This document shows positions 1 to 64,000 of a stretch of DNA of 64,000 nucleotides, in pieces (within the stretch, counting starts at the first letter, position 1; the number at the start of each line of letters is the position of its first letter). Where the stretch lies: assembly GCF_024449095.1 (NCBI RefSeq), contig NZ_CP024627.1, positions 3,162,001 to 3,226,000 of the forward strand, given 5' to 3'. Below the pieces are notes generated by a model that searched no databases, had not been told where the DNA came from, and saw only the letters and a list, made by a program, of their open reading frames with translations. Source of the stretch: Vibrio coralliilyticus (lineage in GTDB: Bacteria; Pseudomonadota; Gammaproteobacteria; Enterobacterales; Vibrionaceae). The translations under genes and the position numbers were made by a program.

Positions 1-1
1 T

Positions 2-463
2 TTCCCTGCCGTGGTTGAGGCTGCGCCTTATGCAGCGGATGTGGCGCGTTTTGAATGGCAAATCGATGTCTCTCAACAACTTCAAGGTGGTGTCAAAGCA
101 CCAGAGGATATTTTGCCAATTGCTCGCCTGGCGGAAGTCGCAGAGCAACAGCAGCCTTACATCCATTTTCATCTTTCGCCCGGCACTTTGCCTTTTCATT
201 CGCCCTACGCGGTGTACTCATTGCGTCTGGCCATTGAGAATAATGATTTCGAACAGCTGACGCTCAATCAGGCTGAATACGGCGTGATCATCAGTCAACC
301 CGACGGTCAATGTTGGACTATGTCACTCGAACAGCTGCCTTTTGAACTGCTTCAGTATCTCAGCTCAGGTTGCACGCTAGGGGAAATCCCGGAAACACAC
401 CTGCCTTATCTGGGAGTGCTGCTGGAGAACCAGTTAATTTCTGGGTTTTCTCTCGCCCAATAA
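2..463 (+). CDS. HvfC/DUF2063-type protein, C-terminal part
   Basis: This reading frame is open to the left edge, so only the last about 154 residues of a longer protein are seen. The visible part (FPAVVEAAPYAADVARFEW near the start, then an acidic, leucine-rich C-terminal domain) looks like the C-terminal half of DUF2063/HvfC proteins. In that family HvfC is the partner of an HvfB (DUF692) iron enzyme that modifies a small cysteine-containing peptide, HvfA. The next gene, only 17 bases downstream, is a DoxX-family membrane protein, which is the usual HvfX companion. The peptide and HvfB genes would lie to the left of the window. The family call rests on length, composition and the neighbour; I see no catalytic motif in this fragment. 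Confidence 0.65.
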   Translation, partial: FPAVVEAAPYAADVARFEWQIDVSQQLQGGVKAPEDILPIARLAEVAEQQQPYIHFHLSPGTLPFHSPYAVYSLRLAIENNDFEQLTLNQAEYGVIISQPDGQCWTMSLEQLPFELLQYLSSGCTLGEIPETHLPYLGVLLENQLISGFSLAQ

Positions 464-480
464 GAATAAGGATTGTTACT

Positions 481-936
481 ATGTCTAACGCAATAAAAAA
501 TATGATCGAGAGCTACGACGCCTTAGTCGATAAAGCCCAATGCGTCTTTGTGCCTCTGCTACTGCTGTTTTGTCGACTCTGGGTTGCTTGGGTCTTTTTC
601 AATTCTGGCCTGACCAAAATTGCCTCTTGGGACAGTACTCTGTACCTATTTGAGTACGAATATCAGGTGCCGATTTTACCTTGGCAATTAGCGGCTTACA
701 TGGGTACCGCCGCTGAGCTGATCTTGCCTGTCTTTATCGCCTTCGGCCTGTTGACCCGCCCAATGGCGGCCATCTTGTTCGTGTTCAATATCATTGCCGT
801 CGTATCCTACCCACTGCTGTGGGAGAAAGGCTTTTACGACCATCAGTTGTGGGGCCTGATGATTCTCAACGTTGTAGTCTGGGGACCGGGCTTGGTTTCT
901 CTTGATAAGCTAATTAAGAGTAAGTTACAAGGCTAA
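481..936 (+). CDS. DoxX-family membrane protein (HvfX-like)
   Basis: The gene encodes about 151 residues with four predicted membrane segments (about residues 20–40, 60–82, 87–107 and 117–140). The motif WVFFNSGLTKI near residue 40 is the typical DoxX R/G-rich N-terminal signature region. The ATG at 481 is preceded by AAGGA at a good distance; a longer frame begins at 370 but would overlap the previous gene by 90 bases and has no such site. In DUF692/DUF2063 clusters a DoxX protein of this size is the last gene, and its role is thought to be in membrane redox or export of the modified peptide. It is followed directly by a strong hairpin, which ends the operon. Confidence 0.8.
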   Translation: MSNAIKNMIESYDALVDKAQCVFVPLLLLFCRLWVAWVFFNSGLTKIASWDSTLYLFEYEYQVPILPWQLAAYMGTAAELILPVFIAFGLLTRPMAAILFVFNIIAVVSYPLLWEKGFYDHQLWGLMILNVVVWGPGLVSLDKLIKSKLQG

Positions 937-951
937 ACCCCATACGAAAAT

Positions 952-975
952 GCCCTCCTAGTTGGAGGGCGATTT
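952..975 (+). terminator. Bidirectional rho-independent terminator
   Basis: A 7-bp GC-rich stem (GCCCTCC/GGAGGGC) with a 5-base loop is flanked by AAAA on the left and a T-rich run on the right. It sits between the converging DoxX and prlC genes and can serve both. Confidence 0.8.
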
Positions 976-994
976 TAGTCTCAAACCTTAGTGC

Positions 995-3037
995 TTAAGC
1001 ACGAATCCCTGAATGACGCAGCAAGGCATCGATTTGCGGCTCACGGCCACGGAACCGCTTGAATAGCTCCATTGGCTCTTCACTACCACCCATTTCAAGA
1101 ATGTTGTTTAGGAAGCTCTTACCGGTTTCTGTGTTAAAAATACCCTCTTCTTCAAAGCGGGAGAACGCGTCCGAAGAAAGCACTTCTGCCCATAGGTAGC
1201 TGTAATAGCCTGCACTGTAGCCACCGGCAAAAATATGGCTAAAGCTGTGTGAGAATCGATTCCACTCTAGGCTTGGCAAGACTGCGACCTTAGATTTGAC
1301 CTCAGCCAAGGTTTCTAGCACGCGAGGCCCCATTTCAGGGTCAAATTCGGTGTGCAGCGTGAAATCAAATAAACCGAATTCTAGCTGACGAAGAATAAAC
1401 ATCGCCGACTGGAAATTCTTCGCTGCCAACATCTTATCCAACATCGATTTTGGTAATGGCTCCCCCGTTTCAAAGTGACCGGAGATAAACGCCAGTGCCT
1501 CTTCCTCCCAACACCAGTTCTCTAGGAACTGACTTGGCAGTTCGACCGCATCCCATGGCACGCCATTAATACCTGAAACTGCCCCAGTATCGACCTGAGT
1601 CAGCATGTGGTGAATACCGTGGCCAAACTCATGGAATAAAGTCACCACTTCATCGTGAGTAAACAACGCAGGCTTATCACCAATCGGTTTATTAAAGTTA
1701 CAAGTCAGATACGCGACAGGAGACTGCAGCTCACCTTTCGCATTGATTCGACGCACACGGCATTCGTCCATCCATGCACCGCCACGCTTGTGCTCACGCG
1801 CATACAGGTCAAGGTAGAAGCTGCCTCGAAGCTGATCATTGGCATCGAAAATATCAAAGAATCGTACTGACTCATGCCAAACATCAACGCCCTCTCGCTC
1901 TTTGACACTCATACCGAATACGCGGTTGAGGACTTCAAACAAGCCACTGACAGCTCTTTGTTCTGGGAAGTAAGGGCGTAGCTCTTCGTCAGAAATCTGG
2001 AACAGGTGCTGCTTCTGCTTTTCACTGTAGTAAGCAATGTCCCATAAGTTGAGCTCTTCAACACCAAACTCACTCTTGGCAAACTGACGTAGCTCTTCAA
2101 CTTCACGCTCGCCTTGCGGCTTGGCTTTGCTGGCAAGGTCGTTGAGGAAACCCAAGACTTGCGATGGCGTTTCGGCCATCTTGGTCGCCAGAGACTTCTC
2201 ACTGTAAGTATTGAAGCCCAGCATACGGGCAATTTCATAACGCAGCTTTAGCTGCTCGTTAATGATTTCACTATTATCCCACTCTCCTGCGTTAGGGCCA
2301 CGATCTGAGGCGCGGGTGACGTAAGCTTCATACAGCTCTTTACGTAATTCCTGATTGTCACAGTAAGTCATCACCGGAAGGTAAGACGGAATATCCAGCG
2401 TCAGCAGGTAACCTTCCAGCTCTTTAGACTCCGCTGCTGCTTTGGCAGCTGCCAACGCAGACTCCGGCATACCTGCCAACTGTTTTTCATCTTCAACATG
2501 TTTGGTCCAACCCATAGTCGCGTCCAATACATTGTTGGAGAACTTAGAACCCAGCTCGGACATACGCTTGCTGATCTCACCATAGCGGTGCTGTTCATCC
2601 GCTGGCAAACCAATGCCTGATAGCTCAAAATCACGCAAGGAATCTGTGATGGTTTTCTGCTGTGCCTGCGTCAGACCTGCAAACGCTTCGCTCGCTTTAA
2701 TCGCTTTGTAAGCTTCAAATAAACCTTTGTGCTGACCAACCCAAGTGCCGTATTCAGACAGTAGCGGTAAGCAGCTTTCGTACGCTTCACGCAGCTCATC
2801 GCTATTCATCACCGAATTCATATGACTCACGGGTGACCAAATGCGGCTGAGACGATCATCCACTTCTTCAATTGGCGCAACGACATTTTCCCAACTTGGG
2901 TCGCTGTTTCCTTCTAATACCTGTTCGATTTTTGCACGGCAATCTGCTATCGCCTGTTCAACGGCTGGTTTCACATGTTCAGGTTTGATTTCAGAAAATG
3001 GGGGCAAATCGGTAAAGCTAAGAAGAGGATTAGACAT
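995..3037 (-). CDS. prlC: Oligopeptidase A
   Basis: This is a 680-residue M3-family zinc metallopeptidase, the same length as E. coli PrlC/OpdA. It degrades short peptides, including cleaved signal peptides, in the cytoplasm. The zinc motif HEFGH is at about residues 469–473, with the second ligand region (ENWCWEEEAL) about 30 residues later, as in the family. I chose the ATG at 3037 (MSNPLLSFTDLPPF) because it has AAAGGAA just upstream and matches the usual N-terminus; an in-frame start 21 bases earlier would give a useless extension. It diverges from rlmJ with about 160 bases between them, an arrangement shared by many gammaproteobacteria. Confidence 0.97.
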   Translation of the reverse strand: MSNPLLSFTDLPPFSEIKPEHVKPAVEQAIADCRAKIEQVLEGNSDPSWENVVAPIEEVDDRLSRIWSPVSHMNSVMNSDELREAYESCLPLLSEYGTWVGQHKGLFEAYKAIKASEAFAGLTQAQQKTITDSLRDFELSGIGLPADEQHRYGEISKRMSELGSKFSNNVLDATMGWTKHVEDEKQLAGMPESALAAAKAAAESKELEGYLLTLDIPSYLPVMTYCDNQELRKELYEAYVTRASDRGPNAGEWDNSEIINEQLKLRYEIARMLGFNTYSEKSLATKMAETPSQVLGFLNDLASKAKPQGEREVEELRQFAKSEFGVEELNLWDIAYYSEKQKQHLFQISDEELRPYFPEQRAVSGLFEVLNRVFGMSVKEREGVDVWHESVRFFDIFDANDQLRGSFYLDLYAREHKRGGAWMDECRVRRINAKGELQSPVAYLTCNFNKPIGDKPALFTHDEVVTLFHEFGHGIHHMLTQVDTGAVSGINGVPWDAVELPSQFLENWCWEEEALAFISGHFETGEPLPKSMLDKMLAAKNFQSAMFILRQLEFGLFDFTLHTEFDPEMGPRVLETLAEVKSKVAVLPSLEWNRFSHSFSHIFAGGYSAGYYSYLWAEVLSSDAFSRFEEEGIFNTETGKSFLNNILEMGGSEEPMELFKRFRGREPQIDALLRHSGIRA

Positions 3038-3197
3038 AAAGATTCCTTTTATTGGCAAAGCGAACTGACGAGTTCGTCTAGGTTATTGCTAGTTCGTCTT
3101 AAATAGTAAATATAGGTAGGTTCAGCAATTTTCAATAGTGGCGTATACTATCAGCCATTAAATTACCCAGTGCGGTCACCCGTTAGAGAGTGTCAAT

Positions 3198-4037
3198 TTG
3201 TTAAGTTATCGCCACAGTTTCCACGCAGGCAATCATGCTGACGTGGTTAAGCATATTGTTCAAAGCCTTATCCTTAATGCGCTCAAGCAAAAAGATAAAC
3301 CATTTGTTTACCATGATACCCACTCAGGAGTGGGTCGCTATGACTTAACCCACGAATGGTCAGAAAAGACAGGTGAGTACAAGCATGGTATCGCACGTGT
3401 CTGGCAACAAACTGAGATTCCACAAGATATCCAAAGCTACCTTGAATCTATCAAGGCACTGAATAACGGTGACAAACTGCGTTACTACCCTGGTTCACCG
3501 CGAGTGGCTCGCGCGCACCTGCGCCCACAGGACCGCATGGTCTTGACGGAGCTTCACCCAAGCGATTACCCACTTTTGGAGCAGGAATTTCATCGCGACC
3601 GTCAGGTCAGTATTTATAAGGAAGATGGCTTCAAGCGCCTCAAGGCAAGTTTACCGCCACAGGAGCGTCGTGGGCTGGTACTGATTGACCCGCCTTACGA
3701 ACTGGCGAAGGAATACCGTGATGTCGTCCAAGCGATTTATCAGAGCTATAAACGCTGGGCCACGGGCATCTATGCTATCTGGTATCCGGTCGTTAATCGC
3801 TGCGACATTGAAGACATGATTGAAGGTCTTGAAGCCCTTGGCATCCGTAAGATCTTACAAATTGAGCTGGGTGTCGCGGCAGACAGTAATGAGCACGGGA
3901 TGACCGCATCAGGCATGATTGTGATTAATCCACCATGGAAGCTGGAGAGCCAGATGAACGCCATTCTGCCTTTCCTCAAAGAAGCCATCGCGCCTGCAAC
4001 CGGTCATTTCAAAGTAGACTGGATCGTACCGGAATAA
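3198..4037 (+). CDS. rlmJ: 23S rRNA A2030 N6-methyltransferase RlmJ
   Basis: The 279-residue product begins MLSYRHSFHAGNHADV, which is the conserved start of RlmJ (E. coli YhiR, 280 residues). The enzyme makes N6-methyladenosine at A2030 of 23S rRNA using S-adenosylmethionine. The catalytic loop is the DPPYE motif at about residues 164–168 (VLIDPPYE). The start codon is TTG; AGAGAG lies just upstream and the next in-frame start would remove the conserved N-terminus, so TTG is well supported. A weak 9-bp hairpin without a T-run (4084–4113) follows the gene. Confidence 0.96.
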   Translation: MLSYRHSFHAGNHADVVKHIVQSLILNALKQKDKPFVYHDTHSGVGRYDLTHEWSEKTGEYKHGIARVWQQTEIPQDIQSYLESIKALNNGDKLRYYPGSPRVARAHLRPQDRMVLTELHPSDYPLLEQEFHRDRQVSIYKEDGFKRLKASLPPQERRGLVLIDPPYELAKEYRDVVQAIYQSYKRWATGIYAIWYPVVNRCDIEDMIEGLEALGIRKILQIELGVAADSNEHGMTASGMIVINPPWKLESQMNAILPFLKEAIAPATGHFKVDWIVPE

Positions 4038-4210
4038 CGGACACTCGCGCTCAGATACAGCGTGGGCAGAAGAAAAATTAAACAGGATAGATTGAGTTCA
4101 ACCGATCTATCCTCCATATCAAAGACAATGAATTAAAACTCGCAGGGAGTTTGTCGCTGGGCAGCTCATATCGCACAGCAGCTTCATCCCGCAAATAATT
4201 GGAGAAAGTA

Positions 4211-5566
4211 ATGGCGACTCATTTTGACTATATCTGTATCGGTGGCGGTAGTGGTGGTATTGCTTCAGCAAACCGAGCAGCGATGTATGGTGCTAAAGTT
4301 GCGTTGATTGAAGCTCAGGATCTAGGCGGTACGTGTGTCAACGTTGGTTGTGTTCCGAAGAAAGTCATGTGGCATGGTGCGCAGGTGGCCGAAGCGATGA
4401 ACCTATACGCTGAAGACTACGGCTTTGATGTTGATGTGAAAGGCTTCGACTGGAGCAAACTGGTTGAAAGTCGTCAAGCTTACATCGGTCGCATTCACCA
4501 ATCTTACGATCGCGTACTTGGCAACAACAAAGTTAATGTTATTAAAGGTTTCGCTAAGTTTGTTGATGAGAAAACGGTAGAAGTGAACGGCGAGCACTAC
4601 ACCGCTGATCACATCCTAATCGCTGTAGGTGGTCGCCCGACGATTCCTAACATCCCAGGTGCAGAGCACGGCATCGACTCAAACGGTTTCTTCGAGCTGA
4701 GCGAGCAACCAAAACGCGTAGCAGTTATTGGCGCGGGTTACATCGCCGTTGAAATTGCTGGCGTACTAAGCGCTCTTGGCACAGAGACTCACCTGTTCTG
4801 CCGTAAAGAATCACCACTGCGTAGCTTTGATCCGATGATCATTGAGACGCTGGTTGAAGTGATGGAAGCGGAAGGCCCAACACTGCACACTCACTCAGTA
4901 CCAAAAGAAGTGGTTAAGGAAGCCGATGGCAGCCTAACGCTTCACCTAGAGAACGGCAATACTCAAAACGTCGATACGCTGATCTGGGCGATTGGTCGTC
5001 ATCCGGCAACCGATGCTATCAACCTAGCCTCAACAGGTGTTGAAACCAATGACCGTGGTTACATCAAAGTCGATGAATACCAGCAGACCAACGTGCCTGG
5101 TATCTACTGTGTCGGTGACATCATGGAAGGCGGTATTGAGCTAACGCCAGTGGCCGTTAAAGCGGGTCGTCAGCTATCTGAGCGTCTGTTTAACAACAAA
5201 CCAGAAGCCAAGATGGACTACAACCTAGTGCCAACGGTGGTATTCAGCCACCCGCCAATCGGCACTATCGGCCTAACAACCCAAGAAGCCGAAGAGAAGT
5301 ACGGTAAAGACAACGTTAAAGTCTACACGTCTGGCTTTACCGCAATGTACACAGCGGTTACTAAGCATCGTCAACCATGTAAGATGAAGCTCGTCTGTGC
5401 CGGTGAAGAAGAAACCGTCGTCGGCCTACACGGCATCGGCTTCACGGTAGATGAAATGATCCAAGGCTTCGGTGTAGCAATGAAGATGGGCGCAACCAAA
5501 GCCGACTTCGACTCTGTGGTGGCTATCCACCCAACAGGCTCAGAAGAGTTTGTTACTATGAGATAG
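4211..5566 (+). CDS. gor: Glutathione reductase
   Basis: The 451-residue product is an FAD/NADPH-dependent disulfide reductase that keeps glutathione reduced in the cytoplasm. Visible features are the FAD-binding CIGGGSGG near the N-terminus, the redox-active disulfide in [13 protein letters not shown] (about residues 38–50), a second dinucleotide-binding motif [10 protein letters not shown], and the C-terminal [12 protein letters not shown] with the catalytic His–Glu pair. I chose the ATG at 4211 because GGAG lies 6 bases upstream; an in-frame TTG at 4199 would contain that site. The gene is monocistronic, with a strong terminator 40 bases after the stop. Confidence 0.97.
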
Positions 5567-5604
5567 CCCTAGGAAAAACATCCTACACAGGTAAATAATA
5601 CTGG

Positions 5605-5645
5605 AAGCAGCACAGCAATCAGGTCTTGCTGTGCTGCTTGATTTT
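5605..5645 (+). terminator. Rho-independent terminator of gor
   Basis: A perfect 14-bp stem (5605–5618 with 5626–5639) and a 7-base loop are followed by GATTTT. Confidence 0.85.
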
Positions 5646-5996
5646 CACTACTTCAATACTCATACCGTTCCAAACCATCACACACGAGTTTTAATCCTCT
5701 TAGCCTCTTATCTAACATTAGTCAAAAAGTTCGCGTCATTCGTTTCAAATTCCCTCATTAAAAACAAAAACATCATTTAAAAGCAAACACTTAAAACAAT
5801 AGGCAGTCGTTAAGGAGCTATTGATACTGCTGAAGTTTAAGTGGGCATTTATTGTGCTTTAAATCTAATACTTGAATATATTTTGACCATTCCAAGCCAA
5901 ATAATCCTCCCTTAACCGGCCAACCATAAGCTCCGGCCTATACTCAACCATGAATAATAAATCAGTTGAATATAAACATTCACACGGAGATAAAAA
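5646..5996. other. AT-rich intergenic region before the LodA-like operon
   Basis: No open frame with a start and ribosome site is seen here. The region is AT-rich and must hold the promoter of the next operon, but no sure −10/−35 pair stands out. The ribosome site CGGAG lies just before the start at 5997. Confidence 0.6.
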
Positions 5997-7352
5997 ATGC
6001 TCAACAAAATACACTGCGCATGGCTAGGCCTACTATGTACCCTTACTGCTCCCGTCGCATACGCCGACTCAGAGCCTCCCGCTTCCGATAAGCAATGTGT
6101 CGCCGAAACCAATTGGTTTCCACACGAACAAACCCCGTTCCCTGATGGTAATGAATTTTCAGATGACACTAGCTGCGACTTTCATCGCTGGTCTTGGCAA
6201 ATGTTTTTATGGCTAACGCAAGAAGAAAACGGTAAACCCAGGTTTCTTGGCTTCGACACTCCCTATGATCTACTTGGAATTTCTGATCGCGAACATTTAA
6301 TGCCTCGCATGACGAAAACCATGACCGCTCACAGTATGGATGAATACCTACAAGCAGGTACGGAAGGAATATTAGTGGACCAAGATGGTCGTGCCGTTTA
6401 CTACTCTCAATACATCAACCCCGAATTCGTTAACTTCATGAAAGATAGCGACTTAACCAACTATAAAACGGTTCAAAAGCTTGCAAAAGAGCATCCTGAA
6501 ACTACTTTCCCAATCAATGTGGCTGAATTTAAAGCTTCTTGGAAAATAGTTCAGCCGAATGAAGATGTTTCGGGTTTTTATACTATGGACTCATCAGTCT
6601 ATGCGCTAAAAAACTCAGGAGGCAAAATTGTCGTTGATGATTCCAAATCACTTAACGTTAAATTGGCACTAGTCGGTTTTCATATTGCAGGCGTCGTTAA
6701 AAACCACCCTGAAATGATCTGGGCAACGTTCGAACATAAAAATAATGCTCCTAACGTTCCCTCTAAATATTCACCAAGCACCATTATATCTGACAAGGAT
6801 TGGACGTTTTATCAAGCGAAGACTCCATTTTCGCAATGTAATTTAAACCAAGGCGGTGCACTCACCCTCGATGAAGCAACACAAGAGCTATCGCCAGTAA
6901 CGCAAGTGTGTCGACAATTCGAAGATGGCAATCTCGCAACCCAAATGTCGTTTGCAGTTCCAACGAATATCAAAGTCGTCAATCAACTGAATGAAAGTGT
7001 TCTCGGTAAACTGAATAAGAATGATGTTTGGTCAAACTACTTCGAGGTTTCTGCAATTTGGTTCCGCCAAGAGAACGCCCTCGTCCCTGATATGGATCTA
7101 CAGACTGATGTCGACTCATCAGGTAACCAGTTGCTTATTGGAGGGTTACGTTTATCAAACTCAACTATTGAAACCTTTACTCAAAGCCAGAGCACAATGA
7201 ACAACTGCTTTCGCTGTCACAATACATCACAACGTTTTCCCCCAGCCGTCAATTTGGATCCCCTACCCGGAACGAACCTTAATATCAGCCATGCCTTTAT
7301 GAATATCTACTTCTGGGATCAAGAGTTGAAGCAAGCCAAAAAAGCTAAGTAA
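5997..7352 (+). CDS. Periplasmic protein with C-terminal haem-c motif, first gene of a LodA-like operon
   Basis: The 451-residue product has a clear signal peptide (hydrophobic residues 8–22, likely cleavage after AYA at 21–23). It carries one CXXCH motif (CFRCH, residues 404–408) near the C-terminus, so it would bind one covalent haem in the periplasm. Six further cysteines occur in the mature part (about 34, 60, 281 and 305 among them). I do not recognise the large middle domain. GGAG lies 7 bases before the ATG. It is 36 bases upstream of a LodA-like quinoprotein oxidase gene, so it may accept electrons from that enzyme or deliver it across the membrane; both ideas are inference. A methionine that could be the sixth haem ligand is at residue 435, but its role is not shown. 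Confidence 0.75.
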   Translation: MLNKIHCAWLGLLCTLTAPVAYADSEPPASDKQCVAETNWFPHEQTPFPDGNEFSDDTSCDFHRWSWQMFLWLTQEENGKPRFLGFDTPYDLLGISDREHLMPRMTKTMTAHSMDEYLQAGTEGILVDQDGRAVYYSQYINPEFVNFMKDSDLTNYKTVQKLAKEHPETTFPINVAEFKASWKIVQPNEDVSGFYTMDSSVYALKNSGGKIVVDDSKSLNVKLALVGFHIAGVVKNHPEMIWATFEHKNNAPNVPSKYSPSTIISDKDWTFYQAKTPFSQCNLNQGGALTLDEATQELSPVTQVCRQFEDGNLATQMSFAVPTNIKVVNQLNESVLGKLNKNDVWSNYFEVSAIWFRQENALVPDMDLQTDVDSSGNQLLIGGLRLSNSTIETFTQSQSTMNNCFRCHNTSQRFPPAVNLDPLPGTNLNISHAFMNIYFWDQELKQAKKAK

Positions 7353-7388
7353 TGACGGGCAATAGTCAAACACTAAGGAAAGACAATT

Positions 7389-9416
7389 ATGACAAGTATT
7401 TTTAGAGTACATCCGGCTATCAATTTCGCACGAGTCGGAAACAGTGAAGAGTATTACATTGCGCCAGAGACCGCTGCGGGCGAGTTGTTAGACAAAGACA
7501 CAGGGCTCTTCGGTGGATTACCAATCAAACCAGGCACTGAAGATACCCCTATCACTGCCGAAGACTTCCGCGACTCCACTCCCGACAAAAAAGTGAAACG
7601 TCAAGCAGCTCGTTTTCGTATTTTCGCCTACAGTGACGAGCAACATAGCTATCCGAGTAATACTGCCGGTAAAGAAGTGAAAATTGGTGATGTAGTCAAT
7701 GGCAAAACCATCGAAGACATTATCTGGTCAGTACATGTTGCCAACAAAAAGAACAACAACTGGGGAATCCAGAGCTCCAATGGGCAAGAAGAAGGCATAA
7801 ATGCCTATCGCAATGGTCAGACACCACCAATTCGTAATCCTTCTTACGGCACTGTACTAAACACCAATGACAGAATGACAAAACTGGTCATTGACCCAGG
7901 ACCACGCACTATTCAATCTTCCGAGTCAGGAAAAATTGTCGAGTTTGACGCCAAAACACCGAGCACCTATATCAACAGTGAAGGTAATATAGCCAGTTGC
8001 GATTACCCAGTTAGCTTCCCCGCCGATCATTTTGAAAATCAAAACCCAAACTCAGGGGACATTACCACTCTTGGACAATTACAAATTGAGCCAGATACCG
8101 GCAGATTGATCATTACAGGGGGCTACGGTAACGCATTTGCCTTTGTCGATGCAGATGGCAATAAGCCAACATTAGAAGATCCACTCGATAACGATGGTTG
8201 GTTCGATGATGTCTCAGACGGTCCGGTAAACGCGATCATTAAATTTAATGATGGTAGCCAAGCAAGCGTTGTTGCAGGATGGTTTGTCTGCACCGATCCA
8301 AGCTACGCGCCACAGACACGTAATGTCGTCTCAACCTGGGATGATATTTTCAATACTTGGGTAGAACAGCTAGATCTCATCCCAAACCTTTTTGCTGATG
8401 GCAAATACAACCCTGAATACGCCGCCTCTTTCTATGGAGATGTACTCCCAGTATTTCACGGCGCTTTTTTGCAACAGTGGAATACCAATCTTCCCGGACA
8501 AGCGATTAACGGTCACCGGTTTGTAGCTGCAATCAAACCGTCTGACGATCCTAAGGTAAAATTTCCCAACTTTGACAGTTTGATTCGCAATCCCAACGAT
8601 CCCGCTCAAAGTGAGCAAGGTCGTATGATGCCGCTTTCATTAGGTGATGCGCAAAAAAGCTTTTTATCACTTTCCACAACTCAATATTTTCTTTTAAAGC
8701 AATGGCATAACGGCATAAGCGAAGCTGAAGCCCCATCACTCAGCCTTGGGGAAAAACTGGATAAAGTGGTTTTAGAAAACTGCTTGGGAGGACGTTATTC
8801 ACCCGGAATCGATCTCACCTTCATTGTTCGTGATGTAAACCTTTACCAGCAGAAGTGGCAAGGAGAAGCAGGGCCATTTCGCATTAACCAACAAAGACTC
8901 GATTATCAAGATGCCACTCCTGATCAACCCTTCCTAAACATAGGTTACATTCCACTAAACAAAGACCCTGTCGAGCCTGGGGATCTATCTAAATTCATGG
9001 CTCAGCCTTGGCATACCGACTACAACAGTTGTGCAGTACACGAGCCAGATCCTAATCCACCGGGGAACAATACGCTTTATTGGTCTTGGCCGGCGCAGCG
9101 CCCTGTACAAGTCTATCCCGTAGATTTATGCACATTCGACGAGAGCAGCCAGACTTGGTCTCTCGGCAGGCAGCTCTTCAGCGTTCGCGGGGAAGGAACA
9201 GAAACCGATTACCCACAAAATCGTGGTCGCTTTCAAAGATACATTGATTACGTTGAAAACTGGCACAAAACAGGTTTCGTGATCCAAGGGATACAAGTCA
9301 AAGCTGAGCAAGGGAACAACTACGGAGTAGACAAGTTCATTGAAGTCGCTAGCCAGTATAAGTCTGAGGGTGATCTAGTACAGCCAGGCTTAACCTCTGC
9401 CATTCCAGAAGATTAA
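7389..9416 (+). CDS. LodA/GoxA-like cysteine-tryptophylquinone (CTQ) amino-acid oxidase
   Basis: The 675-residue product begins MTSIFRVHPAINFARVGNSE, the hallmark N-terminus of LodA-like proteins (lysine-ε-oxidase LodA, glycine oxidase GoxA). These enzymes oxidatively deaminate amino acids, giving hydrogen peroxide, and carry a CTQ cofactor built from their own Cys and Trp. Candidate cofactor residues are Cys548 with Asp544 four residues before it (DYNSC), as in the Asp–Cys spacing of LodA, and Trp565 or Trp567 in the segment WSWPAQRP. There is no N-terminal signal peptide, as in LodA itself, although that protein is found outside cells. AAGGAAA precedes the ATG. The substrate cannot be told from sequence. 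The LodB-like maturation gene follows. Confidence 0.85.
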   Translation: MTSIFRVHPAINFARVGNSEEYYIAPETAAGELLDKDTGLFGGLPIKPGTEDTPITAEDFRDSTPDKKVKRQAARFRIFAYSDEQHSYPSNTAGKEVKIGDVVNGKTIEDIIWSVHVANKKNNNWGIQSSNGQEEGINAYRNGQTPPIRNPSYGTVLNTNDRMTKLVIDPGPRTIQSSESGKIVEFDAKTPSTYINSEGNIASCDYPVSFPADHFENQNPNSGDITTLGQLQIEPDTGRLIITGGYGNAFAFVDADGNKPTLEDPLDNDGWFDDVSDGPVNAIIKFNDGSQASVVAGWFVCTDPSYAPQTRNVVSTWDDIFNTWVEQLDLIPNLFADGKYNPEYAASFYGDVLPVFHGAFLQQWNTNLPGQAINGHRFVAAIKPSDDPKVKFPNFDSLIRNPNDPAQSEQGRMMPLSLGDAQKSFLSLSTTQYFLLKQWHNGISEAEAPSLSLGEKLDKVVLENCLGGRYSPGIDLTFIVRDVNLYQQKWQGEAGPFRINQQRLDYQDATPDQPFLNIGYIPLNKDPVEPGDLSKFMAQPWHTDYNSCAVHEPDPNPPGNNTLYWSWPAQRPVQVYPVDLCTFDESSQTWSLGRQLFSVRGEGTETDYPQNRGRFQRYIDYVENWHKTGFVIQGIQVKAEQGNNYGVDKFIEVASQYKSEGDLVQPGLTSAIPED

Positions 9417-9442
9417 CTGGCCATCGGCGATTGTCACCTACT

Positions 9443-9466
9443 GCGGGCAAGCAAAGGTTTGCCCGC
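9443..9466 (+). promoter_or_regulatory. Hairpin between the LodA-like and LodB-like genes
   Basis: An 8-bp perfect stem (GCGGGCAA/TTGCCCGC) with an 8-base loop lies in the 78-base gap. It has only a weak T-run after it, so it may be a partial terminator or an mRNA-stability element that lowers the downstream gene relative to the oxidase. Confidence 0.5.
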
Positions 9467-9494
9467 TTGTTAAAAGAAGAGCTGTCATAACCCT

Positions 9495-10646
9495 ATGAAA
9501 GATTACCACGTATCAATAATTGGTGGCGGACCTGCAGGACTTGCTACCGCGTTGGCTCTGAAAAATCACGCCAATGCTTCAGGTGAAAAGTTTCATATCG
9601 ACGTATTCGAAGCCAACGGCAAGGCCAAAGCAAAAATTGGTGAAACCATTCCACCTGCCGCCACACCGATACTACGCGATCTAGTTGGTGAACACCTAGA
9701 TAGCATGCTAGCAGAACATACCGTGTGTCCAGGCTCCCTCTCCCTGTGGGGAAGTGATCAGCCGGGTATGAACGATTTTATGTTCGACCTTGATGGGCAA
9801 GGCTACCACTTAGATAGAAAGCGATTTGAAGAACAACTGAGTGACATTGCTCAACATAAAGGAATCCATCTCAATCCACACTCGCGACTAGCACAACTCT
9901 CCAAAAACAAGCACGGCTTTAGTTTACAACTAAACAAAAAAACAGAGAGACAAACCATCAATACTGATTTTGTTGTCGATGCGACTGGTTGTGCCGCTGT
10001 ATCGGCTCGCAGACTAGATATAGCGCGTAATACCTTTGATGAAGTGCTTTATATTGGTGCGCTTATTGATGATCAGGCGACACAAATACAGCCAGTATTA
10101 ATGCCTACGCGTACTCTGGTTGAGTCTTGTTCGTATGGGTGGTGGTATGCAGCAAAGCTACCCGGGAATAAGCTTATAGTGACGCTTTGCACTGACACAC
10201 AGCAAATGCAGGAACAAAATCTCGATGACCTAAATGTATGGTACTCTCTGCTCAACCAAACTCAGCTCATCAGAGAAACACTGAAAGAGCGACTCACTGA
10301 AAGATTGACCTACCAAGTTACTCTTTTCAAACGTGGGGCGAGCTCCAGCATCTTAAGTGCAGTGGTAGCTCAAAACTGGCTGGCTGTAGGCGATGCAGCA
10401 TCTAGCTATGATCCCATCAGTTCAGCAGGAATTACCAAAGCACTCATGCATGGACAGCTTGCAGGGTCGAGTGTTCACGATGCACTAGCTAAACGTTCAA
10501 CCTCTACACTTTCGCACTATCAAGACCAAGTTTTTTCAGATTTTAATCAGTATGTTGGCCTTAGATACTCTCTCTACGCTAGCGAGCAGCGCTTCATGCA
10601 ATCCGGATACTGGCAAAGAAGGCTAGGCCTATCCAATACCGACTAG
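9495..10646 (+). CDS. LodB-like FAD-dependent flavoprotein (CTQ maturation)
   Basis: The 383-residue product starts with the FAD-binding motif IIGGGPAGLATALAL and has a second FAD segment WLAVGDAASSYDPISSAGI at about residues 294–313, as in the halogenase-like flavin monooxygenase fold. LodB and GoxB proteins of this type are needed to form the CTQ cofactor of their partner oxidase. The motif GETIPPAA at about residues 53–60 is common in this group. Its place right after the LodA-like gene supports the role. No strong ribosome site is visible; GAAGAG lies about 14 bases before the ATG, so translation may be weak. Confidence 0.85.
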   Translation: MKDYHVSIIGGGPAGLATALALKNHANASGEKFHIDVFEANGKAKAKIGETIPPAATPILRDLVGEHLDSMLAEHTVCPGSLSLWGSDQPGMNDFMFDLDGQGYHLDRKRFEEQLSDIAQHKGIHLNPHSRLAQLSKNKHGFSLQLNKKTERQTINTDFVVDATGCAAVSARRLDIARNTFDEVLYIGALIDDQATQIQPVLMPTRTLVESCSYGWWYAAKLPGNKLIVTLCTDTQQMQEQNLDDLNVWYSLLNQTQLIRETLKERLTERLTYQVTLFKRGASSSILSAVVAQNWLAVGDAASSYDPISSAGITKALMHGQLAGSSVHDALAKRSTSTLSHYQDQVFSDFNQYVGLRYSLYASEQRFMQSGYWQRRLGLSNTD

Positions 10647-10788
10647 TATCAATGACTAACTATGCCATCGGTATGGTCAGTGGTTTCTTGGCCAATGTAG
10701 GGTATATCAATCCAATCAAGTCATGTCTATGAACAGACAAACTGACCATTAAAAATACCGTACATAAGTCTGATATTGATTACATGTG

Positions 10789-11694
10789 TTAGGCATGCAA
10801 GCGATCATGTTTAAGGCTATTCACGCATCGAATACTGGTATTAATTAAGGGGTGATGATGATGGCTATCCCATACCAATGCGACCTGACTGACAAAAGGC
10901 ATATCATTGATTTGTTGTATAACGACTGACTGATCAAGATGTTCAGTTAAAGATAACGGTACTATCGCAATGCCAAAGCCGGCTTGTGCCATGGTAATTG
11001 CGGTGCGCAATTGTGGCGCAGCATAAGGTCGAGCAATATGTACTCCCGCATTATGTAAAGCCGCCTCAATACGGTCATACAGCGCTGGGCCAGCATCACG
11101 AGGGAACATTAAGACATTCTCATTATTTAACTGGGTCAAGTCGAGTGTTGAATGAGCAACCAAACGATAGCTAGCCGGAGTAACTGCCACAAGAGGATCA
11201 TCAAACAAGACCTGCCGGTTAAGAGACTCACAGGCATAGCAAGGCAGGCGCATAAAAGCGAATTCCAAACGCCGCTGTTTAAGCAATGTGACCAACTCGG
11301 GCATTGAGTGCTCAACAGCCACTAAATTAAGCGTCGGATATTGCTCATGTAACCTGCGAATATTTTCTAAAACTTCCCTGCTACTCGCCGTTGAAGAAGC
11401 AAGTCCGATACGTAACTCCTGTTTTTCCCCTCGCGCAATTTGCTCTAGCTTACGCTGACAACACTCCACCTCTTGTAAAATGTGCTGTGCATCATGATAA
11501 AACTCTTCACCCGCTGCGGTCAGCTCTACACCGCGGGATAAGCGCTTAAATAAAGTAACGCCTAACTCCTCTTCTAGTTTCTTTATCTGTTGACTTAGCG
11601 GTGGTTGAGCGATGCCTAACTGCTCTGCTGCACGGGTAAAATGTTTCGCTTTAGCTACTGCGACGAAGTACTTCATGTAGCGAAATTCCATCAT
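10789..11694 (-). CDS. alsR: LysR-family regulator of the acetoin/butanediol operon
   Basis: The 301-residue product has the N-terminal winged helix–turn–helix of LysR proteins ([23 protein letters not shown], about residues 18–40) and a C-terminal effector-binding domain. It is read divergently from the acetolactate decarboxylase gene across 105 bases. In Vibrio cholerae and Bacillus an AlsR protein in this position activates the operon in response to acetate/pyruvate overflow and low pH. The call as AlsR rests on position and family; LysR domains alone do not give the effector. The start is one of two adjacent ATG codons. Confidence 0.85.
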
Positions 11695-11799
11695 TCATCC
11701 ATATATTTTTCATATCAAAATAAATCTTTTTTATATTGGATTTGTTGGGCGCCTCAAGTCAATCTAAATATACATCTTGATTCATATTTAGGTTCAGTT

Positions 11800-12585
11800 A
11801 TGCAACGTTCTATCTCTTCAGTCTGTTCTTGCTCTCAGCAAATTTCAGAACAGTTTGCTCGCTATCAGCAAGGCTCAGGAGAAGGCGAGATTTATCAAAC
11901 TTCACTGATGAGTGCTTTGATTGCTGGTGTTTATGAAGGGTCAACAACTATTGCTGAATTGCTTGAACACGGTGATTTTGGTTTAGGGACTTTTAATCAA
12001 TTAGATGGCGAATTGATTGCTTTTGATAATCAAGTGTTCCAACTGCACGCGAATGGCTCAGCACATCCTGCTCAGCTTGATCAAAAAACCCCTTTCGCGG
12101 TGTTCACTTTTTTCAAACCAGACATTGAGCTGTCAATTAATGACACGTTAACCCGTCAAGAAGTCCATCGACTTATCGATCGTCTGATTCCTAGTGACAA
12201 CATCTTTTGTGCGATTCGGCTTGAAGGGAGTTTTCCACTCGTCCAAACCCGCACGGTGCCTAAACAGCAACGTCCGTATCGGCCAATGCTCGAAGCAATA
12301 AAACAGCAACCCACGTTTCATTTTAAGCATCAATCCGGGGTGATGGCAGGATTTCGCAGTCCTAGGTACACCACTGGAATTAATGTCCCCGGCTATCACG
12401 AACATTTTATTAATCGAGCGAGAACAGGCGGAGGTCATGTTCAGGACTACCTAATTTCATCGGGTTTTATACAAATAGGTCGTGTCTCACGTCTTGTGAT
12501 TGATACACCAGTATCAAGCGATTTTCTTGATGCCGACCTAGTACCAAAAGATCTTCATGCCGCTATCGAAGCGGCTGAAAAATAA
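11800..12585 (+). CDS. budA: Alpha-acetolactate decarboxylase
   Basis: The 261-residue product (also called AlsD) converts 2-acetolactate to acetoin, a neutral end product that limits acidification during glucose fermentation. The family signatures are seen: [17 protein letters not shown] near the N-terminus, the [15 protein letters not shown] segment, and the conserved [16 protein letters not shown] segment (about residues 196–211) that holds zinc-binding histidines. I chose the ATG at 11800 because it gives the usual length and an AGG lies upstream; a longer in-frame start at 11641 would run into the LysR gene. It is the first gene of a three-gene operon. Confidence 0.93.
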
Positions 12586-12616
12586 CTCAACACATAGTCA
12601 GTCAAAAGGAAATGTT

Positions 12617-14323
12617 ATGTCATCCCCTCACGCTTTGCGCAGTGGCGCGCAGTTAATTACCCAGCAGCTAGAAACCTCAGGCGTTCGGTATGTCTTTGGT
12701 ATACCCGGAGCTAAAATTGATCGCTTATTTGACGCTCTGGAAGACACTAAAGTGCAACTGATTCCGGTAAGACACGAAGCCAATGGCGCGTTTATGGCAG
12801 GCATCATGGGACGTTTGACGGGTAAAGCGGGCGTGACCTTGGCGACTTCAGGTCCGGGATGTGGGAATTTAGTCACCGGTGTTGCAACAGCCAACGCAGA
12901 GGGTGATCCGATGCTGGCTATTGGTGGCGCGGTAAAAAGAACTTACCAGCAAAAACAAACTCACCAGAGCATGGATACGGTGAGTATTTTTCGCTCAGTA
13001 ACCAAATACAGCGCAGAGATCCAGCATATTGACGCAGCGAGTGAAATCATGGCCAATGCGTTTCGAATTGCTGAGTCTGGACGCCAAGGCGCATGTTTTA
13101 TCAGCGTTCCACAAGATGTCTTAAGTGAGCAAACAGATACAGACTTAGTTATCCCACCTAGTTTTCGCCCAAGTGGTTATGCGGATCGGGTCGCCATTGA
13201 AGAAGCCGCTCATCGGATTAATAAAGCACAGCGCTGCGTGGTACTGCTTGGCTTACATGCCAGCGATCAAGCCAACGCCTCTACGATCAGTCAATTTTTA
13301 CAAAAAACGCAATTACCAGTAGTGGGGACTTATCAAGCGGCAGGGGCCGTCGATATTCACTATTATCACCATTTCGCTGGCCGAGTCGGGCTATTCAATA
13401 ATCAACCGGGGGATGTGCTACTGCAAGATGCCGATTTGATTATCACCATCGGCTTTAACCCCATCGAATACGACCCAGAACTATGGAATGCTCGCCGTTG
13501 CTCAATCATTCATATTGATATTGAGCCTGCGCAGTATCAACAACACTATCAACCCTGTCTAGAAATTGTTGGCGATATTGGTTCGACATTACAAACACTT
13601 TGTACACAGATCCGCGAATGCTCCCGTTTATCGTCTACGGCAGTATCGATTCTAGAAGAAGTGGCGCAACAAAGGCATATCATCAAAAGCTCTCCGATTA
13701 AGCAGCGAGTAGCAGGTTTTCACCCGTTAAGCTTGCTCAAAACCATGCAGGCAATCATCACACCCGATACCACCTTGTGTCTCGATATGGGGAGTTTTCA
13801 TATTTGGATAGCACGCTATTTAAGCTGTTTTCGCGCTCGACAGATGTTGGTCTCGAACGGTCAGCAAACGATGGGAGTAGCGCTACCTTGGGCAATTGCT
13901 GCGAGCTTATTAAAACCTGGGCATAAGGTAGTGTCAGTTTCTGGTGATGGTGGCTTTATGCAGTCGAGCATGGAGCTGGAAACCGCAGTGCGATTAAATT
14001 GCAACATAGTTCATATTATTTGGGTCGATAATGCTTACAACATGGTGGAAATGCAGGAGCAGAAAAAATATCAACGCATCTCAGGCGTAAAGTTTGGACC
14101 GATAGACTTTCAAGCTTACGCGCAGTCGTTTGGTGCGCATGGGTTTGCCGTGACACAAGCGGATCAATTAATGCCTATTCTCCGCCAAGCAATGGAAGTA
14201 GAAGGGCCAGCAGTCGTCGCGATTCCCGTCGACTACTCAGACAACTACAAACTAATGCAAGCCAGAAGCGAAGAGCAACAAGATCCTGTTTTTCAAATTA
14301 ACAACGAAGGAGTTTTTCTATGA
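12617..14323 (+). CDS. budB: Catabolic acetolactate synthase
   Basis: The 568-residue product (also AlsS) condenses two pyruvates to 2-acetolactate with thiamine diphosphate. It has the N-terminal pyrimidine-binding domain with GVRYVFGIPGAKIDRLF and the catalytic Glu in PVRHEANGAFMA (about residue 57), and the C-terminal cofactor motif GDGGFMQS...NNAYN-like (GDGGF at about 449, then VDNAYN). The FAD-binding anabolic features and a separate small subunit gene are absent, as expected for the catabolic type. AAAAGGAA precedes the ATG at 12617. It starts 31 bases after budA and overlaps budC by 4 bases. Confidence 0.93.
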   Translation: MSSPHALRSGAQLITQQLETSGVRYVFGIPGAKIDRLFDALEDTKVQLIPVRHEANGAFMAGIMGRLTGKAGVTLATSGPGCGNLVTGVATANAEGDPMLAIGGAVKRTYQQKQTHQSMDTVSIFRSVTKYSAEIQHIDAASEIMANAFRIAESGRQGACFISVPQDVLSEQTDTDLVIPPSFRPSGYADRVAIEEAAHRINKAQRCVVLLGLHASDQANASTISQFLQKTQLPVVGTYQAAGAVDIHYYHHFAGRVGLFNNQPGDVLLQDADLIITIGFNPIEYDPELWNARRCSIIHIDIEPAQYQQHYQPCLEIVGDIGSTLQTLCTQIRECSRLSSTAVSILEEVAQQRHIIKSSPIKQRVAGFHPLSLLKTMQAIITPDTTLCLDMGSFHIWIARYLSCFRARQMLVSNGQQTMGVALPWAIAASLLKPGHKVVSVSGDGGFMQSSMELETAVRLNCNIVHIIWVDNAYNMVEMQEQKKYQRISGVKFGPIDFQAYAQSFGAHGFAVTQADQLMPILRQAMEVEGPAVVAIPVDYSDNYKLMQARSEEQQDPVFQINNEGVFL

Positions 14324-15078
14324 AAGGTTTAACCAACAAAGTGACAATCATCACTGGTGCCGCGAATGGTATTGGTTTAGCTATTGCGCAACGTCTCTAT
14401 GACGAAGGGGCTCAATTGATGCTAGCAGACTGGGATCAAGAGCAGTTGCTCAAAGCTTTAGAGCACTTTGATCAGTCTCGCGTGGCCGCGCAGAAAGTCG
14501 ATGTCTCAGATGCTCAACAAGTGGCAGCCTTAATCCAAACTTGTGTCGAAAACTTCGGGCAACTAGATATTCTAGTCAACAATGCGGGCATTCATATTCC
14601 CGGAAATGTGCTGGAATGTAGTGTAGAAGATTGGCGTAAAATTTCGGCAGTGAATATCGATGGTGTGGTTTACTGTGCAAAATTTGCCTTACCAGAGTTA
14701 CTGAAATCCCGCGGCTGCATCATCAACACAGCGTCGGTGTCTGGTTTAGGTGGCGATTGGGGTGCAGCATTTTATTGTGCAACGAAAGGAGCGGTGGTGA
14801 ATCTAACCCGTGCAATGGCGCTGGACCATGGTTTGGACGGAGTTCGCATCAATGCCGTATGCCCAAGCTTAGTCAAAACCAATATGACTAATGGTTGGCC
14901 AGATTCAGTGCGCGACAAGTTTAATGAACGTATCCCTTTGGGGCGTGCAGCTGAACCAAAAGAGATTGCTGCGGTAGTCGCGTTTTTAGCCAGTGAGGAT
15001 GCCTCGTTTATTAATGGTGTGAATTTACCCGTTGATGGTGGTGCCACCGCTTCAGACGGACAACCTAAAATCGTGTAA
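14320..15078 (+). CDS. budC: Acetoin reductase / 2,3-butanediol dehydrogenase (SDR family)
   Basis: The 252-residue product is a short-chain dehydrogenase with the NAD-binding motif TGAANGIG (residues 12–19), NNAG (about 87–90) and the catalytic triad Ser139, Tyr152 and Lys156 (YCATK). Its start overlaps the budB stop (ATGA), which shows tight coupling. From this context it most probably reduces acetoin to 2,3-butanediol with NADH; the SDR fold alone would not fix the substrate. The ribosome site AAGGAG lies inside the end of budB. Confidence 0.85.
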   Translation: MKGLTNKVTIITGAANGIGLAIAQRLYDEGAQLMLADWDQEQLLKALEHFDQSRVAAQKVDVSDAQQVAALIQTCVENFGQLDILVNNAGIHIPGNVLECSVEDWRKISAVNIDGVVYCAKFALPELLKSRGCIINTASVSGLGGDWGAAFYCATKGAVVNLTRAMALDHGLDGVRINAVCPSLVKTNMTNGWPDSVRDKFNERIPLGRAAEPKEIAAVVAFLASEDASFINGVNLPVDGGATASDGQPKIV

Positions 15079-15107
15079 TCTAACCAAGCTTCAGCACCAG
15101 ATGCGAC

Positions 15108-16970
15108 TTATTCTGTGTTCGTCTGTACTAACGCAGCAGCATTAAGCATGGCGTCTTTGGTACTCACATCAATAACTCGCATCTTTTTGAAACGCTCAGG
15201 TTCTTTGATTGCAACATCATGAGCAAATATCACCAATTTAGCCTTTTCGATGTCAGCGGGAGTAATTCGGTTGATGATGCCATTTGCTCCTTGGGTTTCG
15301 ACCTTAATCTTAACCCCCACAGCACCTGCTGCTTTTTCCAAAGATTTCGCCGCCAGAAAAGTATGCGCTACCCCTGACGGACATGAAGTCACCGCAAGAA
15401 TATCCGCTTCGCCCTCACCTATAACGGATGAATAAGCTGGCGACTGAGCAATAAGGCTCTCTCCTTCCACTACGTGTTTCTTCAAAGCAATGGCTATCAG
15501 AGCCGTTGTCATTGAGCCTGCAACCGTGCCCACAATATAGCCAACCTTGCCATCAACGACAGGTAACACAATCCAACCTCCCCATGGTGCATGGTTGGTC
15601 ACGTGGAACATAAAACCCACCACATTTCCCACAACACCACCAGCCACAATCGCGGGGAGTACTCGCGCGGGATCGCCAGCGGCAAAAGGAATCGCGCCTT
15701 CACTGATCCCGATCATCCCCATGAGACCCGCCGCCTTTCCTGCTTCTCGTTCTTCACGTTTGAATTTATTCGGTGACAGGAAGGTTGCTAATGCCATGCC
15801 TAATGGCGGGGTACATATGGCAATACCCACTCCGCCCATCAGCCAAGGCTGGGTATGGACTTGGGTTTGGGCGAACAAGGTCGCGACTTTATTGATCGGC
15901 CCTCCCATATCAAAGGCGGTCATAGCCCCTAATACCGTACCTAACATCACCTTACCAGAACCTGCCATACCAGTGAGCACGTCATTCATTACCGTCATGG
16001 CTGTGGCAATGGGTGATCCTATCAGCCACATCACCGCCCCGCAGGTGACAAACGTACCAATCAACGGATAAATAAAAATGGAGCCAAGCGACATCATGCT
16101 GTCTGGCAACTGAATCTTCTTTAGCAACCAAACCACAAACCCGGCGAAAAAACCGACGACAATTGCCCCTAAAAAACCAGTATTGTAATGACTCACTGCG
16201 ATCCAAGCGCCTATCATTCCAGGGGCCAAACCAGGCTTATCCGCTATAGAATAAGCGATGTAACCACCCAATACCGCTGTAAAGAGTGTGAGGCCAGCCA
16301 TGCCCATCTCTGCAATATCAGCAAGAACACCTTCCTCGGGCACACCACCATGTCCGGATAACATCACCGAAAGGGAAAGCAGCACCCCACCCGCGACTAT
16401 AAACGGGATCATATGAGAGGTACCAAACAACAGGTGCTCTTTGATACGACTGAGCTTTCGAGCCCATGGGCTCACAGGCACATACTCAGAAGAGCCTAAT
16501 GCACTCTCATTAGCATTATTTTGAGTACCAGTTAGTAACTCTAGCGCCTCTGAGGCAGTATCAACCGCTTTGAGCTGCTCAACAAAACCATCTTCAATGA
16601 TCTTGGTAGAAATTTGTGCCAATACTTCAATATGGTGGTGCTCGTCATTATTTGGCGATGCCAGCATAAAAAAAACATCTGATAGCTCACCGTCATCAGC
16701 ACCGTAATCGATGCCTTTACGACTAATGCCCACAGCAACAGATGGCTGAACTACCGCATCGCTTTTGGCATGCGGAATGGCGATCCCCTCATCAAAGCCA
16801 GTATTGCCAATCTCCTCCCGCCGCCAAACATCAGAGAGGAACCTTTCTTTGCTCTCAAGTTTACCTGCAGCATCGAGCATGCCCACAAGCTCCTTGAGCA
16901 CTTCCTCTTTGGTTTCGGCCTTAAGATCTAAGCAAATGGTCTCCGGCTTTATTAGGTTGGTTATGTCCAT
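15108..16970 (-). CDS. PTS fructose-family EIIA–EIIC–EIIB fusion
   Basis: The 620-residue product joins three PTS domains. EIIA covers about residues 1–150 with phospho-acceptor His67 (GIAIPHAK). EIIC covers about 165–500 with eight or so membrane segments and the GGPINKVA motif. EIIB is at the C-terminus with phospho-Cys530 (CPSGVAHTF). It imports and phosphorylates a hexose of the fructose/mannose type; the sugar is not known. I chose the ATG at 16970, with AAGG upstream; an in-frame GTG lies 24 bases earlier. Its EIIC and EIIB are close to those of the gene at 27276. It is divergent from two more PTS genes and near GH92 alpha-mannosidase genes, so an alpha-mannoside product is a fair guess. 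Confidence 0.9.
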   Translation of the reverse strand: MDITNLIKPETICLDLKAETKEEVLKELVGMLDAAGKLESKERFLSDVWRREEIGNTGFDEGIAIPHAKSDAVVQPSVAVGISRKGIDYGADDGELSDVFFMLASPNNDEHHHIEVLAQISTKIIEDGFVEQLKAVDTASEALELLTGTQNNANESALGSSEYVPVSPWARKLSRIKEHLLFGTSHMIPFIVAGGVLLSLSVMLSGHGGVPEEGVLADIAEMGMAGLTLFTAVLGGYIAYSIADKPGLAPGMIGAWIAVSHYNTGFLGAIVVGFFAGFVVWLLKKIQLPDSMMSLGSIFIYPLIGTFVTCGAVMWLIGSPIATAMTVMNDVLTGMAGSGKVMLGTVLGAMTAFDMGGPINKVATLFAQTQVHTQPWLMGGVGIAICTPPLGMALATFLSPNKFKREEREAGKAAGLMGMIGISEGAIPFAAGDPARVLPAIVAGGVVGNVVGFMFHVTNHAPWGGWIVLPVVDGKVGYIVGTVAGSMTTALIAIALKKHVVEGESLIAQSPAYSSVIGEGEADILAVTSCPSGVAHTFLAAKSLEKAAGAVGVKIKVETQGANGIINRITPADIEKAKLVIFAHDVAIKEPERFKKMRVIDVSTKDAMLNAAALVQTNTE

Positions 16971-17168
16971 TATTGGTACCTTGAAACGCTCCACGCGGTA
17001 TATACCCTAGCGACCCCGCTTCCCTCGATATACAGGACAGAAGGTGCATTTACTGGATTAATGTAACGTGAAATTTAAACTGTGATAGTGCTCTTGTGTT
17101 TATTGATATTAAATCAATTCCCCTCCAAAGCGCTGTGATAATATCCCCCAAAAATAGGTGGATAAACT

Positions 17169-17471
17169 ATGAAAATCGTAGCGGTGACAGCGTGCCCTAC
17201 AGGCATCGCTCATACTTATATGGCAGCGGATGCTCTCATCAAAGCAGCCCCAAAGTATAACGTACAGATTAAAGTTGAAACTCAAGGCGCGATGGGGATA
17301 GAAAACCAACTCACCCCCCATGATATTGATCAAGCGGATCGCGTATTGATTGTGTCCGATATTGATATTGAACAGCCCGGCCGTTTTGAAGGTTCCAACC
17401 AAGTTCAAATCTCAATCGAAAGTGTGTTACTTAATGTCGATAAAGTATTCCTAGTGCATTGCCGTGGCTAA
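17169..17471 (+). CDS. Free-standing PTS EIIB, fructose family
   Basis: The 100-residue product is a single EIIB domain. The phospho-acceptor is Cys9 in VTACPTGIAHTYMAA, and KVETQGAMG at about residues 38–46 is the second family motif. It would take phosphate from an EIIA and pass it to sugar bound to an EIIC. There is no EIIC in the same operon, so it must work with one of the two EIIC proteins in this locus, or act in regulation. It diverges from the EIIABC gene across about 200 bases and is followed 8 bases later by an HPr-like–EIIA fusion. Confidence 0.88.
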   Translation: MKIVAVTACPTGIAHTYMAADALIKAAPKYNVQIKVETQGAMGIENQLTPHDIDQADRVLIVSDIDIEQPGRFEGSNQVQISIESVLLNVDKVFLVHCRG

Positions 17472-17479
17472 GTCTGTTG

Positions 17480-18256
17480 ATGAGCGAATACCAAATCACC
17501 TTTTTTGTCGACAATAGCAATGCCAGCGCCTACGTGAGCTTGCCCCTTAATCGGGTAGCCAAAAAGTTCAAAAGTACGTTACGTATCATCAATATCACGC
17601 AAAACCGCAGTGCTAACCTCACCAAGTCCGTTGCCATGTTGCAAGTGGGTCTTCAACATGGTGACCTTTGCCAGATCACCGCAAAGGGTATTGATGCGGA
17701 GCTAGCCTGTTTTGTCATCAAAGATATCATCGCGGAACACTTTACTGTGGTTGGCTCTCATATCGACTATCAGTTTTGCAGCCAACTAGCTGAACGCATA
17801 CCCCAAATATGCCCACCCTGTGAGATCCAATGGTACTACGCCAAAGCCTACACTGAGCTCAATAAGTTCGAATGCCTCAAAGGATTAGCCCAGCTCATTC
17901 ATCCACTCCAAGCCGATAAGCTCGTTCTCGACCTCATTAAGCGAGAGGAGCGCTCATCCACATGTGTCACACCTGGTATCGCTCTCCCCCATGTCATGTT
18001 TGCGGATGCAGAGCACCTTGCTGTCGCTGTTATTGCCAGTGAAGCACCAATAGATTGGGCGTCCAAAATGGGCAACGTCAATCTCGCCATAGCTCTGGTT
18101 ATGCCAACCAAACCAACGCCTGAGCAAATCATGGCAGCAACCAACCTCACCCGTAATCTACTGACAGGCCAAGTCGCTGAGCGGTTGCTACTAACAAGAA
18201 GCAGTGTCGACTTACAAGCGCTACTTATGTACGCCATGTCAAGGTTACTTGTTTAA
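17480..18256 (+). CDS. Degenerate HPr domain fused to PTS EIIA
   Basis: The 258-residue product has two parts. Residues 1–90 align with HPr (ITFFVDNSN..., AKKF, KSVAMLQVGLQHGD, ITAKGIDAE). The residues in the places of the HPr active-site His15 and Arg17 are Ala15 and Ala17, so this domain cannot be phosphorylated in the normal way. A Lys–Ser pair like that of the HPr regulatory Ser46 remains (residues 49–50). Residues about 110–258 form a fructose-family EIIA with its phospho-His171 (PGIALPHVMF). It resembles FruB-type EIIA–HPr fusions but with reversed order and a dead HPr. I chose the ATG at 17480; an earlier TTG at 17459 overlaps the EIIB gene. Its role may be regulatory. Confidence 0.8.
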   Translation: MSEYQITFFVDNSNASAYVSLPLNRVAKKFKSTLRIINITQNRSANLTKSVAMLQVGLQHGDLCQITAKGIDAELACFVIKDIIAEHFTVVGSHIDYQFCSQLAERIPQICPPCEIQWYYAKAYTELNKFECLKGLAQLIHPLQADKLVLDLIKREERSSTCVTPGIALPHVMFADAEHLAVAVIASEAPIDWASKMGNVNLAIALVMPTKPTPEQIMAATNLTRNLLTGQVAERLLLTRSSVDLQALLMYAMSRLLV

Positions 18257-18262
18257 TATTAA

Positions 18263-19105
18263 CTAGATAGACGCGCGGTATTCTGTAGGTGTTTTGCCAG
18301 TTCGATTTTTAAACACACGACAAAAGTAATTCACATCTTTAAATCCACAGCGGATAGATACCTCATTCAGCTTAAAGTTATACTTCTTCAACATGAATTT
18401 AGCGCGATCGATCCTGACCCATGTAATGTAGTCCGCGAGTGTCATGTGCCCCTGCTGGCGGAACAAACGAGAGAGGTGGTTAGAGGAGATACTGAAACGT
18501 GATGCAATACTGACACGGGTAATTGGGCGATGAAAGTTCTCTTGAATATAGATACAAATCCCCTGATACAGATCCTGAACACGATTATGGGATTTCTTCT
18601 CAACTGGAGTGTCCAGCATACTCTTTGAATACTGCAGTAGTGCCTGTAGTAAAAGCTCATCCATGGGTTTCTTGTTGCTTTCACGAGCTAAAGCACTGAG
18701 TGCCTCTAGAATGTTATCAATAGCAAAGCCGGAACGAGTTTGAATACTATGCTTTTGGATATCGAAAAAGCTTGCTTCATTTTTTCGCTTACTGACTAGG
18801 CTAAAGCCCATTTGGCGGCGACCAAATAGAATGCTTAGCACAGAACAATCGGTATCCCAATCCGGCTTATTCCAGCAATTGGGAGGAATAAATATCGCGT
18901 CCCCTTGTTGAGCAATAACTTGAGTCACTTTGAGGTCATGACTCTCCATTTCATTAATATATTCCCCACTAAGAACCAATTCTAAACGAGGGAAATTAAC
19001 CTGATAGCTAAATTCTGGCGGTGTATGAAAATCCCCCGCAAACCATATGTTATGAAATGGCTCTCGCTCATTTAATACCGATGAAATTAAGTCATTAAAA
19101 ATCAT
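18263..19105 (-). CDS. AraC-family transcription regulator
   Basis: The 280-residue product has an N-terminal cupin-like sugar-sensing half and a C-terminal AraC DNA-binding domain with two helix–turn–helix motifs (ITRVSIASRFSISSNHLSRL at about residues 197–216 and LNEVSIRCGFKDVNYFCRVF at about 246–265), ending TPTEYRAS as usual. It lies between the PTS genes and the GH92 genes, converging with the EIIA fusion gene (6 bases apart). By position it is the likely regulator of the mannoside genes. No dependable operator can be named by eye. Confidence 0.9.
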   Translation of the reverse strand: MIFNDLISSVLNEREPFHNIWFAGDFHTPPEFSYQVNFPRLELVLSGEYINEMESHDLKVTQVIAQQGDAIFIPPNCWNKPDWDTDCSVLSILFGRRQMGFSLVSKRKNEASFFDIQKHSIQTRSGFAIDNILEALSALARESNKKPMDELLLQALLQYSKSMLDTPVEKKSHNRVQDLYQGICIYIQENFHRPITRVSIASRFSISSNHLSRLFRQQGHMTLADYITWVRIDRAKFMLKKYNFKLNEVSIRCGFKDVNYFCRVFKNRTGKTPTEYRASI

Positions 19106-19467
19106 TAGCTACACTCTACGCATAGGGTTCTATACACAAAGCTAATTCAAGATAACCCATGTTTGAATTAGTTCTGCCTACAGGTATACACCCTACCGGT
19201 CTTTTGTACTAATGAGCCATCTCACACTTTCATTTTAAGGTTACAAAAATCTAGAAAGTACACCAATCTTACAGTAAACGCTACGCCACAAACTGCCTAG
19301 AATATAATAATGTTAACGATCTTATTATTTGCTTTACAGATATCTCCACCATTAGGAAAGGTTACATATATACAGTTTTGTCCCTTTAGTATTTTTACCC
19401 CGGCCACTCGCTAATAAAAATGGCTTGGACAGATTGCCAAGCCATTTTCTTATATTGCTATCACAGC
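19106..19467. other. Intergenic region with araC-type promoter and GH92 terminator
   Basis: No gene is seen. The left part must hold the promoter of the AraC-family gene. The right end carries the terminator at 19417–19448. Confidence 0.6.
19417..19448 (-). terminator. Terminator after the last GH92 gene
   Basis: A perfect 12-bp stem (AAAATGGCTTGG/CCAAGCCATTTT) with an 8-base loop ends in a T-run on the minus strand, 20 bases after the GH92 stop. Confidence 0.85.
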
Positions 19468-21921
19468 TTACTGCGGTTGAAGCGCCTGTAACTTATCGCC
19501 GGTCATAACAAAATGGAGTGTACCTCCGGCTTTAATTTCATCGTGCTTGAAGGTGAAGTTCTCACCCAGAGGCTGACCATTTATGGTGGCTGACTTGACG
19601 TATTTGTTATGAGGGCTGTTATTGTCCGCAATAATCTTAAACTCACCGCCTTTTACCGGAATGGTAATTTCGTCAAACAGTGGGCGGCCAATAGTGTAAG
19701 TTGGATCGGCTGGGGTCACTTGATAGAAGCCCATGGCGGACATCAGATACCAAGAACTCATTTGACCCACATCTTCGTTACCAATCAGTCCGGTCGGCTC
19801 AGTGGTGTACATCTCGGACATGATTTGGTCGAGATATTCCTGCGTCTTCCAAGGTTCATCGGTAAGCGCATACAGGTATGGGATATGATGCGATGGCTCA
19901 TTGCCATGCATGTATTGACCAATGTAGCCCGTCAAATCAGGTAATTCTTCGCCAGTATTGGATGAACTGGCATTAAAGAGCTCATCCAAATCTTCACGGA
20001 AGGCTATCTCTGGAGTAGTGTCTTTACCTCGTATTGCATCCGCATTATAGATCTCTTCTTTTAAACGCTTGTAGTCATGCATCGGCTGAAACTTCCACTG
20101 CCATGCATTGCCCTCGGTATAGGCAAACTCGTCAACGTAATAAGGGTCAAACGGCAATAACGGGCATTGCGGTTTCATTTCGCCAGAACCGCTAGGGAAC
20201 TCCACCAAAACACACTCATCCAATCTTTCCTCATCCACTGGCTGATAAAACTCGAGTGGTGGTTTGTTAGGTGATGTGCTGTCAGGATGGTTTTTCGCGC
20301 GTAAAAACCCCGTTCTTGGATCCCAATGGTTCAGCCAGTTTTCCGCCCGAGTTAAGAACTCGTTCTGCAGATCCGTATCACCCGCCATGCGGGCAATTTC
20401 TGACATCGCCCAGTCGCCATAAGCAAACTCTAGAGTATAAGAGGCGCTGTTCCAGTAACCGTGGTGGACAAAACCATTATCCTCGTACGCTTGTACCTGC
20501 ACCACACTTGCCGCGCCGATATTGTTATCTTCGGTCCAGTCTGGGAACTCCTCCGGTTCGTGGTAACGAACGGTGAACTCTGCCGCTTCTTTGGCAAGCT
20601 GGGGGTCGACATCCAAGCCTTTTGCCATTGCGTCCGCAATGATAGAAACGGCGGGGAAGCCAATCATGGTGCCAGTGTAATGGCTGTGCAGCTCCCATTT
20701 GGGCAAAATTCCTCCATCTTGATACTTACGAATCAAGTCATTAGCAAATTCTTCGGCTCGCTCAGGATCTATGATGCTCTTTAGCGGGTGAGCGGCACGG
20801 AAAGTATCCCACATTGAGTAGACGGAATAGTTCGGTGTCTCTCCGGCATCTTTTTGAATACGGGTGCGCATCGCCGGATATTGACCGTCTACATCTTGGA
20901 AAATCATAGGGGCAATCGAGGCATGATAAAGCGCGGTGTAGAAGATTTCTTTCTGATCTTCTGAGCCACCCGAAACTATCATTCTACTCAGCTCTTGGTG
21001 CCACGCATCGTTGGCTTTTTCACGTGCCATATCAAAAGAGACACCTTGTGCTTCAGCTTCTAAGTTCTTTTGAGCCCCCTCTACACCGGTTGGGGACAAG
21101 CCGACTTGAATTTCAAGCGGTACCGATGAAGGCGCAAAATCTAAATAGGCGATGGTTTTGGTGGCATCTATATTGTCATTTTCAACATCAATTTCAGTCT
21201 CTACGCCATCCACCATCGCCATTGCCTTGACGATAGGCTGATTGAACCTTGCATAGAAGTAGACATGCTGGTTGTTTGCCCAACCATTTGAGCTACGCAT
21301 GCCGCGAATGGTGTAAGCGTCAATGAACTCAAGGTCGCCATTCATCGTTCGGTTATCAAAATGGCCCTTGTTAAGGGTGTGGTCAAGGTCGAACTTGATA
21401 CGTGGAATTGTGCCTTGTTTAAACGTGTAGCGATGAAAGCCAACACGTTGAGTCGTTGTCAGCTCAGCTTGGATTTTGCCTTCGTTTAGCTCCACAGCGT
21501 AATATCCAGCTGCTGCAGTTTCGTTTTTCTTATCGAAAGTGTTGTAAACCGCATTTTCTTTCTCGGTAAAGGGCAAAACGAGGATATCTCCAAGATCGGT
21601 AATTCCGGTGCCTGAGAGGTGAGTGTGAGAGAAACCGTAAACAGGAATTTCAGTCAGCTCACCATGATCAAAGTAACCCGCGGCTGATCCCCAGCCTTCC
21701 ATCTCAGTATCAGGGGAAAGTTGAACCAAGCCATAAGGCACGACCGCGCCAGGAAAGGTGTGGCCATCAGCTCCGGTACCTATCATTGGGTTGACATATT
21801 GAGTCAGAGTGGTGTCTAAAACCGTGCCGGAGCCGCTGCTGTCCTCTTCGGGATTACAGCCAGCGAGCCCCAACATCACAGCGATGATTGCAGTAGAGAC
21901 GAGCGTTCTTTTTAGTTTCAT
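19468..21921 (-). CDS. GH92 alpha-mannosidase, lipoprotein (third GH92 in the operon)
   Basis: The 817-residue product has a lipoprotein signal (LAGC, lipid Cys at residue 22, then N, which favours the outer membrane). It matches glycoside hydrolase family 92: GHTFPGAVVPYGLVQLSPDT near the N-terminus and the family's catalytic-domain segments HGNEPSHH (general-acid Glu at about 675) and GNEDVGQMS (base Asp at about 717). Family 92 enzymes are calcium-dependent exo-acting alpha-mannosidases (1,2-, 1,3-, 1,4- or 1,6-linked) that invert the anomeric centre. The exact linkage is not known. GGAATAGAA precedes the ATG. It is the last gene of the line EIIA–EIICB–GH92–GH92–GH92. Confidence 0.92.
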   Translation of the reverse strand: MKLKRTLVSTAIIAVMLGLAGCNPEEDSSGSGTVLDTTLTQYVNPMIGTGADGHTFPGAVVPYGLVQLSPDTEMEGWGSAAGYFDHGELTEIPVYGFSHTHLSGTGITDLGDILVLPFTEKENAVYNTFDKKNETAAAGYYAVELNEGKIQAELTTTQRVGFHRYTFKQGTIPRIKFDLDHTLNKGHFDNRTMNGDLEFIDAYTIRGMRSSNGWANNQHVYFYARFNQPIVKAMAMVDGVETEIDVENDNIDATKTIAYLDFAPSSVPLEIQVGLSPTGVEGAQKNLEAEAQGVSFDMAREKANDAWHQELSRMIVSGGSEDQKEIFYTALYHASIAPMIFQDVDGQYPAMRTRIQKDAGETPNYSVYSMWDTFRAAHPLKSIIDPERAEEFANDLIRKYQDGGILPKWELHSHYTGTMIGFPAVSIIADAMAKGLDVDPQLAKEAAEFTVRYHEPEEFPDWTEDNNIGAASVVQVQAYEDNGFVHHGYWNSASYTLEFAYGDWAMSEIARMAGDTDLQNEFLTRAENWLNHWDPRTGFLRAKNHPDSTSPNKPPLEFYQPVDEERLDECVLVEFPSGSGEMKPQCPLLPFDPYYVDEFAYTEGNAWQWKFQPMHDYKRLKEEIYNADAIRGKDTTPEIAFREDLDELFNASSSNTGEELPDLTGYIGQYMHGNEPSHHIPYLYALTDEPWKTQEYLDQIMSEMYTTEPTGLIGNEDVGQMSSWYLMSAMGFYQVTPADPTYTIGRPLFDEITIPVKGGEFKIIADNNSPHNKYVKSATINGQPLGENFTFKHDEIKAGGTLHFVMTGDKLQALQPQ

Positions 21922-21958
21922 GTTTCTATTCCATAGTGATTAAAGTGTCTACAGAAAG

Positions 21959-21980
21959 AGAGGGGCTGGCTTGCCCCTCT
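21959..21980 (-). terminator. Hairpin between second and third GH92 genes
   Basis: An 8-bp stem (AGAGGGGC/GCCCCTCT) with a 6-base loop is followed on the minus strand by CTTTCT, a moderate T-run. It probably causes partial termination inside the operon. Confidence 0.65.
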
Positions 21981-22004
21981 TTTTGCGATTGTGGAGAGGC
22001 TGGA

Positions 22005-24707
22005 TTACTGTGCTTGCATCGCTTCAGATTGATCGGATGTCATCACGAAGTGCAGTTCACCACCGTCCCTAAGCTCGTTGTGGGCAAAAGTAAAATTTTC
22101 CCCAAGAGGCTGACCATTGATGGTGGCTGACTTGACGTAGATATTCTCGTCACTGTTGTTTTCCGCCGTAATAGTGAACTGACCGCCATCAACAGGGATC
22201 ACCGCTTTATCAAATAGCGGGCGTCCGATAGTGTAAGTCGCATCACCTGGCGTCACTTGGTAAAAACCCAAAGCGGACATCACATACCAAGCCGACATCT
22301 GACCGACATCTTCATTGCCAATCAAGCCATCGTGGGTCGGGTGATAAAACGTGTTCATGGCTTGATCAATGACCTCTTGGGTCTTCCATGGCTGTGCCGT
22401 CCAGTTGTAGAGATAAGGCACATGGTGATCGGGCTCATTACCCATCACAAATTGGCCAATGTAGCCCGACATGTCGTGAGATTGGCTGGTATCTGCATTT
22501 GGATCCGCATTGAACAAGGCGTTCAAATTGGTCAAAAATGCCGCTTTGCCTTTTGGTGTGACATCTTCAGGTAACGAGAAGTCATCACGTTCAATGAATT
22601 CGCCCGCCATGACATTAGCTAAACCATTGAGGTTGTGCGGTGCAAACCAAGTCCACTGCCAGCTATTGCCTTCGGTGAAGTCTTCACCACGGTGCTCGGC
22701 GCGATATGGCCAGAACGTGTCGTAAGGCTTGAGATCCGCGCGGTCTTTACACTGGTCGTAATCCATATGATCTGGAATCGCGAGCGCCAGATTGTCATCC
22801 AGACATTGTACTTTCAGGTTATTTGCCCACTCCTTCGAGCCATTATTGAGATAGACGGGGCGCATAAATCCAGTCACACCCAAGGCATTGCCATCGGGAT
22901 CTTGCAGCTTACCGTAGTAGGTTGGATTGAAATCGAAGTAGTTTTTGAACGACTCTGAACGTGCCATATAACGTTGATACTGGGCATCATCACCCGCCAG
23001 CTTGGCAATTTGCGCGATACACCAGTCGTAGTACGCATTTTCTAAACCATAAGAAACAGACTCGCTGACCAGTTCATCGTACTTATCCATTTTCAAACCA
23101 TCGACATAGCCTGGCTTATCGCCCGCATCAGCGGCCCACTTCGTATTAGCTGGAATAAAGCCATTGTCTTCTTGGTACTCATTGTGGCGGGTCATGATGG
23201 TGAAACGTTTGTCACCATTCCATGCGTCTTGGTAAGGAACCCAAGTTTCGGTTTTGTTCAGGTCAAAATTCACCGACTCTTCAGCTGCTTGCAGCGCCAA
23301 ATCAAACTCTTCGGCTGAAAAAGCGTCAGGGTATTTCACCATGACATCAGCAATCACAGCCATAGCAGGATGACCGACCATCTCCCCTGTATAATCTGAG
23401 TGCAGTTCCCACTTAGGCAGTACGCCGCCAGTGCGGTATTTATTCAAGAGGTCACGGACATGTTCGATGGCACGCTCTTTATCTACGATGGTTTTCAACG
23501 GTTGAGCAGCGCGGAAGGTATCCCACATCGAATAGACAGAATAATTCACCACGCCCTCTTTCGCTTGGTGAACTTTGCCATCCATACCACGGTACTTTCC
23601 ATCCACGTCTTGGTAGACAAATGGCGCGATGAAAGTGCGATACAAAGAAGTATAAAAGAGGGTTTTATCTGCCTGATTACTCCCCTCCAATTCAAAATCA
23701 CCCAACACGTTTTGCCATGCAGTACGGTTTTTGGCGACCACACGCTCAAAATCCCAGCCATTAGTATCTGCGGCTAAGTTTTTCAGTGCACCGTCCACTC
23801 CCGTTCCAGACACAGCGACCTTGACCACTAGCGCCTCGTCACCCTTACCAAAGTTCAAATGCGTCATTACATCATTGGCCATCCGAGCCAAACGCTCCGG
23901 ATCGGGTTCCGGCTCGCCCGGAACGGACTCATGCTCAGCGTACCCTCGGTAGTCTTCTAACCCCACCTCAGTAGCGTCCGTCTCTGTCAGCTCCGTTTCT
24001 AAGACCAACTTTGAATACAAGTTTTCCTCAACGATAGGCTCGGAAAACTCAGCAGCAAAGAAGACAGTTTGCCACTGTCCCCACTCATTAGAAGTACGGG
24101 CACCGACCACGGTAGTATCATTGACCCTTTTGTAATAGATATTGCGCGAATGGTTGCCGTACTGTTCTAGCAACTCATGCTGCAGATCAATGCGGATTTT
24201 TCGGTCTTCTCCGGGCTCGAAGGTATAGCGCTGGAATGCCACACGATCTGTGGCCGAAAGTTCAGCTTTAACACCCGTCTCCACCAGATCCACGGCGTAG
24301 TAACCCACTTCCGCCACTTCAGAGGCTTTATCCATCGTTACTGGGTCAGTGTCGAACCCGGTGTAAGGTAAAAAGGCAAAATCGTTTAAATCCCCTTTAC
24401 CCGCACCAGAGATATGGGTCATGGAAAAGCCAGACAGCAAATCGTGTACTGGGTCATACTCCACGGGTGACCCTTTACCCTCCCACCCTGTCGGGTCAAA
24501 GTTATCCGGTGAGGGCTGGATCATCCCCTCAGGCATCACGGGGGAAGGGTTTACATTGCCTAAGCCCTCGGTACCAATCAAGGTATCAACGTATGCCAGA
24601 GTGGGGGTAGCAGTCACATCAAATCCGGATTCGTCATCGCTGTTACAAGCAGCCAGACTAAACACAGCACTGAGCACTGCGATTGAGAGAAGTGTTTTCT
24701 TAAATTG
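22005..24707 (-). CDS. GH92-family protein, lipoprotein (second GH92 in the operon)
   Basis: The 900-residue product has a lipoprotein signal (LAAC at residues 18–21 of the chosen start). The GH92 catalytic segments are kept: MGNEPDHH (Glu at about 758) and GNEDVGQMS (Asp at about 800), as is KWELHSDYTGEMVGHPA. The N-terminal domain differs from its two neighbours: the GHTFPGA motif is replaced by LGNVNPSPVMPEGMIQPSPD, and there are inserts of some 90 residues, for example around residues 260–280 and 500–560. This points to another linkage or aglycone. The ATG at 24707 is chosen because it begins the signal peptide; an in-frame GTG 30 bases earlier adds nothing. Confidence 0.9.
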   Translation of the reverse strand, partial: QFKKTLLSIAVLSAVFSLAACNSDDESGFDVTATPTLAYVDTLIGTEGLGNVNPSPVMPEGMIQPSPDNFDPTGWEGKGSPVEYDPVHDLLSGFSMTHISGAGKGDLNDFAFLPYTGFDTDPVTMDKASEVAEVGYYAVDLVETGVKAELSATDRVAFQRYTFEPGEDRKIRIDLQHELLEQYGNHSRNIYYKRVNDTTVVGARTSNEWGQWQTVFFAAEFSEPIVEENLYSKLVLETELTETDATEVGLEDYRGYAEHESVPGEPEPDPERLARMANDVMTHLNFGKGDEALVVKVAVSGTGVDGALKNLAADTNGWDFERVVAKNRTAWQNVLGDFELEGSNQADKTLFYTSLYRTFIAPFVYQDVDGKYRGMDGKVHQAKEGVVNYSVYSMWDTFRAAQPLKTIVDKERAIEHVRDLLNKYRTGGVLPKWELHSDYTGEMVGHPAMAVIADVMVKYPDAFSAEEFDLALQAAEESVNFDLNKTETWVPYQDAWNGDKRFTIMTRHNEYQEDNGFIPANTKWAADAGDKPGYVDGLKMDKYDELVSESVSYGLENAYYDWCIAQIAKLAGDDAQYQRYMARSESFKNYFDFNPTYYGKLQDPDGNALGVTGFMRPVYLNNGSKEWANNLKVQCLDDNLALAIPDHMDYDQCKDRADLKPYDTFWPYRAEHRGEDFTEGNSWQWTWFAPHNLNGLANVMAGEFIERDDFSLPEDVTPKGKAAFLTNLNALFNADPNADTSQSHDMSGYIGQFVMGNEPDHHVPYLYNWTAQPWKTQEVIDQAMNTFYHPTHDGLIGNEDVGQMSAWYVMSALGFYQVTPGDATYTIGRPLFDKAVIPVDGGQFTITAENNSDENIYVKSATINGQPLGENFTFAHNELRDGGELHFVMTSDQSEAMQAQ

Positions 24708-24739
24708 CATGGTTATTGTCCAAGATTGAGTTTGCACAC

Positions 24740-24764
24740 AAAAAAGGGAGCACTGAGCCCCCTT
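24740..24764 (-). terminator. Hairpin between first and second GH92 genes
   Basis: On the minus strand an 8-bp stem (AAGGGGGC with GCTCCCTT, one G·U pair) and a 5-base loop are followed by six Ts. It lies between the stop of the first GH92 gene and the start of the second. Confidence 0.7.
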
Positions 24765-24772
24765 AGAAATGA

Positions 24773-27187
24773 TTACTCGCCAAGATTGGCTTTCATTGCC
24801 TGAGACTTGTCACCCGTCATGACGAAATGGAGTTCGCCACCCGCTTTGAATTCGCTGTGCTGGAAGGTGTTGTACTTATCTAAAGGCTTACCGTTAATGG
24901 TCACCTCTTTGATGTACATGTTGTCTGGGCCGTTATTTTCCGCTGTCACTGTAAAGGTACCCAAGCCGATATCTACGGTGGCTTTGTCGAAAATAGGTCG
25001 GCCTATGCTGTAGGTGGGATCCGTAGGGGAAATTTGGTAAAAACCGAGGGCAGACATTAAGTACCAAGCGGACATTTGGCCAACATCCTCATTGCCGATA
25101 ATGCCATCCGGAGTAGGCTTGTAGAACTCATCATAGACCTGATCCAGATACTCCTGCGCCTTGTACGATTCTTCCGTACGGTTGTAGAGATAAATCACGT
25201 GGTGCGATGGCTCGTTACCATGAATGTACTGACCTATGTAACCGGTCATATCTTGATGGGCATCACCGCCATTAGGATCAGCATTAAACAGGTTGTTGAG
25301 TTTATCGTTTAAACCTGACGTGCCCCCCATGATCTCGGTTAGCTTGTCCAAGTCCTGCATAAAGGTCCATTGCCATTGCCAGGCATTGCCTTCGGTGTAG
25401 TAATAAGCATCTGATAGATAAGGGTCAAAATCGGCAGAGGCATATTTCAGCTCACATGGATCAACGCCACCCTTTTTCAGCTCGGTAGGTACAAAGAAAC
25501 CTGTGCCATCGGCATTACCGGCATCAGCATCCCAATGGTTAAGCGAGTAATAGGAACGCGCTTTAAACTCTTCGTAGCCGTCCATATCGCCTGCGGCTTT
25601 GGCCATTTCGGCAATGGTCCAATCGTAGAAGGAGTACTCCAACGAGTATGAGACTGAGTTCCAATTCGGATACCGAACACACTGTTCATCTTCGTGATAG
25701 CTCAATTGACCAGCCATCACTGAACTTAAAATATCATCGTGGATCTGCGGATATTCATCTGGAGCGTAACGTGCAGACTTCACCGAGGCGGAATACGCCG
25801 CTTCAGCATCAACTAAGCCTTTGGTCACTGCATCACCCAAGATCGCAGCCGCGGGATAACCAATCATGGTGCCCGTTTCTGAGCCGTGCCCTTCCCATTT
25901 AGGCACTAACCCAAATTCCTGATTGGATTTGCGAATTAAATCTTTGGCGTACAAAGTCGCTTGTTTAGGATCGATAATGGTCCACATCGGGTGAACAGCA
26001 CGGAACGTATCCCAAGTGGAGTAGATAGAGTAGTTAGGGGTATCCCCTGCTTCCAACTGACGCAAACCGCCCAACATATCCACATACTGCCCATCGACAT
26101 CATAGAACTCTATCGGGGCGATCATCATGTGATACATACCGGTGTAGAAGTTGGTTTTCTCTGCGTCACTGCCTCCTTCTAGCTTGATTTTGGCTAACTT
26201 TTCAGCCCATGCATACTCTGCGTCTTCTTTCGTTTGCGCAAAATCAAACTCTGGCACTTCGGCTTCTAAGTTCTTCTGTGCGCCTTGCCAGCTCACTGGT
26301 GAGATACCCACTCGAATCTCAATAGCTTCATCACCCGCGCCAAAATTTAGATAGGCGGTTAGGTCGTCACCTTCGTAAACCGAACTCTGAGCCATCGGTT
26401 GAGTAGGCAAACTGTCACTTTCGCCCAACATTGCCCTAGCAATTGGCTGACTAAATTTGGCATAGAAGAAGATATCGTGACCTTGATGATCTTGGCCTTG
26501 GAACCAACCAGTGGATTTTTTGCTACCGCGAAGAGTGTAGTCATCCACCACTTCCAGCTTGTTGTTGAGTGATTCACCGTTATTGTTCAAAAGGGTATGG
26601 CCTAAATCGAACTTAACGTTTCGCTCAGCACCTTCAGCAAAGACATATCGGTGTAAACCAACGCGCTTGGTTGCGCTCAGCTCAACCTCAATTTGGCCTT
26701 GGTTTAGCTTAGTTTTGTAGTAGCCCGCGCTTGCTTCTTCATTGACTTTGTCAAAGGAGTTTATCTGGGTATCGGCTAAATCAGCATAAGGTAAAACTAG
26801 GATATCACCCAAGTCGGTGGCACCTGTGCCAGAGAGATGAGTATGGGAGAAACCGTAAAGTGGCATATCAGTATCGACTATTTCACCGGTTTCGTAATTT
26901 GATGAATCCCAATAACCAGAAGCTGAATGCCAAGGGTTCATGCCAGATTCATGGTCCGTTTCAGAGCCAATAAACGTATCGGGGGACAACTGTACCATGC
27001 CTGCCGGAACTGTCGCTCCGGGAAAGGTATGCCCCGATGCCGCGGTGCCAATCATTGGATCAACATACTCCAACACTGTCAGATCAACAGGCTGTTTATC
27101 TCTGGTGTCATTGTCACTGTTACAGCCGACTAACCCGCCAGAAAGGCCGACTAGAATGGCGAGTGAAAGTAAACTACGTCTATACAT
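24773..27187 (-). CDS. GH92 alpha-mannosidase, lipoprotein (first GH92 in the operon)
   Basis: The 804-residue product has a lipoprotein signal (LVGC, Cys at residue 22) and the GH92 signatures GHTFPGATVPAGMVQLSPDT, HGNEPSHHVIYLY and GNEDVGQMSAWYLMSALGFY (about residue 698 onwards). It is more like the third GH92 gene than the second. It would act on terminal alpha-mannose at the outer membrane, feeding the PTS encoded just upstream. Only a weak ribosome site (GGTAAGT) is visible before the ATG. The upstream gap of about 90 bases carries a strong hairpin. Confidence 0.92.
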   Translation of the reverse strand: MYRRSLLSLAILVGLSGGLVGCNSDNDTRDKQPVDLTVLEYVDPMIGTAASGHTFPGATVPAGMVQLSPDTFIGSETDHESGMNPWHSASGYWDSSNYETGEIVDTDMPLYGFSHTHLSGTGATDLGDILVLPYADLADTQINSFDKVNEEASAGYYKTKLNQGQIEVELSATKRVGLHRYVFAEGAERNVKFDLGHTLLNNNGESLNNKLEVVDDYTLRGSKKSTGWFQGQDHQGHDIFFYAKFSQPIARAMLGESDSLPTQPMAQSSVYEGDDLTAYLNFGAGDEAIEIRVGISPVSWQGAQKNLEAEVPEFDFAQTKEDAEYAWAEKLAKIKLEGGSDAEKTNFYTGMYHMMIAPIEFYDVDGQYVDMLGGLRQLEAGDTPNYSIYSTWDTFRAVHPMWTIIDPKQATLYAKDLIRKSNQEFGLVPKWEGHGSETGTMIGYPAAAILGDAVTKGLVDAEAAYSASVKSARYAPDEYPQIHDDILSSVMAGQLSYHEDEQCVRYPNWNSVSYSLEYSFYDWTIAEMAKAAGDMDGYEEFKARSYYSLNHWDADAGNADGTGFFVPTELKKGGVDPCELKYASADFDPYLSDAYYYTEGNAWQWQWTFMQDLDKLTEIMGGTSGLNDKLNNLFNADPNGGDAHQDMTGYIGQYIHGNEPSHHVIYLYNRTEESYKAQEYLDQVYDEFYKPTPDGIIGNEDVGQMSAWYLMSALGFYQISPTDPTYSIGRPIFDKATVDIGLGTFTVTAENNGPDNMYIKEVTINGKPLDKYNTFQHSEFKAGGELHFVMTGDKSQAMKANLGE

Positions 27188-27223
27188 GTACTTACCGTAT
27201 TATCGTTATATTTAGTAGGGAGG

Positions 27224-27248
27224 AGAGCCCTTTGGGGGAAAGGGCTCT
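27224..27248 (-). promoter_or_regulatory. Strong hairpin between PTS and GH92 genes
   Basis: A perfect 10-bp stem (AGAGCCCTTT/AAAGGGCTCT) with a 5-base loop lies in the 88-base gap. On the minus strand it is followed by CCTCCCTAC rather than Ts, so it is better seen as an mRNA-processing or stability element that protects the upstream PTS message than as a terminator. Confidence 0.6.
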
Positions 27249-27275
27249 TAATTAGGAGCTTAACGTTATGGATGC

Positions 27276-28673
27276 TTATGAATTAATCAGTGTTGCTGCC
27301 TTGCGCATAGCCTCTTTGGTTGAACATTCCACCACCTTGGCGTTTGCAAAACGGTGAACATCTTTCACTTGGATATCATGAGCCAGAATAACCAGCTTCG
27401 CATTGGCAACATCTAGGTCAGTAATACGGTTCTGAATGCCGTTCTGACCTTGGGTTTCAACCTTGATTTTAATGCCAGCCGCGGCGCCTGCTTTTTCCAG
27501 TGCTTTTGCCGCCATAAAGGTATGTGCAACGCCTGAAGGACAGCACGTTACCGCCACAATGTCATACTCGCCTTCGCCAGCTACAGGTGCAGGTTTTGCC
27601 TGAACAGGCTCAGCCTCTTGTGTGTCGTCTTCTGATTCTTCAGCAACAGGCTTCCAGAAACCGACAATCAGAGCAGTGGTCATGGAACCTAATGCGATAC
27701 CGACAACGTACATTGGAATATTGCTAGATACAGGCGCAGTAATCAGGCCTCCCCATGGGGCATGCAGCAATACGTCGGTTAAGAAGCCAAATACACAGCC
27801 AACAACACCACCCACTACAATCGAAGGCAGAACTCGAACAGGGTCATTTGCGGCAAATGGAATGGCACCTTCCGATATACCGATTGAGCCCATGATTGCT
27901 GCCGCTTTACCCGCTTCTTGCTCTTGCTTGGTGAATTTTTTCTTAAATAGGAAGGTAGCAAGTGCCATACCCAGTGGTGGTGTACAAATAGCGATACCAA
28001 CGCCACCCATTAGCCAAGGCTGAGTATCCACCTGAGTTTGAGCGAACAGTGTTGCCACTTTGTTGATTGGGCCGCCCATATCAAAGGCTGTCATCGCACC
28101 CAGAATCGTTCCCAGCACTACTTTTGATGCCCCAGCCATTGAAGCCAAGAACTCATTCATTGACGCCATGAAAACCTTAATAGGTTCACCTATCCCCCAC
28201 AGCACAATACCCGCCGAGATCAGTGTGCCAAGAAGAGGGTAAATAAAGTACGCACCCAACGCGGTCATGTTGGTAGAAAGCGGTATCTTCTTAAGCTGAA
28301 GTACGACACCGCCAGCAAGGAAGCCCGCCACGATGCAGCCAAGAAAGCCACCGCCCATATCTGCCATAATGCCAGAAGCGATCATCGCTGGTGCTAATGC
28401 CGGTTTATCTGCAATTGAGTAACCGATAAAACCACCAAGAATAATAGGAAACAGCACCAAACCTTTAATACCGATATTAGAAATATCAGCTAATAGGCCG
28501 TCTGCTGGCACCGCACCTTTACCTGATGCCATTACTGCAAGAGCGAGTAGTACACCACCAGCCACAATAAAGGGCAACATATGTGAAGTGCCATATAAAA
28601 GATGGCCTTTCATCGTAGTTAATATTTTTTTATAGTCACTACTATTATTTTCTTGAGCTATAATTGCCGTCAT
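27276..28673 (-). CDS. PTS fructose-family EIIC–EIIB fusion
   Basis: The 465-residue product has an EIIC membrane domain (about residues 20–345, with GGPINKVATLFAQTQV and the loop GISEGAIPFA) and a C-terminal EIIB with phospho-Cys378 (CPSGVAHTF). It takes phosphate from the EIIA encoded 11 bases upstream and imports a hexose. It is close in sequence to the EIIC–EIIB part of the gene at 15108, so the two arose by duplication. Its position at the head of three alpha-mannosidase genes suggests that the sugar is mannose or a short mannoside. AAGGCGTG precedes the ATG. Confidence 0.92.
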   Translation of the reverse strand: MTAIIAQENNSSDYKKILTTMKGHLLYGTSHMLPFIVAGGVLLALAVMASGKGAVPADGLLADISNIGIKGLVLFPIILGGFIGYSIADKPALAPAMIASGIMADMGGGFLGCIVAGFLAGGVVLQLKKIPLSTNMTALGAYFIYPLLGTLISAGIVLWGIGEPIKVFMASMNEFLASMAGASKVVLGTILGAMTAFDMGGPINKVATLFAQTQVDTQPWLMGGVGIAICTPPLGMALATFLFKKKFTKQEQEAGKAAAIMGSIGISEGAIPFAANDPVRVLPSIVVGGVVGCVFGFLTDVLLHAPWGGLITAPVSSNIPMYVVGIALGSMTTALIVGFWKPVAEESEDDTQEAEPVQAKPAPVAGEGEYDIVAVTCCPSGVAHTFMAAKALEKAGAAAGIKIKVETQGQNGIQNRITDLDVANAKLVILAHDIQVKDVHRFANAKVVECSTKEAMRKAATLINS

Positions 28674-28684
28674 AATTTCACGCC

Positions 28685-29125
28685 TTAAGAATTAATTAAA
28701 ACATTTAATATTTGTTGTTCGTCTTGTGCGTTATGAATTTCTCCAATAAATTCTTCGCTAAACTTGCCAAATAGTTCTTGGAGGACATAGATATGATGAT
28801 CTGCACCATTATCAGGAGAAGCGATCATAAAAAAGACTGTTGGTTCAACACCTTCTTCATCAGCGTAATCAATACCTTCACGCTTGACACCAACCGCAAT
28901 AGCAGGGTTAACCACCGCTTTACTTTTGGAATGGGGATAAGCAATACCATCCATTGACGTCACGCTTAATGATTCACGTGCTTCAATATCAGATAAAAAA
29001 TTCTCTTTACTATTAATGTTGCCATTTTCAAATAGCATGCTGGAAAGCTCTTCAAAAACTTCTTTTTTATTGTTGGCCTGAAGGTTTCCTTTAATTAAAT
29101 TGACGTTAGTTAGTTCTGTAATCAT
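28685..29125 (-). CDS. PTS fructose-family EIIA
   Basis: The 146-residue product is a single EIIA domain. The phospho-acceptor is His65 in DGIAYPHSKS, and FFMIASPDNGADHH is the second family motif. It takes phosphate from HPr or a FruB-like protein and gives it to the EIIB of the next gene. It is the first gene of the operon that ends with three GH92 genes. Its own start is downstream of a candidate CRP site. Confidence 0.92.
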   Translation of the reverse strand: MITELTNVNLIKGNLQANNKKEVFEELSSMLFENGNINSKENFLSDIEARESLSVTSMDGIAYPHSKSKAVVNPAIAVGVKREGIDYADEEGVEPTVFFMIASPDNGADHHIYVLQELFGKFSEEFIGEIHNAQDEQQILNVLINS

Positions 29126-29459
29126 TATTTAACTCATTGGTTCTGGAGTAATGAGTTAAATTTAAAGAATGTCGGATATTTCTTAAATAGCAAAAAAAAA
29201 CCAATAACTATATTTTTGTATCACTTAAACTCTATTGTGAGCAATGTCATAAGGCTCAAAATAGGCATGGGAAAAATGATAGGGCTATCACAAACCTCGA
29301 CCCTTCGCTAATAACCAGAGGTCGAGTGGAATCATTGTTGGGGAGAACAAAACCAGAAAATGGCCATGTATAGATTGGTAAAGCGTCAGCGCTATAGACC
29401 ACACAGTTTAAAGCTGCTTGGTTTTATAGTGACCAAGAAAGAGGTCACTAAGCCAAGGC
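29126..29459. other. Intergenic region upstream of the PTS–GH92 operon
   Basis: There is no gene. The left half is AT-rich and would hold the operon promoter and the candidate CRP site. The right half has two short inverted repeats (CTCGACC/GGTCGAG around 29296–29327 and TAGTGACC/GGTCACTA at 29427–29450); the second may end the immunity-type genes, which converge on this region from the other side, but it lacks a T-run. Confidence 0.55.
29235..29252. promoter_or_regulatory. Candidate CRP-binding site
   Basis: The sequence TTGTGAGCAATGTCATAA matches the consensus TGTGA-N6-TCACA at nine of ten key bases. It lies about 110 bases before the EIIA start, a usual distance for cAMP–CRP activation of a PTS operon. 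This is a match by eye only. Confidence 0.5.
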
Positions 29460-30359
29460 TTAGTCCTCGGAGATGGTGGACTCGAAGTACTCAAACTCTG
29501 GTAGCGGCGCACCTGAAGATCGTAATGATTGCGTTTCATTAACTGGGAAAGTTGTCCCTCTGAAAGGAGTATTCAAAAATAGTTCGGGTAAGTCACTTAA
29601 GCTGAACAGCGTCTTCGTATTAGTAAATTCTTCACATGGAATTTTCCACTCGTTAGACAGTAATTCTAATACCTGAACCATTTGCTGTTGCGAAGAGAAG
29701 AAGAGATAAGATCCGCCAATGGAATGATAGCGAGACACTATAGTTTTGGCCACGTCCTGATAGCCACAACTGTCGAATTTATGAAACAATTCAATCACTT
29801 TTCTTTTAGAGTTAAAACGAGCACACAATCCATCTTCACTATGCCCAATTCGCACTTCGGTTTCTTCATCCGGCTGGCGCTTTAACCCAGTAAAAGAAAG
29901 TAAAATTAGCCCACCCGCACCAGCCAGAATCATAGGGCCTGCCACTGATACTGCAAAAATGCACACGATGGCACCAAACCACGCTGCCACTTGAGAGGCA
30001 CTATTCACCCAACGGGGCATATTACGCCGCTTATTTACCACTAACCCTCTATCTGAAAGTGTATAGTCATAACGATAGTCAAGGCCAAACGTTAAGTAAC
30101 ATACACCTGACATCAATATGGATAGACCAATCATCATGACATTTAAAAATACCTCGTCACGATCAAATAACACATAAGTGAGAATAAAAAGAGGAATAAG
30201 AGGAACCAGTCCGTAACACAAGTACAAATAACGAAAAGACTCTTCAATATCGTATTTATGCCAACTTATCTGATTGCGACCAGAGGCAATCTCCTGCTCT
30301 TGCTGCTTTTGCTTCTCCGCAAACTCTTCTGGAGTTATATAAAAAGGTAAATAAGCCAA
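29460..30359 (-). CDS. Membrane protein, likely immunity to the VasX-like effector (copy 2)
   Basis: The 299-residue product has two membrane hairpins (about residues 45–92 and 122–158) and a soluble C-terminal half. It shares its first 33 residues exactly with the gene upstream, and again a block of 50 residues at about 112–161 (from PRWVNSASQVAAWF to LKRQPD), but differs in between and in the C-terminal domain. Such a mosaic is usual in families of immunity proteins that face different toxins. It starts with TTG (TTGGCTTATTT) behind GGGGAG, overlapping almost the end of the previous gene (3 bases between). By position it protects against the effector at 31329. No family name is known to me. 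Confidence 0.7.
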   Translation of the reverse strand: MAYLPFYITPEEFAEKQKQQEQEIASGRNQISWHKYDIEESFRYLYLCYGLVPLIPLFILTYVLFDRDEVFLNVMMIGLSILMSGVCYLTFGLDYRYDYTLSDRGLVVNKRRNMPRWVNSASQVAAWFGAIVCIFAVSVAGPMILAGAGGLILLSFTGLKRQPDEETEVRIGHSEDGLCARFNSKRKVIELFHKFDSCGYQDVAKTIVSRYHSIGGSYLFFSSQQQMVQVLELLSNEWKIPCEEFTNTKTLFSLSDLPELFLNTPFRGTTFPVNETQSLRSSGAPLPEFEYFESTISED

Positions 30360-30362
30360 GGG

Positions 30363-31319
30363 TTACTCCCCAGCGGTCAGTGGCTGGTTTTGTAGTTTTG
30401 TAATTTCTTCTTTAGTACGAAATTTTCCCTGATAAAGGTACTTCCAGTCTGGAAGGGGCGCTTTTTTTTGCTTCAATAGATCGACCTCTGACTTCTGATA
30501 AAACATCGTTCGCGAGGGTATCTTTAGCAATGGTTCAGGCCTACCACCATCTAATCCAAAAAGAGACTTAGGGTTACTGATTTCACAACACTCTAGCTGA
30601 TGACACTGACTCAGCGTATTAACAACCTGCCTCATTTCTTCAACCGTTTTAAAGAAGAGGTAACTACCACTTCGGCTCTGACTACGAACGACTTCAGTCT
30701 TAGCAACATCTTCATATTCACAATGATCACACTTATGATAGAGAACTATCACTTTGCGTTGAGTATTGTAATAAGCAAATAACCAGTCTTCACTATGACC
30801 AATTCGTACCTCTGCTTTATCATCCGGCTGGCGCTTTAACCCAGTAAAAGAAAGTAAAATCAGCCCACCCGCACCAGCAAGAATCATAGGGCCTGCAACT
30901 GATACTGCAAAAATGCACACAATGGCACCAAACCACGCTGCCACTTGAGAGGCACTATTCACCCAACGGGGAATATTACGCCGCTTTTTCACAACCAAGC
31001 CTAGTTCCGAGAGCTGGTAATCGTAGCGATAATCAAGACCAAAGAGTAAATAACAATAGCCATAGCCAAACACCAAAAGAACAAGGGAACCAAAACCCAT
31101 AAAGGCATCTTTGCCACTAGCAAGCCAAAAATAACCCAGCATCACCGACAACAAAGAAATTGGTACGAGGCTCATCAATATATTGTGATATCTATTTGGC
31201 TCCTCAATATCGTATTTATACCAACTTATCTGATTGCGACCAGAGGCTATCTCCTGTTCTTGCTGCTTTTGCTTCTCCGCAAACTCTTCTGGAGTTATAT
31301 AAAAGGGTAAATAAGCCAA
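30363..31319 (-). CDS. Membrane protein, likely immunity to the VasX-like effector (copy 1)
   Basis: The 318-residue product is the paralogue of the next gene: N-terminus MAYLPFYITPEEFAEKQKQQ, two membrane hairpins (about residues 45–95 and 122–158) and a variable soluble C-terminal half. It starts with TTG, with AGGAG before it, only 9 bases after the stop of the large effector gene. Membrane-protein immunity is expected against a pore-forming VasX-type toxin, which attacks the inner membrane from the periplasm. The immunity role is inferred from position and topology. Confidence 0.72.
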   Translation of the reverse strand: MAYLPFYITPEEFAEKQKQQEQEIASGRNQISWYKYDIEEPNRYHNILMSLVPISLLSVMLGYFWLASGKDAFMGFGSLVLLVFGYGYCYLLFGLDYRYDYQLSELGLVVKKRRNIPRWVNSASQVAAWFGAIVCIFAVSVAGPMILAGAGGLILLSFTGLKRQPDDKAEVRIGHSEDWLFAYYNTQRKVIVLYHKCDHCEYEDVAKTEVVRSQSRSGSYLFFKTVEEMRQVVNTLSQCHQLECCEISNPKSLFGLDGGRPEPLLKIPSRTMFYQKSEVDLLKQKKAPLPDWKYLYQGKFRTKEEITKLQNQPLTAGE

Positions 31320-31328
31320 AGGTTACTC

Positions 31329-34300
31329 CTATAACACGGTTTCGCCTTGCGTATCGCTTAGCGTCTGAATGATGACCGCTTGTTTGCTGCTCTCTGAAAT
31401 CACACTGTAAGAAGCGGTTTGTTTAATCGCATGTTGCAACCAGTAGTGCCGCTCCCCTTCCTCGCTTGGGTAGCTGATTTGCAATGCCAAATACTGCATA
31501 TTGTCACTGACTGGTAGCGTCACACTGTACACGCTTTTACCTTGGGTCGCACTGGCGGCTAAGCTCTCTAGCTCCGCATTTGGGTACCAGCGCCCAGCGG
31601 TGAGCTCTTCTGCACTGGCTTGGGTATTGGTGCGCAGTTTTACCCCTTGCTTAGCCACCGAATTAGGCACTTGAATATGCACTTCAACACCTACCAACGT
31701 TTTATGAGTATACCTATTGAAGGCTTGCACTTGCTCGATCGGCTTATGATATATCATAGGCTGCTGAACAATACTGTGCAGCTCAAATAAGGCTTCTTGA
31801 ACCAGTTGACTATCCTGCTGTTCCCGCTCTGCTAGTGTCGCGGCCTGGCTCCAGCGCACCCGTTCAGGGTGATAACCCCAAGGTAAGCGATCAAGCCACT
31901 TCTGAAAGTCATCTTGCTTGATATTATTAAGAGTTAAATTGATCAGAATACTTACCCCCGTTAGCACTGCAATAAATGCCATAGTAGGGCCACCAAACAT
32001 CAAGTTCACAGACAGTGATCCACTCAAACCACCAATCATTTGGCCAAGGCCAACTAAAGTCAGGCCTGATAAGGATAGGGTATTAGCAATATGTAACTGT
32101 TTTTCAACACCATAACTTTGATCTATTTTCTGGAATGAACGGTAAGCTTCAATTCCAGAAGCTAACATACCAAAGCTTGCAGTGATGGCTAACCATTTGT
32201 TAAACAACTTCAGATCATCTAAAACTAAACCCGAAAATCTATCATTGTTAGCCACTAAAACGCGTAGTGCGTTTAATGAAGAGCCTCTCAATTTTTCACT
32301 GGATCTAACATTATTCCATAACGTCCCTGTCCGTATCCCAGTCCATGCTGCTGCGACATAAAACAGCTTTTGTTGCACATCAAGGAAGTCATCCTCTGAC
32401 ATCAGCCCGGTTTCTTCAATCGTAATGATTGCATCCCCGAGCGCGATAGCGTTAAAGAGAAAGGCCAGAAAACCTAAGCCCCCGACATTTTCAAACAAGG
32501 TATGCAGGTTTTTGACTTGATTGCTCAAGATCTTGCGCTGCAACTCTAATGTGCGCTGCACTAGGTTACCTTCCAGCACAATCCGCTGCGGGTACCCCAA
32601 GGCATTGGCATTGACCACTTTTTGTAGGTGACGTTTTTTGTCCAGCAAGGCTTGGCGCTGCTTGCTTGATACCTTATTACTGCGTTGGGCAGCAAGCTCT
32701 TGGTTGACCAGTTTTAACTCTTTGTGAGATTGATTCATACGCTCACGCCAATCTGCAAACTTGGCCGCATAGTCATTAGGTATAGTCACAGCAGTGGCAT
32801 GGGCGACGATTTCAGCGAAGGCAGCACGCCAGTGGAAATGGTGGCGCTGCATGGGCTTAGAAAGCGTAGCCATCAGTAGCGAAGAGGCCTGAGCACTATA
32901 GCTCAATGAAAACTCAGCCACACCCCGCATTGCCGCGCTCGCCGCGGCCTTAAAGATCTCATCCAACTTCTGGAAGCCTTGTGCAAGCTCTTTGAGTATC
33001 GTGGTTTCTGAACTGTTGGGGTTAGACATAAAGTCGACGATTTTGGCATACATGCCAGTGCGATTGCTCCACGCCGATACATGCTCCATGATGCCTTCTT
33101 GAGATTCACTATTGACCTCAAGTGGGGACGGTAACGCCCCTTCCAGCTTTTTATAGATGCTTCGGCTGAAGCCCGCTGTATAAAGTGGCAACATACTGGT
33201 GGGTTTTGACCACTGACTTTCCGCCCAGCCTCTATCGTCTTCTTCTATCACCAAACTGAAAGACTCGACTGCTTCAAGGTGAAGCTGGCTAAGGCTCCAT
33301 TGCGTCTCTTCGCTGTATAAATCGAATATCTGCTCAAGGTGGTGTGGCGACAATGCTTCCAGTGCCGCGATAAAATCCTGCTTAGCGGCTACAACCTGAG
33401 CTAACATCGCGTCCTTCTGCTCAGATAACGCTTGCATTTCACTGAGCATTTGTTGCCAATTCAGCTGCCTACGCCAGCGATCCGTAGCTATCCACTGCTC
33501 GTAGCGACCAAATTGTGAGGCTGAAATACCAAATTCTTTTTGAATCGACTCCGCCACTAACGTGGTCTGGTGTTGGTAATAGTCAATATCCCCTTGTGAA
33601 AACGTCGAAGGCATTCCTTTTACGATAGGACCTTGCGATTGCTGGGTGAGCTCCAACATACCAAGATTGTCATAATACTCCCCCATCTTTTGATAAAACT
33701 CGAGTTGCTGACTCTTGCTTCTAACGCGGTAGGGAAAATCGATCTTGTCGCTGGCCCCAAACAAGCACAATTGCATCGCCGTCTGCATCAATTGCCATTG
33801 GCTGGCGTATTGCTCGGTAAACAGCCGATAAGGGCTAGCAATGCTGGCAAAATGGATCGCCATATCTCGAACATCTGCGGCATGATCTGTGACCGCGATA
33901 AAATAAGCCGCCTCATCTTCAGGTAACGCACCAGTGATGTCGCTTTCAACCGCAACTGGCTTGATAGTGCTAGAGGCATCATCGGCCATCGTTACCACGC
34001 AGGACTGTGCAAAGCGCCCATCTTCTATGGCAGATGCTTCAATGTCAGCCACCTCGGTGAGGTTCTCAATCGGGCTGATATGACGCTGGTGGTCATTAGG
34101 CATAAGCACGACGGTTTGCATCCGACCAATGTGGGAGCTTGCATTGTCCAGAACCTTTAAGTACATGGTCCATGTCCAACGGTGCTCTGAAAAGCACAGT
34201 GACAGCACACTGTCCTCAGAATAACTGAGGAAGGGAGAAGTTTTTTGAGGGCTACCCCGCTGCGATGATTGTGGGTCTTCACTTTCACTTAGTTTGTAAT

Positions 34301-34787
34301 AGGTGAATTGAGCACCTTTCACCTCATACTCATCCAGCGTTTTTTGTTTGGCATCGTAGACATACAGCCAGCCATCTCTTAGCTGTCTTAGGGTGTAACT
34401 GAGTGTGTTCAACCGTGCAGGCCCTTGACCGCGCCAATGTTCCGGCAGGCCAAATGATTGTGTGTCTTCAGACTCTAACTGGTCCAAGGCGTAGCGCACG
34501 GGAACAAAGTGAGCGGGCGCCGCTTCGCTTGATGTTTTTGGCTTGGTAAACTTGCGCGGCTCCGGCTCTTTTTGGACAGGCGGCTCAATTTTTTCCGTAC
34601 CCCCTTCCCAGAACATACTGTGCTTAGGCGGAGAGCCTGCAACATCATCAGATGGATTCTCGGATACCTCAGCGAACGACAACAAATTGCCATCCGCTTC
34701 ATAGGCAGCCGTCGCCTCTTCACAAGAATAGGCATGGTCAACCCAAAACATTGACGTTTTAGGGGGTAGTGGCAGGCTTTTACTCAT
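31329..34787 (-). CDS. VasX-like type VI secretion effector (pore-forming type)
   Basis: The 1152-residue product has an N-terminal region like that of VasX: HFVPVRYALDQLE at about residues 91–103 and LRQLRDGWLYVYDAK at about 132–146. The RDGWLYVY piece also looks like the RxGWxY core of MIX motifs that mark T6SS effectors. A long helical middle follows, and three hydrophobic stretches at about residues 770–800, 885–905 and 925–990 form a colicin-like membrane region. VasX acts by permeabilising the target's inner membrane. No VgrG, Hcp or other T6SS gene is in the window, so this is an orphan cassette. The octapeptide PPKTSMFW at residues 8–15 recurs as PPKHSMFW at 53–60. GAGTAAAAAG precedes the ATG. 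Confidence 0.78.
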   Translation of the reverse strand: MSKSLPLPPKTSMFWVDHAYSCEEATAAYEADGNLLSFAEVSENPSDDVAGSPPKHSMFWEGGTEKIEPPVQKEPEPRKFTKPKTSSEAAPAHFVPVRYALDQLESEDTQSFGLPEHWRGQGPARLNTLSYTLRQLRDGWLYVYDAKQKTLDEYEVKGAQFTYYKLSESEDPQSSQRGSPQKTSPFLSYSEDSVLSLCFSEHRWTWTMYLKVLDNASSHIGRMQTVVLMPNDHQRHISPIENLTEVADIEASAIEDGRFAQSCVVTMADDASSTIKPVAVESDITGALPEDEAAYFIAVTDHAADVRDMAIHFASIASPYRLFTEQYASQWQLMQTAMQLCLFGASDKIDFPYRVRSKSQQLEFYQKMGEYYDNLGMLELTQQSQGPIVKGMPSTFSQGDIDYYQHQTTLVAESIQKEFGISASQFGRYEQWIATDRWRRQLNWQQMLSEMQALSEQKDAMLAQVVAAKQDFIAALEALSPHHLEQIFDLYSEETQWSLSQLHLEAVESFSLVIEEDDRGWAESQWSKPTSMLPLYTAGFSRSIYKKLEGALPSPLEVNSESQEGIMEHVSAWSNRTGMYAKIVDFMSNPNSSETTILKELAQGFQKLDEIFKAAASAAMRGVAEFSLSYSAQASSLLMATLSKPMQRHHFHWRAAFAEIVAHATAVTIPNDYAAKFADWRERMNQSHKELKLVNQELAAQRSNKVSSKQRQALLDKKRHLQKVVNANALGYPQRIVLEGNLVQRTLELQRKILSNQVKNLHTLFENVGGLGFLAFLFNAIALGDAIITIEETGLMSEDDFLDVQQKLFYVAAAWTGIRTGTLWNNVRSSEKLRGSSLNALRVLVANNDRFSGLVLDDLKLFNKWLAITASFGMLASGIEAYRSFQKIDQSYGVEKQLHIANTLSLSGLTLVGLGQMIGGLSGSLSVNLMFGGPTMAFIAVLTGVSILINLTLNNIKQDDFQKWLDRLPWGYHPERVRWSQAATLAEREQQDSQLVQEALFELHSIVQQPMIYHKPIEQVQAFNRYTHKTLVGVEVHIQVPNSVAKQGVKLRTNTQASAEELTAGRWYPNAELESLAASATQGKSVYSVTLPVSDNMQYLALQISYPSEEGERHYWLQHAIKQTASYSVISESSKQAVIIQTLSDTQGETVL

Positions 34788-35063
34788 CTTTTTACTCTGT
34801 CATTGGAACAAGGCTAACCTCAAGGCTGGAGCGCAAACCAAGCAAAAAGTACGCCCACTTTAATATTCTAATATATTCAAAAGGTTAGAGTTTTTTACGT
34901 CTCATCAATTACGAAAAATTGGAAAATCTTCCAATTTCTTGTGTTCAGCCTTCAATTTTTGGTTGTCGTCTTATTCACTTTAAACGGTTCAATTCAAAGC
35001 TATCGCTTAAAACAAAGGCTCTAAGTACATCGCCTTAAAGCCTTTATTAAAACCGTTGAATTG
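34788..35063. other. Intergenic region between effector and transporter genes
   Basis: Both neighbours are on the minus strand. The part near 34788 holds the effector promoter and is AT-rich. A 7-bp inverted repeat (AAAGGCT at 35014–35020 with AGCCTTT at 35039–35045) followed upstream by no T-run may be a weak terminator of the transporter gene. Confidence 0.4.
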
Positions 35064-36263
35064 CTATGCCGACTGAATGGGCTCTTGGTGCACCGCAGCA
35101 CTGAAGCGATACAACACCGTAAGCCCCGGCAATGTCGCTATCGCCACATAAACCCCGACATAGGCAGAACTGAACGACATCGCTTCTGTCACAATCAGCG
35201 GCGTCAAACCACCAAAAATAGACAAGGCAATGTTGTAACCAATACCTAAGCTGGTGGTTTGGTTAGCGGATTGCTGCCATAGGAGTGCGGCGAGGTTACC
35301 TAAAATAATCGCGGCTAAAGCACTGATCCCCAACACTGCTAACGCTTGCCAGATGAATTCACTGGAACCAAGCAGTGCAAACAAAGGTACCGCAGCAAAC
35401 AGCATAAACAGCGCTCCGACTTTAAATGCTTGTTGTGGTGAGGAACTTTTGTCTACGATGAAAGAAAATACGAACAACAATACAACCAACACTGACGAGT
35501 TGATCAGCGCCAGGTTCTCAATACCCATTGCTTTACCCAAGATACCACTGGCTAGGTTCTGCACATAAAACACCACCGCACCGAGAATCGAGATACAAAA
35601 CACTTTGGCCACAATCTGACGACTAGACTTACTCGCCATGGCTTCAGCTTTCGGTAACTCTGGTAGAGACAAGCGTAAATACAAGCTTACGATAATATTT
35701 GCGACACCCACTAGCAGCGGTACTCGCCAGCCCCAAGCGCTCATCTCTTCCGCCGTTAAATAGTGTTCTAAGCCTGCTACGATAAGGAGAGAAATGATGA
35801 CACCGACAATGGAACTCGCAACAATCAAACTGCTCACACGTGAGCGTTCTGATTTCTTCGCATCGTAGAGAAGGTAGTTAATTAACGTTGGGTATTCGCC
35901 ACCAAAGCTAAAGGCCTGAATCATCTGGAAGAATAAAAACACCACCACCACATACTGGCCAACAGTATCCACAGGGACAAACGCCATCGAGACAGTTGCT
36001 AAGCCAGTCAGAAGGTTACAAAAAACCAGCGCACGCTTACGGCCATATTTGTCGGCGTAACGACCTATCACGACGCCACCAAAAGGCCGAATCAAAAAAC
36101 GTAGGGCAAAGACGCCCCATACCACCAGCTCTGAGTGCTCAATGCCTTGGGTGGCAAATAGCTGGGAAATGTACATAGATATCGATGCGAATACAGCGAT
36201 ATCATAAAACTCCATGGCATTACCAAGGACAGCACTGGTGCGCTGTTTCCAGGTGAGTGACAT
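35064..36263 (-). CDS. MFS transporter of the metabolite:H+ symporter type
   Basis: The 399-residue product has twelve predicted membrane segments. The N-terminal AVLGNAMEFYDIAVFA and FLIRPFGGVVIGRYADKYGRKRAL are hallmark motifs of the MHS group (ProP, KgtP, ShiA, citrate carriers). It would bring in a small organic metabolite with protons; the substrate is unknown. GAGGAG overlaps the stop of the VOC gene, 6 bases upstream, so it is the third gene of an operon with a LuxR-type regulator and a VOC-fold protein. Confidence 0.88.
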   Translation of the reverse strand: MSLTWKQRTSAVLGNAMEFYDIAVFASISMYISQLFATQGIEHSELVVWGVFALRFLIRPFGGVVIGRYADKYGRKRALVFCNLLTGLATVSMAFVPVDTVGQYVVVVFLFFQMIQAFSFGGEYPTLINYLLYDAKKSERSRVSSLIVASSIVGVIISLLIVAGLEHYLTAEEMSAWGWRVPLLVGVANIIVSLYLRLSLPELPKAEAMASKSSRQIVAKVFCISILGAVVFYVQNLASGILGKAMGIENLALINSSVLVVLLFVFSFIVDKSSSPQQAFKVGALFMLFAAVPLFALLGSSEFIWQALAVLGISALAAIILGNLAALLWQQSANQTTSLGIGYNIALSIFGGLTPLIVTEAMSFSSAYVGVYVAIATLPGLTVLYRFSAAVHQEPIQSA

Positions 36264-36269
36264 TCTGTT

Positions 36270-36653
36270 TTACTCCTCTATAAGTTCTAATTGATTTCCA
36301 TCGGGGTCTGAACAGAAAAAGTAACGGAAACGACCTAGCCTAGCGTTGTAAATATTAGTGATGTTGGTGACTTCCGATAATTTTCTATGAAAGGCTTCAA
36401 GATCATTCACACGTAAAGCGAAATGGGTGATGCCCACTCTTTTTAACGCGATCAATGATTCAGGAACTGGGGCTGAAACGTCCCCACAAAAATGAAAAAG
36501 CTCGATTCTCGAGCCTTGGTTTTCCAACATATGAATGGTGACCTGCTCATCCCGATAACGTCGTTCAAGCTGGTAACCAAACAATGCATAGAAATCTTGG
36601 CTGGCAACCAAGTCGCTGACTGTTAGCGATACGTGATGAAACTGTCCAGACAT
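36270..36653 (-). CDS. VOC-fold (glyoxalase/dioxygenase-like) protein
   Basis: The 127-residue product is a single vicinal-oxygen-chelate fold. The possible metal ligands are His6 or His7 (QFHHVSLTVSD), His74 (ITHFALRVND) and Glu123 (DGNQLELIEE). Such proteins are lactoylglutathione lyases, dioxygenases, epimerases or resistance proteins; sequence alone does not fix the activity here. Its first 31 bases overlap the end of the upstream gene, with GGAGTGA before the ATG, so translation is coupled. Confidence 0.82.
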   Translation of the reverse strand: MSGQFHHVSLTVSDLVASQDFYALFGYQLERRYRDEQVTIHMLENQGSRIELFHFCGDVSAPVPESLIALKRVGITHFALRVNDLEAFHRKLSEVTNITNIYNARLGRFRYFFCSDPDGNQLELIEE

Positions 36654-37360
36654 GCGACGGTCACTCCGTGTTCCACCAGTTTTCTAAAAAATACCGAATC
36701 GGGCTGATTCTCACAGCCAAGTTTGCACTTGATGGTATAGATTCGGTGCGCTTCTTCCGCTTCTTGACAGCCGCGAAGTACAGCCACTTCTTGAAAGGTT
36801 TTCATCTCAAGAAAGTAACGTACGCTGGTCAGTTCATCGTGTGTCAGCGTCAGGTTACCAAACACATACGGTTTTTCTTCGGCATAATTCGACTGAGCGG
36901 TATTAGTGACTGACAAACTATCAATCGGAATCTGGATCGGTTTGTCACTCCAACACTCAAGAGCAAGATGATTAACCTTAGGACGGAACGCAATCGCTTG
37001 ACTGACCACGTCACAGGGTAAAGGCGTGATAGGCAAAGAAATCGAAAGGATGTCGTATTGCGAACCTTGGTTGGTGACTATATCGACGCGATTATGGCTC
37101 GCTTGCGCTGATTCACGGAAGTTTTGGGCGCCTTGGCTATTCCACAAGTTAATACCTGGTTTTAAGCGTGAATGCAGGTTCTTATATAACTCGTCACCCC
37201 AATAGGCTAGATGCCATGAGTAGTTGGTCGAGACCGTCTTAACTTGCTCAAGTTGTGTATCCACCCGAGAAAAAGACACCGTCTGATCAACCCCCATATA
37301 TTCGACATAGCGTTTGAATACATGGCACATCGCTTCCATATCAGCGTTACGTACATCCAT
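36623..37360 (-). CDS. LuxR-type regulator with a divergent HTH
   Basis: The 245-residue product has an N-terminal half like the autoinducer-binding domain of LuxR proteins (SWHLAYWGDELYKN at about residues 48–61, with widely spaced aromatic residues). The C-terminal half aligns with a LuxR helix–turn–helix: LTHDELTSVRYFLEMKTFQE, then the KLGC segment and VFFRKLVEHGV. Several usual residues are changed, for example the recognition-helix SxxTVxxH part reads CQEAEEAHRIY. No luxI is nearby, so it would be a solo regulator. No good ribosome site precedes the ATG at 37360. It is the first gene of the operon with the VOC and MFS genes and probably controls it. Confidence 0.7.
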   Translation of the reverse strand: MDVRNADMEAMCHVFKRYVEYMGVDQTVSFSRVDTQLEQVKTVSTNYSWHLAYWGDELYKNLHSRLKPGINLWNSQGAQNFRESAQASHNRVDIVTNQGSQYDILSISLPITPLPCDVVSQAIAFRPKVNHLALECWSDKPIQIPIDSLSVTNTAQSNYAEEKPYVFGNLTLTHDELTSVRYFLEMKTFQEVAVLRGCQEAEEAHRIYTIKCKLGCENQPDSVFFRKLVEHGVTVACLDSFITYR

Positions 37361-37769
37361 GGTTTGTTAACGTTATCAGTAAAAAACAATATGCGCATCA
37401 TACCTTATGCATTGGGTTTTACTACCAAAAAAGCACTGACTTCGACTCACTAACACTAATTAAGATAAAAACAGATAAATCATATAACAACCCAATGGCG
37501 GCACCACTCAATACTGATATTAATATCAATTAAAACAATGATGTAGACGTATGGAGGGATAATGTACATCAGCACTTTTTATTAATGACAGCTATCTGTT
37601 TAATCGCGCCATAATCCAAAAAAATGGTTAATCACTATCCCCTAACGAAGCAAATCGGATGTTAAGAATGATTCAGCATGAGTCTGAGTGTTGAAATATA
37701 TTCGTAACCTCACCTTAATATTCCAAAAATAGACTCGCGGCTTTTGATAACCAATACCGACGAGTCACG
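37361..37769. other. AT-rich divergent intergenic region
   Basis: This lies between the divergent LuxR-type and PHP-type genes and must hold both promoters. It is AT-rich; I see no RNA gene, repeat or convincing operator. Confidence 0.5.
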
Positions 37770-39377
37770 ATGATAATTCGCAAGCATACTGCCCCTCTCC
37801 TTTTACCCCTCGCCCTACTGTCAGGTTGTGAAGACGAAGAAGCGAAAATAGACCCAACACCCTCAGGTCGATGGGTAACCGGTGATATGCACATCCACTC
37901 CACTGCGTCTGACGGTCATAACTTAATTACATCTGTGCTGGATATTGGCTACAACAAGTACGGAATGGACTATTTAATTTCGACCGATCATGGTGGCTTT
38001 AAGAGTTTTGAAATCTCATCAGACAATATGTGGCGTATGGCTCGCCGAGGCTCATTTATCGTAGACTGGAAAGATCAGCAAGAGCCTCACAACCACGACT
38101 ACGCCAAAGACAACTTTGAACACGCCAAGCACGAACGTGAGTATGCGTTTAACTCCAATATCATGCTGGAGCATCTGAACAATTATCGTCAACAGGAACT
38201 AGCTAGCGATAAGCTGCTATTAAAGGGTATGGAATGGACCGCCCCATACGTGGATGAGCATACCACGCTGTTTATTGATGAGGGCTATCATACTTCCGCA
38301 GAACTCAACAGCTTCCATAACCACTACTTTAAGGGCAACCCGAATGACCAATCCGAGGGTGGAGCCGACAAGCAAAATATGCTGGACGGCGTAGCATACT
38401 TGCAACAAAACCACCCAACAAACAGTTTCTTCACGTTAAACCACCCATCTCGAAAGCATGAGTATCGTATTGAGATTATCCGTGAAATGTTAGCCACAGG
38501 CCCCGATGTCTTTGCTGGTATGGAAGGAGCACCTGGACACCAACGTAATCCTGAGGCGCGAGGCTCATATGAAATGGTCACGCCGATCATGATGACTAAT
38601 ACCCAAGGTGAACACTACAAAGCCTACCATGGTACAACTTATGGCGGTTTTGATTATATGACAGCGAAAGTGGGCGGAGCATGGGACGCTTTATTATCAG
38701 AAGGTCATCAGTTCTCGATTTTCGTCGGCAGTGACTTTCATAGCATGCTCAAAGACTTTTGGCCCGGCGAGTACAGCAAAACCCACTTGTACCTCACTGA
38801 AGAATCTCCACAAGGTATTATTAACGCAATTAAAAGCGGTAAATCTTTTGCTACACATGGTGACCTGATCACCGACCTAGATTTCCATATGACTCAAAAT
38901 GGCAAAAAAGTTGAGATGGGCCGAAGCCAAGCCATTGATCATACTCTGCCAGCAACGGTAAATATTCAATTCACCATGCCAGACAAGAACCATAACGGCG
39001 ATGATGTAAACGTAGAGTTCGTCGATGTCATTATGGGTACGATTACCAATCAGGTATTGCTACCCGGTGATGAAATGTATGACCAGCCATACACAGATCT
39101 GGCCAAAGTCATCCAGAGCTTCGAAAGCGGAACCGAAAGCTGGTTAAGAGAAGGCAATACAGTATCACTGAGCTTTACAATCCCCGCACAAGATAATCCT
39201 TATTATTTGCGCCTGCGAGGTTCAAACACGCCAAAAGGTACGGAAAATTACGTAGATGAGCAAGGTAATCCAATCTCTGATCTCCATAAGGATCAATCAG
39301 ATATTGCCGCGATGGCTTGGAAAGACTTGTGGTTCTACTCTAACCCGATTTACGTTAACCAACCTGCAAGAGACTGA
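37770..39377 (+). CDS. PHP-domain lipoprotein (metallophosphoesterase-like)
   Basis: The 535-residue product has a lipoprotein signal (LLSGC, lipid Cys20) followed by an acidic stretch (EDEEAK). A PHP domain follows: GDMHIHSTASDG with His41 and His43, ISTDHGG at about 71–77, LNHPSRKHE, and the late FVGSDFHSM at about 325–333, which together supply the metal ligands. PHP proteins hydrolyse phosphoesters, but secreted ones are little studied and the substrate is unknown. It is a single gene, divergent from the LuxR-type gene. The start has GACGAG upstream. Confidence 0.85.
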   Translation: MIIRKHTAPLLLPLALLSGCEDEEAKIDPTPSGRWVTGDMHIHSTASDGHNLITSVLDIGYNKYGMDYLISTDHGGFKSFEISSDNMWRMARRGSFIVDWKDQQEPHNHDYAKDNFEHAKHEREYAFNSNIMLEHLNNYRQQELASDKLLLKGMEWTAPYVDEHTTLFIDEGYHTSAELNSFHNHYFKGNPNDQSEGGADKQNMLDGVAYLQQNHPTNSFFTLNHPSRKHEYRIEIIREMLATGPDVFAGMEGAPGHQRNPEARGSYEMVTPIMMTNTQGEHYKAYHGTTYGGFDYMTAKVGGAWDALLSEGHQFSIFVGSDFHSMLKDFWPGEYSKTHLYLTEESPQGIINAIKSGKSFATHGDLITDLDFHMTQNGKKVEMGRSQAIDHTLPATVNIQFTMPDKNHNGDDVNVEFVDVIMGTITNQVLLPGDEMYDQPYTDLAKVIQSFESGTESWLREGNTVSLSFTIPAQDNPYYLRLRGSNTPKGTENYVDEQGNPISDLHKDQSDIAAMAWKDLWFYSNPIYVNQPARD

Positions 39378-39385
39378 CCTAGGCG

Positions 39386-40291
39386 TTAAAAACCGATCAA
39401 GGTCACTTTGCCTTGTGCCATATCTTCAAGCTGACAAGAAAAGTCGACCCTCTTGTCAGCTTCTTTGCTGTATAAGGCCTCAAGCTTTTCAAATGCGGAA
39501 GGTATAAAACTGACATTTTTCAATCTCAGGCTTTTACGTGAATTACTATCCAGAAACGCCAGTGCAGACTTCTCCAATACCTGTTGGCAAGTATCGAGAA
39601 TATCTTTACTCACCAATTTACTATGAATGGCGCGTTGGAGATCTTGCTTGCTGATGGCTGAATTACTGCGAGAGAAAACACAAATCGCATAGATGTCGAG
39701 AATAGCCACCGCGCGCGGCCTTTGCGTTTCGCCATCCTCGTACACGGCAAGCAGGCAAGGGATTTTGCTTTCATCGAACGACTGCTGACGAATATTATTC
39801 AACACTAAGCGGTCACTCACCTCTCGCTTCATCAGCTTTTCCAACTGAGACAATTTAGGCAGCGCGAGCTCTTTTTGCACATCGTTAATGTTTTCCAATG
39901 CCCGCTCGCTTTCTTCTGCCCCCTGAACCAACGGCAAAAGTTTGCGATGCAGCTCTTTATCATCGAAAGGTTTAGACAGTACAAAACTGGCGCCAGCCGC
40001 CTTGGCTTGATTGATTTGCAACTGATCATCAACAGTGGTGATCATGCCCATCTTGATGTCCAACCCCAGCTTTTTGATTTCTTGAATTAAGGTCAACCCT
40101 GTCATGTCCGGCATATACCAATCGGTGAGCACAATCTCTGGTTGCCATTGCTTAGCTTGCTCTAAGGCATCCAGAGCACTGTCTGTTTTCTGGATCGACA
40201 AACGGCGATAACCAAAATTTTCCAGCGCTCGCCGAACAATTTCTAATGTGGCTTTACTGTCATCGACAATCAGGATCTTCACAAATCGCAT
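39386..40291 (-). CDS. Response regulator with an unassigned C-terminal domain
   Basis: The 301-residue product has a receiver domain (residues 1–125): acidic pocket DD10–11, phospho-acceptor Asp57 (VLTDWYMPDMTG), and the conserved Lys at about 107 (LSKPFD). Residues 130–301 form a second domain with no HTH, GGDEF, EAL or HD-GYP motif that I can see, so its output is unknown. No histidine kinase is next to it. It ends 9 bases from the converging PHP gene and diverges from a membrane-anchored coiled-coil gene. Confidence 0.85.
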   Translation of the reverse strand: MRFVKILIVDDSKATLEIVRRALENFGYRRLSIQKTDSALDALEQAKQWQPEIVLTDWYMPDMTGLTLIQEIKKLGLDIKMGMITTVDDQLQINQAKAAGASFVLSKPFDDKELHRKLLPLVQGAEESERALENINDVQKELALPKLSQLEKLMKREVSDRLVLNNIRQQSFDESKIPCLLAVYEDGETQRPRAVAILDIYAICVFSRSNSAISKQDLQRAIHSKLVSKDILDTCQQVLEKSALAFLDSNSRKSLRLKNVSFIPSAFEKLEALYSKEADKRVDFSCQLEDMAQGKVTLIGF

Positions 40292-40387
40292 TCTACTCTA
40301 GCTGGGGACTGTCTAAATTATAGGCACAATTTGTGATGACAACTAAACTTAGACTCTAACAGGATTCAAAAAACATGGAATGAGTTC

Positions 40388-41158
40388 ATGGATTTAGCAC
40401 CTCTTCTCACAGCAGAGAACCTCGTCGCCCTAGCGATCGATATGGGTCTTTTTATTCTGCTAGTCTGGTTTGTGATATTACTTTTGATACTGCGTGAGTT
40501 TCGCCATTTTGCGCGAGAGGTCGTTCATGGCCAAAATATGGACCGCAATACCTATGAACTGTGCCAACAGTCGGTTGACAGTGCCTTGAACTACACCGCA
40601 GAAAATAGTGACACATTGAATGACCTGATCATTATTCAGCAAGCATTAGAGGCACAAGTATCGCAAATCAAATCGGCTAATGAAGGAGGGCTAAGTGCTC
40701 AAGATCAGGAATCCATCGAAGACCTCAACCAAAAACTGAGTAAATCACATCAATTGATAAAAAAACTCAAAGGTGACCTCAACCGCAGCATTAAAGGGCT
40801 AAGAAAAGCCAAGAACAAACTCCTGAAGCAATCGGATACCGTAGAGAGCCTGCAACAAGAAAAAGAGCAACTAGAGAAACAGTTCGAGCAGCTTGAGCAA
40901 GAGTATGTCCAGATCAGTGAAGCTGGCGGCTTCAATAAGCTCGAACAAGACTATCAGCAAGAAAGACAACAATTGCTCGGCATCATAGAGACGTATAAGA
41001 AGAAAGCGGCTGAGAAAGGTGACATCGGTGAAGTGCGAACCCAACTTGAAGCTGTGCAGCAGCAACTGCACCACATCACCAAAGAGAAAGACTTTGTCGA
41101 GAAGAAATACCTCGACTTAATTAAAGAGAGTGAAGAAAAAAACCAGTCACCCACTTAG
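40388..41158 (+). CDS. Membrane-anchored coiled-coil protein of unknown function
   Basis: The 256-residue product has one membrane segment near the N-terminus (about residues 13–36, MGLFILLVWFVILLLILREF) and then mostly charged, Gln/Glu/Lys-rich heptads from residue 70 to the end, which is a long coiled coil. It would be anchored in the inner membrane with the coil in the cytoplasm. I do not recognise a family. It is divergent from the response regulator, with 96 bases between, which hints at joint function. Confidence 0.7.
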   Translation: MDLAPLLTAENLVALAIDMGLFILLVWFVILLLILREFRHFAREVVHGQNMDRNTYELCQQSVDSALNYTAENSDTLNDLIIIQQALEAQVSQIKSANEGGLSAQDQESIEDLNQKLSKSHQLIKKLKGDLNRSIKGLRKAKNKLLKQSDTVESLQQEKEQLEKQFEQLEQEYVQISEAGGFNKLEQDYQQERQQLLGIIETYKKKAAEKGDIGEVRTQLEAVQQQLHHITKEKDFVEKKYLDLIKESEEKNQSPT

Positions 41159-41172
41159 CTACTGGTTGATTG

Positions 41173-42081
41173 CTATTTCACACACATCACATTCAGCAAA
41201 GATGTGCCCTTCAGGTGATTAACTTTACCACTGTAGAATAAACCAATTCGATCCGCGCCCCAGTAAGGCAAATGCATTGGCCATTTATCTCGTGACATAA
41301 CGTCAGCATTGAGCAAGGCTTGCCACTCTTTTTCCGTCGCCAAACGCATTCCCATTCGATAGCAAGTCTTATAAGCCATTTCATAATCCATGCGATTCCA
41401 AGGCAGTTCATGTTCCATATAGAACTGATCGTTACCAAACATGCTATACGGCACCTTATACTCGACACCGTTTATGTTGGCGTGCTGACGAATCGCCACC
41501 CCTTGGTTTCGCGGTTGTTCCGGCTTCGCTTGGGCTAAAGTTTTAGGCTCAGGTTTACTTGGTGCAGGAAGAACCGTTGTTTTTTGCTGTGCCACTTTAG
41601 TAGGTGGCTTGGCCGCCGACTTAGTAACTGGGACAGCTTTGGCCGTTGGTGCACCTTTCACGATTTCACGAATAAAAGCTTCTTTGTAATCCGGTAATTT
41701 TTTGACTTTAGCCAGATCGGACTTTGCTTCAGAAAAAGCTTTATACGGGCCAATCAAACAACGATACGCCTTCCCCTCTGGCTTAGCCCATACATCCGCA
41801 CTGATGTGTTGATATATTTTCTTCGCTTCAGGCAAAGCCAGAGGCTTGCCATACACACCACACTGAATCCAGAAATAAGACGCCTGACCTTTTGGTTTTT
41901 GTTTTCCCCACATCCCCTTACCAATCGGGCAAGCAGCATCGAGCAAAGGCAAGGTGTCGCTAGAGGCCTGAGTTGCATCACACAAAAATTCTTCCGCATA
42001 GGCCGGAGCAGACTGCATTGGTAAAGCGAATACCGCAATGCTCATAAGTGCGATTAAAGGTCGCCTAAATGTAACGGCCAT
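41173..42081 (-). CDS. SPOR-domain-like periplasmic protein
   Basis: The 302-residue product has a signal peptide (cleavage near SAPAYA) and a SPOR-like domain at about residues 60–135 (WIQCGVYGKPLALPEAKKIY, AYRCLIGPYKAFSEAKSDLAKVKK), which typically binds denuded glycan strands at the septum. A Pro/Ala/Lys linker of about 60 residues follows, then a C-terminal domain (NGVEYKVPYSMFGND to the end) whose role is not known to me. I chose the ATG at 42081 with GGGAACGAG before it; the ATG 12 bases earlier is also possible. Confidence 0.75.
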   Translation of the reverse strand: MAVTFRRPLIALMSIAVFALPMQSAPAYAEEFLCDATQASSDTLPLLDAACPIGKGMWGKQKPKGQASYFWIQCGVYGKPLALPEAKKIYQHISADVWAKPEGKAYRCLIGPYKAFSEAKSDLAKVKKLPDYKEAFIREIVKGAPTAKAVPVTKSAAKPPTKVAQQKTTVLPAPSKPEPKTLAQAKPEQPRNQGVAIRQHANINGVEYKVPYSMFGNDQFYMEHELPWNRMDYEMAYKTCYRMGMRLATEKEWQALLNADVMSRDKWPMHLPYWGADRIGLFYSGKVNHLKGTSLLNVMCVK

Positions 42082-42186
42082 TCTCGTTCCCATATTCTTT
42101 ATTTAAACCTTAAATTCGATGTCCATACTCTAAACGATAGAGTGCATTATTGACGACTCACTACTAAAAAAATTCAGATGCAAAAA

Positions 42187-42217
42187 AAGAGCCGTAACAT
42201 GTTACGGCTCTTAGTGT
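42187..42217 (-). terminator. Terminator of the peptide ABC-transporter operon
   Basis: A perfect 26-base palindrome (13-bp arms, AAGAGCCGTAACA and its complement) is followed by a run of Ts on the minus strand. It lies 40 bases beyond the stop of the last ABC-transporter gene. Confidence 0.85.
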
Positions 42218-42251
42218 AGTGAGGTTTTTATAACCAAATCTTAGGCTTGGA

Positions 42252-43190
42252 TCACCCTTTGTAGATTTTCGGGTTAAATACATCACGTAGCCAGTCACCC
42301 AATAGATTGATAACCAACACTAGTGTCACCAGAACGACACCTGGGAAAGCCGTAATCCACCAAGCTCCTGAGAAGATGTAGTTAAAGCCGATACTGATCA
42401 GAGCGCCAAGTGATGGTTGATCTACCGGAAGGCCTAAGCCAAGGAAAGAAAGTGCCGCTTCTGACATGATGGCGTTTGCCACCTGAACCGTCGAGATAAC
42501 CAAGATAGGCGACAAACAGTTCGGCAGAATATGGCGGAACATGATACGAGGAGCTTTAAAGCCCATGACTCGTGCAGCTTCCACGTATTCTTTCTTCTTC
42601 TCCGCCAAAACCGAAGCACGAATAGTTCGCGCATACTGCGGCCATTCTGCTACACCGATGATCACCACCAGCATAATTACCGCATACTGGGCGTAAAAGT
42701 CACTACCGAAGCTGGCTTTGAAGATAGCCGACACTATGATCGCCACCATCATCGTAGAGAATGACAGCTGGACATCAGCAAAGCGCATCAGGAAGCTATC
42801 GATACGGCCACCGAAGTAACCCGCCGACAGGCCAATCACGATACCTAGTATCAATTGTAAGCCGACCGCCAAAAAGCCAATCGTCAATGACAAGCGAGAA
42901 CCGTAAAGTATGGTTGAAAGGATGTCACGACCTTGCTCATCGGTACCAAGCACAAATCGCTCGTCACCGTCTTCCATCCAAGAAGGTGGCAATTCTGAGT
43001 CCATGATATCGATAGACGCGAGATCATACGGGTCAGTTGGCGACAACACTGGTGCAGCAAGTGCCATTACGAGGAATAACATAAACACGGTAAAGCTGGC
43101 CATCGCCACCTTGTCGCGTTTGAAATAATAAAGAAAATCCGATTGTTTGAAACGCTCCCAACGAGAAGGAGCAGCTACTGTTTGACTCAT
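42252..43190 (-). CDS. Peptide ABC-transporter permease, DppC/OppC type
   Basis: The 312-residue product is the C-type permease of a di/oligopeptide importer. It has six or so membrane segments, a typical N-terminal region (LAAPVLSPTDPYDLASID), and the EAA-loop EYVEAARVMGFKAPRIMFRHILP (about residues 202–224) that docks to the ATPase. AAAGGAG for its start lies in the end of the permease gene before it (2 bases between). It is the last gene of the operon ATPase–binding protein–permease–permease. Confidence 0.93.
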   Translation of the reverse strand: MSQTVAAPSRWERFKQSDFLYYFKRDKVAMASFTVFMLFLVMALAAPVLSPTDPYDLASIDIMDSELPPSWMEDGDERFVLGTDEQGRDILSTILYGSRLSLTIGFLAVGLQLILGIVIGLSAGYFGGRIDSFLMRFADVQLSFSTMMVAIIVSAIFKASFGSDFYAQYAVIMLVVIIGVAEWPQYARTIRASVLAEKKKEYVEAARVMGFKAPRIMFRHILPNCLSPILVISTVQVANAIMSEAALSFLGLGLPVDQPSLGALISIGFNYIFSGAWWITAFPGVVLVTLVLVINLLGDWLRDVFNPKIYKG

Positions 43191-43192
43191 GA

Positions 43193-44170
43193 TTATGCTC
43201 CTTTGCTTGTCAGGTTAACAGTCGGGTTGATGATACCGTATAGCAAATCCACAATGGTGTTAGTGACTACGAAAATCAGACCAACGAAAATTACGTAGGC
43301 GGTGATCAGCGGCGTATCCACACGGTTGATGGCTTCTAGGAAAAGGAAACCAGTACCCGGCCACTGGAACACAGTTTCGGTCAGAATGGTGTAGGCCACC
43401 ATAGTACCGATTTGTACACCACCAACCGTCAACACAGGCAACATGGTATTTTTCAGGGCATGCTGGTAATAGATTTTATTAAGAGCAAGGCCTTTAGCCT
43501 TACCAAATTTAATGTACTCAGAGCTCAGCACTTCCAGCATTTCAGAGCGCACTAGGCGAATAAATAATGGCAGCATGATGGACGCCAGCGCAATACATGG
43601 CAGGATTAAGTGTGCAAGGCCATCAAGAGTAAAGTAGCCAGATTCCCAGCCGAGCACATTGGCGGTTTCTCCCCGACCATAGGACGGTAGCCAGCCAAGT
43701 TCAATTGAGAAGACATACATCAACATTATCGCGGTCAAAAAGACCGGAATAGAGATCCCGATACTACTGAACGCCATCACCACTTTGGTAAAGATACTTT
43801 TCGGGTGAATTGCCGAGTAAACGCCGAGAGGAATTGAACAAACAATGATGATCACTGTGGCACCAAACACCAATTCTAGTGTCGCCACCAATTTATCGAG
43901 AATTACTTCAACCGCTGGACGCTTGAAGAAATAAGAAGTCCCTAAGTCACCTTGTAGCGCAGCGCCAACAAAGCGAGTGTATTTCGTAATGAAGGGATCG
44001 TTAAGGCCGAGCTCATCACGGAGAGCTTGACGCTCCGCTTCAGAAACCGATTGACCAACAAGCTCACGCAACGGGTCACCCAGATTATCCTGAATGGCAA
44101 ACGCCACCAAACTGATCACAAACATCACTATCAGTGCCTGAAACAGGCGCTTGACCAGAAACGAAAACAT
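43193..44170 (-). CDS. Peptide ABC-transporter permease, DppB/OppB type
   Basis: The 325-residue product is the B-type permease, with an N-terminal membrane segment (LFQALIVMFVISLVAFAI), the large periplasmic loop with DPFITKYTRFVGAALQGDLG, and the EAA-loop EYIKFGKAKGLALNKIYYQHALKN (about residues 216–239). It pairs with the next gene to form the channel. It is 176 bases downstream of the binding-protein gene, with a hairpin in the gap. Confidence 0.93.
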   Translation of the reverse strand: MFSFLVKRLFQALIVMFVISLVAFAIQDNLGDPLRELVGQSVSEAERQALRDELGLNDPFITKYTRFVGAALQGDLGTSYFFKRPAVEVILDKLVATLELVFGATVIIIVCSIPLGVYSAIHPKSIFTKVVMAFSSIGISIPVFLTAIMLMYVFSIELGWLPSYGRGETANVLGWESGYFTLDGLAHLILPCIALASIMLPLFIRLVRSEMLEVLSSEYIKFGKAKGLALNKIYYQHALKNTMLPVLTVGGVQIGTMVAYTILTETVFQWPGTGFLFLEAINRVDTPLITAYVIFVGLIFVVTNTIVDLLYGIINPTVNLTSKGA

Positions 44171-44296
44171 TCCTTGCCCCTTTAACTTTCCGTAGATTTC
44201 AGTCTGCTAAACCAGAAAAACTCATCTGATCGCACTTTCAGTCTGAAAAATGGCACCTAACCCGACTGAAACAAAGCTAAGCACCAAAAAATTAAG

Positions 44297-44323
44297 TATT
44301 GGCACCCGAAAAGGGTGCCAATA
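44297..44323 (-). terminator. Hairpin between binding-protein and permease genes
   Basis: An 11-bp stem (TATTGGCACCC/GGGTGCCAATA) with a 5-base loop is followed on the minus strand by a T-rich stretch (CTTAATTTTTT). Such partial terminators make the binding protein more abundant than the permeases. Confidence 0.7.
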
Positions 44324-44346
44324 TTCCAACTTAATTCTGTGAGGGG

Positions 44347-45897
44347 TTATTTCACCACCAAGTCACCGAAGTAAGGGAAGTTCATCGCGTTCACGATTGG
44401 CGCGATATCAACGTTAGATTTTGCACCCCAAGCAAGGTTCTGCCAGTGTAGAGGAACAAACGCCGCTTCGTTGTACAGCGTTGCTTCTACTTTCTGAAGC
44501 ATCTCTGCACGCTTAGCTGGGTCCGTTTCTACGTTTGACGCGTTAACCAACTTATCCACTTCTGGGTTCGAGTAGTGGCCACAGTTGTATTGGCCTTTAC
44601 CTGTTGCTTCATCACGTGTCATGGTTAGGAACTCAGAGAAGTTCGCTGAATCTTCTGTATCTGAGTGCCAACCAATCATCAGCATGTCAGCCGCACACTT
44701 GTCGAACTCTGGCCAGTATTGCGCTTTAGGCATAGTCTTCAGATCCACTTTGATACCGATCTTAGACAGCATGGCCGCAGCAGCCTGAGCAATTTTCGCA
44801 TCGTTTACGTAGCGGTTATTTGGCGCCATCATTGTTAGCGTGAAGCCTTTCTCGTAACCCGCTTCCTTCATCAGCTCTTTGGCTTTCTTCAGATCATAGC
44901 GTGGCACTAGGTCAGCTTGGTAACCAGCGTAACCTTCTGGGCCTTGCTGACCAGCAACCGTGGCAAAGCCTTTCATGATTTTCTTCACAATGCCTTCGTT
45001 GTTGATCGCGTGAACAATCGCCTGGCGAACACGAACGTCTTTCAGTGCTTCATTACTGTTTTGGTTCATTTGGAACGTGATGATACGTGTACCTGGTAAT
45101 GTCACTAGGTCTACGTTCTTCGCCCCTTTGACACGCTTGTGATCGTTTGGCGCCACCGGTGCAATCATGTCTACATCACCAGAAAGTAGCGCGGCAACAC
45201 GTGTCGCGTCTTCTTTGATTGGTACAAGTGTTAGCTTATCTACGTTACCTGTGTCTTTGTCCCAGTAATCACCAAAACGCTCAAATGTGACTTTTACACC
45301 TTGCTCACGCTGAGTAACGATAAACGGACCAGTACCAGAAACGTTCGTTGAAGCGAACGAGTTACCGTGCTTCACCACTTCCGCTTTGTCTTTGCCATCT
45401 TCTGTCTTACCAGAGTAGAACTTGCTGTCCATCGGGAAGATGTAAGTTGCCGTTTGTAGAACTAGTGGGTAAGCCCCTTTCGAGATTAGCTCAACCGTAT
45501 AGTCGTCTACTTTTACCATCTTCTCGTATGGTTCGAAGATAGCTTTGAAGTCAGGAGAGTCTTTCAGACGGTCAAACGTCCAAACTACGTCGTCAGCCGT
45601 CAGTTCGTTACCAGAGTGGAACTTCACGCCTTTGCGCAATTGGAAGCGGAAAGTTGTGTCATCAACACGTTCCCATTTCTCAGCTAGGCGAGGTTCAAAA
45701 TCAAACTTTTGTGTGTAACGAACTAGTGGATCAAACACCATGTGAGACATTTGCAGAGTACCGCCTGATAGCTGCTCATGCGGGTCCAGAGATACTGGGT
45801 CAGCATCGTAAGCCACTGTGATATCTGCTGCTGCTGCGCTAAAGCTCAAGCCAGCTGCCATTAAAGCCACTGCTAGTTTGCTTTTCATGGTTTTCAT
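44347..45897 (-). CDS. Peptide-binding periplasmic protein, DppA/OppA type
   Basis: The 516-residue product is a family 5 extracellular solute-binding protein. It has a signal peptide (MKTMKSKLAVALMAAGLSFS, cleavage after AAA before DITVAY), the family motif FHSGNELTADDVVWTFDRLKD at about residues 90–110, and YGKDNCGHYSNPEV-like C-terminal parts. It gathers di- or oligopeptides in the periplasm; which peptides is not clear. I chose the ATG at 45897, with AAGGAG 7 bases before it; a longer frame would spoil the signal peptide. Confidence 0.92.
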   Translation of the reverse strand: MKTMKSKLAVALMAAGLSFSAAAADITVAYDADPVSLDPHEQLSGGTLQMSHMVFDPLVRYTQKFDFEPRLAEKWERVDDTTFRFQLRKGVKFHSGNELTADDVVWTFDRLKDSPDFKAIFEPYEKMVKVDDYTVELISKGAYPLVLQTATYIFPMDSKFYSGKTEDGKDKAEVVKHGNSFASTNVSGTGPFIVTQREQGVKVTFERFGDYWDKDTGNVDKLTLVPIKEDATRVAALLSGDVDMIAPVAPNDHKRVKGAKNVDLVTLPGTRIITFQMNQNSNEALKDVRVRQAIVHAINNEGIVKKIMKGFATVAGQQGPEGYAGYQADLVPRYDLKKAKELMKEAGYEKGFTLTMMAPNNRYVNDAKIAQAAAAMLSKIGIKVDLKTMPKAQYWPEFDKCAADMLMIGWHSDTEDSANFSEFLTMTRDEATGKGQYNCGHYSNPEVDKLVNASNVETDPAKRAEMLQKVEATLYNEAAFVPLHWQNLAWGAKSNVDIAPIVNAMNFPYFGDLVVK

Positions 45898-45984
45898 TGC
45901 ATAACTCCTTATGCGGGATTCATCCCTAGTTGTTGTGTTTGCTTCTGTTTGGTCACCCAAGTACATCTGGGTAATGTCTACGAC

Positions 45985-47700
45985 TTACGCCGTTTTTACT
46001 TCTTCTCTTAAACCTGTAAATTCAGGCATTAAAGAAATCAGTTGTTGACTGTATTCATGCTGTGGTGAATTGAACAGCTGCTCGGTTGGCGCAACTTCCA
46101 ATAGTGTTCCCATTTGCATCACACCCACTCGATCGCACATTTGGCGAATCACAGGGAGATCGTGACTGATAAACAACATGGTGAGATTTAACTCATCTTG
46201 TAAGTCTTTTAATAGGTTAAGAATTTGTGCCTGAACCGATACATCCAGTGCGGACGTTGGTTCATCACAAATCAGAAGACGTGGACGAGTCGCTAGAGCA
46301 CGCGCAATCGAAATGCGCTGACGCTGACCACCTGAGAATTCATGTGGATACTTCACACCAGCCATCTTTCCCAAACCAACGTGATCAAGCAGATCGTTGA
46401 CGATCTGTCTGGTTTCCGTTTCATCGCGGGTTAACTTATGAAAACGGATTGGCTCAGCAATGATGTCAAAGATCTTCATCCGTGGGTTCATAGATGTGTA
46501 TGGGTTCTGAAACACCATCTGCATCTGACGACGAAGTGGACGACGCTCCTTTTCAGATTTTAGCGAAGTCAGATCAATACCTTCAAAAGTAACCTTGCCT
46601 GAGTTTGGCTGATACAGACCCGCAATCACACGTGCAATGGTTGACTTACCCGAGCCCGATTCACCCACCAAACCGAAGGTTTCCCCTTCGAAAACTTCAA
46701 AGCTGACATTGTTCGATGCCTGCACGTACTCACGACGGCTTTCAAACAATGAATCCTTGGTGGTAAAGCGAAGATTGACATTCTCTACGGTCAACAATGA
46801 ACCTGTGTATTCACGATGATCCTGACTTTGGCCTAGCCAATGATTTTTCACATCCAAAGGCGCCATCTCATGAGCTTCTTCGATGTAACTCACCAGAGGG
46901 AAACGCTCAAGCTTCATATCTGAGCGAGGAACAGCAGAAATCAAGCTGCGAGTATATGAATGGTCAGGATCGCCTAATACTTTTGCTGTCGGGCCAAACT
47001 CAACTAAGTCGCCTCGATACATGACCGCAACACGATCCGTGACATTAGAAACCACACCCATATCGTGGGTGACCAACATACAACCAACATTATTCTTGAT
47101 ACACAATTCGCGGATCAGGCTCAGAATTTGGTCTTGAATAGAGACGTCCAACGCCGTGGTCGGTTCGTCAGCGATGATCAAATCAGGCTCACCGGCAAGT
47201 GCAATAGCAATAACAACACGTTGGCGCATACCACCTGAGAATTGGTGAGGGTACTGCTTAAGGCGATTTTCTGGCTGTGGAATACCGACTTGCTGCATTA
47301 AAGATAAGGCACGCTGATAAGCTTCTTCATCTGACACATTCATGTTGGCGTGAATAGTCTCTTTCAGCTGGTGCTCAACCGTAAATAGCGGGTTAAGGGA
47401 AGTCATTGGATCTTGAAAAATAAACCCAATTTTTGAGCCTCGAACTTGTCGCATCTCTTCAGCCGATAAACCGGAGATCAACTCACCGTCCAAATAGACA
47501 TCACCACTGGCGATACGGCCAGGAGGGCTAAGCAAATCGATCACAGCGTTACCAACTGTTGACTTACCCGCACCAGATTCCCCAACCACACCCACGATTT
47601 CGCCTCGCTCAATATTGAGCGATAACGATTTAACCGCTGCATGCACACCATGACGCGACGGGTATTCAATACGAAGATTTTTAACTTCTAAGAGTGACAT
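45985..47700 (-). CDS. Fused dual-ATPase of the peptide ABC transporter
   Basis: The 571-residue product has two ABC ATPase domains in one chain, equal to DppD plus DppF. Walker A motifs are GESGAGKST (about residues 39–47) and GESGSGKST (about 334–342); ABC signatures are FSGGMRQR and FSGGQRQR, each followed by a Walker B ([16 protein letters not shown]). It powers the importer. It is the first gene of the operon. I chose the ATG at 47700 ([15 protein letters not shown]) because the domain begins there and AGAGG lies upstream. Confidence 0.92.
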
Positions 47701-48477
47701 TAACCAGACCTCTACTGCTTTGGCAGCTTTCTGCCCTGTCTGAAAAGTGAATCCATTCAAGCCAGCTCGTCACCCAATCCAAAAAGCAAATTGGGTATAT
47801 CGTTCTGGCAATTTACAAGGTCATCAATTTGGCAAAAAATTCACAGAAAAGCAACAAACATAGGATAAAAAGTCGAGTTCGAACAAAAACCAAGCAGCTT
47901 ATGAAAATAAATATGCAATCAAGCTAGATCATCGGTTGGTCATACCTGTACACAAACCTCAGCTTCAGAGTAAGAATAATAAGCAGATTAGTTATAACTT
48001 AAAACCTTTAGCCATAAAAAACGATGAATATTAATTCACAAAAAAGACCAGCCAACCCTTTAACAAAATAAAAACATTAGGTCAGATAAAATTTATTTGT
48101 TAGACCTAAACTCCGAGAAAATAAAAATTAACCAAATATAGAACCAGATAAAAACCAAAAATACAGACTAAATGACTATGGTTACTTTCACACCAAACAG
48201 CAAGTATCACCACACGATTATGCGTAACTATTAAATGCATAATCAGCACATATAACTGAGCGCTCTTTATTCAAGCGTTACCAAGAAAGCTTTTGTATAA
48301 CCATGTTTAACAATCTATGCGCCATTCATGTTCGGGCTCATTCAAACCTGTTGGGACCATGAAAGCGTGGCATTGTATGTACCTCTTGATTTAAACCATT
48401 GGAGAGCAAAAAAGAGGGATACTAAAGCAGAAAGAGGCTTGAGCCCGTTAGTAGACTTAATGATGAGTATTCAATGC
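47701..48477. other. AT-rich intergenic region upstream of the ABC-transporter operon
   Basis: This region of nearly 780 bases is very AT-rich from about 47840 to 48320. It holds the promoter of the ABC operon and the end of the tRNA transcript. A frame from 48328 runs into the tRNA genes and is not a gene. I see no repeat or RNA gene in the AT-rich part. Confidence 0.55.
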
Positions 48478-48508
48478 AAAAAAGCCCCGACATTACTGTC
48501 GAGGCTTT
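48478..48508 (-). terminator. Terminator of the tRNA operon
   Basis: On the minus strand an 11-bp stem (with one U·G pair) and a 6-base loop are followed by six Ts, 7 bases after the CCA end of the last tRNA-Pro. Confidence 0.85.
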
Positions 48509-48514
48509 CAATAG

Positions 48515-48591
<77 letters not shown>

Positions 48592-48623
48592 ACGATGGAT
48601 TTTGTTACTTGGTTTACGTTATA

Positions 48624-48685
48624 GACCCTCTGGTCCCGCTTATTCCAAGAGCCGAGATGCGATACAAATAACGCTATTCGCCGAC
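48624..48685 (-). pseudogene. tRNA-Pro-like relic, copy A
   Basis: On the minus strand this 62-base stretch begins like tRNA-Pro (GTCGGCGAATAGCG) and ends with GGGACCAGAGGGTC, the anticodon-arm part. It has an insert of about 12 bases in place of the anticodon loop and lacks the T-arm and 3' acceptor strand. It is just upstream, in transcription order, of the intact tRNA-Pro and carries more changes than copy B. Confidence 0.65.
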
Positions 48686-48736
48686 TTATATTTATCTTGA
48701 AGAGAGTCAAGAAAGGAAGCAATGCCACCTGAGTAA

Positions 48737-48813
48737 TGGGGTGGCTAACGGGACTTGAACCCGCGACAACTGGAATCACAATCCAGGGCTCTACCAACTG
48801 AGCTATAGCCACC
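48737..48813 (-). tRNA. tRNA-His (anticodon GTG), second copy in the transcript
   Basis: This 77-base tRNA has the extra 5' G (G−1) opposite C73 that marks tRNA-His, anticodon GTG, and encoded CCA. Confidence 0.97.
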
Positions 48814-48859
48814 ATCAAAATTTTGATGTTTACCGCTCTTAAAGCCATAAACGAAAGAG

Positions 48860-48936
<77 letters not shown>

Positions 48937-48976
48937 ACGAATTATTTTTTTACTTGGTTTACGTTTATAGAAGCTT

Positions 48977-49038
48977 AACCCTCTGGTCCCGCTTATTCCA
49001 AGAGCCTAGATGCGCTACAAACAACGCTATTCACCGAC
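48977..49038 (-). pseudogene. tRNA-Pro-like relic, copy B
   Basis: This second 62-base relic has the same form as copy A but keeps the exact tRNA-Pro 5' part CGGTGAATAGCG and TAGCGCATCT. The same 12-base insert replaces the anticodon loop, and the 3' half is absent. It lies between the first tRNA-His and first tRNA-Pro. Confidence 0.65.
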
Positions 49039-49091
49039 TTAAGTTTTATCTCGATAATCAATCAAGAATGGAGACAATGCCACCAAAATAA

Positions 49092-49168
49092 TGGGGTGGC
49101 TAACGGGACTTGAACCCGCGACAACTGGAATCACAATCCAGGGCTCTACCAACTGAGCTATAGCCACC
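49092..49168 (-). tRNA. tRNA-His (anticodon GTG), first copy in the transcript
   Basis: A 77-base tRNA-His with G−1, GTG anticodon and encoded CCA, the same as the copy at 48737. Confidence 0.97.
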
Positions 49169-49208
49169 ATTATACTGCCAATTTAACTTACCTTAGTAAG
49201 CGTCCGGA

Positions 49209-49285
<77 letters not shown>

Positions 49286-49563
49286 ATGCCCTATCGGCGG
49301 AGTGGAATAATACGTATATCACACTAGGCCGTCTAGTACTTTTTAAACTTTTTTTATCGTTTGGCGCCTTTTTGGGCAATTAAAGTGTGATAAACCCCTA
49401 TTTCCCATTAGATAACCCCATGGAAGCGGGTAACTTGTTGTTTATTGCAACAAGTTATCAGGATATAATCACCCAATATTTACATTGATTTAACAGCAAA
49501 ACGCTGTGGATCAAACCACACTCTAATAATAGGTAAGCACGAACTTACCTTCAGGAATGTAAA
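49286..49563. other. Divergent intergenic region between tRNA operon and cytochrome gene
   Basis: The left part carries the tRNA promoter described separately. The right part has a 7-bp hairpin (AGGTAAG/CTTACCT, 49531–49550) in the likely leader of the cytochrome gene. Confidence 0.5.
49307..49335 (-). promoter_or_regulatory. Candidate promoter of the tRNA operon
   Basis: On the minus strand TAGACG (−35 like), 17 bases, and TATTAT (−10 like) are followed by the GC-rich TCCACTCCGCC. That GC-rich part is typical of stringently controlled tRNA promoters. The −10 lies about 22 bases before tRNA-Arg. Confidence 0.5.
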
Positions 49564-49986
49564 GTGAGTTTAATGGATATGTCTCGAAAAATCTTAACCG
49601 CTTTGGTCGCTGCGATCACTTTTTCTAGCGCCTCTTTTGCAGCTAATGTTAGCCAAGAAGACTATGATGCGATTGCAGAGCGCATTAAACCTGTCGGTGA
49701 TGTGTACCTTGCAGGTTCAGAACCAGTCAAAGCAGAGCCAACCGGTCCACGTGATGGCGCGACCGTGTATGGCACCTTCTGTATTGCTTGCCACGCATCA
49801 GGCGTTAGTGGCGCACCAAAAACCGGTGATGCTGGTGACTGGGGTCCGCGAATTGCACAGGGCAAAGACGTGCTGAAAGACCACGCTATCAACGGCTTTA
49901 ATGCTATGCCAGCGAAAGGGTCCTGTATGGATTGTTCAGACGATGAAATCGTTGCGGCAATTGAGCACATGATTGCCGGCCTGTAA
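49564..49986 (+). CDS. Cytochrome c5-family protein
   Basis: The 140-residue product has a signal peptide (cleavage near SFAA), one haem-c motif CIACH (Cys73, Cys76, His77), a likely ligand Met115 (NAMPAKG), and a CXXC pair at 121/124 that marks the cytochrome c5 group. It shuttles electrons in the periplasm. The GTG at 49564 has AGGA 7 bases upstream; ATG codons at 49573 and 49579 are alternatives. The gene is monocistronic. Confidence 0.92.
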   Translation: MSLMDMSRKILTALVAAITFSSASFAANVSQEDYDAIAERIKPVGDVYLAGSEPVKAEPTGPRDGATVYGTFCIACHASGVSGAPKTGDAGDWGPRIAQGKDVLKDHAINGFNAMPAKGSCMDCSDDEIVAAIEHMIAGL

Positions 49987-50013
49987 TTCGTCTTTATATA
50001 AGAAGCGATTCGA

Positions 50014-50043
50014 AAAAGGGCTTGGTTTTCACCAAGCCCTTTT
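50014..50043 (+). terminator. Bidirectional terminator between cytochrome c5 and rep genes
   Basis: A perfect 13-bp stem (AAAAGGGCTTGGT and its complement) with a TTTC loop gives As on the left and Ts on the right, so it can end both converging genes. Confidence 0.85.
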
Positions 50044-50069
50044 CATTACTGTCTTCTATAAACAGTACA

Positions 50070-52088
50070 TCAATCTTTATTAAACATCGCTCGAATATTA
50101 GCGATATGTGCCTGCCCTTTTGCCATTCGTTCTTCTTGGGTCTGGGGCTTTTTATTCACTTCCCACTCTACATCATCAAACGGTAATTCATCTAGGAATC
50201 GACTTTGGGTCGGTTTAATTAATTCGCCAAATTGGCGACGCTCTTTACACATGGTAAAAGTCAACTCGCGCTGTGCACGGGTGATCCCTACGTACATCAG
50301 ACGGCGCTCTTCTTCAACATTGTCTTCATCTATACTGGTTTGGTGAGGCAAAATACCTTCTTCCGCACCAATCAAATACACATAAGGGAATTCAAGACCT
50401 TTCGAAGCATGTAGCGTCATTAGTTGAACAGCATCACTGTCCTCATCTTCTTCCCCTCGCTCCATCATGTCACGCAGTGTCAGGTGCTGAACGACTTCTT
50501 TAAGACTCTTTTCTTCCTGATCGTAATTATCTCCCTCCAGATCTGCGACAATCCAGGAGTACAGATCAGAAACGTTTTTCATCCGCATTTCTGCTGCTTT
50601 TGGGCTCGCAGAGGTTTCATATAGCCAGTCTTCGTAGTTGATGTCCCGCACCAATGAACGCACAGCTTCTACAGTGTCTCCTCGCTCAGCCTGATCGGCA
50701 ATCTTGACTAACCACTGACTAAAGCGGCGCAAATTTTCTAACCCACGGCCAGACAAGTGCTGCTCCAGTCCGATCTCAAAACTGCACTCAAACAGGCTCT
50801 TGCCGCGCATATTGGCGTAACTGCCCAGTTTTTCCAAGGTTACTGGGCCAATCTCACGCCGTGGCGTGTTCACAATACGCAAAAATGCATTGTCATCATC
50901 CGGGTTCACCAACACACGTAAATACGCCATGATGTCTTTGATTTCAGCACGAGCAAAAAATGAGGTACCGCCAGAGAGCTTGTAAGGCACTCGGTTTTGC
51001 ATCAGCGATTTTTCAATCAGACGAGACTGATGGTTACCACGATATAAGATAGCGTAATCGCGGTAATCAGTACGATTGAGGAACTTATGGGCGATCAGCT
51101 CACCCGTCACGCGCTCCGCTTCATGTTCTTCATCTTTCGCCAGCAACACTTTGAGCTTTTCGCCATCGGGGATTTCAGAAAACAGCGACTTCTCATACAC
51201 GTGCGGGTTGTTGGCAATTAAAATATTGGCAGCGCGCAGAATTCGGCTGGTTGAGCGATAGTTTTGCTCCAGTTTGATCAGACGAAGATTCGGATAGTCT
51301 TCACCAAGCAAGACTAAGTTCTGAGGTTTGGCACCACGCCAAGAATAAATCGACTGGTCATCATCTCCCACAACCGTTAAGCGGCCACGCTCACCGACAA
51401 TCAATTTCACCAACTCATATTGGCTGGTGTTAGTATCTTGGTACTCGTCAACGAGCAAATAACGAATGCGGTTTTGCCAACGCTGACGGACTTCTTCATT
51501 AGTACGCAGCAGCAGAACTGGTAAAGCGATCAGATCATCAAAATCGAGGGCGTTATAGGCTTTCATCTGCTTTTGATACATTTCAAAGCAGAACGCAAAC
51601 AGTTGCTGTTGCTCACCCTGTGCGCGCGCTTTGGCTTCATCAGGGGTCAGCATGTCATTTTTCCAGTTAGAAATCGTACTGAGCAATTGACGCAATAAAT
51701 CTTTATCGCCATCCAACTGCTTCTCCGTCAGCTCTTTCAGTAGCGCTAACTGGTCTTGATCATCAAACAAAGAAAAGCCCGCCTTTAACCCCAGCGACTT
51801 ATATTCTCGTTTGATAATGTTGAGGCCCAAAGTATGGAAAGTCGAAACCATCAAGCCTTTCGATTCGTTTTTACCTAACGTCTGGCCGACACGCTCTTTC
51901 ATTTCACGTGCTGCTTTATTAGTAAACGTCACCGCAGCAATATTGCGCGCCTTATAACCACACTGCTGAACCAAATACGCAATCTTATTAGTAATAACGC
52001 GAGTTTTGCCAGATCCCGCACCCGCCAAAACCAGACAAGGTCCTGATACATATTTTACGGCTTGGTCTTGATTGGGGTTCAGCTTCAT
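50070..52088 (-). CDS. rep: ATP-dependent DNA helicase Rep
   Basis: The 672-residue product is the 3'–5' helicase Rep of superfamily 1 (E. coli Rep is 673 residues). It helps replication forks pass protein blocks. Motifs seen are Walker A AGAGSGKT (about residues 22–29), [21 protein letters not shown] (about 211–217), [12 protein letters not shown] and, near the end, [14 protein letters not shown]. The ATG at 52088 gives the usual N-terminus [11 protein letters not shown]; an earlier in-frame start adds six residues. Confidence 0.97.
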
Positions 52089-52251
52089 AAAGATCTCTGA
52101 GGTCAAATTCTTTGGCGCCTATAATAATGCTGCAACAGATCGATTGCTATGCTTAATCGACACCGACTAGTGCCAGCTAAAATGATCTCATTACCTATAA
52201 ATTTACATAATTAACCAAATATTTTATTGCACTAGTGTACAGCTATTAGGC

Positions 52252-52276
52252 TATAATGAATGAACGTTCATTCATT
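52252..52276 (+). promoter_or_regulatory. Promoter and operator palindrome of the tetR–RND operon
   Basis: TATAAT at 52252–52257 is a perfect −10 box, with TTGCAC at 52227–52232 as a possible −35 (19-base spacer). A perfect 22-base palindrome (52255–52276, AATGAATGAAC and its complement) overlaps the −10 and the likely transcription start. It is the likely operator of the TetR-type repressor encoded just downstream. Confidence 0.75.
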
Positions 52277-52289
52277 GGGTAGTGAAACT

Positions 52290-52871
52290 ATGTCTAGTAA
52301 CACTGCAATAGATAAGCAAGAACAGATCCTCACTGCAGCCGAAAAGCTGATTGCAGAGTCCGGTTTTCAAGGCCTGTCGATGCATAAGCTGGCCAAAGAA
52401 GCGGGTGTGGCTGCAGGCACTATCTATCGTTATTTCTCAGATAAAGAGCATCTCCTAGATGAAGTACGTTTGAACGTCGCCGAGCGGATTGCATCTGCCG
52501 TCCAATCTGGTGTCAATGACGATATGCCCTTGAAAGTACGCTATCGCACTATGTGGTTAAACATATGGAATTTAGCCAGTTCAGATATGGAAACCCTGAG
52601 TAGTCGCGTTCAATATGAATCTCTTCCCTGTGCAAATAAGAGAAAGACTCGGGAACTTGAGCGACAAATGTTTGCCCAAGTGGATCGGTTGTTTAAGCAA
52701 GGAAAAGAGCAAGGGATCTTTAAACCTCTCGACAATGAGATTCTTTCAGGGCTGAGTTTTGAAGCCAGTGTCGCACTGGCGAGAAAACATGCTTTGGGAT
52801 ACTACCATCTGGATGAAGCAGCCTTAGAAGCCGCAATCGAAGCCAGTTGGGATGCAATAATTCAACACTAA
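52290..52871 (+). CDS. vexR: TetR-family repressor of an RND efflux operon
   Basis: The 193-residue product has the TetR N-terminal HTH (GFQGLSMHKLAKEAGVAAGT at about residues 25–44, then IYRYFSDKEHLL). It is the first gene of an operon with an RND adaptor and pump. In V. cholerae the same gene order is vexRAB, where VexR responds to pump substrates and cell metabolites; the symbol is given on that basis. I chose the ATG at 52290 because the earlier ATG at 52260 lies inside the operator palindrome. Confidence 0.85.
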   Translation: MSSNTAIDKQEQILTAAEKLIAESGFQGLSMHKLAKEAGVAAGTIYRYFSDKEHLLDEVRLNVAERIASAVQSGVNDDMPLKVRYRTMWLNIWNLASSDMETLSSRVQYESLPCANKRKTRELERQMFAQVDRLFKQGKEQGIFKPLDNEILSGLSFEASVALARKHALGYYHLDEAALEAAIEASWDAIIQH

Positions 52872-52889
52872 CTTGGAGTTCTGATCAGA

Positions 52890-53996
52890 ATGAAAAAGTG
52901 GACTTTCTTTATGTTGCTTATCGCAATACTGCTGTTTGGCAGCGTGATAGGCTTCAATCTATTCAAACAACAAAAGATAGCCGAATATTTGGCTAATCGC
53001 CCAGAGCCTGAGTTTCCGGTTACTGTAACGGAAGTGAAGCCGGTTGATTGGGTACCGGTGATCGAAGCGATCGGCTTCATCGAGCCGAATCAAGGTGTCA
53101 CTATCGCCAATGAAACAGCAGGTGTGATTGATAAAATCACGTTCGACTCAGGTACTACGGTTGAAGAAGGCCAGCCTCTTGTTCTGCTGGATTCTAAGGT
53201 GGAAAAAGCTGACCTGAAGAGCTCACAGGCAAAACTGCCTGCTGCTCAAGCGAAATACAAACGTTACCAAGGCCTATACAAAAAAGGCTCTGTATCGAAA
53301 GAAGCATATGATGAAGCAGAAGCAAACTACTTCTCGCTAAAAGCCGATATCGAAAGCCTTAAAGCAACGATTGACCGCCGTGACATCAAGGCACCTTTTT
53401 CAGGCGTGGTAGGTATTCGTAACGTTTACCTAGGCCAATACCTACAAGCCGGTACTGATATTGTTCGTCTTGAAGATACCAGCGTCATGCGCCTACGCTT
53501 CACTGTGCCTCAGACAGATATCTCACGCATCCAGCTTGGTCAACAAGTTGATATCTTCGTCGATGCTTACCCTGAAACACCATTCGAAGGCTCAATCACA
53601 GCAATAGAACCTGCGGTGAATATTCAAAGTGGTTTGATTCAGGTTCAAGCGGATATTCCAAACAGCGATGGCAAGTTACGTAGCGGTATGTTCGCTCGTG
53701 CCAATATCATTCTGCCAACCTTGGAAAATCAGGTGACTCTGCCACAAACGGCTATCACCTTCACTCTTTACGGTGACAATGTGTACATCATTTCCGAGAA
53801 AGATGGTGAGAAACGCGTTAAACAGCAAGTGGTTAAAGTAGGTGAACGCGTGAAAGACATTGCTCATATCCTAGATGGCGTGAAGCCTGGTGATGTGGTT
53901 GTGACATCTGGTCAGGTTCGTTTGAGCAATGACGCGAAAGTTCGTGTAGTAGAAAGCGATGCAACTACTCCACCAGCTGAAACACCAATGCTGTAA
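52890..53996 (+). CDS. vexA: RND efflux periplasmic adaptor (membrane fusion protein)
   Basis: The 368-residue product has an N-terminal signal anchor (about residues 4–24), split biotinyl-lipoyl halves (GVIDKITFDSGTTVEEGQPLVLLD, then IKAPFSGVVGIRNVYLGQYLQAG), a helical hairpin between them and beta-barrel parts after. It bridges the inner-membrane pump to an outer-membrane TolC channel. It lacks a lipobox. It starts 18 bases after the tetR stop and ends 11 bases before the pump gene. Confidence 0.93.
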   Translation: MKKWTFFMLLIAILLFGSVIGFNLFKQQKIAEYLANRPEPEFPVTVTEVKPVDWVPVIEAIGFIEPNQGVTIANETAGVIDKITFDSGTTVEEGQPLVLLDSKVEKADLKSSQAKLPAAQAKYKRYQGLYKKGSVSKEAYDEAEANYFSLKADIESLKATIDRRDIKAPFSGVVGIRNVYLGQYLQAGTDIVRLEDTSVMRLRFTVPQTDISRIQLGQQVDIFVDAYPETPFEGSITAIEPAVNIQSGLIQVQADIPNSDGKLRSGMFARANIILPTLENQVTLPQTAITFTLYGDNVYIISEKDGEKRVKQQVVKVGERVKDIAHILDGVKPGDVVVTSGQVRLSNDAKVRVVESDATTPPAETPML

Positions 53997-54007
53997 TTGG
54001 AGGCCTC

Positions 54008-57000
54008 ATGCGCTTTACTGATGTTTTTATTAAACGTCCAGTTTTAGCGGTATCGATCAGCTTTTTGATAGCCCTGCTTGGTTTACAAGCAGTATTCAAA
54101 ATGCAGGTCCGTGAATACCCTGAAATGACAAACACTGTAGTTACGGTGACAACCAGTTACTACGGTGCCAGTGCCGATCTGATCCAAGGCTTTATTACTC
54201 AGCCTCTGGAACAGGCCGTAGCTCAAGCCGATAATATCGACTATATGACATCATCGTCGGTACTCGGTACATCGACCATTACCGTTAACATGAAGTTGAA
54301 CACTGACCCGAATGCAGCCCTATCTGACATTCTGGCTAAGACCAACTCGGTTCGATCTCAGCTTCCAAAAGAAGCCGAAGACCCAACTGTGACCATGTCG
54401 ACGGGCTCGACTACCGCAGTACTCTATATCGGCTTTACCAGTGATGAACTTTCATCGAGCCAGATCACTGACTACCTAGAGCGTGTAATCAACCCACAGC
54501 TGTTCACTGTAAATGGTGTCTCTAAGGTTGACCTCTACGGTGGCATGAAATACGCCCTGCGTATTTGGCTAGACCCGGCCAAAATGGCCGCGCTGGGCAA
54601 AACCGCTACCGATGTCATGAACGTGCTAAGTGCCAACAACTATCAGTCAGCAGCTGGTCAGGCTGTAGGCGAGTTCGTTCTGTATAACGGTAGTGCAGAT
54701 ACTCAGGTATCAAACGTAGAAGAGCTGAAGAACCTTGTCGTAAGCTCTGATGAAGGTGATGTTACTCGTCTGAGTGATATCGCTAAGGTAACGCTTGAGA
54801 AGAGCCATGATGTTTACCGCGCAAGTGCCAACGGTAAAGAGGCGGTAGTAGTTGCGATCAACGCAGCACCAAGTGCCAACCCAATCAACATTGCGGCTGA
54901 TGTGCTTGACCTGTTACCTCAACTAGAGCGTAACCTACCGAGCAACATCAATATGAACGTGATGTATGACTCGACCATTGCTATCAATGAATCGATAAAC
55001 GAGGTTATTAAGACCATCGCGGAAGCAGCACTGATTGTATTGATCGTCATTACCCTATTCCTCGGTTCTTTCCGTGCGGTAATGATCCCTATCGTCACCA
55101 TCCCTCTCTCACTGATTGGTGTGGCGATGGTAATGCAAGCGATGGGCTTCTCATGGAACCTGATGACACTACTCGCCATGGTATTGGCCATCGGTCTGGT
55201 GGTGGATGATGCGATCGTTGTTCTAGAGAACGTCGACCGACACATCAAGCTCGGTGAGTCGCCTTTCCGTGCTGCGATTATTGGTACACGTGAAATTGCT
55301 GTTCCGGTTATCGCGATGACCCTAACACTGGGTGCGGTGTATGCGCCAATAGCCTTAATGGGGGGCATCACAGGCTCACTGTTTAAAGAGTTCGCTTTGA
55401 CCCTCGCAGGCTCGGTATTCGTTTCCGGTATCGTCGCTCTGACTCTGTCACCTATGATGTGTTCGAAAATGCTCAAGGCCAATGAAACCCCAAGCAAATT
55501 CGAACAAAAAGTCCATAGTGTGCTGGATGGCATGACCAACCGTTATGAACGCATGCTGGGTGCGGTCATGAAACATCGCCCTGTAGTACTTGGTTTCGCT
55601 GTGATTGTTTTTGCCAGCCTACCGATGCTGTTCAAATTCATTCCAAGCGAACTGGCGCCATCGGAAGATAAAGGGGTGGTGATGCTGATGGGTACGGCTC
55701 CATCAAACGCTAACCTCGACTTCATGCAAAACACCATGAACGACGTAAACCGAATTCTGTCTGATCAACCAGAAGTGGCTTACGCACAGGTGTTTACTGG
55801 TGTGCCTAACTCAAACCAAGCGTTTGGTATCGCCTCTATGGTGCCTTGGAGTGAGCGTGAAGCAAGCCAGTCTGAAGTAGCTGATCGCGTGACAGGCCTT
55901 GTGAAAAACGTTCCAGGCATGGCGGTAACTGCATTCCAGATGCCAGAACTACCAGGTGCCGGTTCCGGTCTGCCAGTACAGTTCGTTATCACCACACCTA
56001 ATGCGTTTGAGAGCTTATTCGCTATTGCCTCAGATGTGCTTGGCGAGGTGTCGTCTAACCCAATGTTTGTCTACTCTGAGCTGGACCTAAACTACGACTC
56101 AGCAACGATGAAGATCAACATTGATAAAGACAAAGCGGGCGCATACGGCGTAACAATGCAAGACATTGGTACTACGTTGAGTACCATGATGTCCGATGGC
56201 TATGTAAACCGTATCGACCTTAACGGCCGCTCCTACGAGGTCATTCCACAGGTAGAGCGTAAGTGGCGTCTTAACCCTGAGTCGATGAATAACTACTACG
56301 TGCGTGCCGCAGATAACCGCGCGGTTCCACTTGGTAGCCTGATTACTATCGATGTTGTCGCGGAGCCACGTTCGCTACCACACTTCAACCAGCTAAACTC
56401 AGCGACCATCGGTGCTGTACCTGCACCAGGGACAGCAATGGGTGACGCGGTAAACTGGTTGGAAGAGTTAGCAAGCAACAAACTGCCAAATGGTTACAAC
56501 CACGACTACATGGGTGAAGCTCGTCAATATGTTACGGAAGGTAGTGCACTGTACGCAACGTTTGGCTTAGCACTGGCTATCATCTTCTTGGTTCTGGCGA
56601 TTCAGTTTGAATCTCTTAAAGACCCAATTGTTATCATGGTTTCCGTTCCATTGGCGGTATGTGGTGCCTTGATTGCTCTGGCTTGGGGAGCTGCTTCGAT
56701 GAACATCTACTCTCAGGTTGGCCTGATCACCTTGGTAGGCCTGATCACCAAGCACGGCATCTTGATCTGTGAGGTGGCCAAAGAAGAGCAGCTACACAAT
56801 AAATTGAGCAAGACAGAAGCGGTCATGGAAGCGGCGAAGGTTCGTCTACGCCCTATCCTAATGACAACTGCAGCGATGATTGCAGGTCTGATCCCACTGA
56901 TGTACGCAACAGGTGCTGGTGCCGCTCAGCGCTTCAGTATCGGTATTGTTATCGTGGCTGGTCTAGCGATCGGTACTCTGTTTACCCTGTTCGTACTGCC

Positions 57001-57130
57001 AGTTATCTATAGCTACTTAGCTGAGAAGCACAAGCCACTTCCAGTCTTTGTTGAAGATAAAGACTTAGAGAAATTGGCTCGTGTTGATGAAGCAAAAGCC
57101 GCACAACGTGAGTTAGCCGACAACAGCTAA
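54008..57130 (+). CDS. vexB: RND-family efflux pump
   Basis: The 1040-residue product is an inner-membrane RND transporter with twelve membrane segments and two large periplasmic loops. The proton-relay aspartates are in VLAIGLVVDDAIVVLENV (about residues 396–413), and FxxSELAPSEDKGV and the GITPGAG-like family segments are present. By synteny it is VexB of V. cholerae, a pump for bile salts, detergents and drugs; substrates here are inferred. The start at 54008 has GGAGG upstream. Confidence 0.95.
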   Translation: MRFTDVFIKRPVLAVSISFLIALLGLQAVFKMQVREYPEMTNTVVTVTTSYYGASADLIQGFITQPLEQAVAQADNIDYMTSSSVLGTSTITVNMKLNTDPNAALSDILAKTNSVRSQLPKEAEDPTVTMSTGSTTAVLYIGFTSDELSSSQITDYLERVINPQLFTVNGVSKVDLYGGMKYALRIWLDPAKMAALGKTATDVMNVLSANNYQSAAGQAVGEFVLYNGSADTQVSNVEELKNLVVSSDEGDVTRLSDIAKVTLEKSHDVYRASANGKEAVVVAINAAPSANPINIAADVLDLLPQLERNLPSNINMNVMYDSTIAINESINEVIKTIAEAALIVLIVITLFLGSFRAVMIPIVTIPLSLIGVAMVMQAMGFSWNLMTLLAMVLAIGLVVDDAIVVLENVDRHIKLGESPFRAAIIGTREIAVPVIAMTLTLGAVYAPIALMGGITGSLFKEFALTLAGSVFVSGIVALTLSPMMCSKMLKANETPSKFEQKVHSVLDGMTNRYERMLGAVMKHRPVVLGFAVIVFASLPMLFKFIPSELAPSEDKGVVMLMGTAPSNANLDFMQNTMNDVNRILSDQPEVAYAQVFTGVPNSNQAFGIASMVPWSEREASQSEVADRVTGLVKNVPGMAVTAFQMPELPGAGSGLPVQFVITTPNAFESLFAIASDVLGEVSSNPMFVYSELDLNYDSATMKINIDKDKAGAYGVTMQDIGTTLSTMMSDGYVNRIDLNGRSYEVIPQVERKWRLNPESMNNYYVRAADNRAVPLGSLITIDVVAEPRSLPHFNQLNSATIGAVPAPGTAMGDAVNWLEELASNKLPNGYNHDYMGEARQYVTEGSALYATFGLALAIIFLVLAIQFESLKDPIVIMVSVPLAVCGALIALAWGAASMNIYSQVGLITLVGLITKHGILICEVAKEEQLHNKLSKTEAVMEAAKVRLRPILMTTAAMIAGLIPLMYATGAGAAQRFSIGIVIVAGLAIGTLFTLFVLPVIYSYLAEKHKPLPVFVEDKDLEKLARVDEAKAAQRELADNS

Positions 57131-57144
57131 GCTCCGCGTTAACT

Positions 57145-57169
57145 AAAGGCCACTTCGGTGGCCTTTTTT
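57145..57169 (+). terminator. Terminator of the efflux operon
   Basis: A 9-bp stem (AAAGGCCAC/GTGGCCTTT) with a TTCG tetraloop and six Ts follows the RND gene by 15 bases. Confidence 0.92.
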
Positions 57170-57276
57170 ATTGGTTTAGATTGACCGCTGACCACATCGA
57201 ATTTTTATTATCCAAATAGCGACTTTCCCGTACCAATTACATAGAATATACACAAAGATACAGGAGTTCTCGTCAC

Positions 57277-57528
57277 ATGTTTGACCCAAAGAAACTAGAG
57301 CAAATTGCTAAACAGATTCATGATTCCATGCCCGCGCCAGTAAAAGAACTTGGTGCAGATGTTGATCAGAAAGTTCGTCAAGTTATCCAAGGTCAGCTGA
57401 ATAAGCTGGATGTCGTTAGTCGCGAAGAGTTTGATGTTCAGACTCAGGTACTCCTTCGCACTCGCCAGAAGCTGACTGAAATGGAAAAGAAGCTAGCCGA
57501 TCTAGAAGAGAAACTAGCAGATAAGTAA
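57277..57528 (+). CDS. ubiK: Ubiquinone biosynthesis accessory factor UbiK
   Basis: The 83-residue product starts [19 protein letters not shown] and ends in a coiled coil ([21 protein letters not shown]), like E. coli UbiK (YqiC). It helps aerobic ubiquinone synthesis, probably through lipid binding with the UbiJ protein. AGGAG precedes the ATG. It is a single gene between the efflux operon and ilvC. Confidence 0.93.
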
Positions 57529-57552
57529 CAGCTGATAGCGATGAAATATGGA

Positions 57553-57580
57553 GGGTTGGCGTACTGCGTCAGCCCTTTTT
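57553..57580 (+). terminator. Terminator of ubiK
   Basis: A 9-bp stem with G·U pairs (GGGTTGGCG with CGTCAGCCC), 5-base loop and five Ts. Confidence 0.75.
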
Positions 57581-57633
57581 ATTTTCTCAAACTTATTCTA
57601 TCCCTCAGTGCATACCTAGCTTATGGAAAATAA

Positions 57634-57665
57634 AAAAGGCTTGGTCAACGGCGACCAAGCCTTTT
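57634..57665 (-). terminator. Terminator of ilvC
   Basis: A perfect 13-bp stem (AAAAGGCTTGGTC and its complement) with a 6-base loop and T-run on the minus strand, about 80 bases after the ilvC stop. Confidence 0.88.
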
Positions 57666-57742
57666 CATTAAGTGTTGTGTTTATATTTTGTATTTATCAC
57701 TCCAGTCTGTCTGGAGTTCTTTACTCATCTTAGCGAAGAAGA

Positions 57743-59227
57743 TTAACCGCCTACCGCGATATTCTTCATATCCGTCATGTATCCACGTAACTCTTCACCA
57801 ATGTACTCAACAGGGTGGTTACGGATTGCATCGTTCACTGCGATTAGCGTTGCATTGTCTACTTGGTTAGAAGTCTCACCTAAACCTTTACCAATCACGT
57901 CAGTGCCAATAGAAGGCATGAACTTCTCGCGCAGTAGTGGTGTAGCGACATTAGCAAATAGGTAGTTACCGTATTCAGCCGTATCAGAGATAACAACGTT
58001 CATTTCGTACAGACGCTTACGCGCGACTGTATTTGCGATGAGTGGTAGCTCGTGTAGTGACTCATAGTACGCTGACTCATCAATGATACCTGACGCTGTC
58101 ATTGCTTCGAATGCTAGCTCAACACCCGCACGCACCATTGCAACTAGAAGGATACCGTTGTCGAAGTACTCTTGCTCTGAGATCTCCACATCACCTGCAG
58201 GGTAGTTTTCAAACGCTGTTTCGCCTGTCTCTGCTCGCCAGCCTAGTAGGTTCGCATCATCATTTGCCCAGTCAGCCATCATAGTGCTAGAGAAATGGCC
58301 TGTGATTACGTCATCCATGTGCTTGTTGTAAAGCGGACGCATCAACTCTTTCAGCTCTTCAGAAAGCTCGAACGCTTTGATTTTCGCCGGGTTTGATAGG
58401 CGATCCATCATGTGTGTGATGCCACCAAACTTCAGCGCTTCTGTAATGGTTTCCCAACCATACTGGATTAGCTTACCTGCGTAGCTTGGATCAATACCTT
58501 CCGCAACCATCTTCTCGTAAGACACGATTGAACCTGCTTGTAGCATGCCACACAGAATAGTTTGCTCGCCCACTAGGTCAGATTTCACTTCAGCAACGAA
58601 TGAAGACTCTAGACAACCTGCTCGGTGACCACCAGTACCTGCTGCCCAAGCTTTGGCGATATCCCAACCTTCACCTTTTGGATCGTTCTCTGGGTGAACT
58701 GCGATTAGCGTAGGAACGCCGAAGCCACGCTTGTACTCTTCACGTACTTCAGTACCCGGGCACTTAGGCGCAACCATCACGACGGTTAGGTCTTTACGGA
58801 TCTGCATGCCTTCTTCAACAATGTTAAAACCGTGTGAGTAACCTAGTGCTGCGCCTTCTTTCATCAGCGGCATTACCGTCTCAACCACATTCGTGTGCTG
58901 CTTGTCTGGCGTTAGGTTGATCACGAGATCAGCTTGAGGAATAAGCGTCTCGTAGCTACCTACTTCAAAACCATTTTCTTTCGCGTTTTTGAAAGACTGG
59001 CGTTGCTCATCAATCGCTGCCTGACGCAGTGCATAAGCAACATCAAGGCCTGAGTCACGCATGTTCAAACCTTGGTTCAAACCTTGTGCACCACAACCAA
59101 CGATAACAACTTTCTTACCTTTCAGGTAATCCGCTTCTGTAGCGAATTCACTGCGGTCCATAAAGCGACAACGGCCAAGCTGATCTAGCTGCTCACGTAG
59201 GTTTAATGTATTGAAATAGTTAGCCAT
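57743..59227 (-). CDS. ilvC: Ketol-acid reductoisomerase, class II
   Basis: The 494-residue product converts 2-acetolactate or 2-aceto-2-hydroxybutyrate to the dihydroxy acids of the valine, leucine and isoleucine pathway, with NADPH and Mg2+. The NADPH motif is [10 protein letters not shown] (about residues 44–53), and its length is that of the long class II enzymes of enterics and vibrios. GGAGAG precedes the ATG. It is divergent from ilvY, which controls it. Confidence 0.97.
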
Positions 59228-59339
59228 GTTAGGGCTCTCCTTTGAGAATTTATCCGTTTGGGTCGGCGTTTCATTACCGAATGCCTCGATACTAAATCAG
59301 ACATCGGGTTGCTTAAAGTGATATATTCACAATTAGTTA

Positions 59340-59354
59340 TTGCAAAAAATGCAA
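59340..59354. promoter_or_regulatory. Candidate IlvY-binding inverted repeat
   Basis: TTGCAAAAAATGCAA is a 5-bp inverted repeat with 5-base spacer and the T-N11-A form common for LysR sites. It lies between ilvC and ilvY, close to the ilvY start. The match to known IlvY sites is not checked. Confidence 0.5.
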
Positions 59355-59372
59355 CAAGGAAACACTTATTTC

Positions 59373-60263
59373 ATGAACATTAAAAGTCTGCAATTGTTCA
59401 TTCATCTGTGTGATAGCAAAAGCTTCGCCAAAACGGCTTCTGCTATGCACATCAGCCCTTCTGCGCTCAGTCGTCAGGTACAAAAGTTGGAAGCAGAAAC
59501 CGGGCAAGAATTGTTCGTACGGGATAACCGCAGTGTTGAATTGACCCCAGCGGCAAAAAAACTTTTGCCTGTGGCTTTAAAGATTCTCGGAGAATGGCAA
59601 AACTTCAATGCGCAGATTCAAGGGCACGAAGAAGAATTAAAAGGTGAGATTCGCCTATTTTGCTCGGTGACAGCCAGCTACAGCCACCTGCCTGAGCTGT
59701 TGTCAGAGTTTCGCCTTCAGCATCCGTTTATTGAGTTTAAACTGTCTACAGGCGATCCGGCTCAAGCTATAAACAAAGTCCTTAATGATGAAGTGGACGT
59801 GGCAATCTCCGCCCAACCGGAAGTGCTGCCTGCCAAACTCAAATTTGAAACCATTAGTGAAATTCCTCTTTCGGTGATCGCCCCTGTCGGCGTGAGCAAC
59901 TTTGCTGAAGCGCTGCAAAAGGACAAACCTGACTGGTCGTCCATTCCTTTCATCGTGCCGGAATCAGGTACCGCACGAGACCGCGCCAATACTTGGTTTA
60001 AAGCGATGAGAATCAAACCCAACATCTATGCGCAAGTCTCCGGTCATGAGGCGATAGTCAGTATGGTCGCACTAGGTTGTGGCGTGGGTATTGCGCCGGA
60101 CGTGGTGATCAACAACAGCCCAGTTAAAGAGAAGATTCAAAGGCTCAAGGTCGCATCAATCAAGCCTTTCAAGTTAGGGGTCTGCTGCAAACGCTCGCAG
60201 CTGGATAATCCGCTGGTCAAAGCACTATGGGAAGTCGCTCAAGACGCCTATATCGCGCCCTAA
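59373..60263 (+). CDS. ilvY: LysR-type activator of ilvC
   Basis: The 296-residue product is near the E. coli IlvY length and has the LysR HTH (SFAKTASAMHISPSALSRQV at about residues 17–36, then FVRDNRSVELT). It activates ilvC when acetolactate or acetohydroxybutyrate is present. I chose the ATG at 59373, which matches the E. coli start; a TTG at 59340 would add 11 residues. AAGGA lies somewhat far (12 bases) upstream. Confidence 0.94.
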   Translation: MNIKSLQLFIHLCDSKSFAKTASAMHISPSALSRQVQKLEAETGQELFVRDNRSVELTPAAKKLLPVALKILGEWQNFNAQIQGHEEELKGEIRLFCSVTASYSHLPELLSEFRLQHPFIEFKLSTGDPAQAINKVLNDEVDVAISAQPEVLPAKLKFETISEIPLSVIAPVGVSNFAEALQKDKPDWSSIPFIVPESGTARDRANTWFKAMRIKPNIYAQVSGHEAIVSMVALGCGVGIAPDVVINNSPVKEKIQRLKVASIKPFKLGVCCKRSQLDNPLVKALWEVAQDAYIAP

Positions 60264-60280
60264 CAACTACCCGAAGAAAC

Positions 60281-60310
60281 AATAAAGCCACCGTTGTCGG
60301 TGGCTTTATT
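60281..60310 (+). terminator. Bidirectional terminator between ilvY and hemN
   Basis: A perfect 13-bp stem (AATAAAGCCACCG and its complement) with a 4-base loop lies between the converging genes. Confidence 0.85.
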
Positions 60311-60339
60311 GTTCGTGGTTATCGAGGCAACTACGACGA

Positions 60340-61728
60340 TTAAATCACTCGCGAGAATTGCTGCTGACGCGCCTTCGCTCGGAGGTATTTATCAAAACAC
60401 ATACAGATATTACGAATCAGTAGACGACCACGCAATGTCACGCGAATTTCCTTATCGTCTACTTCAACAAGTCCATCATCGATAAAGGTTTGCAGCAATT
60501 CCAAGTCTTCCTTGAAGTATTGACTAAACTGAATATCAAACTCTACTTCTACTGCCGCTTTGTCGAGTTTGAAATTGCAGATAAGTTGTTTAATCACTTC
60601 ACGTCGAAGTAAGTCATCACTATCAAGAGCAACACCTTTCCATAGAGCATGGCGGTGTTCATTAACCTGAGAATAATACTTTTTCAACTCTTTCTGATTT
60701 TGCGCATAGGCATCGCCGATCATTGAAATAGCGGAAACCCCAAAGCCAACCAAGTCACATTCACCTTGAGTGGTATAACCTTGGAAATTGCGATGCAAAA
60801 CTCCTTCGCGCTGAGCGACCGCCAGTTCATCATCAGGCTTTGCGAAGTGGTCCATACCGATAAACTGGTAACCAGCATTGGTCAACGTCGCAATAGTATC
60901 CTGAAGAATGGCCATTTTTTCTTCCGCTTGTGGCAGGTCTTCATCTTTAATCTTACGCTGAGCAGCGAACAGCTGCGGCATATGAGCATAGTTAAAAATA
61001 GACAAACGCCCTGGCTGCATCTCCAAAACTCGATTCAATGTTTCAGCGAAGCGCGCTTTAGTCTGTTTTGGTAAGCCATAAATCAGATCAAGGTTGGTCG
61101 AACGGAAACCAAGCAGTTTCGCTCGCTCAACCATAGCAAAAATGAACTCTTCATCTTGCTCGCGGTTGACCAGCTTTTGCACTTCTTTATTAAAGTCTTG
61201 AACACCAATACTTAAACGGTTAAAACCTTCTTCACGCAGGTGATCAAGCATATCCAGTTCGATCTCACGAGGGTCGACTTCAATACTGATTTCTGCGCTG
61301 GCTTCAAAGCTAAATTCCGCTCGTAGAATGTTCATCAAACGGCTGATTTGGGTCTTGGTCAGAAATGTGGGTGTACCACCACCAAAATGCAACTGAGTCA
61401 CTTTACGTCCATGCAGTAAGGAAGCTCGTGTCAGGATTTCCTGCTCCAGTACATCGAGATACTCATCAGCTTTATGTGCATGACGCGTAATGACCTTATT
61501 ACAACCGCAGTAGTAGCAAAGCTTGTGACAAAACGGAATATGGATGTAGAGCGACAGCGGACGCTCCGGGTATTCAGTACACGCCATATCATAGTCGGCA
61601 ATAGTGAACGCTTCGTGAAACTCCAACGCGGTTGGGTAAGACGTATAACGCGGACCAGAATAGTTGTATTTATTAAGGATGGCTTGATCCCATACTATTT
61701 GTTGGCTTGCGACGACTTGCTGAGACAT
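60340..61728 (-). CDS. hemN: Oxygen-independent coproporphyrinogen III oxidase
   Basis: The 462-residue product is a radical SAM enzyme of haem synthesis that works without oxygen. The 4Fe–4S cysteines are Cys67, Cys71 and Cys74 in FCHKLCYYCGC, and HFGGGTPTFL is the SAM-binding stretch. Length and motifs are those of true HemN rather than the shorter HemW. Confidence 0.97.
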   Translation of the reverse strand: MSQQVVASQQIVWDQAILNKYNYSGPRYTSYPTALEFHEAFTIADYDMACTEYPERPLSLYIHIPFCHKLCYYCGCNKVITRHAHKADEYLDVLEQEILTRASLLHGRKVTQLHFGGGTPTFLTKTQISRLMNILRAEFSFEASAEISIEVDPREIELDMLDHLREEGFNRLSIGVQDFNKEVQKLVNREQDEEFIFAMVERAKLLGFRSTNLDLIYGLPKQTKARFAETLNRVLEMQPGRLSIFNYAHMPQLFAAQRKIKDEDLPQAEEKMAILQDTIATLTNAGYQFIGMDHFAKPDDELAVAQREGVLHRNFQGYTTQGECDLVGFGVSAISMIGDAYAQNQKELKKYYSQVNEHRHALWKGVALDSDDLLRREVIKQLICNFKLDKAAVEVEFDIQFSQYFKEDLELLQTFIDDGLVEVDDKEIRVTLRGRLLIRNICMCFDKYLRAKARQQQFSRVI

Positions 61729-61862
61729 GGTGTACTTCCGTTAGTGCTGTAATGCGTATCCGGTGTGATTAACCGTTATATTTTGGGGGCTATTTTGCCA
61801 CACGCAGAGGCGGGTCGCCGGGTGGCATAGCGCTTTTTGAGTAACAATAGTCAGAATTGATA

Positions 61863-61898
61863 ACTCGATCACTCACCCATAAGTGTAAGTGATCGAGT
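61863..61898 (-). terminator. Possible terminator of the yihI operon
   Basis: A perfect 11-bp stem (ACTCGATCACT and its complement) with a 14-base loop lies 16 bases past the DUF2489 stop. The T-run after it on the minus strand is weak (TTATC). Confidence 0.5.
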
Positions 61899-61913
61899 GA
61901 CTAAAGTATCAAT

Positions 61914-62402
61914 CTAGATCATCTGAATGTTGATCTGGTTGTTTAAAGGCTGAACTTTTTTCTGCAGCAGCTTGAGCTCGTCGATTATCGCATCTTGCAA
62001 ACGAGATTCCGCTTTATGACGCTCTAAGTTTTGCTTCATGCGATCTTTCTTCGCCATTTGTTGGCGATCTTCACCACGTGGCATGTCTTTGACAAGATGA
62101 TAAAGCTCCGATGTCGCTGGGAACTCTGTATCAAAATCCACCCGATCTTCACCCTGAACATAGTCCATGATGTTGTATAAGCGAATACTGATTTCCGACA
62201 AATCACACTGGCCTTGAATACCGGCTAAACAAAGCACATGAACACTTTCAAAAATGTTGGCGTTGCGCTTATCAATAGCCAGCTTCGTATGCTGTTCCTG
62301 CAATTCCTTTTGCTTCTTTAGCTGGAGCAGAAGGTAACCCGCATAGGACGCTAAGCCGAGAATAATGACTCCACCAGCAATGGCTAACAAGGTTACATTC
62401 AC
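61914..62402 (-). CDS. DUF2489-family membrane protein
   Basis: The 162-residue product has one N-terminal membrane segment (about residues 5–27) and a charged helical cytoplasmic part (SVHVLCLAGIQGQCDLSEISIRLYN is the conserved core, about residues 53–77). It is the DUF2489 protein usually found between yihI and hemN in Vibrio; its function is unknown. It starts 7 bases after the yihI stop. Confidence 0.85.
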   Translation of the reverse strand: MNVTLLAIAGGVIILGLASYAGYLLLQLKKQKELQEQHTKLAIDKRNANIFESVHVLCLAGIQGQCDLSEISIRLYNIMDYVQGEDRVDFDTEFPATSELYHLVKDMPRGEDRQQMAKKDRMKQNLERHKAESRLQDAIIDELKLLQKKVQPLNNQINIQMI

Positions 62403-62409
62403 AATTTTC

Positions 62410-62967
62410 CTACCCTTTAAACTGGTTCAAATCCAGATCTTCGAACTGCGACAGCAGTTCATCTTCTGATGAAGCTTTCTTACTCACCTTTTTCGCCACA
62501 GGTGCGCTCGGCTCCTCAACGATTTCTGGCTCTTCTTCCTCTTCATAGAGGCCGAGTTGCTTCATCAGCACTTCAATACGCGCCAATTTCTCATCGACGT
62601 ATTTCTGTAGGCCTGCGCCTAAGCTTTCACCATTATCAAGGCGATCAAGCAAGACATTCAGCTGGGCATCATTTTCCAGCATCTCTAGCTCTTGTTCTGC
62701 GTTGACTCGACGTTCTGCTTTGGTTGGCTTCTTCACCGCTTCAACCACAAGAGGAATTTTCTTCTTGCTGCCTAAACGTGGGTCGCGCTTTTGTCCAGCT
62801 GTCTGCTGTTTATTCTGCTTCGCTTCAGAGTTACGACCGCCCGTTTTTAGGCCTTTGCGTTTTTTCTCTTTCTTACGTAGACGTCCTTCGACGTCAGCTT
62901 CCGTGCGATTACGGACAACAATTACGTCACCATTACCGCCCGATCTTACTTTCTTACTACGGCTCAT
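62410..62967 (-). CDS. yihI: Der GTPase-activating protein YihI
   Basis: The 185-residue product has a strongly basic N-terminal half (MSRSKKVRSGG..., KKEKKRKGLKTGGRNSE) and an acidic C-terminal half (YEEEEEPEIVEEP), the YihI layout. It binds the GTPase Der, raises its GTP hydrolysis and so tunes 50S ribosome assembly. Its start overlaps the stop of the methyltransferase gene (TAATG). Confidence 0.92.
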   Translation of the reverse strand: MSRSKKVRSGGNGDVIVVRNRTEADVEGRLRKKEKKRKGLKTGGRNSEAKQNKQQTAGQKRDPRLGSKKKIPLVVEAVKKPTKAERRVNAEQELEMLENDAQLNVLLDRLDNGESLGAGLQKYVDEKLARIEVLMKQLGLYEEEEEPEIVEEPSAPVAKKVSKKASSEDELLSQFEDLDLNQFKG

Positions 62968-63605
62968 TACTGGGTTTTCCTCAGTAAAATTACATCATTA
63001 CCAATAAATTCAAGCTTGAGCTGATCCCGCTCTGCCAAGTACTTAAACGTATTGCGGCTAAAAAAGACCACATGCGTAGGGTCATTTTTATAGTGCCATT
63101 TGGCAAACGCTTCGACATCAATGACCATCTTGGTCATCAGACCAATCCAGCCACCTGGCTTAACTAAATTCAACCATTGCTGCCATACCTGATCCGGATG
63201 ATACAAGTGCTCAATCACCTCAGTGGCAGTCATAAAGTCATATGTACGCTCTAGCACCTCGGTATTGGGGTGATAATAGAGGTCATACAATGACATGTTG
63301 TGCCCCTGCTCTTCCATCATCAAAGAGAGAGTCGGTCCAGGACCACAACCAAAATCTAACCCTGTTGAGCTAGGCTCAATACGTTCCAATATGGGGTTGG
63401 CTACCCGAGATAAAAAGGTACGATAGCCAGCGTCATTTGGATCGTTCTCATGCAGATCATAGTGGGCTTTTTCAGCCTTTGCATCCAGCCTTTGCTCTGG
63501 ATTGACAAATACCAGTTCGCATTGCTGACATTGGAGATAGGCTCGACGCTTATCTTCAAAGTAATGATGCGATTCAGGGTAATGACAAAGTGGGCAGTGG
63601 TGCAT
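62967..63605 (-). CDS. Class I SAM-dependent methyltransferase with zinc-ribbon-like N-terminus
   Basis: The 212-residue product has four cysteines in the form CPLC...CQQC at about residues 4–32, like a zinc ribbon, then a Rossmann methyltransferase fold with GLDFGCGPGPTLSLM (about 82–96) and ATEVIEHLYHPDQVW. The substrate is unknown. I chose the ATG at 63605 with GAGGATG before it; the longer frame from 63674 has no such site. It overlaps yihI by one base and so is in its operon. Confidence 0.85.
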   Translation of the reverse strand: MHHCPLCHYPESHHYFEDKRRAYLQCQQCELVFVNPEQRLDAKAEKAHYDLHENDPNDAGYRTFLSRVANPILERIEPSSTGLDFGCGPGPTLSLMMEEQGHNMSLYDLYYHPNTEVLERTYDFMTATEVIEHLYHPDQVWQQWLNLVKPGGWIGLMTKMVIDVEAFAKWHYKNDPTHVVFFSRNTFKYLAERDQLKLEFIGNDVILLRKTQ

Positions 63606-63951
63606 GCTGACATCCTCAAACAGGGATGCGAAACATACCAGAAAGTGGCTGTAGAGTGGAGTGCCATTGGGCAAATAATCACCAATTTAATGAAATTTTC
63701 CCTCTCTGACCAATAATCTTATCGATGTAATAAAGGAACCGAGTTGGCGAGAGGCGGAAGTTGGTGGATTTGAGATATAAAAAAAGCGATAGATCACTCT
63801 ATCGCTTTCTAAAAATGCCTTTCGGCGAAACTGTGTTGCACATATTATCGTGCATCAAATTTCCATTTGTTTTTGGCGCTTTCCCTGCAAAAGGTGTCGT
63901 TTTTCACCATCCTAGTGAATTTTGGCTTTCCGTTTACTTCCCGTAACTGGG
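63606..63951. other. Intergenic region at the right end
   Basis: No gene with a start and ribosome site is seen. It carries the promoter of the methyltransferase–yihI operon near 63650–63740 and the terminator at 63783–63808. A 61-codon frame from 63761 overlaps the terminator and is not a likely gene. Confidence 0.5.
63776..63808 (-). terminator. Rho-independent terminator for a gene entering from the right
   Basis: A 10-bp stem (AAAGCGATAG/CTATCGCTTT) with a 6-base loop is followed by a run of seven Ts on the minus strand. The gene that it ends is likely the one cut by the right edge, about 145 bases away. Confidence 0.8.
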
Positions 63952-63999
63952 CTAATCCTTAGCCTGATCCTTTTCGCTGTCTAAACCATTAGACGAGGT
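63952..63999 (-). CDS. C-terminal end of a gene cut by the window edge
   Basis: On the minus strand 15 codons and a stop are open to the edge (TSSNGLDSEKDQAKD). The hydrophilic, acidic tail and the terminator further on make it a plausible gene end. In related genomes engB is often near yihI, but these residues alone do not identify it. Confidence 0.4.
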   Translation of the reverse strand, partial: TSSNGLDSEKDQAKD

Positions 64000-64000
64000 G

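What the first reader, a model, noticed from the sequence alone, without database searches (positions are those of the whole stretch)
5997..10646. LodA/LodB-type quinoprotein operon led by a periplasmic haem-c protein
A LodA-like oxidase (N-terminus MTSIFRVHPAINFARVGNSE, DYNSC with Asp544/Cys548, WSWPAQRP) and a LodB-like flavoprotein follow a 451-residue exported protein with a single CXXCH at its C-terminus (404–408) and an unrecognised middle domain. Known LodA-like enzymes pass electrons to oxygen and make hydrogen peroxide. A haem-c partner in the same operon would suggest a dehydrogenase or respiratory-linked form, or a peroxide-handling partner. That link is inference from gene order. 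The oxidase has no signal peptide while its partner has one, so how they meet is an open question.
Basis: partly seen in the sequence, partly recalled or inferred. Interest (0 to 1): 0.75.

Follow-up and report, generated by a model that had tools for sequence, protein, structure and literature searches.

The report
Quinone-enzyme operon with unnamed haem partner
A marine bacterium carries a three-gene set, seen again in many distant bacteria, that pairs an enzyme with a self-made quinone cofactor with an exported haem protein of an unnamed family, which suggests a dedicated electron or peroxide partner that can now be tested.

Summary
In detail: haem-c gene 5997-7352, lodA-like 7389-9416, lodB-like 9495-10646; CXXCH at 404-408; Asp544, Cys548 and Trp567 align with LodA's cofactor residues. 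The gene order is a conserved operon. In a scan seeded with the haem protein, 28 of 32 loci have the lodA-like gene directly 3' on the same strand. In searches seeded with the LodA protein, 5 of 5 relatives with at least 46% identity have the haem gene (one already known from the scan); 0 of 20 more distant ones do. Haem-linked LodA proteins form one clade (100/100). The haem protein matches no Pfam or NCBIfam family. Distant relatives of it sit beside GMC dehydrogenases and other genes, and mostly not beside LodA, so the family looks like a portable redox module. Most likely it takes electrons from the quinone enzyme; peroxide handling or cofactor maturation remain possible. A weak resemblance to cytochrome P460, with an invariant Lys at the haem cross-link position, is the boldest lead. 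Structure prediction never ran (queue full in 29 tries), so fold, haem ligation and mechanism are untested. New variant of a known kind.

The parts
5605..5639 (+). Terminator-like hairpin between the preceding reductase gene and the operon
   Evidence: 14-pair stem; a consensus match only, 6 found against 4.6 expected in the region
5997..7352 (+). Gene of the exported mono-haem c protein, 451 aa, family without a name
   Evidence: ORF; no Pfam/NCBIfam match; relatives in 32 loci
5997..6068 (+). Sec-type leader of the haem protein (residues 1-24, cleavage after VAYA by eye)
   Evidence: read from the sequence; no predictor run
6531..6533 (+). Lys179 of the haem protein, invariant; candidate position of a P460-type Lys-haem cross-link
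   Evidence: 39 of 39 family rows; aligned on the P460 Lys (weak)
6681..6683 (+). His229 of the haem protein, invariant; candidate distal residue or sixth haem ligand
   Evidence: 39 of 39 family rows; role inferred
7206..7220 (+). CXXCH haem-c attachment motif, residues 404-408
   Evidence: 31 of 31 rows
7389..9416 (+). lodA-like gene, CTQ enzyme, 675 aa, no leader seen
   Evidence: PF17990 and PF18417; LodA structures
8181..8183 (+). Pro265, position of LodA Tyr211 / GoxA Phe316
   Evidence: letters; in 23 rows A15 D4 P2 S1 F1
8799..8801 (+). Ser471, position of LodA Cys448
   Evidence: in 23 rows S22 N1
9018..9020 (+). Asp544, position of LodA Asp512
   Evidence: 23 of 23 rows
9030..9032 (+). 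Cys548, CTQ cysteine
   Evidence: 23 of 23 rows
9087..9089 (+). Trp567, CTQ tryptophan
   Evidence: 23 of 23 rows
9443..9466 (+). [quoted passage not shown] may set the ratio of the two products
   Evidence: fold of 9417-9500, z -2.19, 4 of 200 shuffles as stable; role inferred
9495..10646 (+). lodB-like gene, flavoprotein maturase, 383 aa
   Evidence: NCBIfam LodB 253.9 bits, GoxB 212.6

Best explanation
A conserved three-gene operon makes a CTQ enzyme of the LodA family, its LodB-type maturase and a dedicated exported mono-haem c partner. Shown: gene order, CTQ and CXXCH residues, co-occurrence, and one clade of LodA proteins that goes with the haem gene. Inferred: LodB completes CTQ inside the cell; the CTQ enzyme is moved out by the unknown route that LodA uses; outside it oxidises an amine or amino acid that is probably neither lysine nor glycine; and the reduced CTQ hands electrons to the haem protein, free in the periplasm or held on a membrane, instead of, or besides, oxygen. 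The haem protein is one branch of a portable redox family whose other branches serve GMC dehydrogenases and other partners.
For: 28 of 32 haem-seeded loci have lodA directly 3' and 5 of 5 close LodA relatives have the haem gene. One clade of 29 haem-linked LodA rows, 100/100. Haem-family relatives stand beside GMC oxidoreductase plus small subunit, the place of the electron-accepting cytochrome gene, in L066, L147 and L177, and beside a molybdopterin enzyme in L143. Branches of the haem tree keep one partner: GMC-linked rows 100/100. CTQ with haem c has a precedent in QHNDH, whose alpha subunit holds two c haems (PMC7876137, passages). LodA Cys448 and Tyr211 positions are changed in this clade.
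Against: No electron transfer was measured. No Met is conserved as a sixth ligand. If the P460 resemblance is real, known potentials of that family (-200 to -424 mV, PMC11928373 section 8) may be too low for an electron acceptor. Characterised LodA-type enzymes use oxygen. Many neighbours of distant haem relatives are not dehydrogenases. In the phylum sample, 3 of 398 genomes have both families and only the window's has them adjacent.
Confidence: 0.42

Rival explanations
1. The haem protein handles peroxide: the CTQ enzyme is a true oxidase and the exported haem protein breaks down, uses or senses its hydrogen peroxide near the cell.
For: LodA-type enzymes release peroxide, and some group III LodA proteins are fused to a haem-binding catalase-fold domain (PMC4417212, parts read). 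An invariant His229 could be a distal residue.
Against: Relatives beside GMC dehydrogenases with small subunit (L066, L147, L177) would have no peroxide to handle, if those enzymes are dehydrogenases (recalled). No Pfam peroxidase or catalase match.
Confidence: 0.25
2. The haem protein is a late maturation factor that oxidises the dihydroxy-Trp stage to CTQ outside the cell, in the manner of MauG or as proposed for the QHNDH alpha subunit.
For: MauG and the proposed role of the QHNDH haems are precedents (PMC7876137, passages). Strict pairing with one LodA clade.
Against: LodA and GoxA reach CTQ with LodB/GoxB alone as known helpers, and the 20 more distant LodA loci have no haem gene. MauG has two haems; here there is one CXXCH. 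Relatives beside flavin enzymes have no CTQ to mature.
Confidence: 0.12
3. The haem protein is an enzyme in its own right, of the cytochrome P460 / c'-beta type, acting on a nitrogen compound or gas made or met by the CTQ enzyme's pathway.
For: 6 of 31 members match Pfam Cytochrome_P460 weakly, best 0.0046. Without the haem motif, the best profile match puts Lys179 on the P460 Lys: 0 of 150 column shuffles score as high over 36-398, 1 of 150 over 100-262.
Against: The full profile comparison aligns only the haem motif, probability 20%. The window protein itself has no P460 match. It is much longer than P460 (about 125 positions). Column shuffles overstate the signal because they break strand patterns.
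Confidence: 0.1
4. The three genes are co-inherited but the haem protein has no direct part in the CTQ enzyme's chemistry.
For: In the phylum sample only the window's genome has the two families adjacent. Fairly close haem relatives without LodA exist: L064, L148, L098, L101.
Against: 28 of 32 loci over several classes keep order and strand.
Confidence: 0.06

Closest known systems
LodA/LodB and GoxA/GoxB, CTQ amino acid oxidases (group IB of PMC4417212)
   Same: LodA domains, CTQ residues and lodB gene directly 3'; L071 is the group IB gene of O. beijerinckii
   Different: An exported haem-c gene leads the operon; equivalog cut-offs of LodA and GoxA are not reached; channel positions 265 and 471 differ
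Quinohemoprotein amine dehydrogenase (QHNDH)
   Same: CTQ enzyme with a haem-c partner and a flavoprotein maturase
   Different: QHNDH has a small CTQ subunit, a two-haem alpha subunit and a radical SAM maturase (PMC7876137, passages); here the CTQ protein has 675 aa of the LodA fold and the partner one haem motif
GMC dehydrogenase complexes with small and cytochrome subunits
   Same: Homologues of this haem protein stand beside GMC and small-subunit genes
   Different: Those serve a flavin enzyme; the usual cytochrome subunits have several haems (recalled)
Cytochrome P460 / c'-beta superfamily
   Same: CXXCH near the C-terminus; Lys179 aligns with the cross-link position
   Different: 451 aa against about 125 positions; no significant family match of the window protein; fold not predicted
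LodA group III proteins fused to a catalase-fold domain
   Same: A haem domain tied to a LodA protein (PMC4417212)
   Different: Fusion and catalase fold there; separate exported haem-c protein here

Membership tests
LodA family (CTQ quinoproteins) | LodA_N and LodA_C domains | tested here: met
   167.4 and 122.4 bits, over cut-offs 26.3 and 25
LodA family (CTQ quinoproteins) | Cys and Trp that form CTQ, and the nearby Asp | tested here: met
   C548, W567, D544 align with LodA and are invariant in 23 of 23 rows
LodA family (CTQ quinoproteins) | lodB-like gene nearby | tested here: met
   9495-10646; LodB 253.9 bits
LodA family (CTQ quinoproteins) | CTQ present in the protein; oxidase activity with peroxide | not testable with these tools
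   needs mass spectrometry and assay
LodA lysine oxidase (equivalog NF038172) | score over 600 bits | tested here: not met
   217.7 bits
GoxA glycine oxidase (equivalog NF038173) | score over 750 bits | tested here: not met
   139.1 bits
LodB maturase (equivalog NF038171) | score over 400 bits | tested here: not met
   253.9 bits; best of the maturase models but under the cut-off
QHNDH | two-haem alpha subunit | tested here: not met
   one CXXCH in P0001
QHNDH | small CTQ subunit with thioether cross-links and QhpD | tested here: not met
   the CTQ candidate has 675 aa with LodA domains; QhpD itself was not searched for
MauG / di-haem peroxidase | two haem-c motifs and a Pfam match of that family | tested here: not met
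   one CXXCH; no Pfam match for P0001
Cytochrome c class I | Pfam match; conserved Met ligand | tested here: not met
   no match; no Met conserved in 80% of rows apart from the start
Cytochrome P460 / c'-beta | Pfam Cytochrome_P460 match | tested here: inconclusive
   none for P0001; 6 of 31 members at E up to 1, best 0.0046; profile comparison probability 20%
Cytochrome P460 / c'-beta | beta fold and Lys-haem cross-link | not tested
   structure prediction was never accepted (29 busy replies); the cross-link needs spectroscopy

The most novel reading that the evidence does not exclude
The haem protein is a new, enlarged branch of the cytochrome P460 / c'-beta superfamily, with a Lys-modified or high-spin haem, that serves as an interchangeable module for quinone, flavin and molybdenum enzymes. 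In this operon, peroxide made by the CTQ enzyme would itself complete the Lys-haem cross-link and feed the haem, so that two protein-made cofactors carry out a two-step oxidation outside the cell.
Probability: 0.15. Interest if true: 0.87.

Novelty: new variant of a known kind. Interest (0 to 1): 0.6.

Why it matters
LodA-type enzymes are known as oxygen-using oxidases. A clade with its own exported haem partner would suggest that CTQ enzymes of this fold can be wired to a second redox centre, as QHNDH is by another route. It also points to a haem-c family without a Pfam entry that recurs beside several unrelated oxidoreductases, gives residues to test (Lys179, His229), and marks off a LodA clade of unknown substrate.

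Tried and rejected
Structure of the haem protein: alignment A5 was offered 29 times and the queue was full each time. So there is no model, no fold search and no distance from His229 or Lys179 to the haem.

Solved-structure sequence searches: P0001 gave one chance hit, E 1.2; the A5 profile gave none. NCBIfam with A5 gave one member with a chance hit.

Chromobacterium as a bridge to a phenotype: PMC4417212 reports peroxide in biofilms for C. violaceum (group IC). In the genus, 9 of 19 genomes have a LodA match; 2 have the haem-linked type (one of them the other type too) and 7 only the other type. So that phenotype is not used. Whether the Caulobacter group IB gene has the haem gene could not be checked; the control genome is only named.

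Foreign origin: the operon is at 43-48% G+C per kb against 42-50% in the first 20 kb of the window, which does not mark it as foreign.

Promoter scan: no + strand sigma-70-like site before the haem gene; 3 sites in the whole stretch against 8.7 expected.

The family of about 600 aa beside some haem homologues has no Pfam match for L058, L060, L059 and L069, so it is not LodA by domain.

Left out or lost: the script stopped with an error at L087 and was finished; its ORF list for L082 missed LodA, which tblastn found. Five fragments were left out of the LodA tree. L133 (wrong frame) was dropped and L134 not taken for the P460 rows, leaving 28 of 30. A5 has no row for L078, L096, L099 and L100. 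Of 34 plasmid records with LodA I opened 2; of 26 with the haem family I opened 15. Of 6 other LodA genomes in the genus, G135 and G164 were not fetched with wide flanks. Haem loci L004 and L005 were not opened.

Full report
What is there. Three genes stand in a row on the + strand: 5997-7352, 7389-9416 and 9495-10646, with gaps of 36 and 78 bases. A terminator-like hairpin at 5605-5639 separates them from the reductase gene before. The first encodes a 451-aa protein with a Sec-type leader (read by eye), one CXXCH at 404-408, and no Pfam or NCBIfam match. The second is a LodA-family protein (LodA_N 5.8e-49, LodA_C 1.6e-35). The third is LodB-like. By the alignment to LodA structures, Cys548, Asp544 and Trp567 fall on Cys516, Asp512 and Trp581 (counted by me).

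Is the gene order meaningful? One scan of a collection with one genome per species, seeded with five haem proteins (four of them beside LodA, so biased towards that branch), gave 79 candidate stretches and 32 confirmed loci. tblastn shows the lodA-like gene directly 3' of the haem gene on the same strand in 28 of 32. Of the other four, L096 ends inside the haem gene and cannot be tested; L097, L098 and L101 have no LodA. All 23 loci whose haem protein has at least 41% identity (L070-L092) have LodA. lodB follows in all 23 loci whose contig goes on past lodA; in the other 5 the contig ends in lodA. Hosts are gamma-, alpha- and betaproteobacteria and one Verrucomicrobia bin.

From the LodA side, relatives with at least 46% identity are G338, two plasmid records, of Pseudoalteromonas xiamenensis and Xanthomonas sacchari, and G592 and G575 of Chromobacterium. 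All 5 have the haem gene 5'; G575 was already known, since L090 lies in it. Twenty more distant LodA loci have none; eight of these were seen with 1.5 kb flanks only. A tree of 48 LodA rows puts the 29 haem-linked rows in one clade, 100/100 (five fragments dropped; most linked rows came from the haem-seeded scan). Distances of the two proteins correlate at r = 0.91 over 23 pairs, 0 of 2000 permutations as high; shared descent explains at least part of this.

Limits of the link. In the window's genus, 11 of 196 genomes have a haem-family gene and 7 of 196 a LodA gene; only this genome has both. In a phylum sample, 15 of 398 have the haem family and 12 of 398 LodA_C; 3 have both, and only the window's own pair is adjacent. 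So the pair marks one LodA clade and one part of the haem family. In the haem tree (54 rows) the core LodA-linked branch holds 24 rows (99/88), but L064, L148, L098 and L101 (no LodA) lie close by, other LodA-linked rows lie outside it, and the label needs three changes.

The wider haem family. I looked at neighbours in 41 loci of the haem family without LodA: L055-L061, L064-L069, L097, L098, L101, L142-L148 and L172-L189 (in L178 my ORF list did not show the haem gene itself). A GMC oxidoreductase with a small subunit stands beside 3: L066 (Pfam FAD-SLDH just over its cut-off), L177 (by similarity) and L147 (small subunit by position and leader only). A GMC gene lies in 2 more (L176, L178). 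A family of about 600 aa stands beside 6 (L058, L059, L060, L069, L180, L188), two of them with a tyrosinase (L069, L180). Proteins that I call VioB-like from recall stand beside 3 (L098, L101, L179). A ferritin-like gene on the other strand is next in 1 (L067), a molybdopterin enzyme in 1 (L143), RiPP-type clusters in 2 (L144, L145), BNR/YCF48 repeat proteins in 3 (L064, L065, L148). In the rest I could name no partner. In the haem tree the GMC-linked rows form a clade (100/100) and the 600-aa-linked ones another (85/85). That fits a redox module that keeps one partner per branch, though most neighbours prove nothing alone.

What the haem protein might be. In 39 family rows, near-copies included, Lys179, Trp182, His229, Trp242, Glu392, Gln396, the CXXCH and Ser431 are invariant, and no Met is conserved apart from the start. 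Six of 31 A5 members match Pfam Cytochrome_P460 at E up to 1, best 0.0046; the window protein does not. A profile comparison with 28 P460-family rows aligned only the haem motif (probability 20%). With that motif cut from both sides, the best match is a stretch that puts Lys179 on the P460 Lys: score 19.6 against 150 column shuffles with mean 12.1 and maximum 18.1; in the narrower stretch 100-262, 1 of 150 shuffles scored as high. The probabilities printed were only 1 to 6%, and column shuffles also break strand patterns, so the signal is overstated. In the 28 P460 rows that position is Lys in 20, Phe in 5, Met in 2 and Val in 1 (read by eye), which fits the account of the cross-link position in PMC11928373 (section 8). 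The same section says that a cross-link-deficient form was restored with peroxide. I treat this as a lead.

The LodA clade. Position 471 (LodA Cys448) is Ser in 22 of 23 rows, and position 265 (LodA Tyr211, GoxA Phe316) is aromatic in 1 of 23. The LodA and GoxA letters come; that these residues line the substrate channel is recalled, and one search found no held paper on it. So the substrate is probably neither lysine nor glycine. PMC4417212 (parts 1-4 of 6 read; term search) lists for O. beijerinckii one group IB and one group III gene, and a catalase fusion, which it places in group III; G565 has two LodA genes, L071 without and one with a 977-aa frame, so L071 should be the IB gene. The paper reports that no lysine oxidase activity was found in the strains of groups IB, IC and ID that were tested.

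How they meet. PMC2855505 (passages) states that LodA is secreted in stationary phase while LodB remains intracellular. GoxA has a twin-arginine leader (PMC3948610, passages). The LodA-like protein here starts MTSIFRVHPAINFARV, without a leader that I can see. Relatives of the haem protein show lipoprotein-like leaders (L077, L083, L095) or an N-terminal hydrophobic stretch (L084, L085), read by me. A meeting outside the inner membrane is plausible, not shown.

Judgement. The operon is real. In seven paper searches (several listings were capped) I saw no paper that describes it; most subscription papers are not held. I put electron transfer from CTQ to haem first (0.42), peroxide handling second (0.25), CTQ maturation third (0.12), a P460-type enzyme fourth (0.10). 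No biochemical step is shown.

Noticed in passing
L058 9081-10895, L060 8397-10217, L059 5543-6946, L069 2693-4426, L180 2662-4404, L188 6691-8493: A family of about 600 aa, with no Pfam match in the four members scanned, stands directly beside distant haem-family genes, in two loci with a tyrosinase.
   Followed up: partly
L082 3123-4379 and 4769-6064; L095 8001-9230 and 12856-14028: Two haem-family genes in one operon: in tandem before lodA (L082), or one before lodA and one after lodB (L095).
   Followed up: no
L054 3431-8557: In another genome of the same genus a lodA-lodB pair is preceded by a GMC oxidoreductase gene.
   Followed up: no
L056 8000-10770: Two adjacent exported proteins with one CXXCH each in a genome of the same genus, only one of them found by P0001.
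   Followed up: no
L144, L145: Haem-family homologues sit in cyanobacterial plasmid clusters annotated with TOMM leader-binding proteins and, in L145, a SagB-type dehydrogenase.
   Followed up: no
L100 8001-12940: The haem, lodA and lodB genes of this locus are each split over frames, which looks like a decayed copy or poor sequence.
   Followed up: no
window 9443-9466: A ten-pair G+C-rich hairpin without a T run lies between the lodA-like and lodB-like genes.
   Followed up: partly
window 10789-14323: A LysR-type regulator and genes like acetolactate decarboxylase and acetolactate synthase follow the operon (labels recalled from the sequences); they look unrelated.
   Followed up: no
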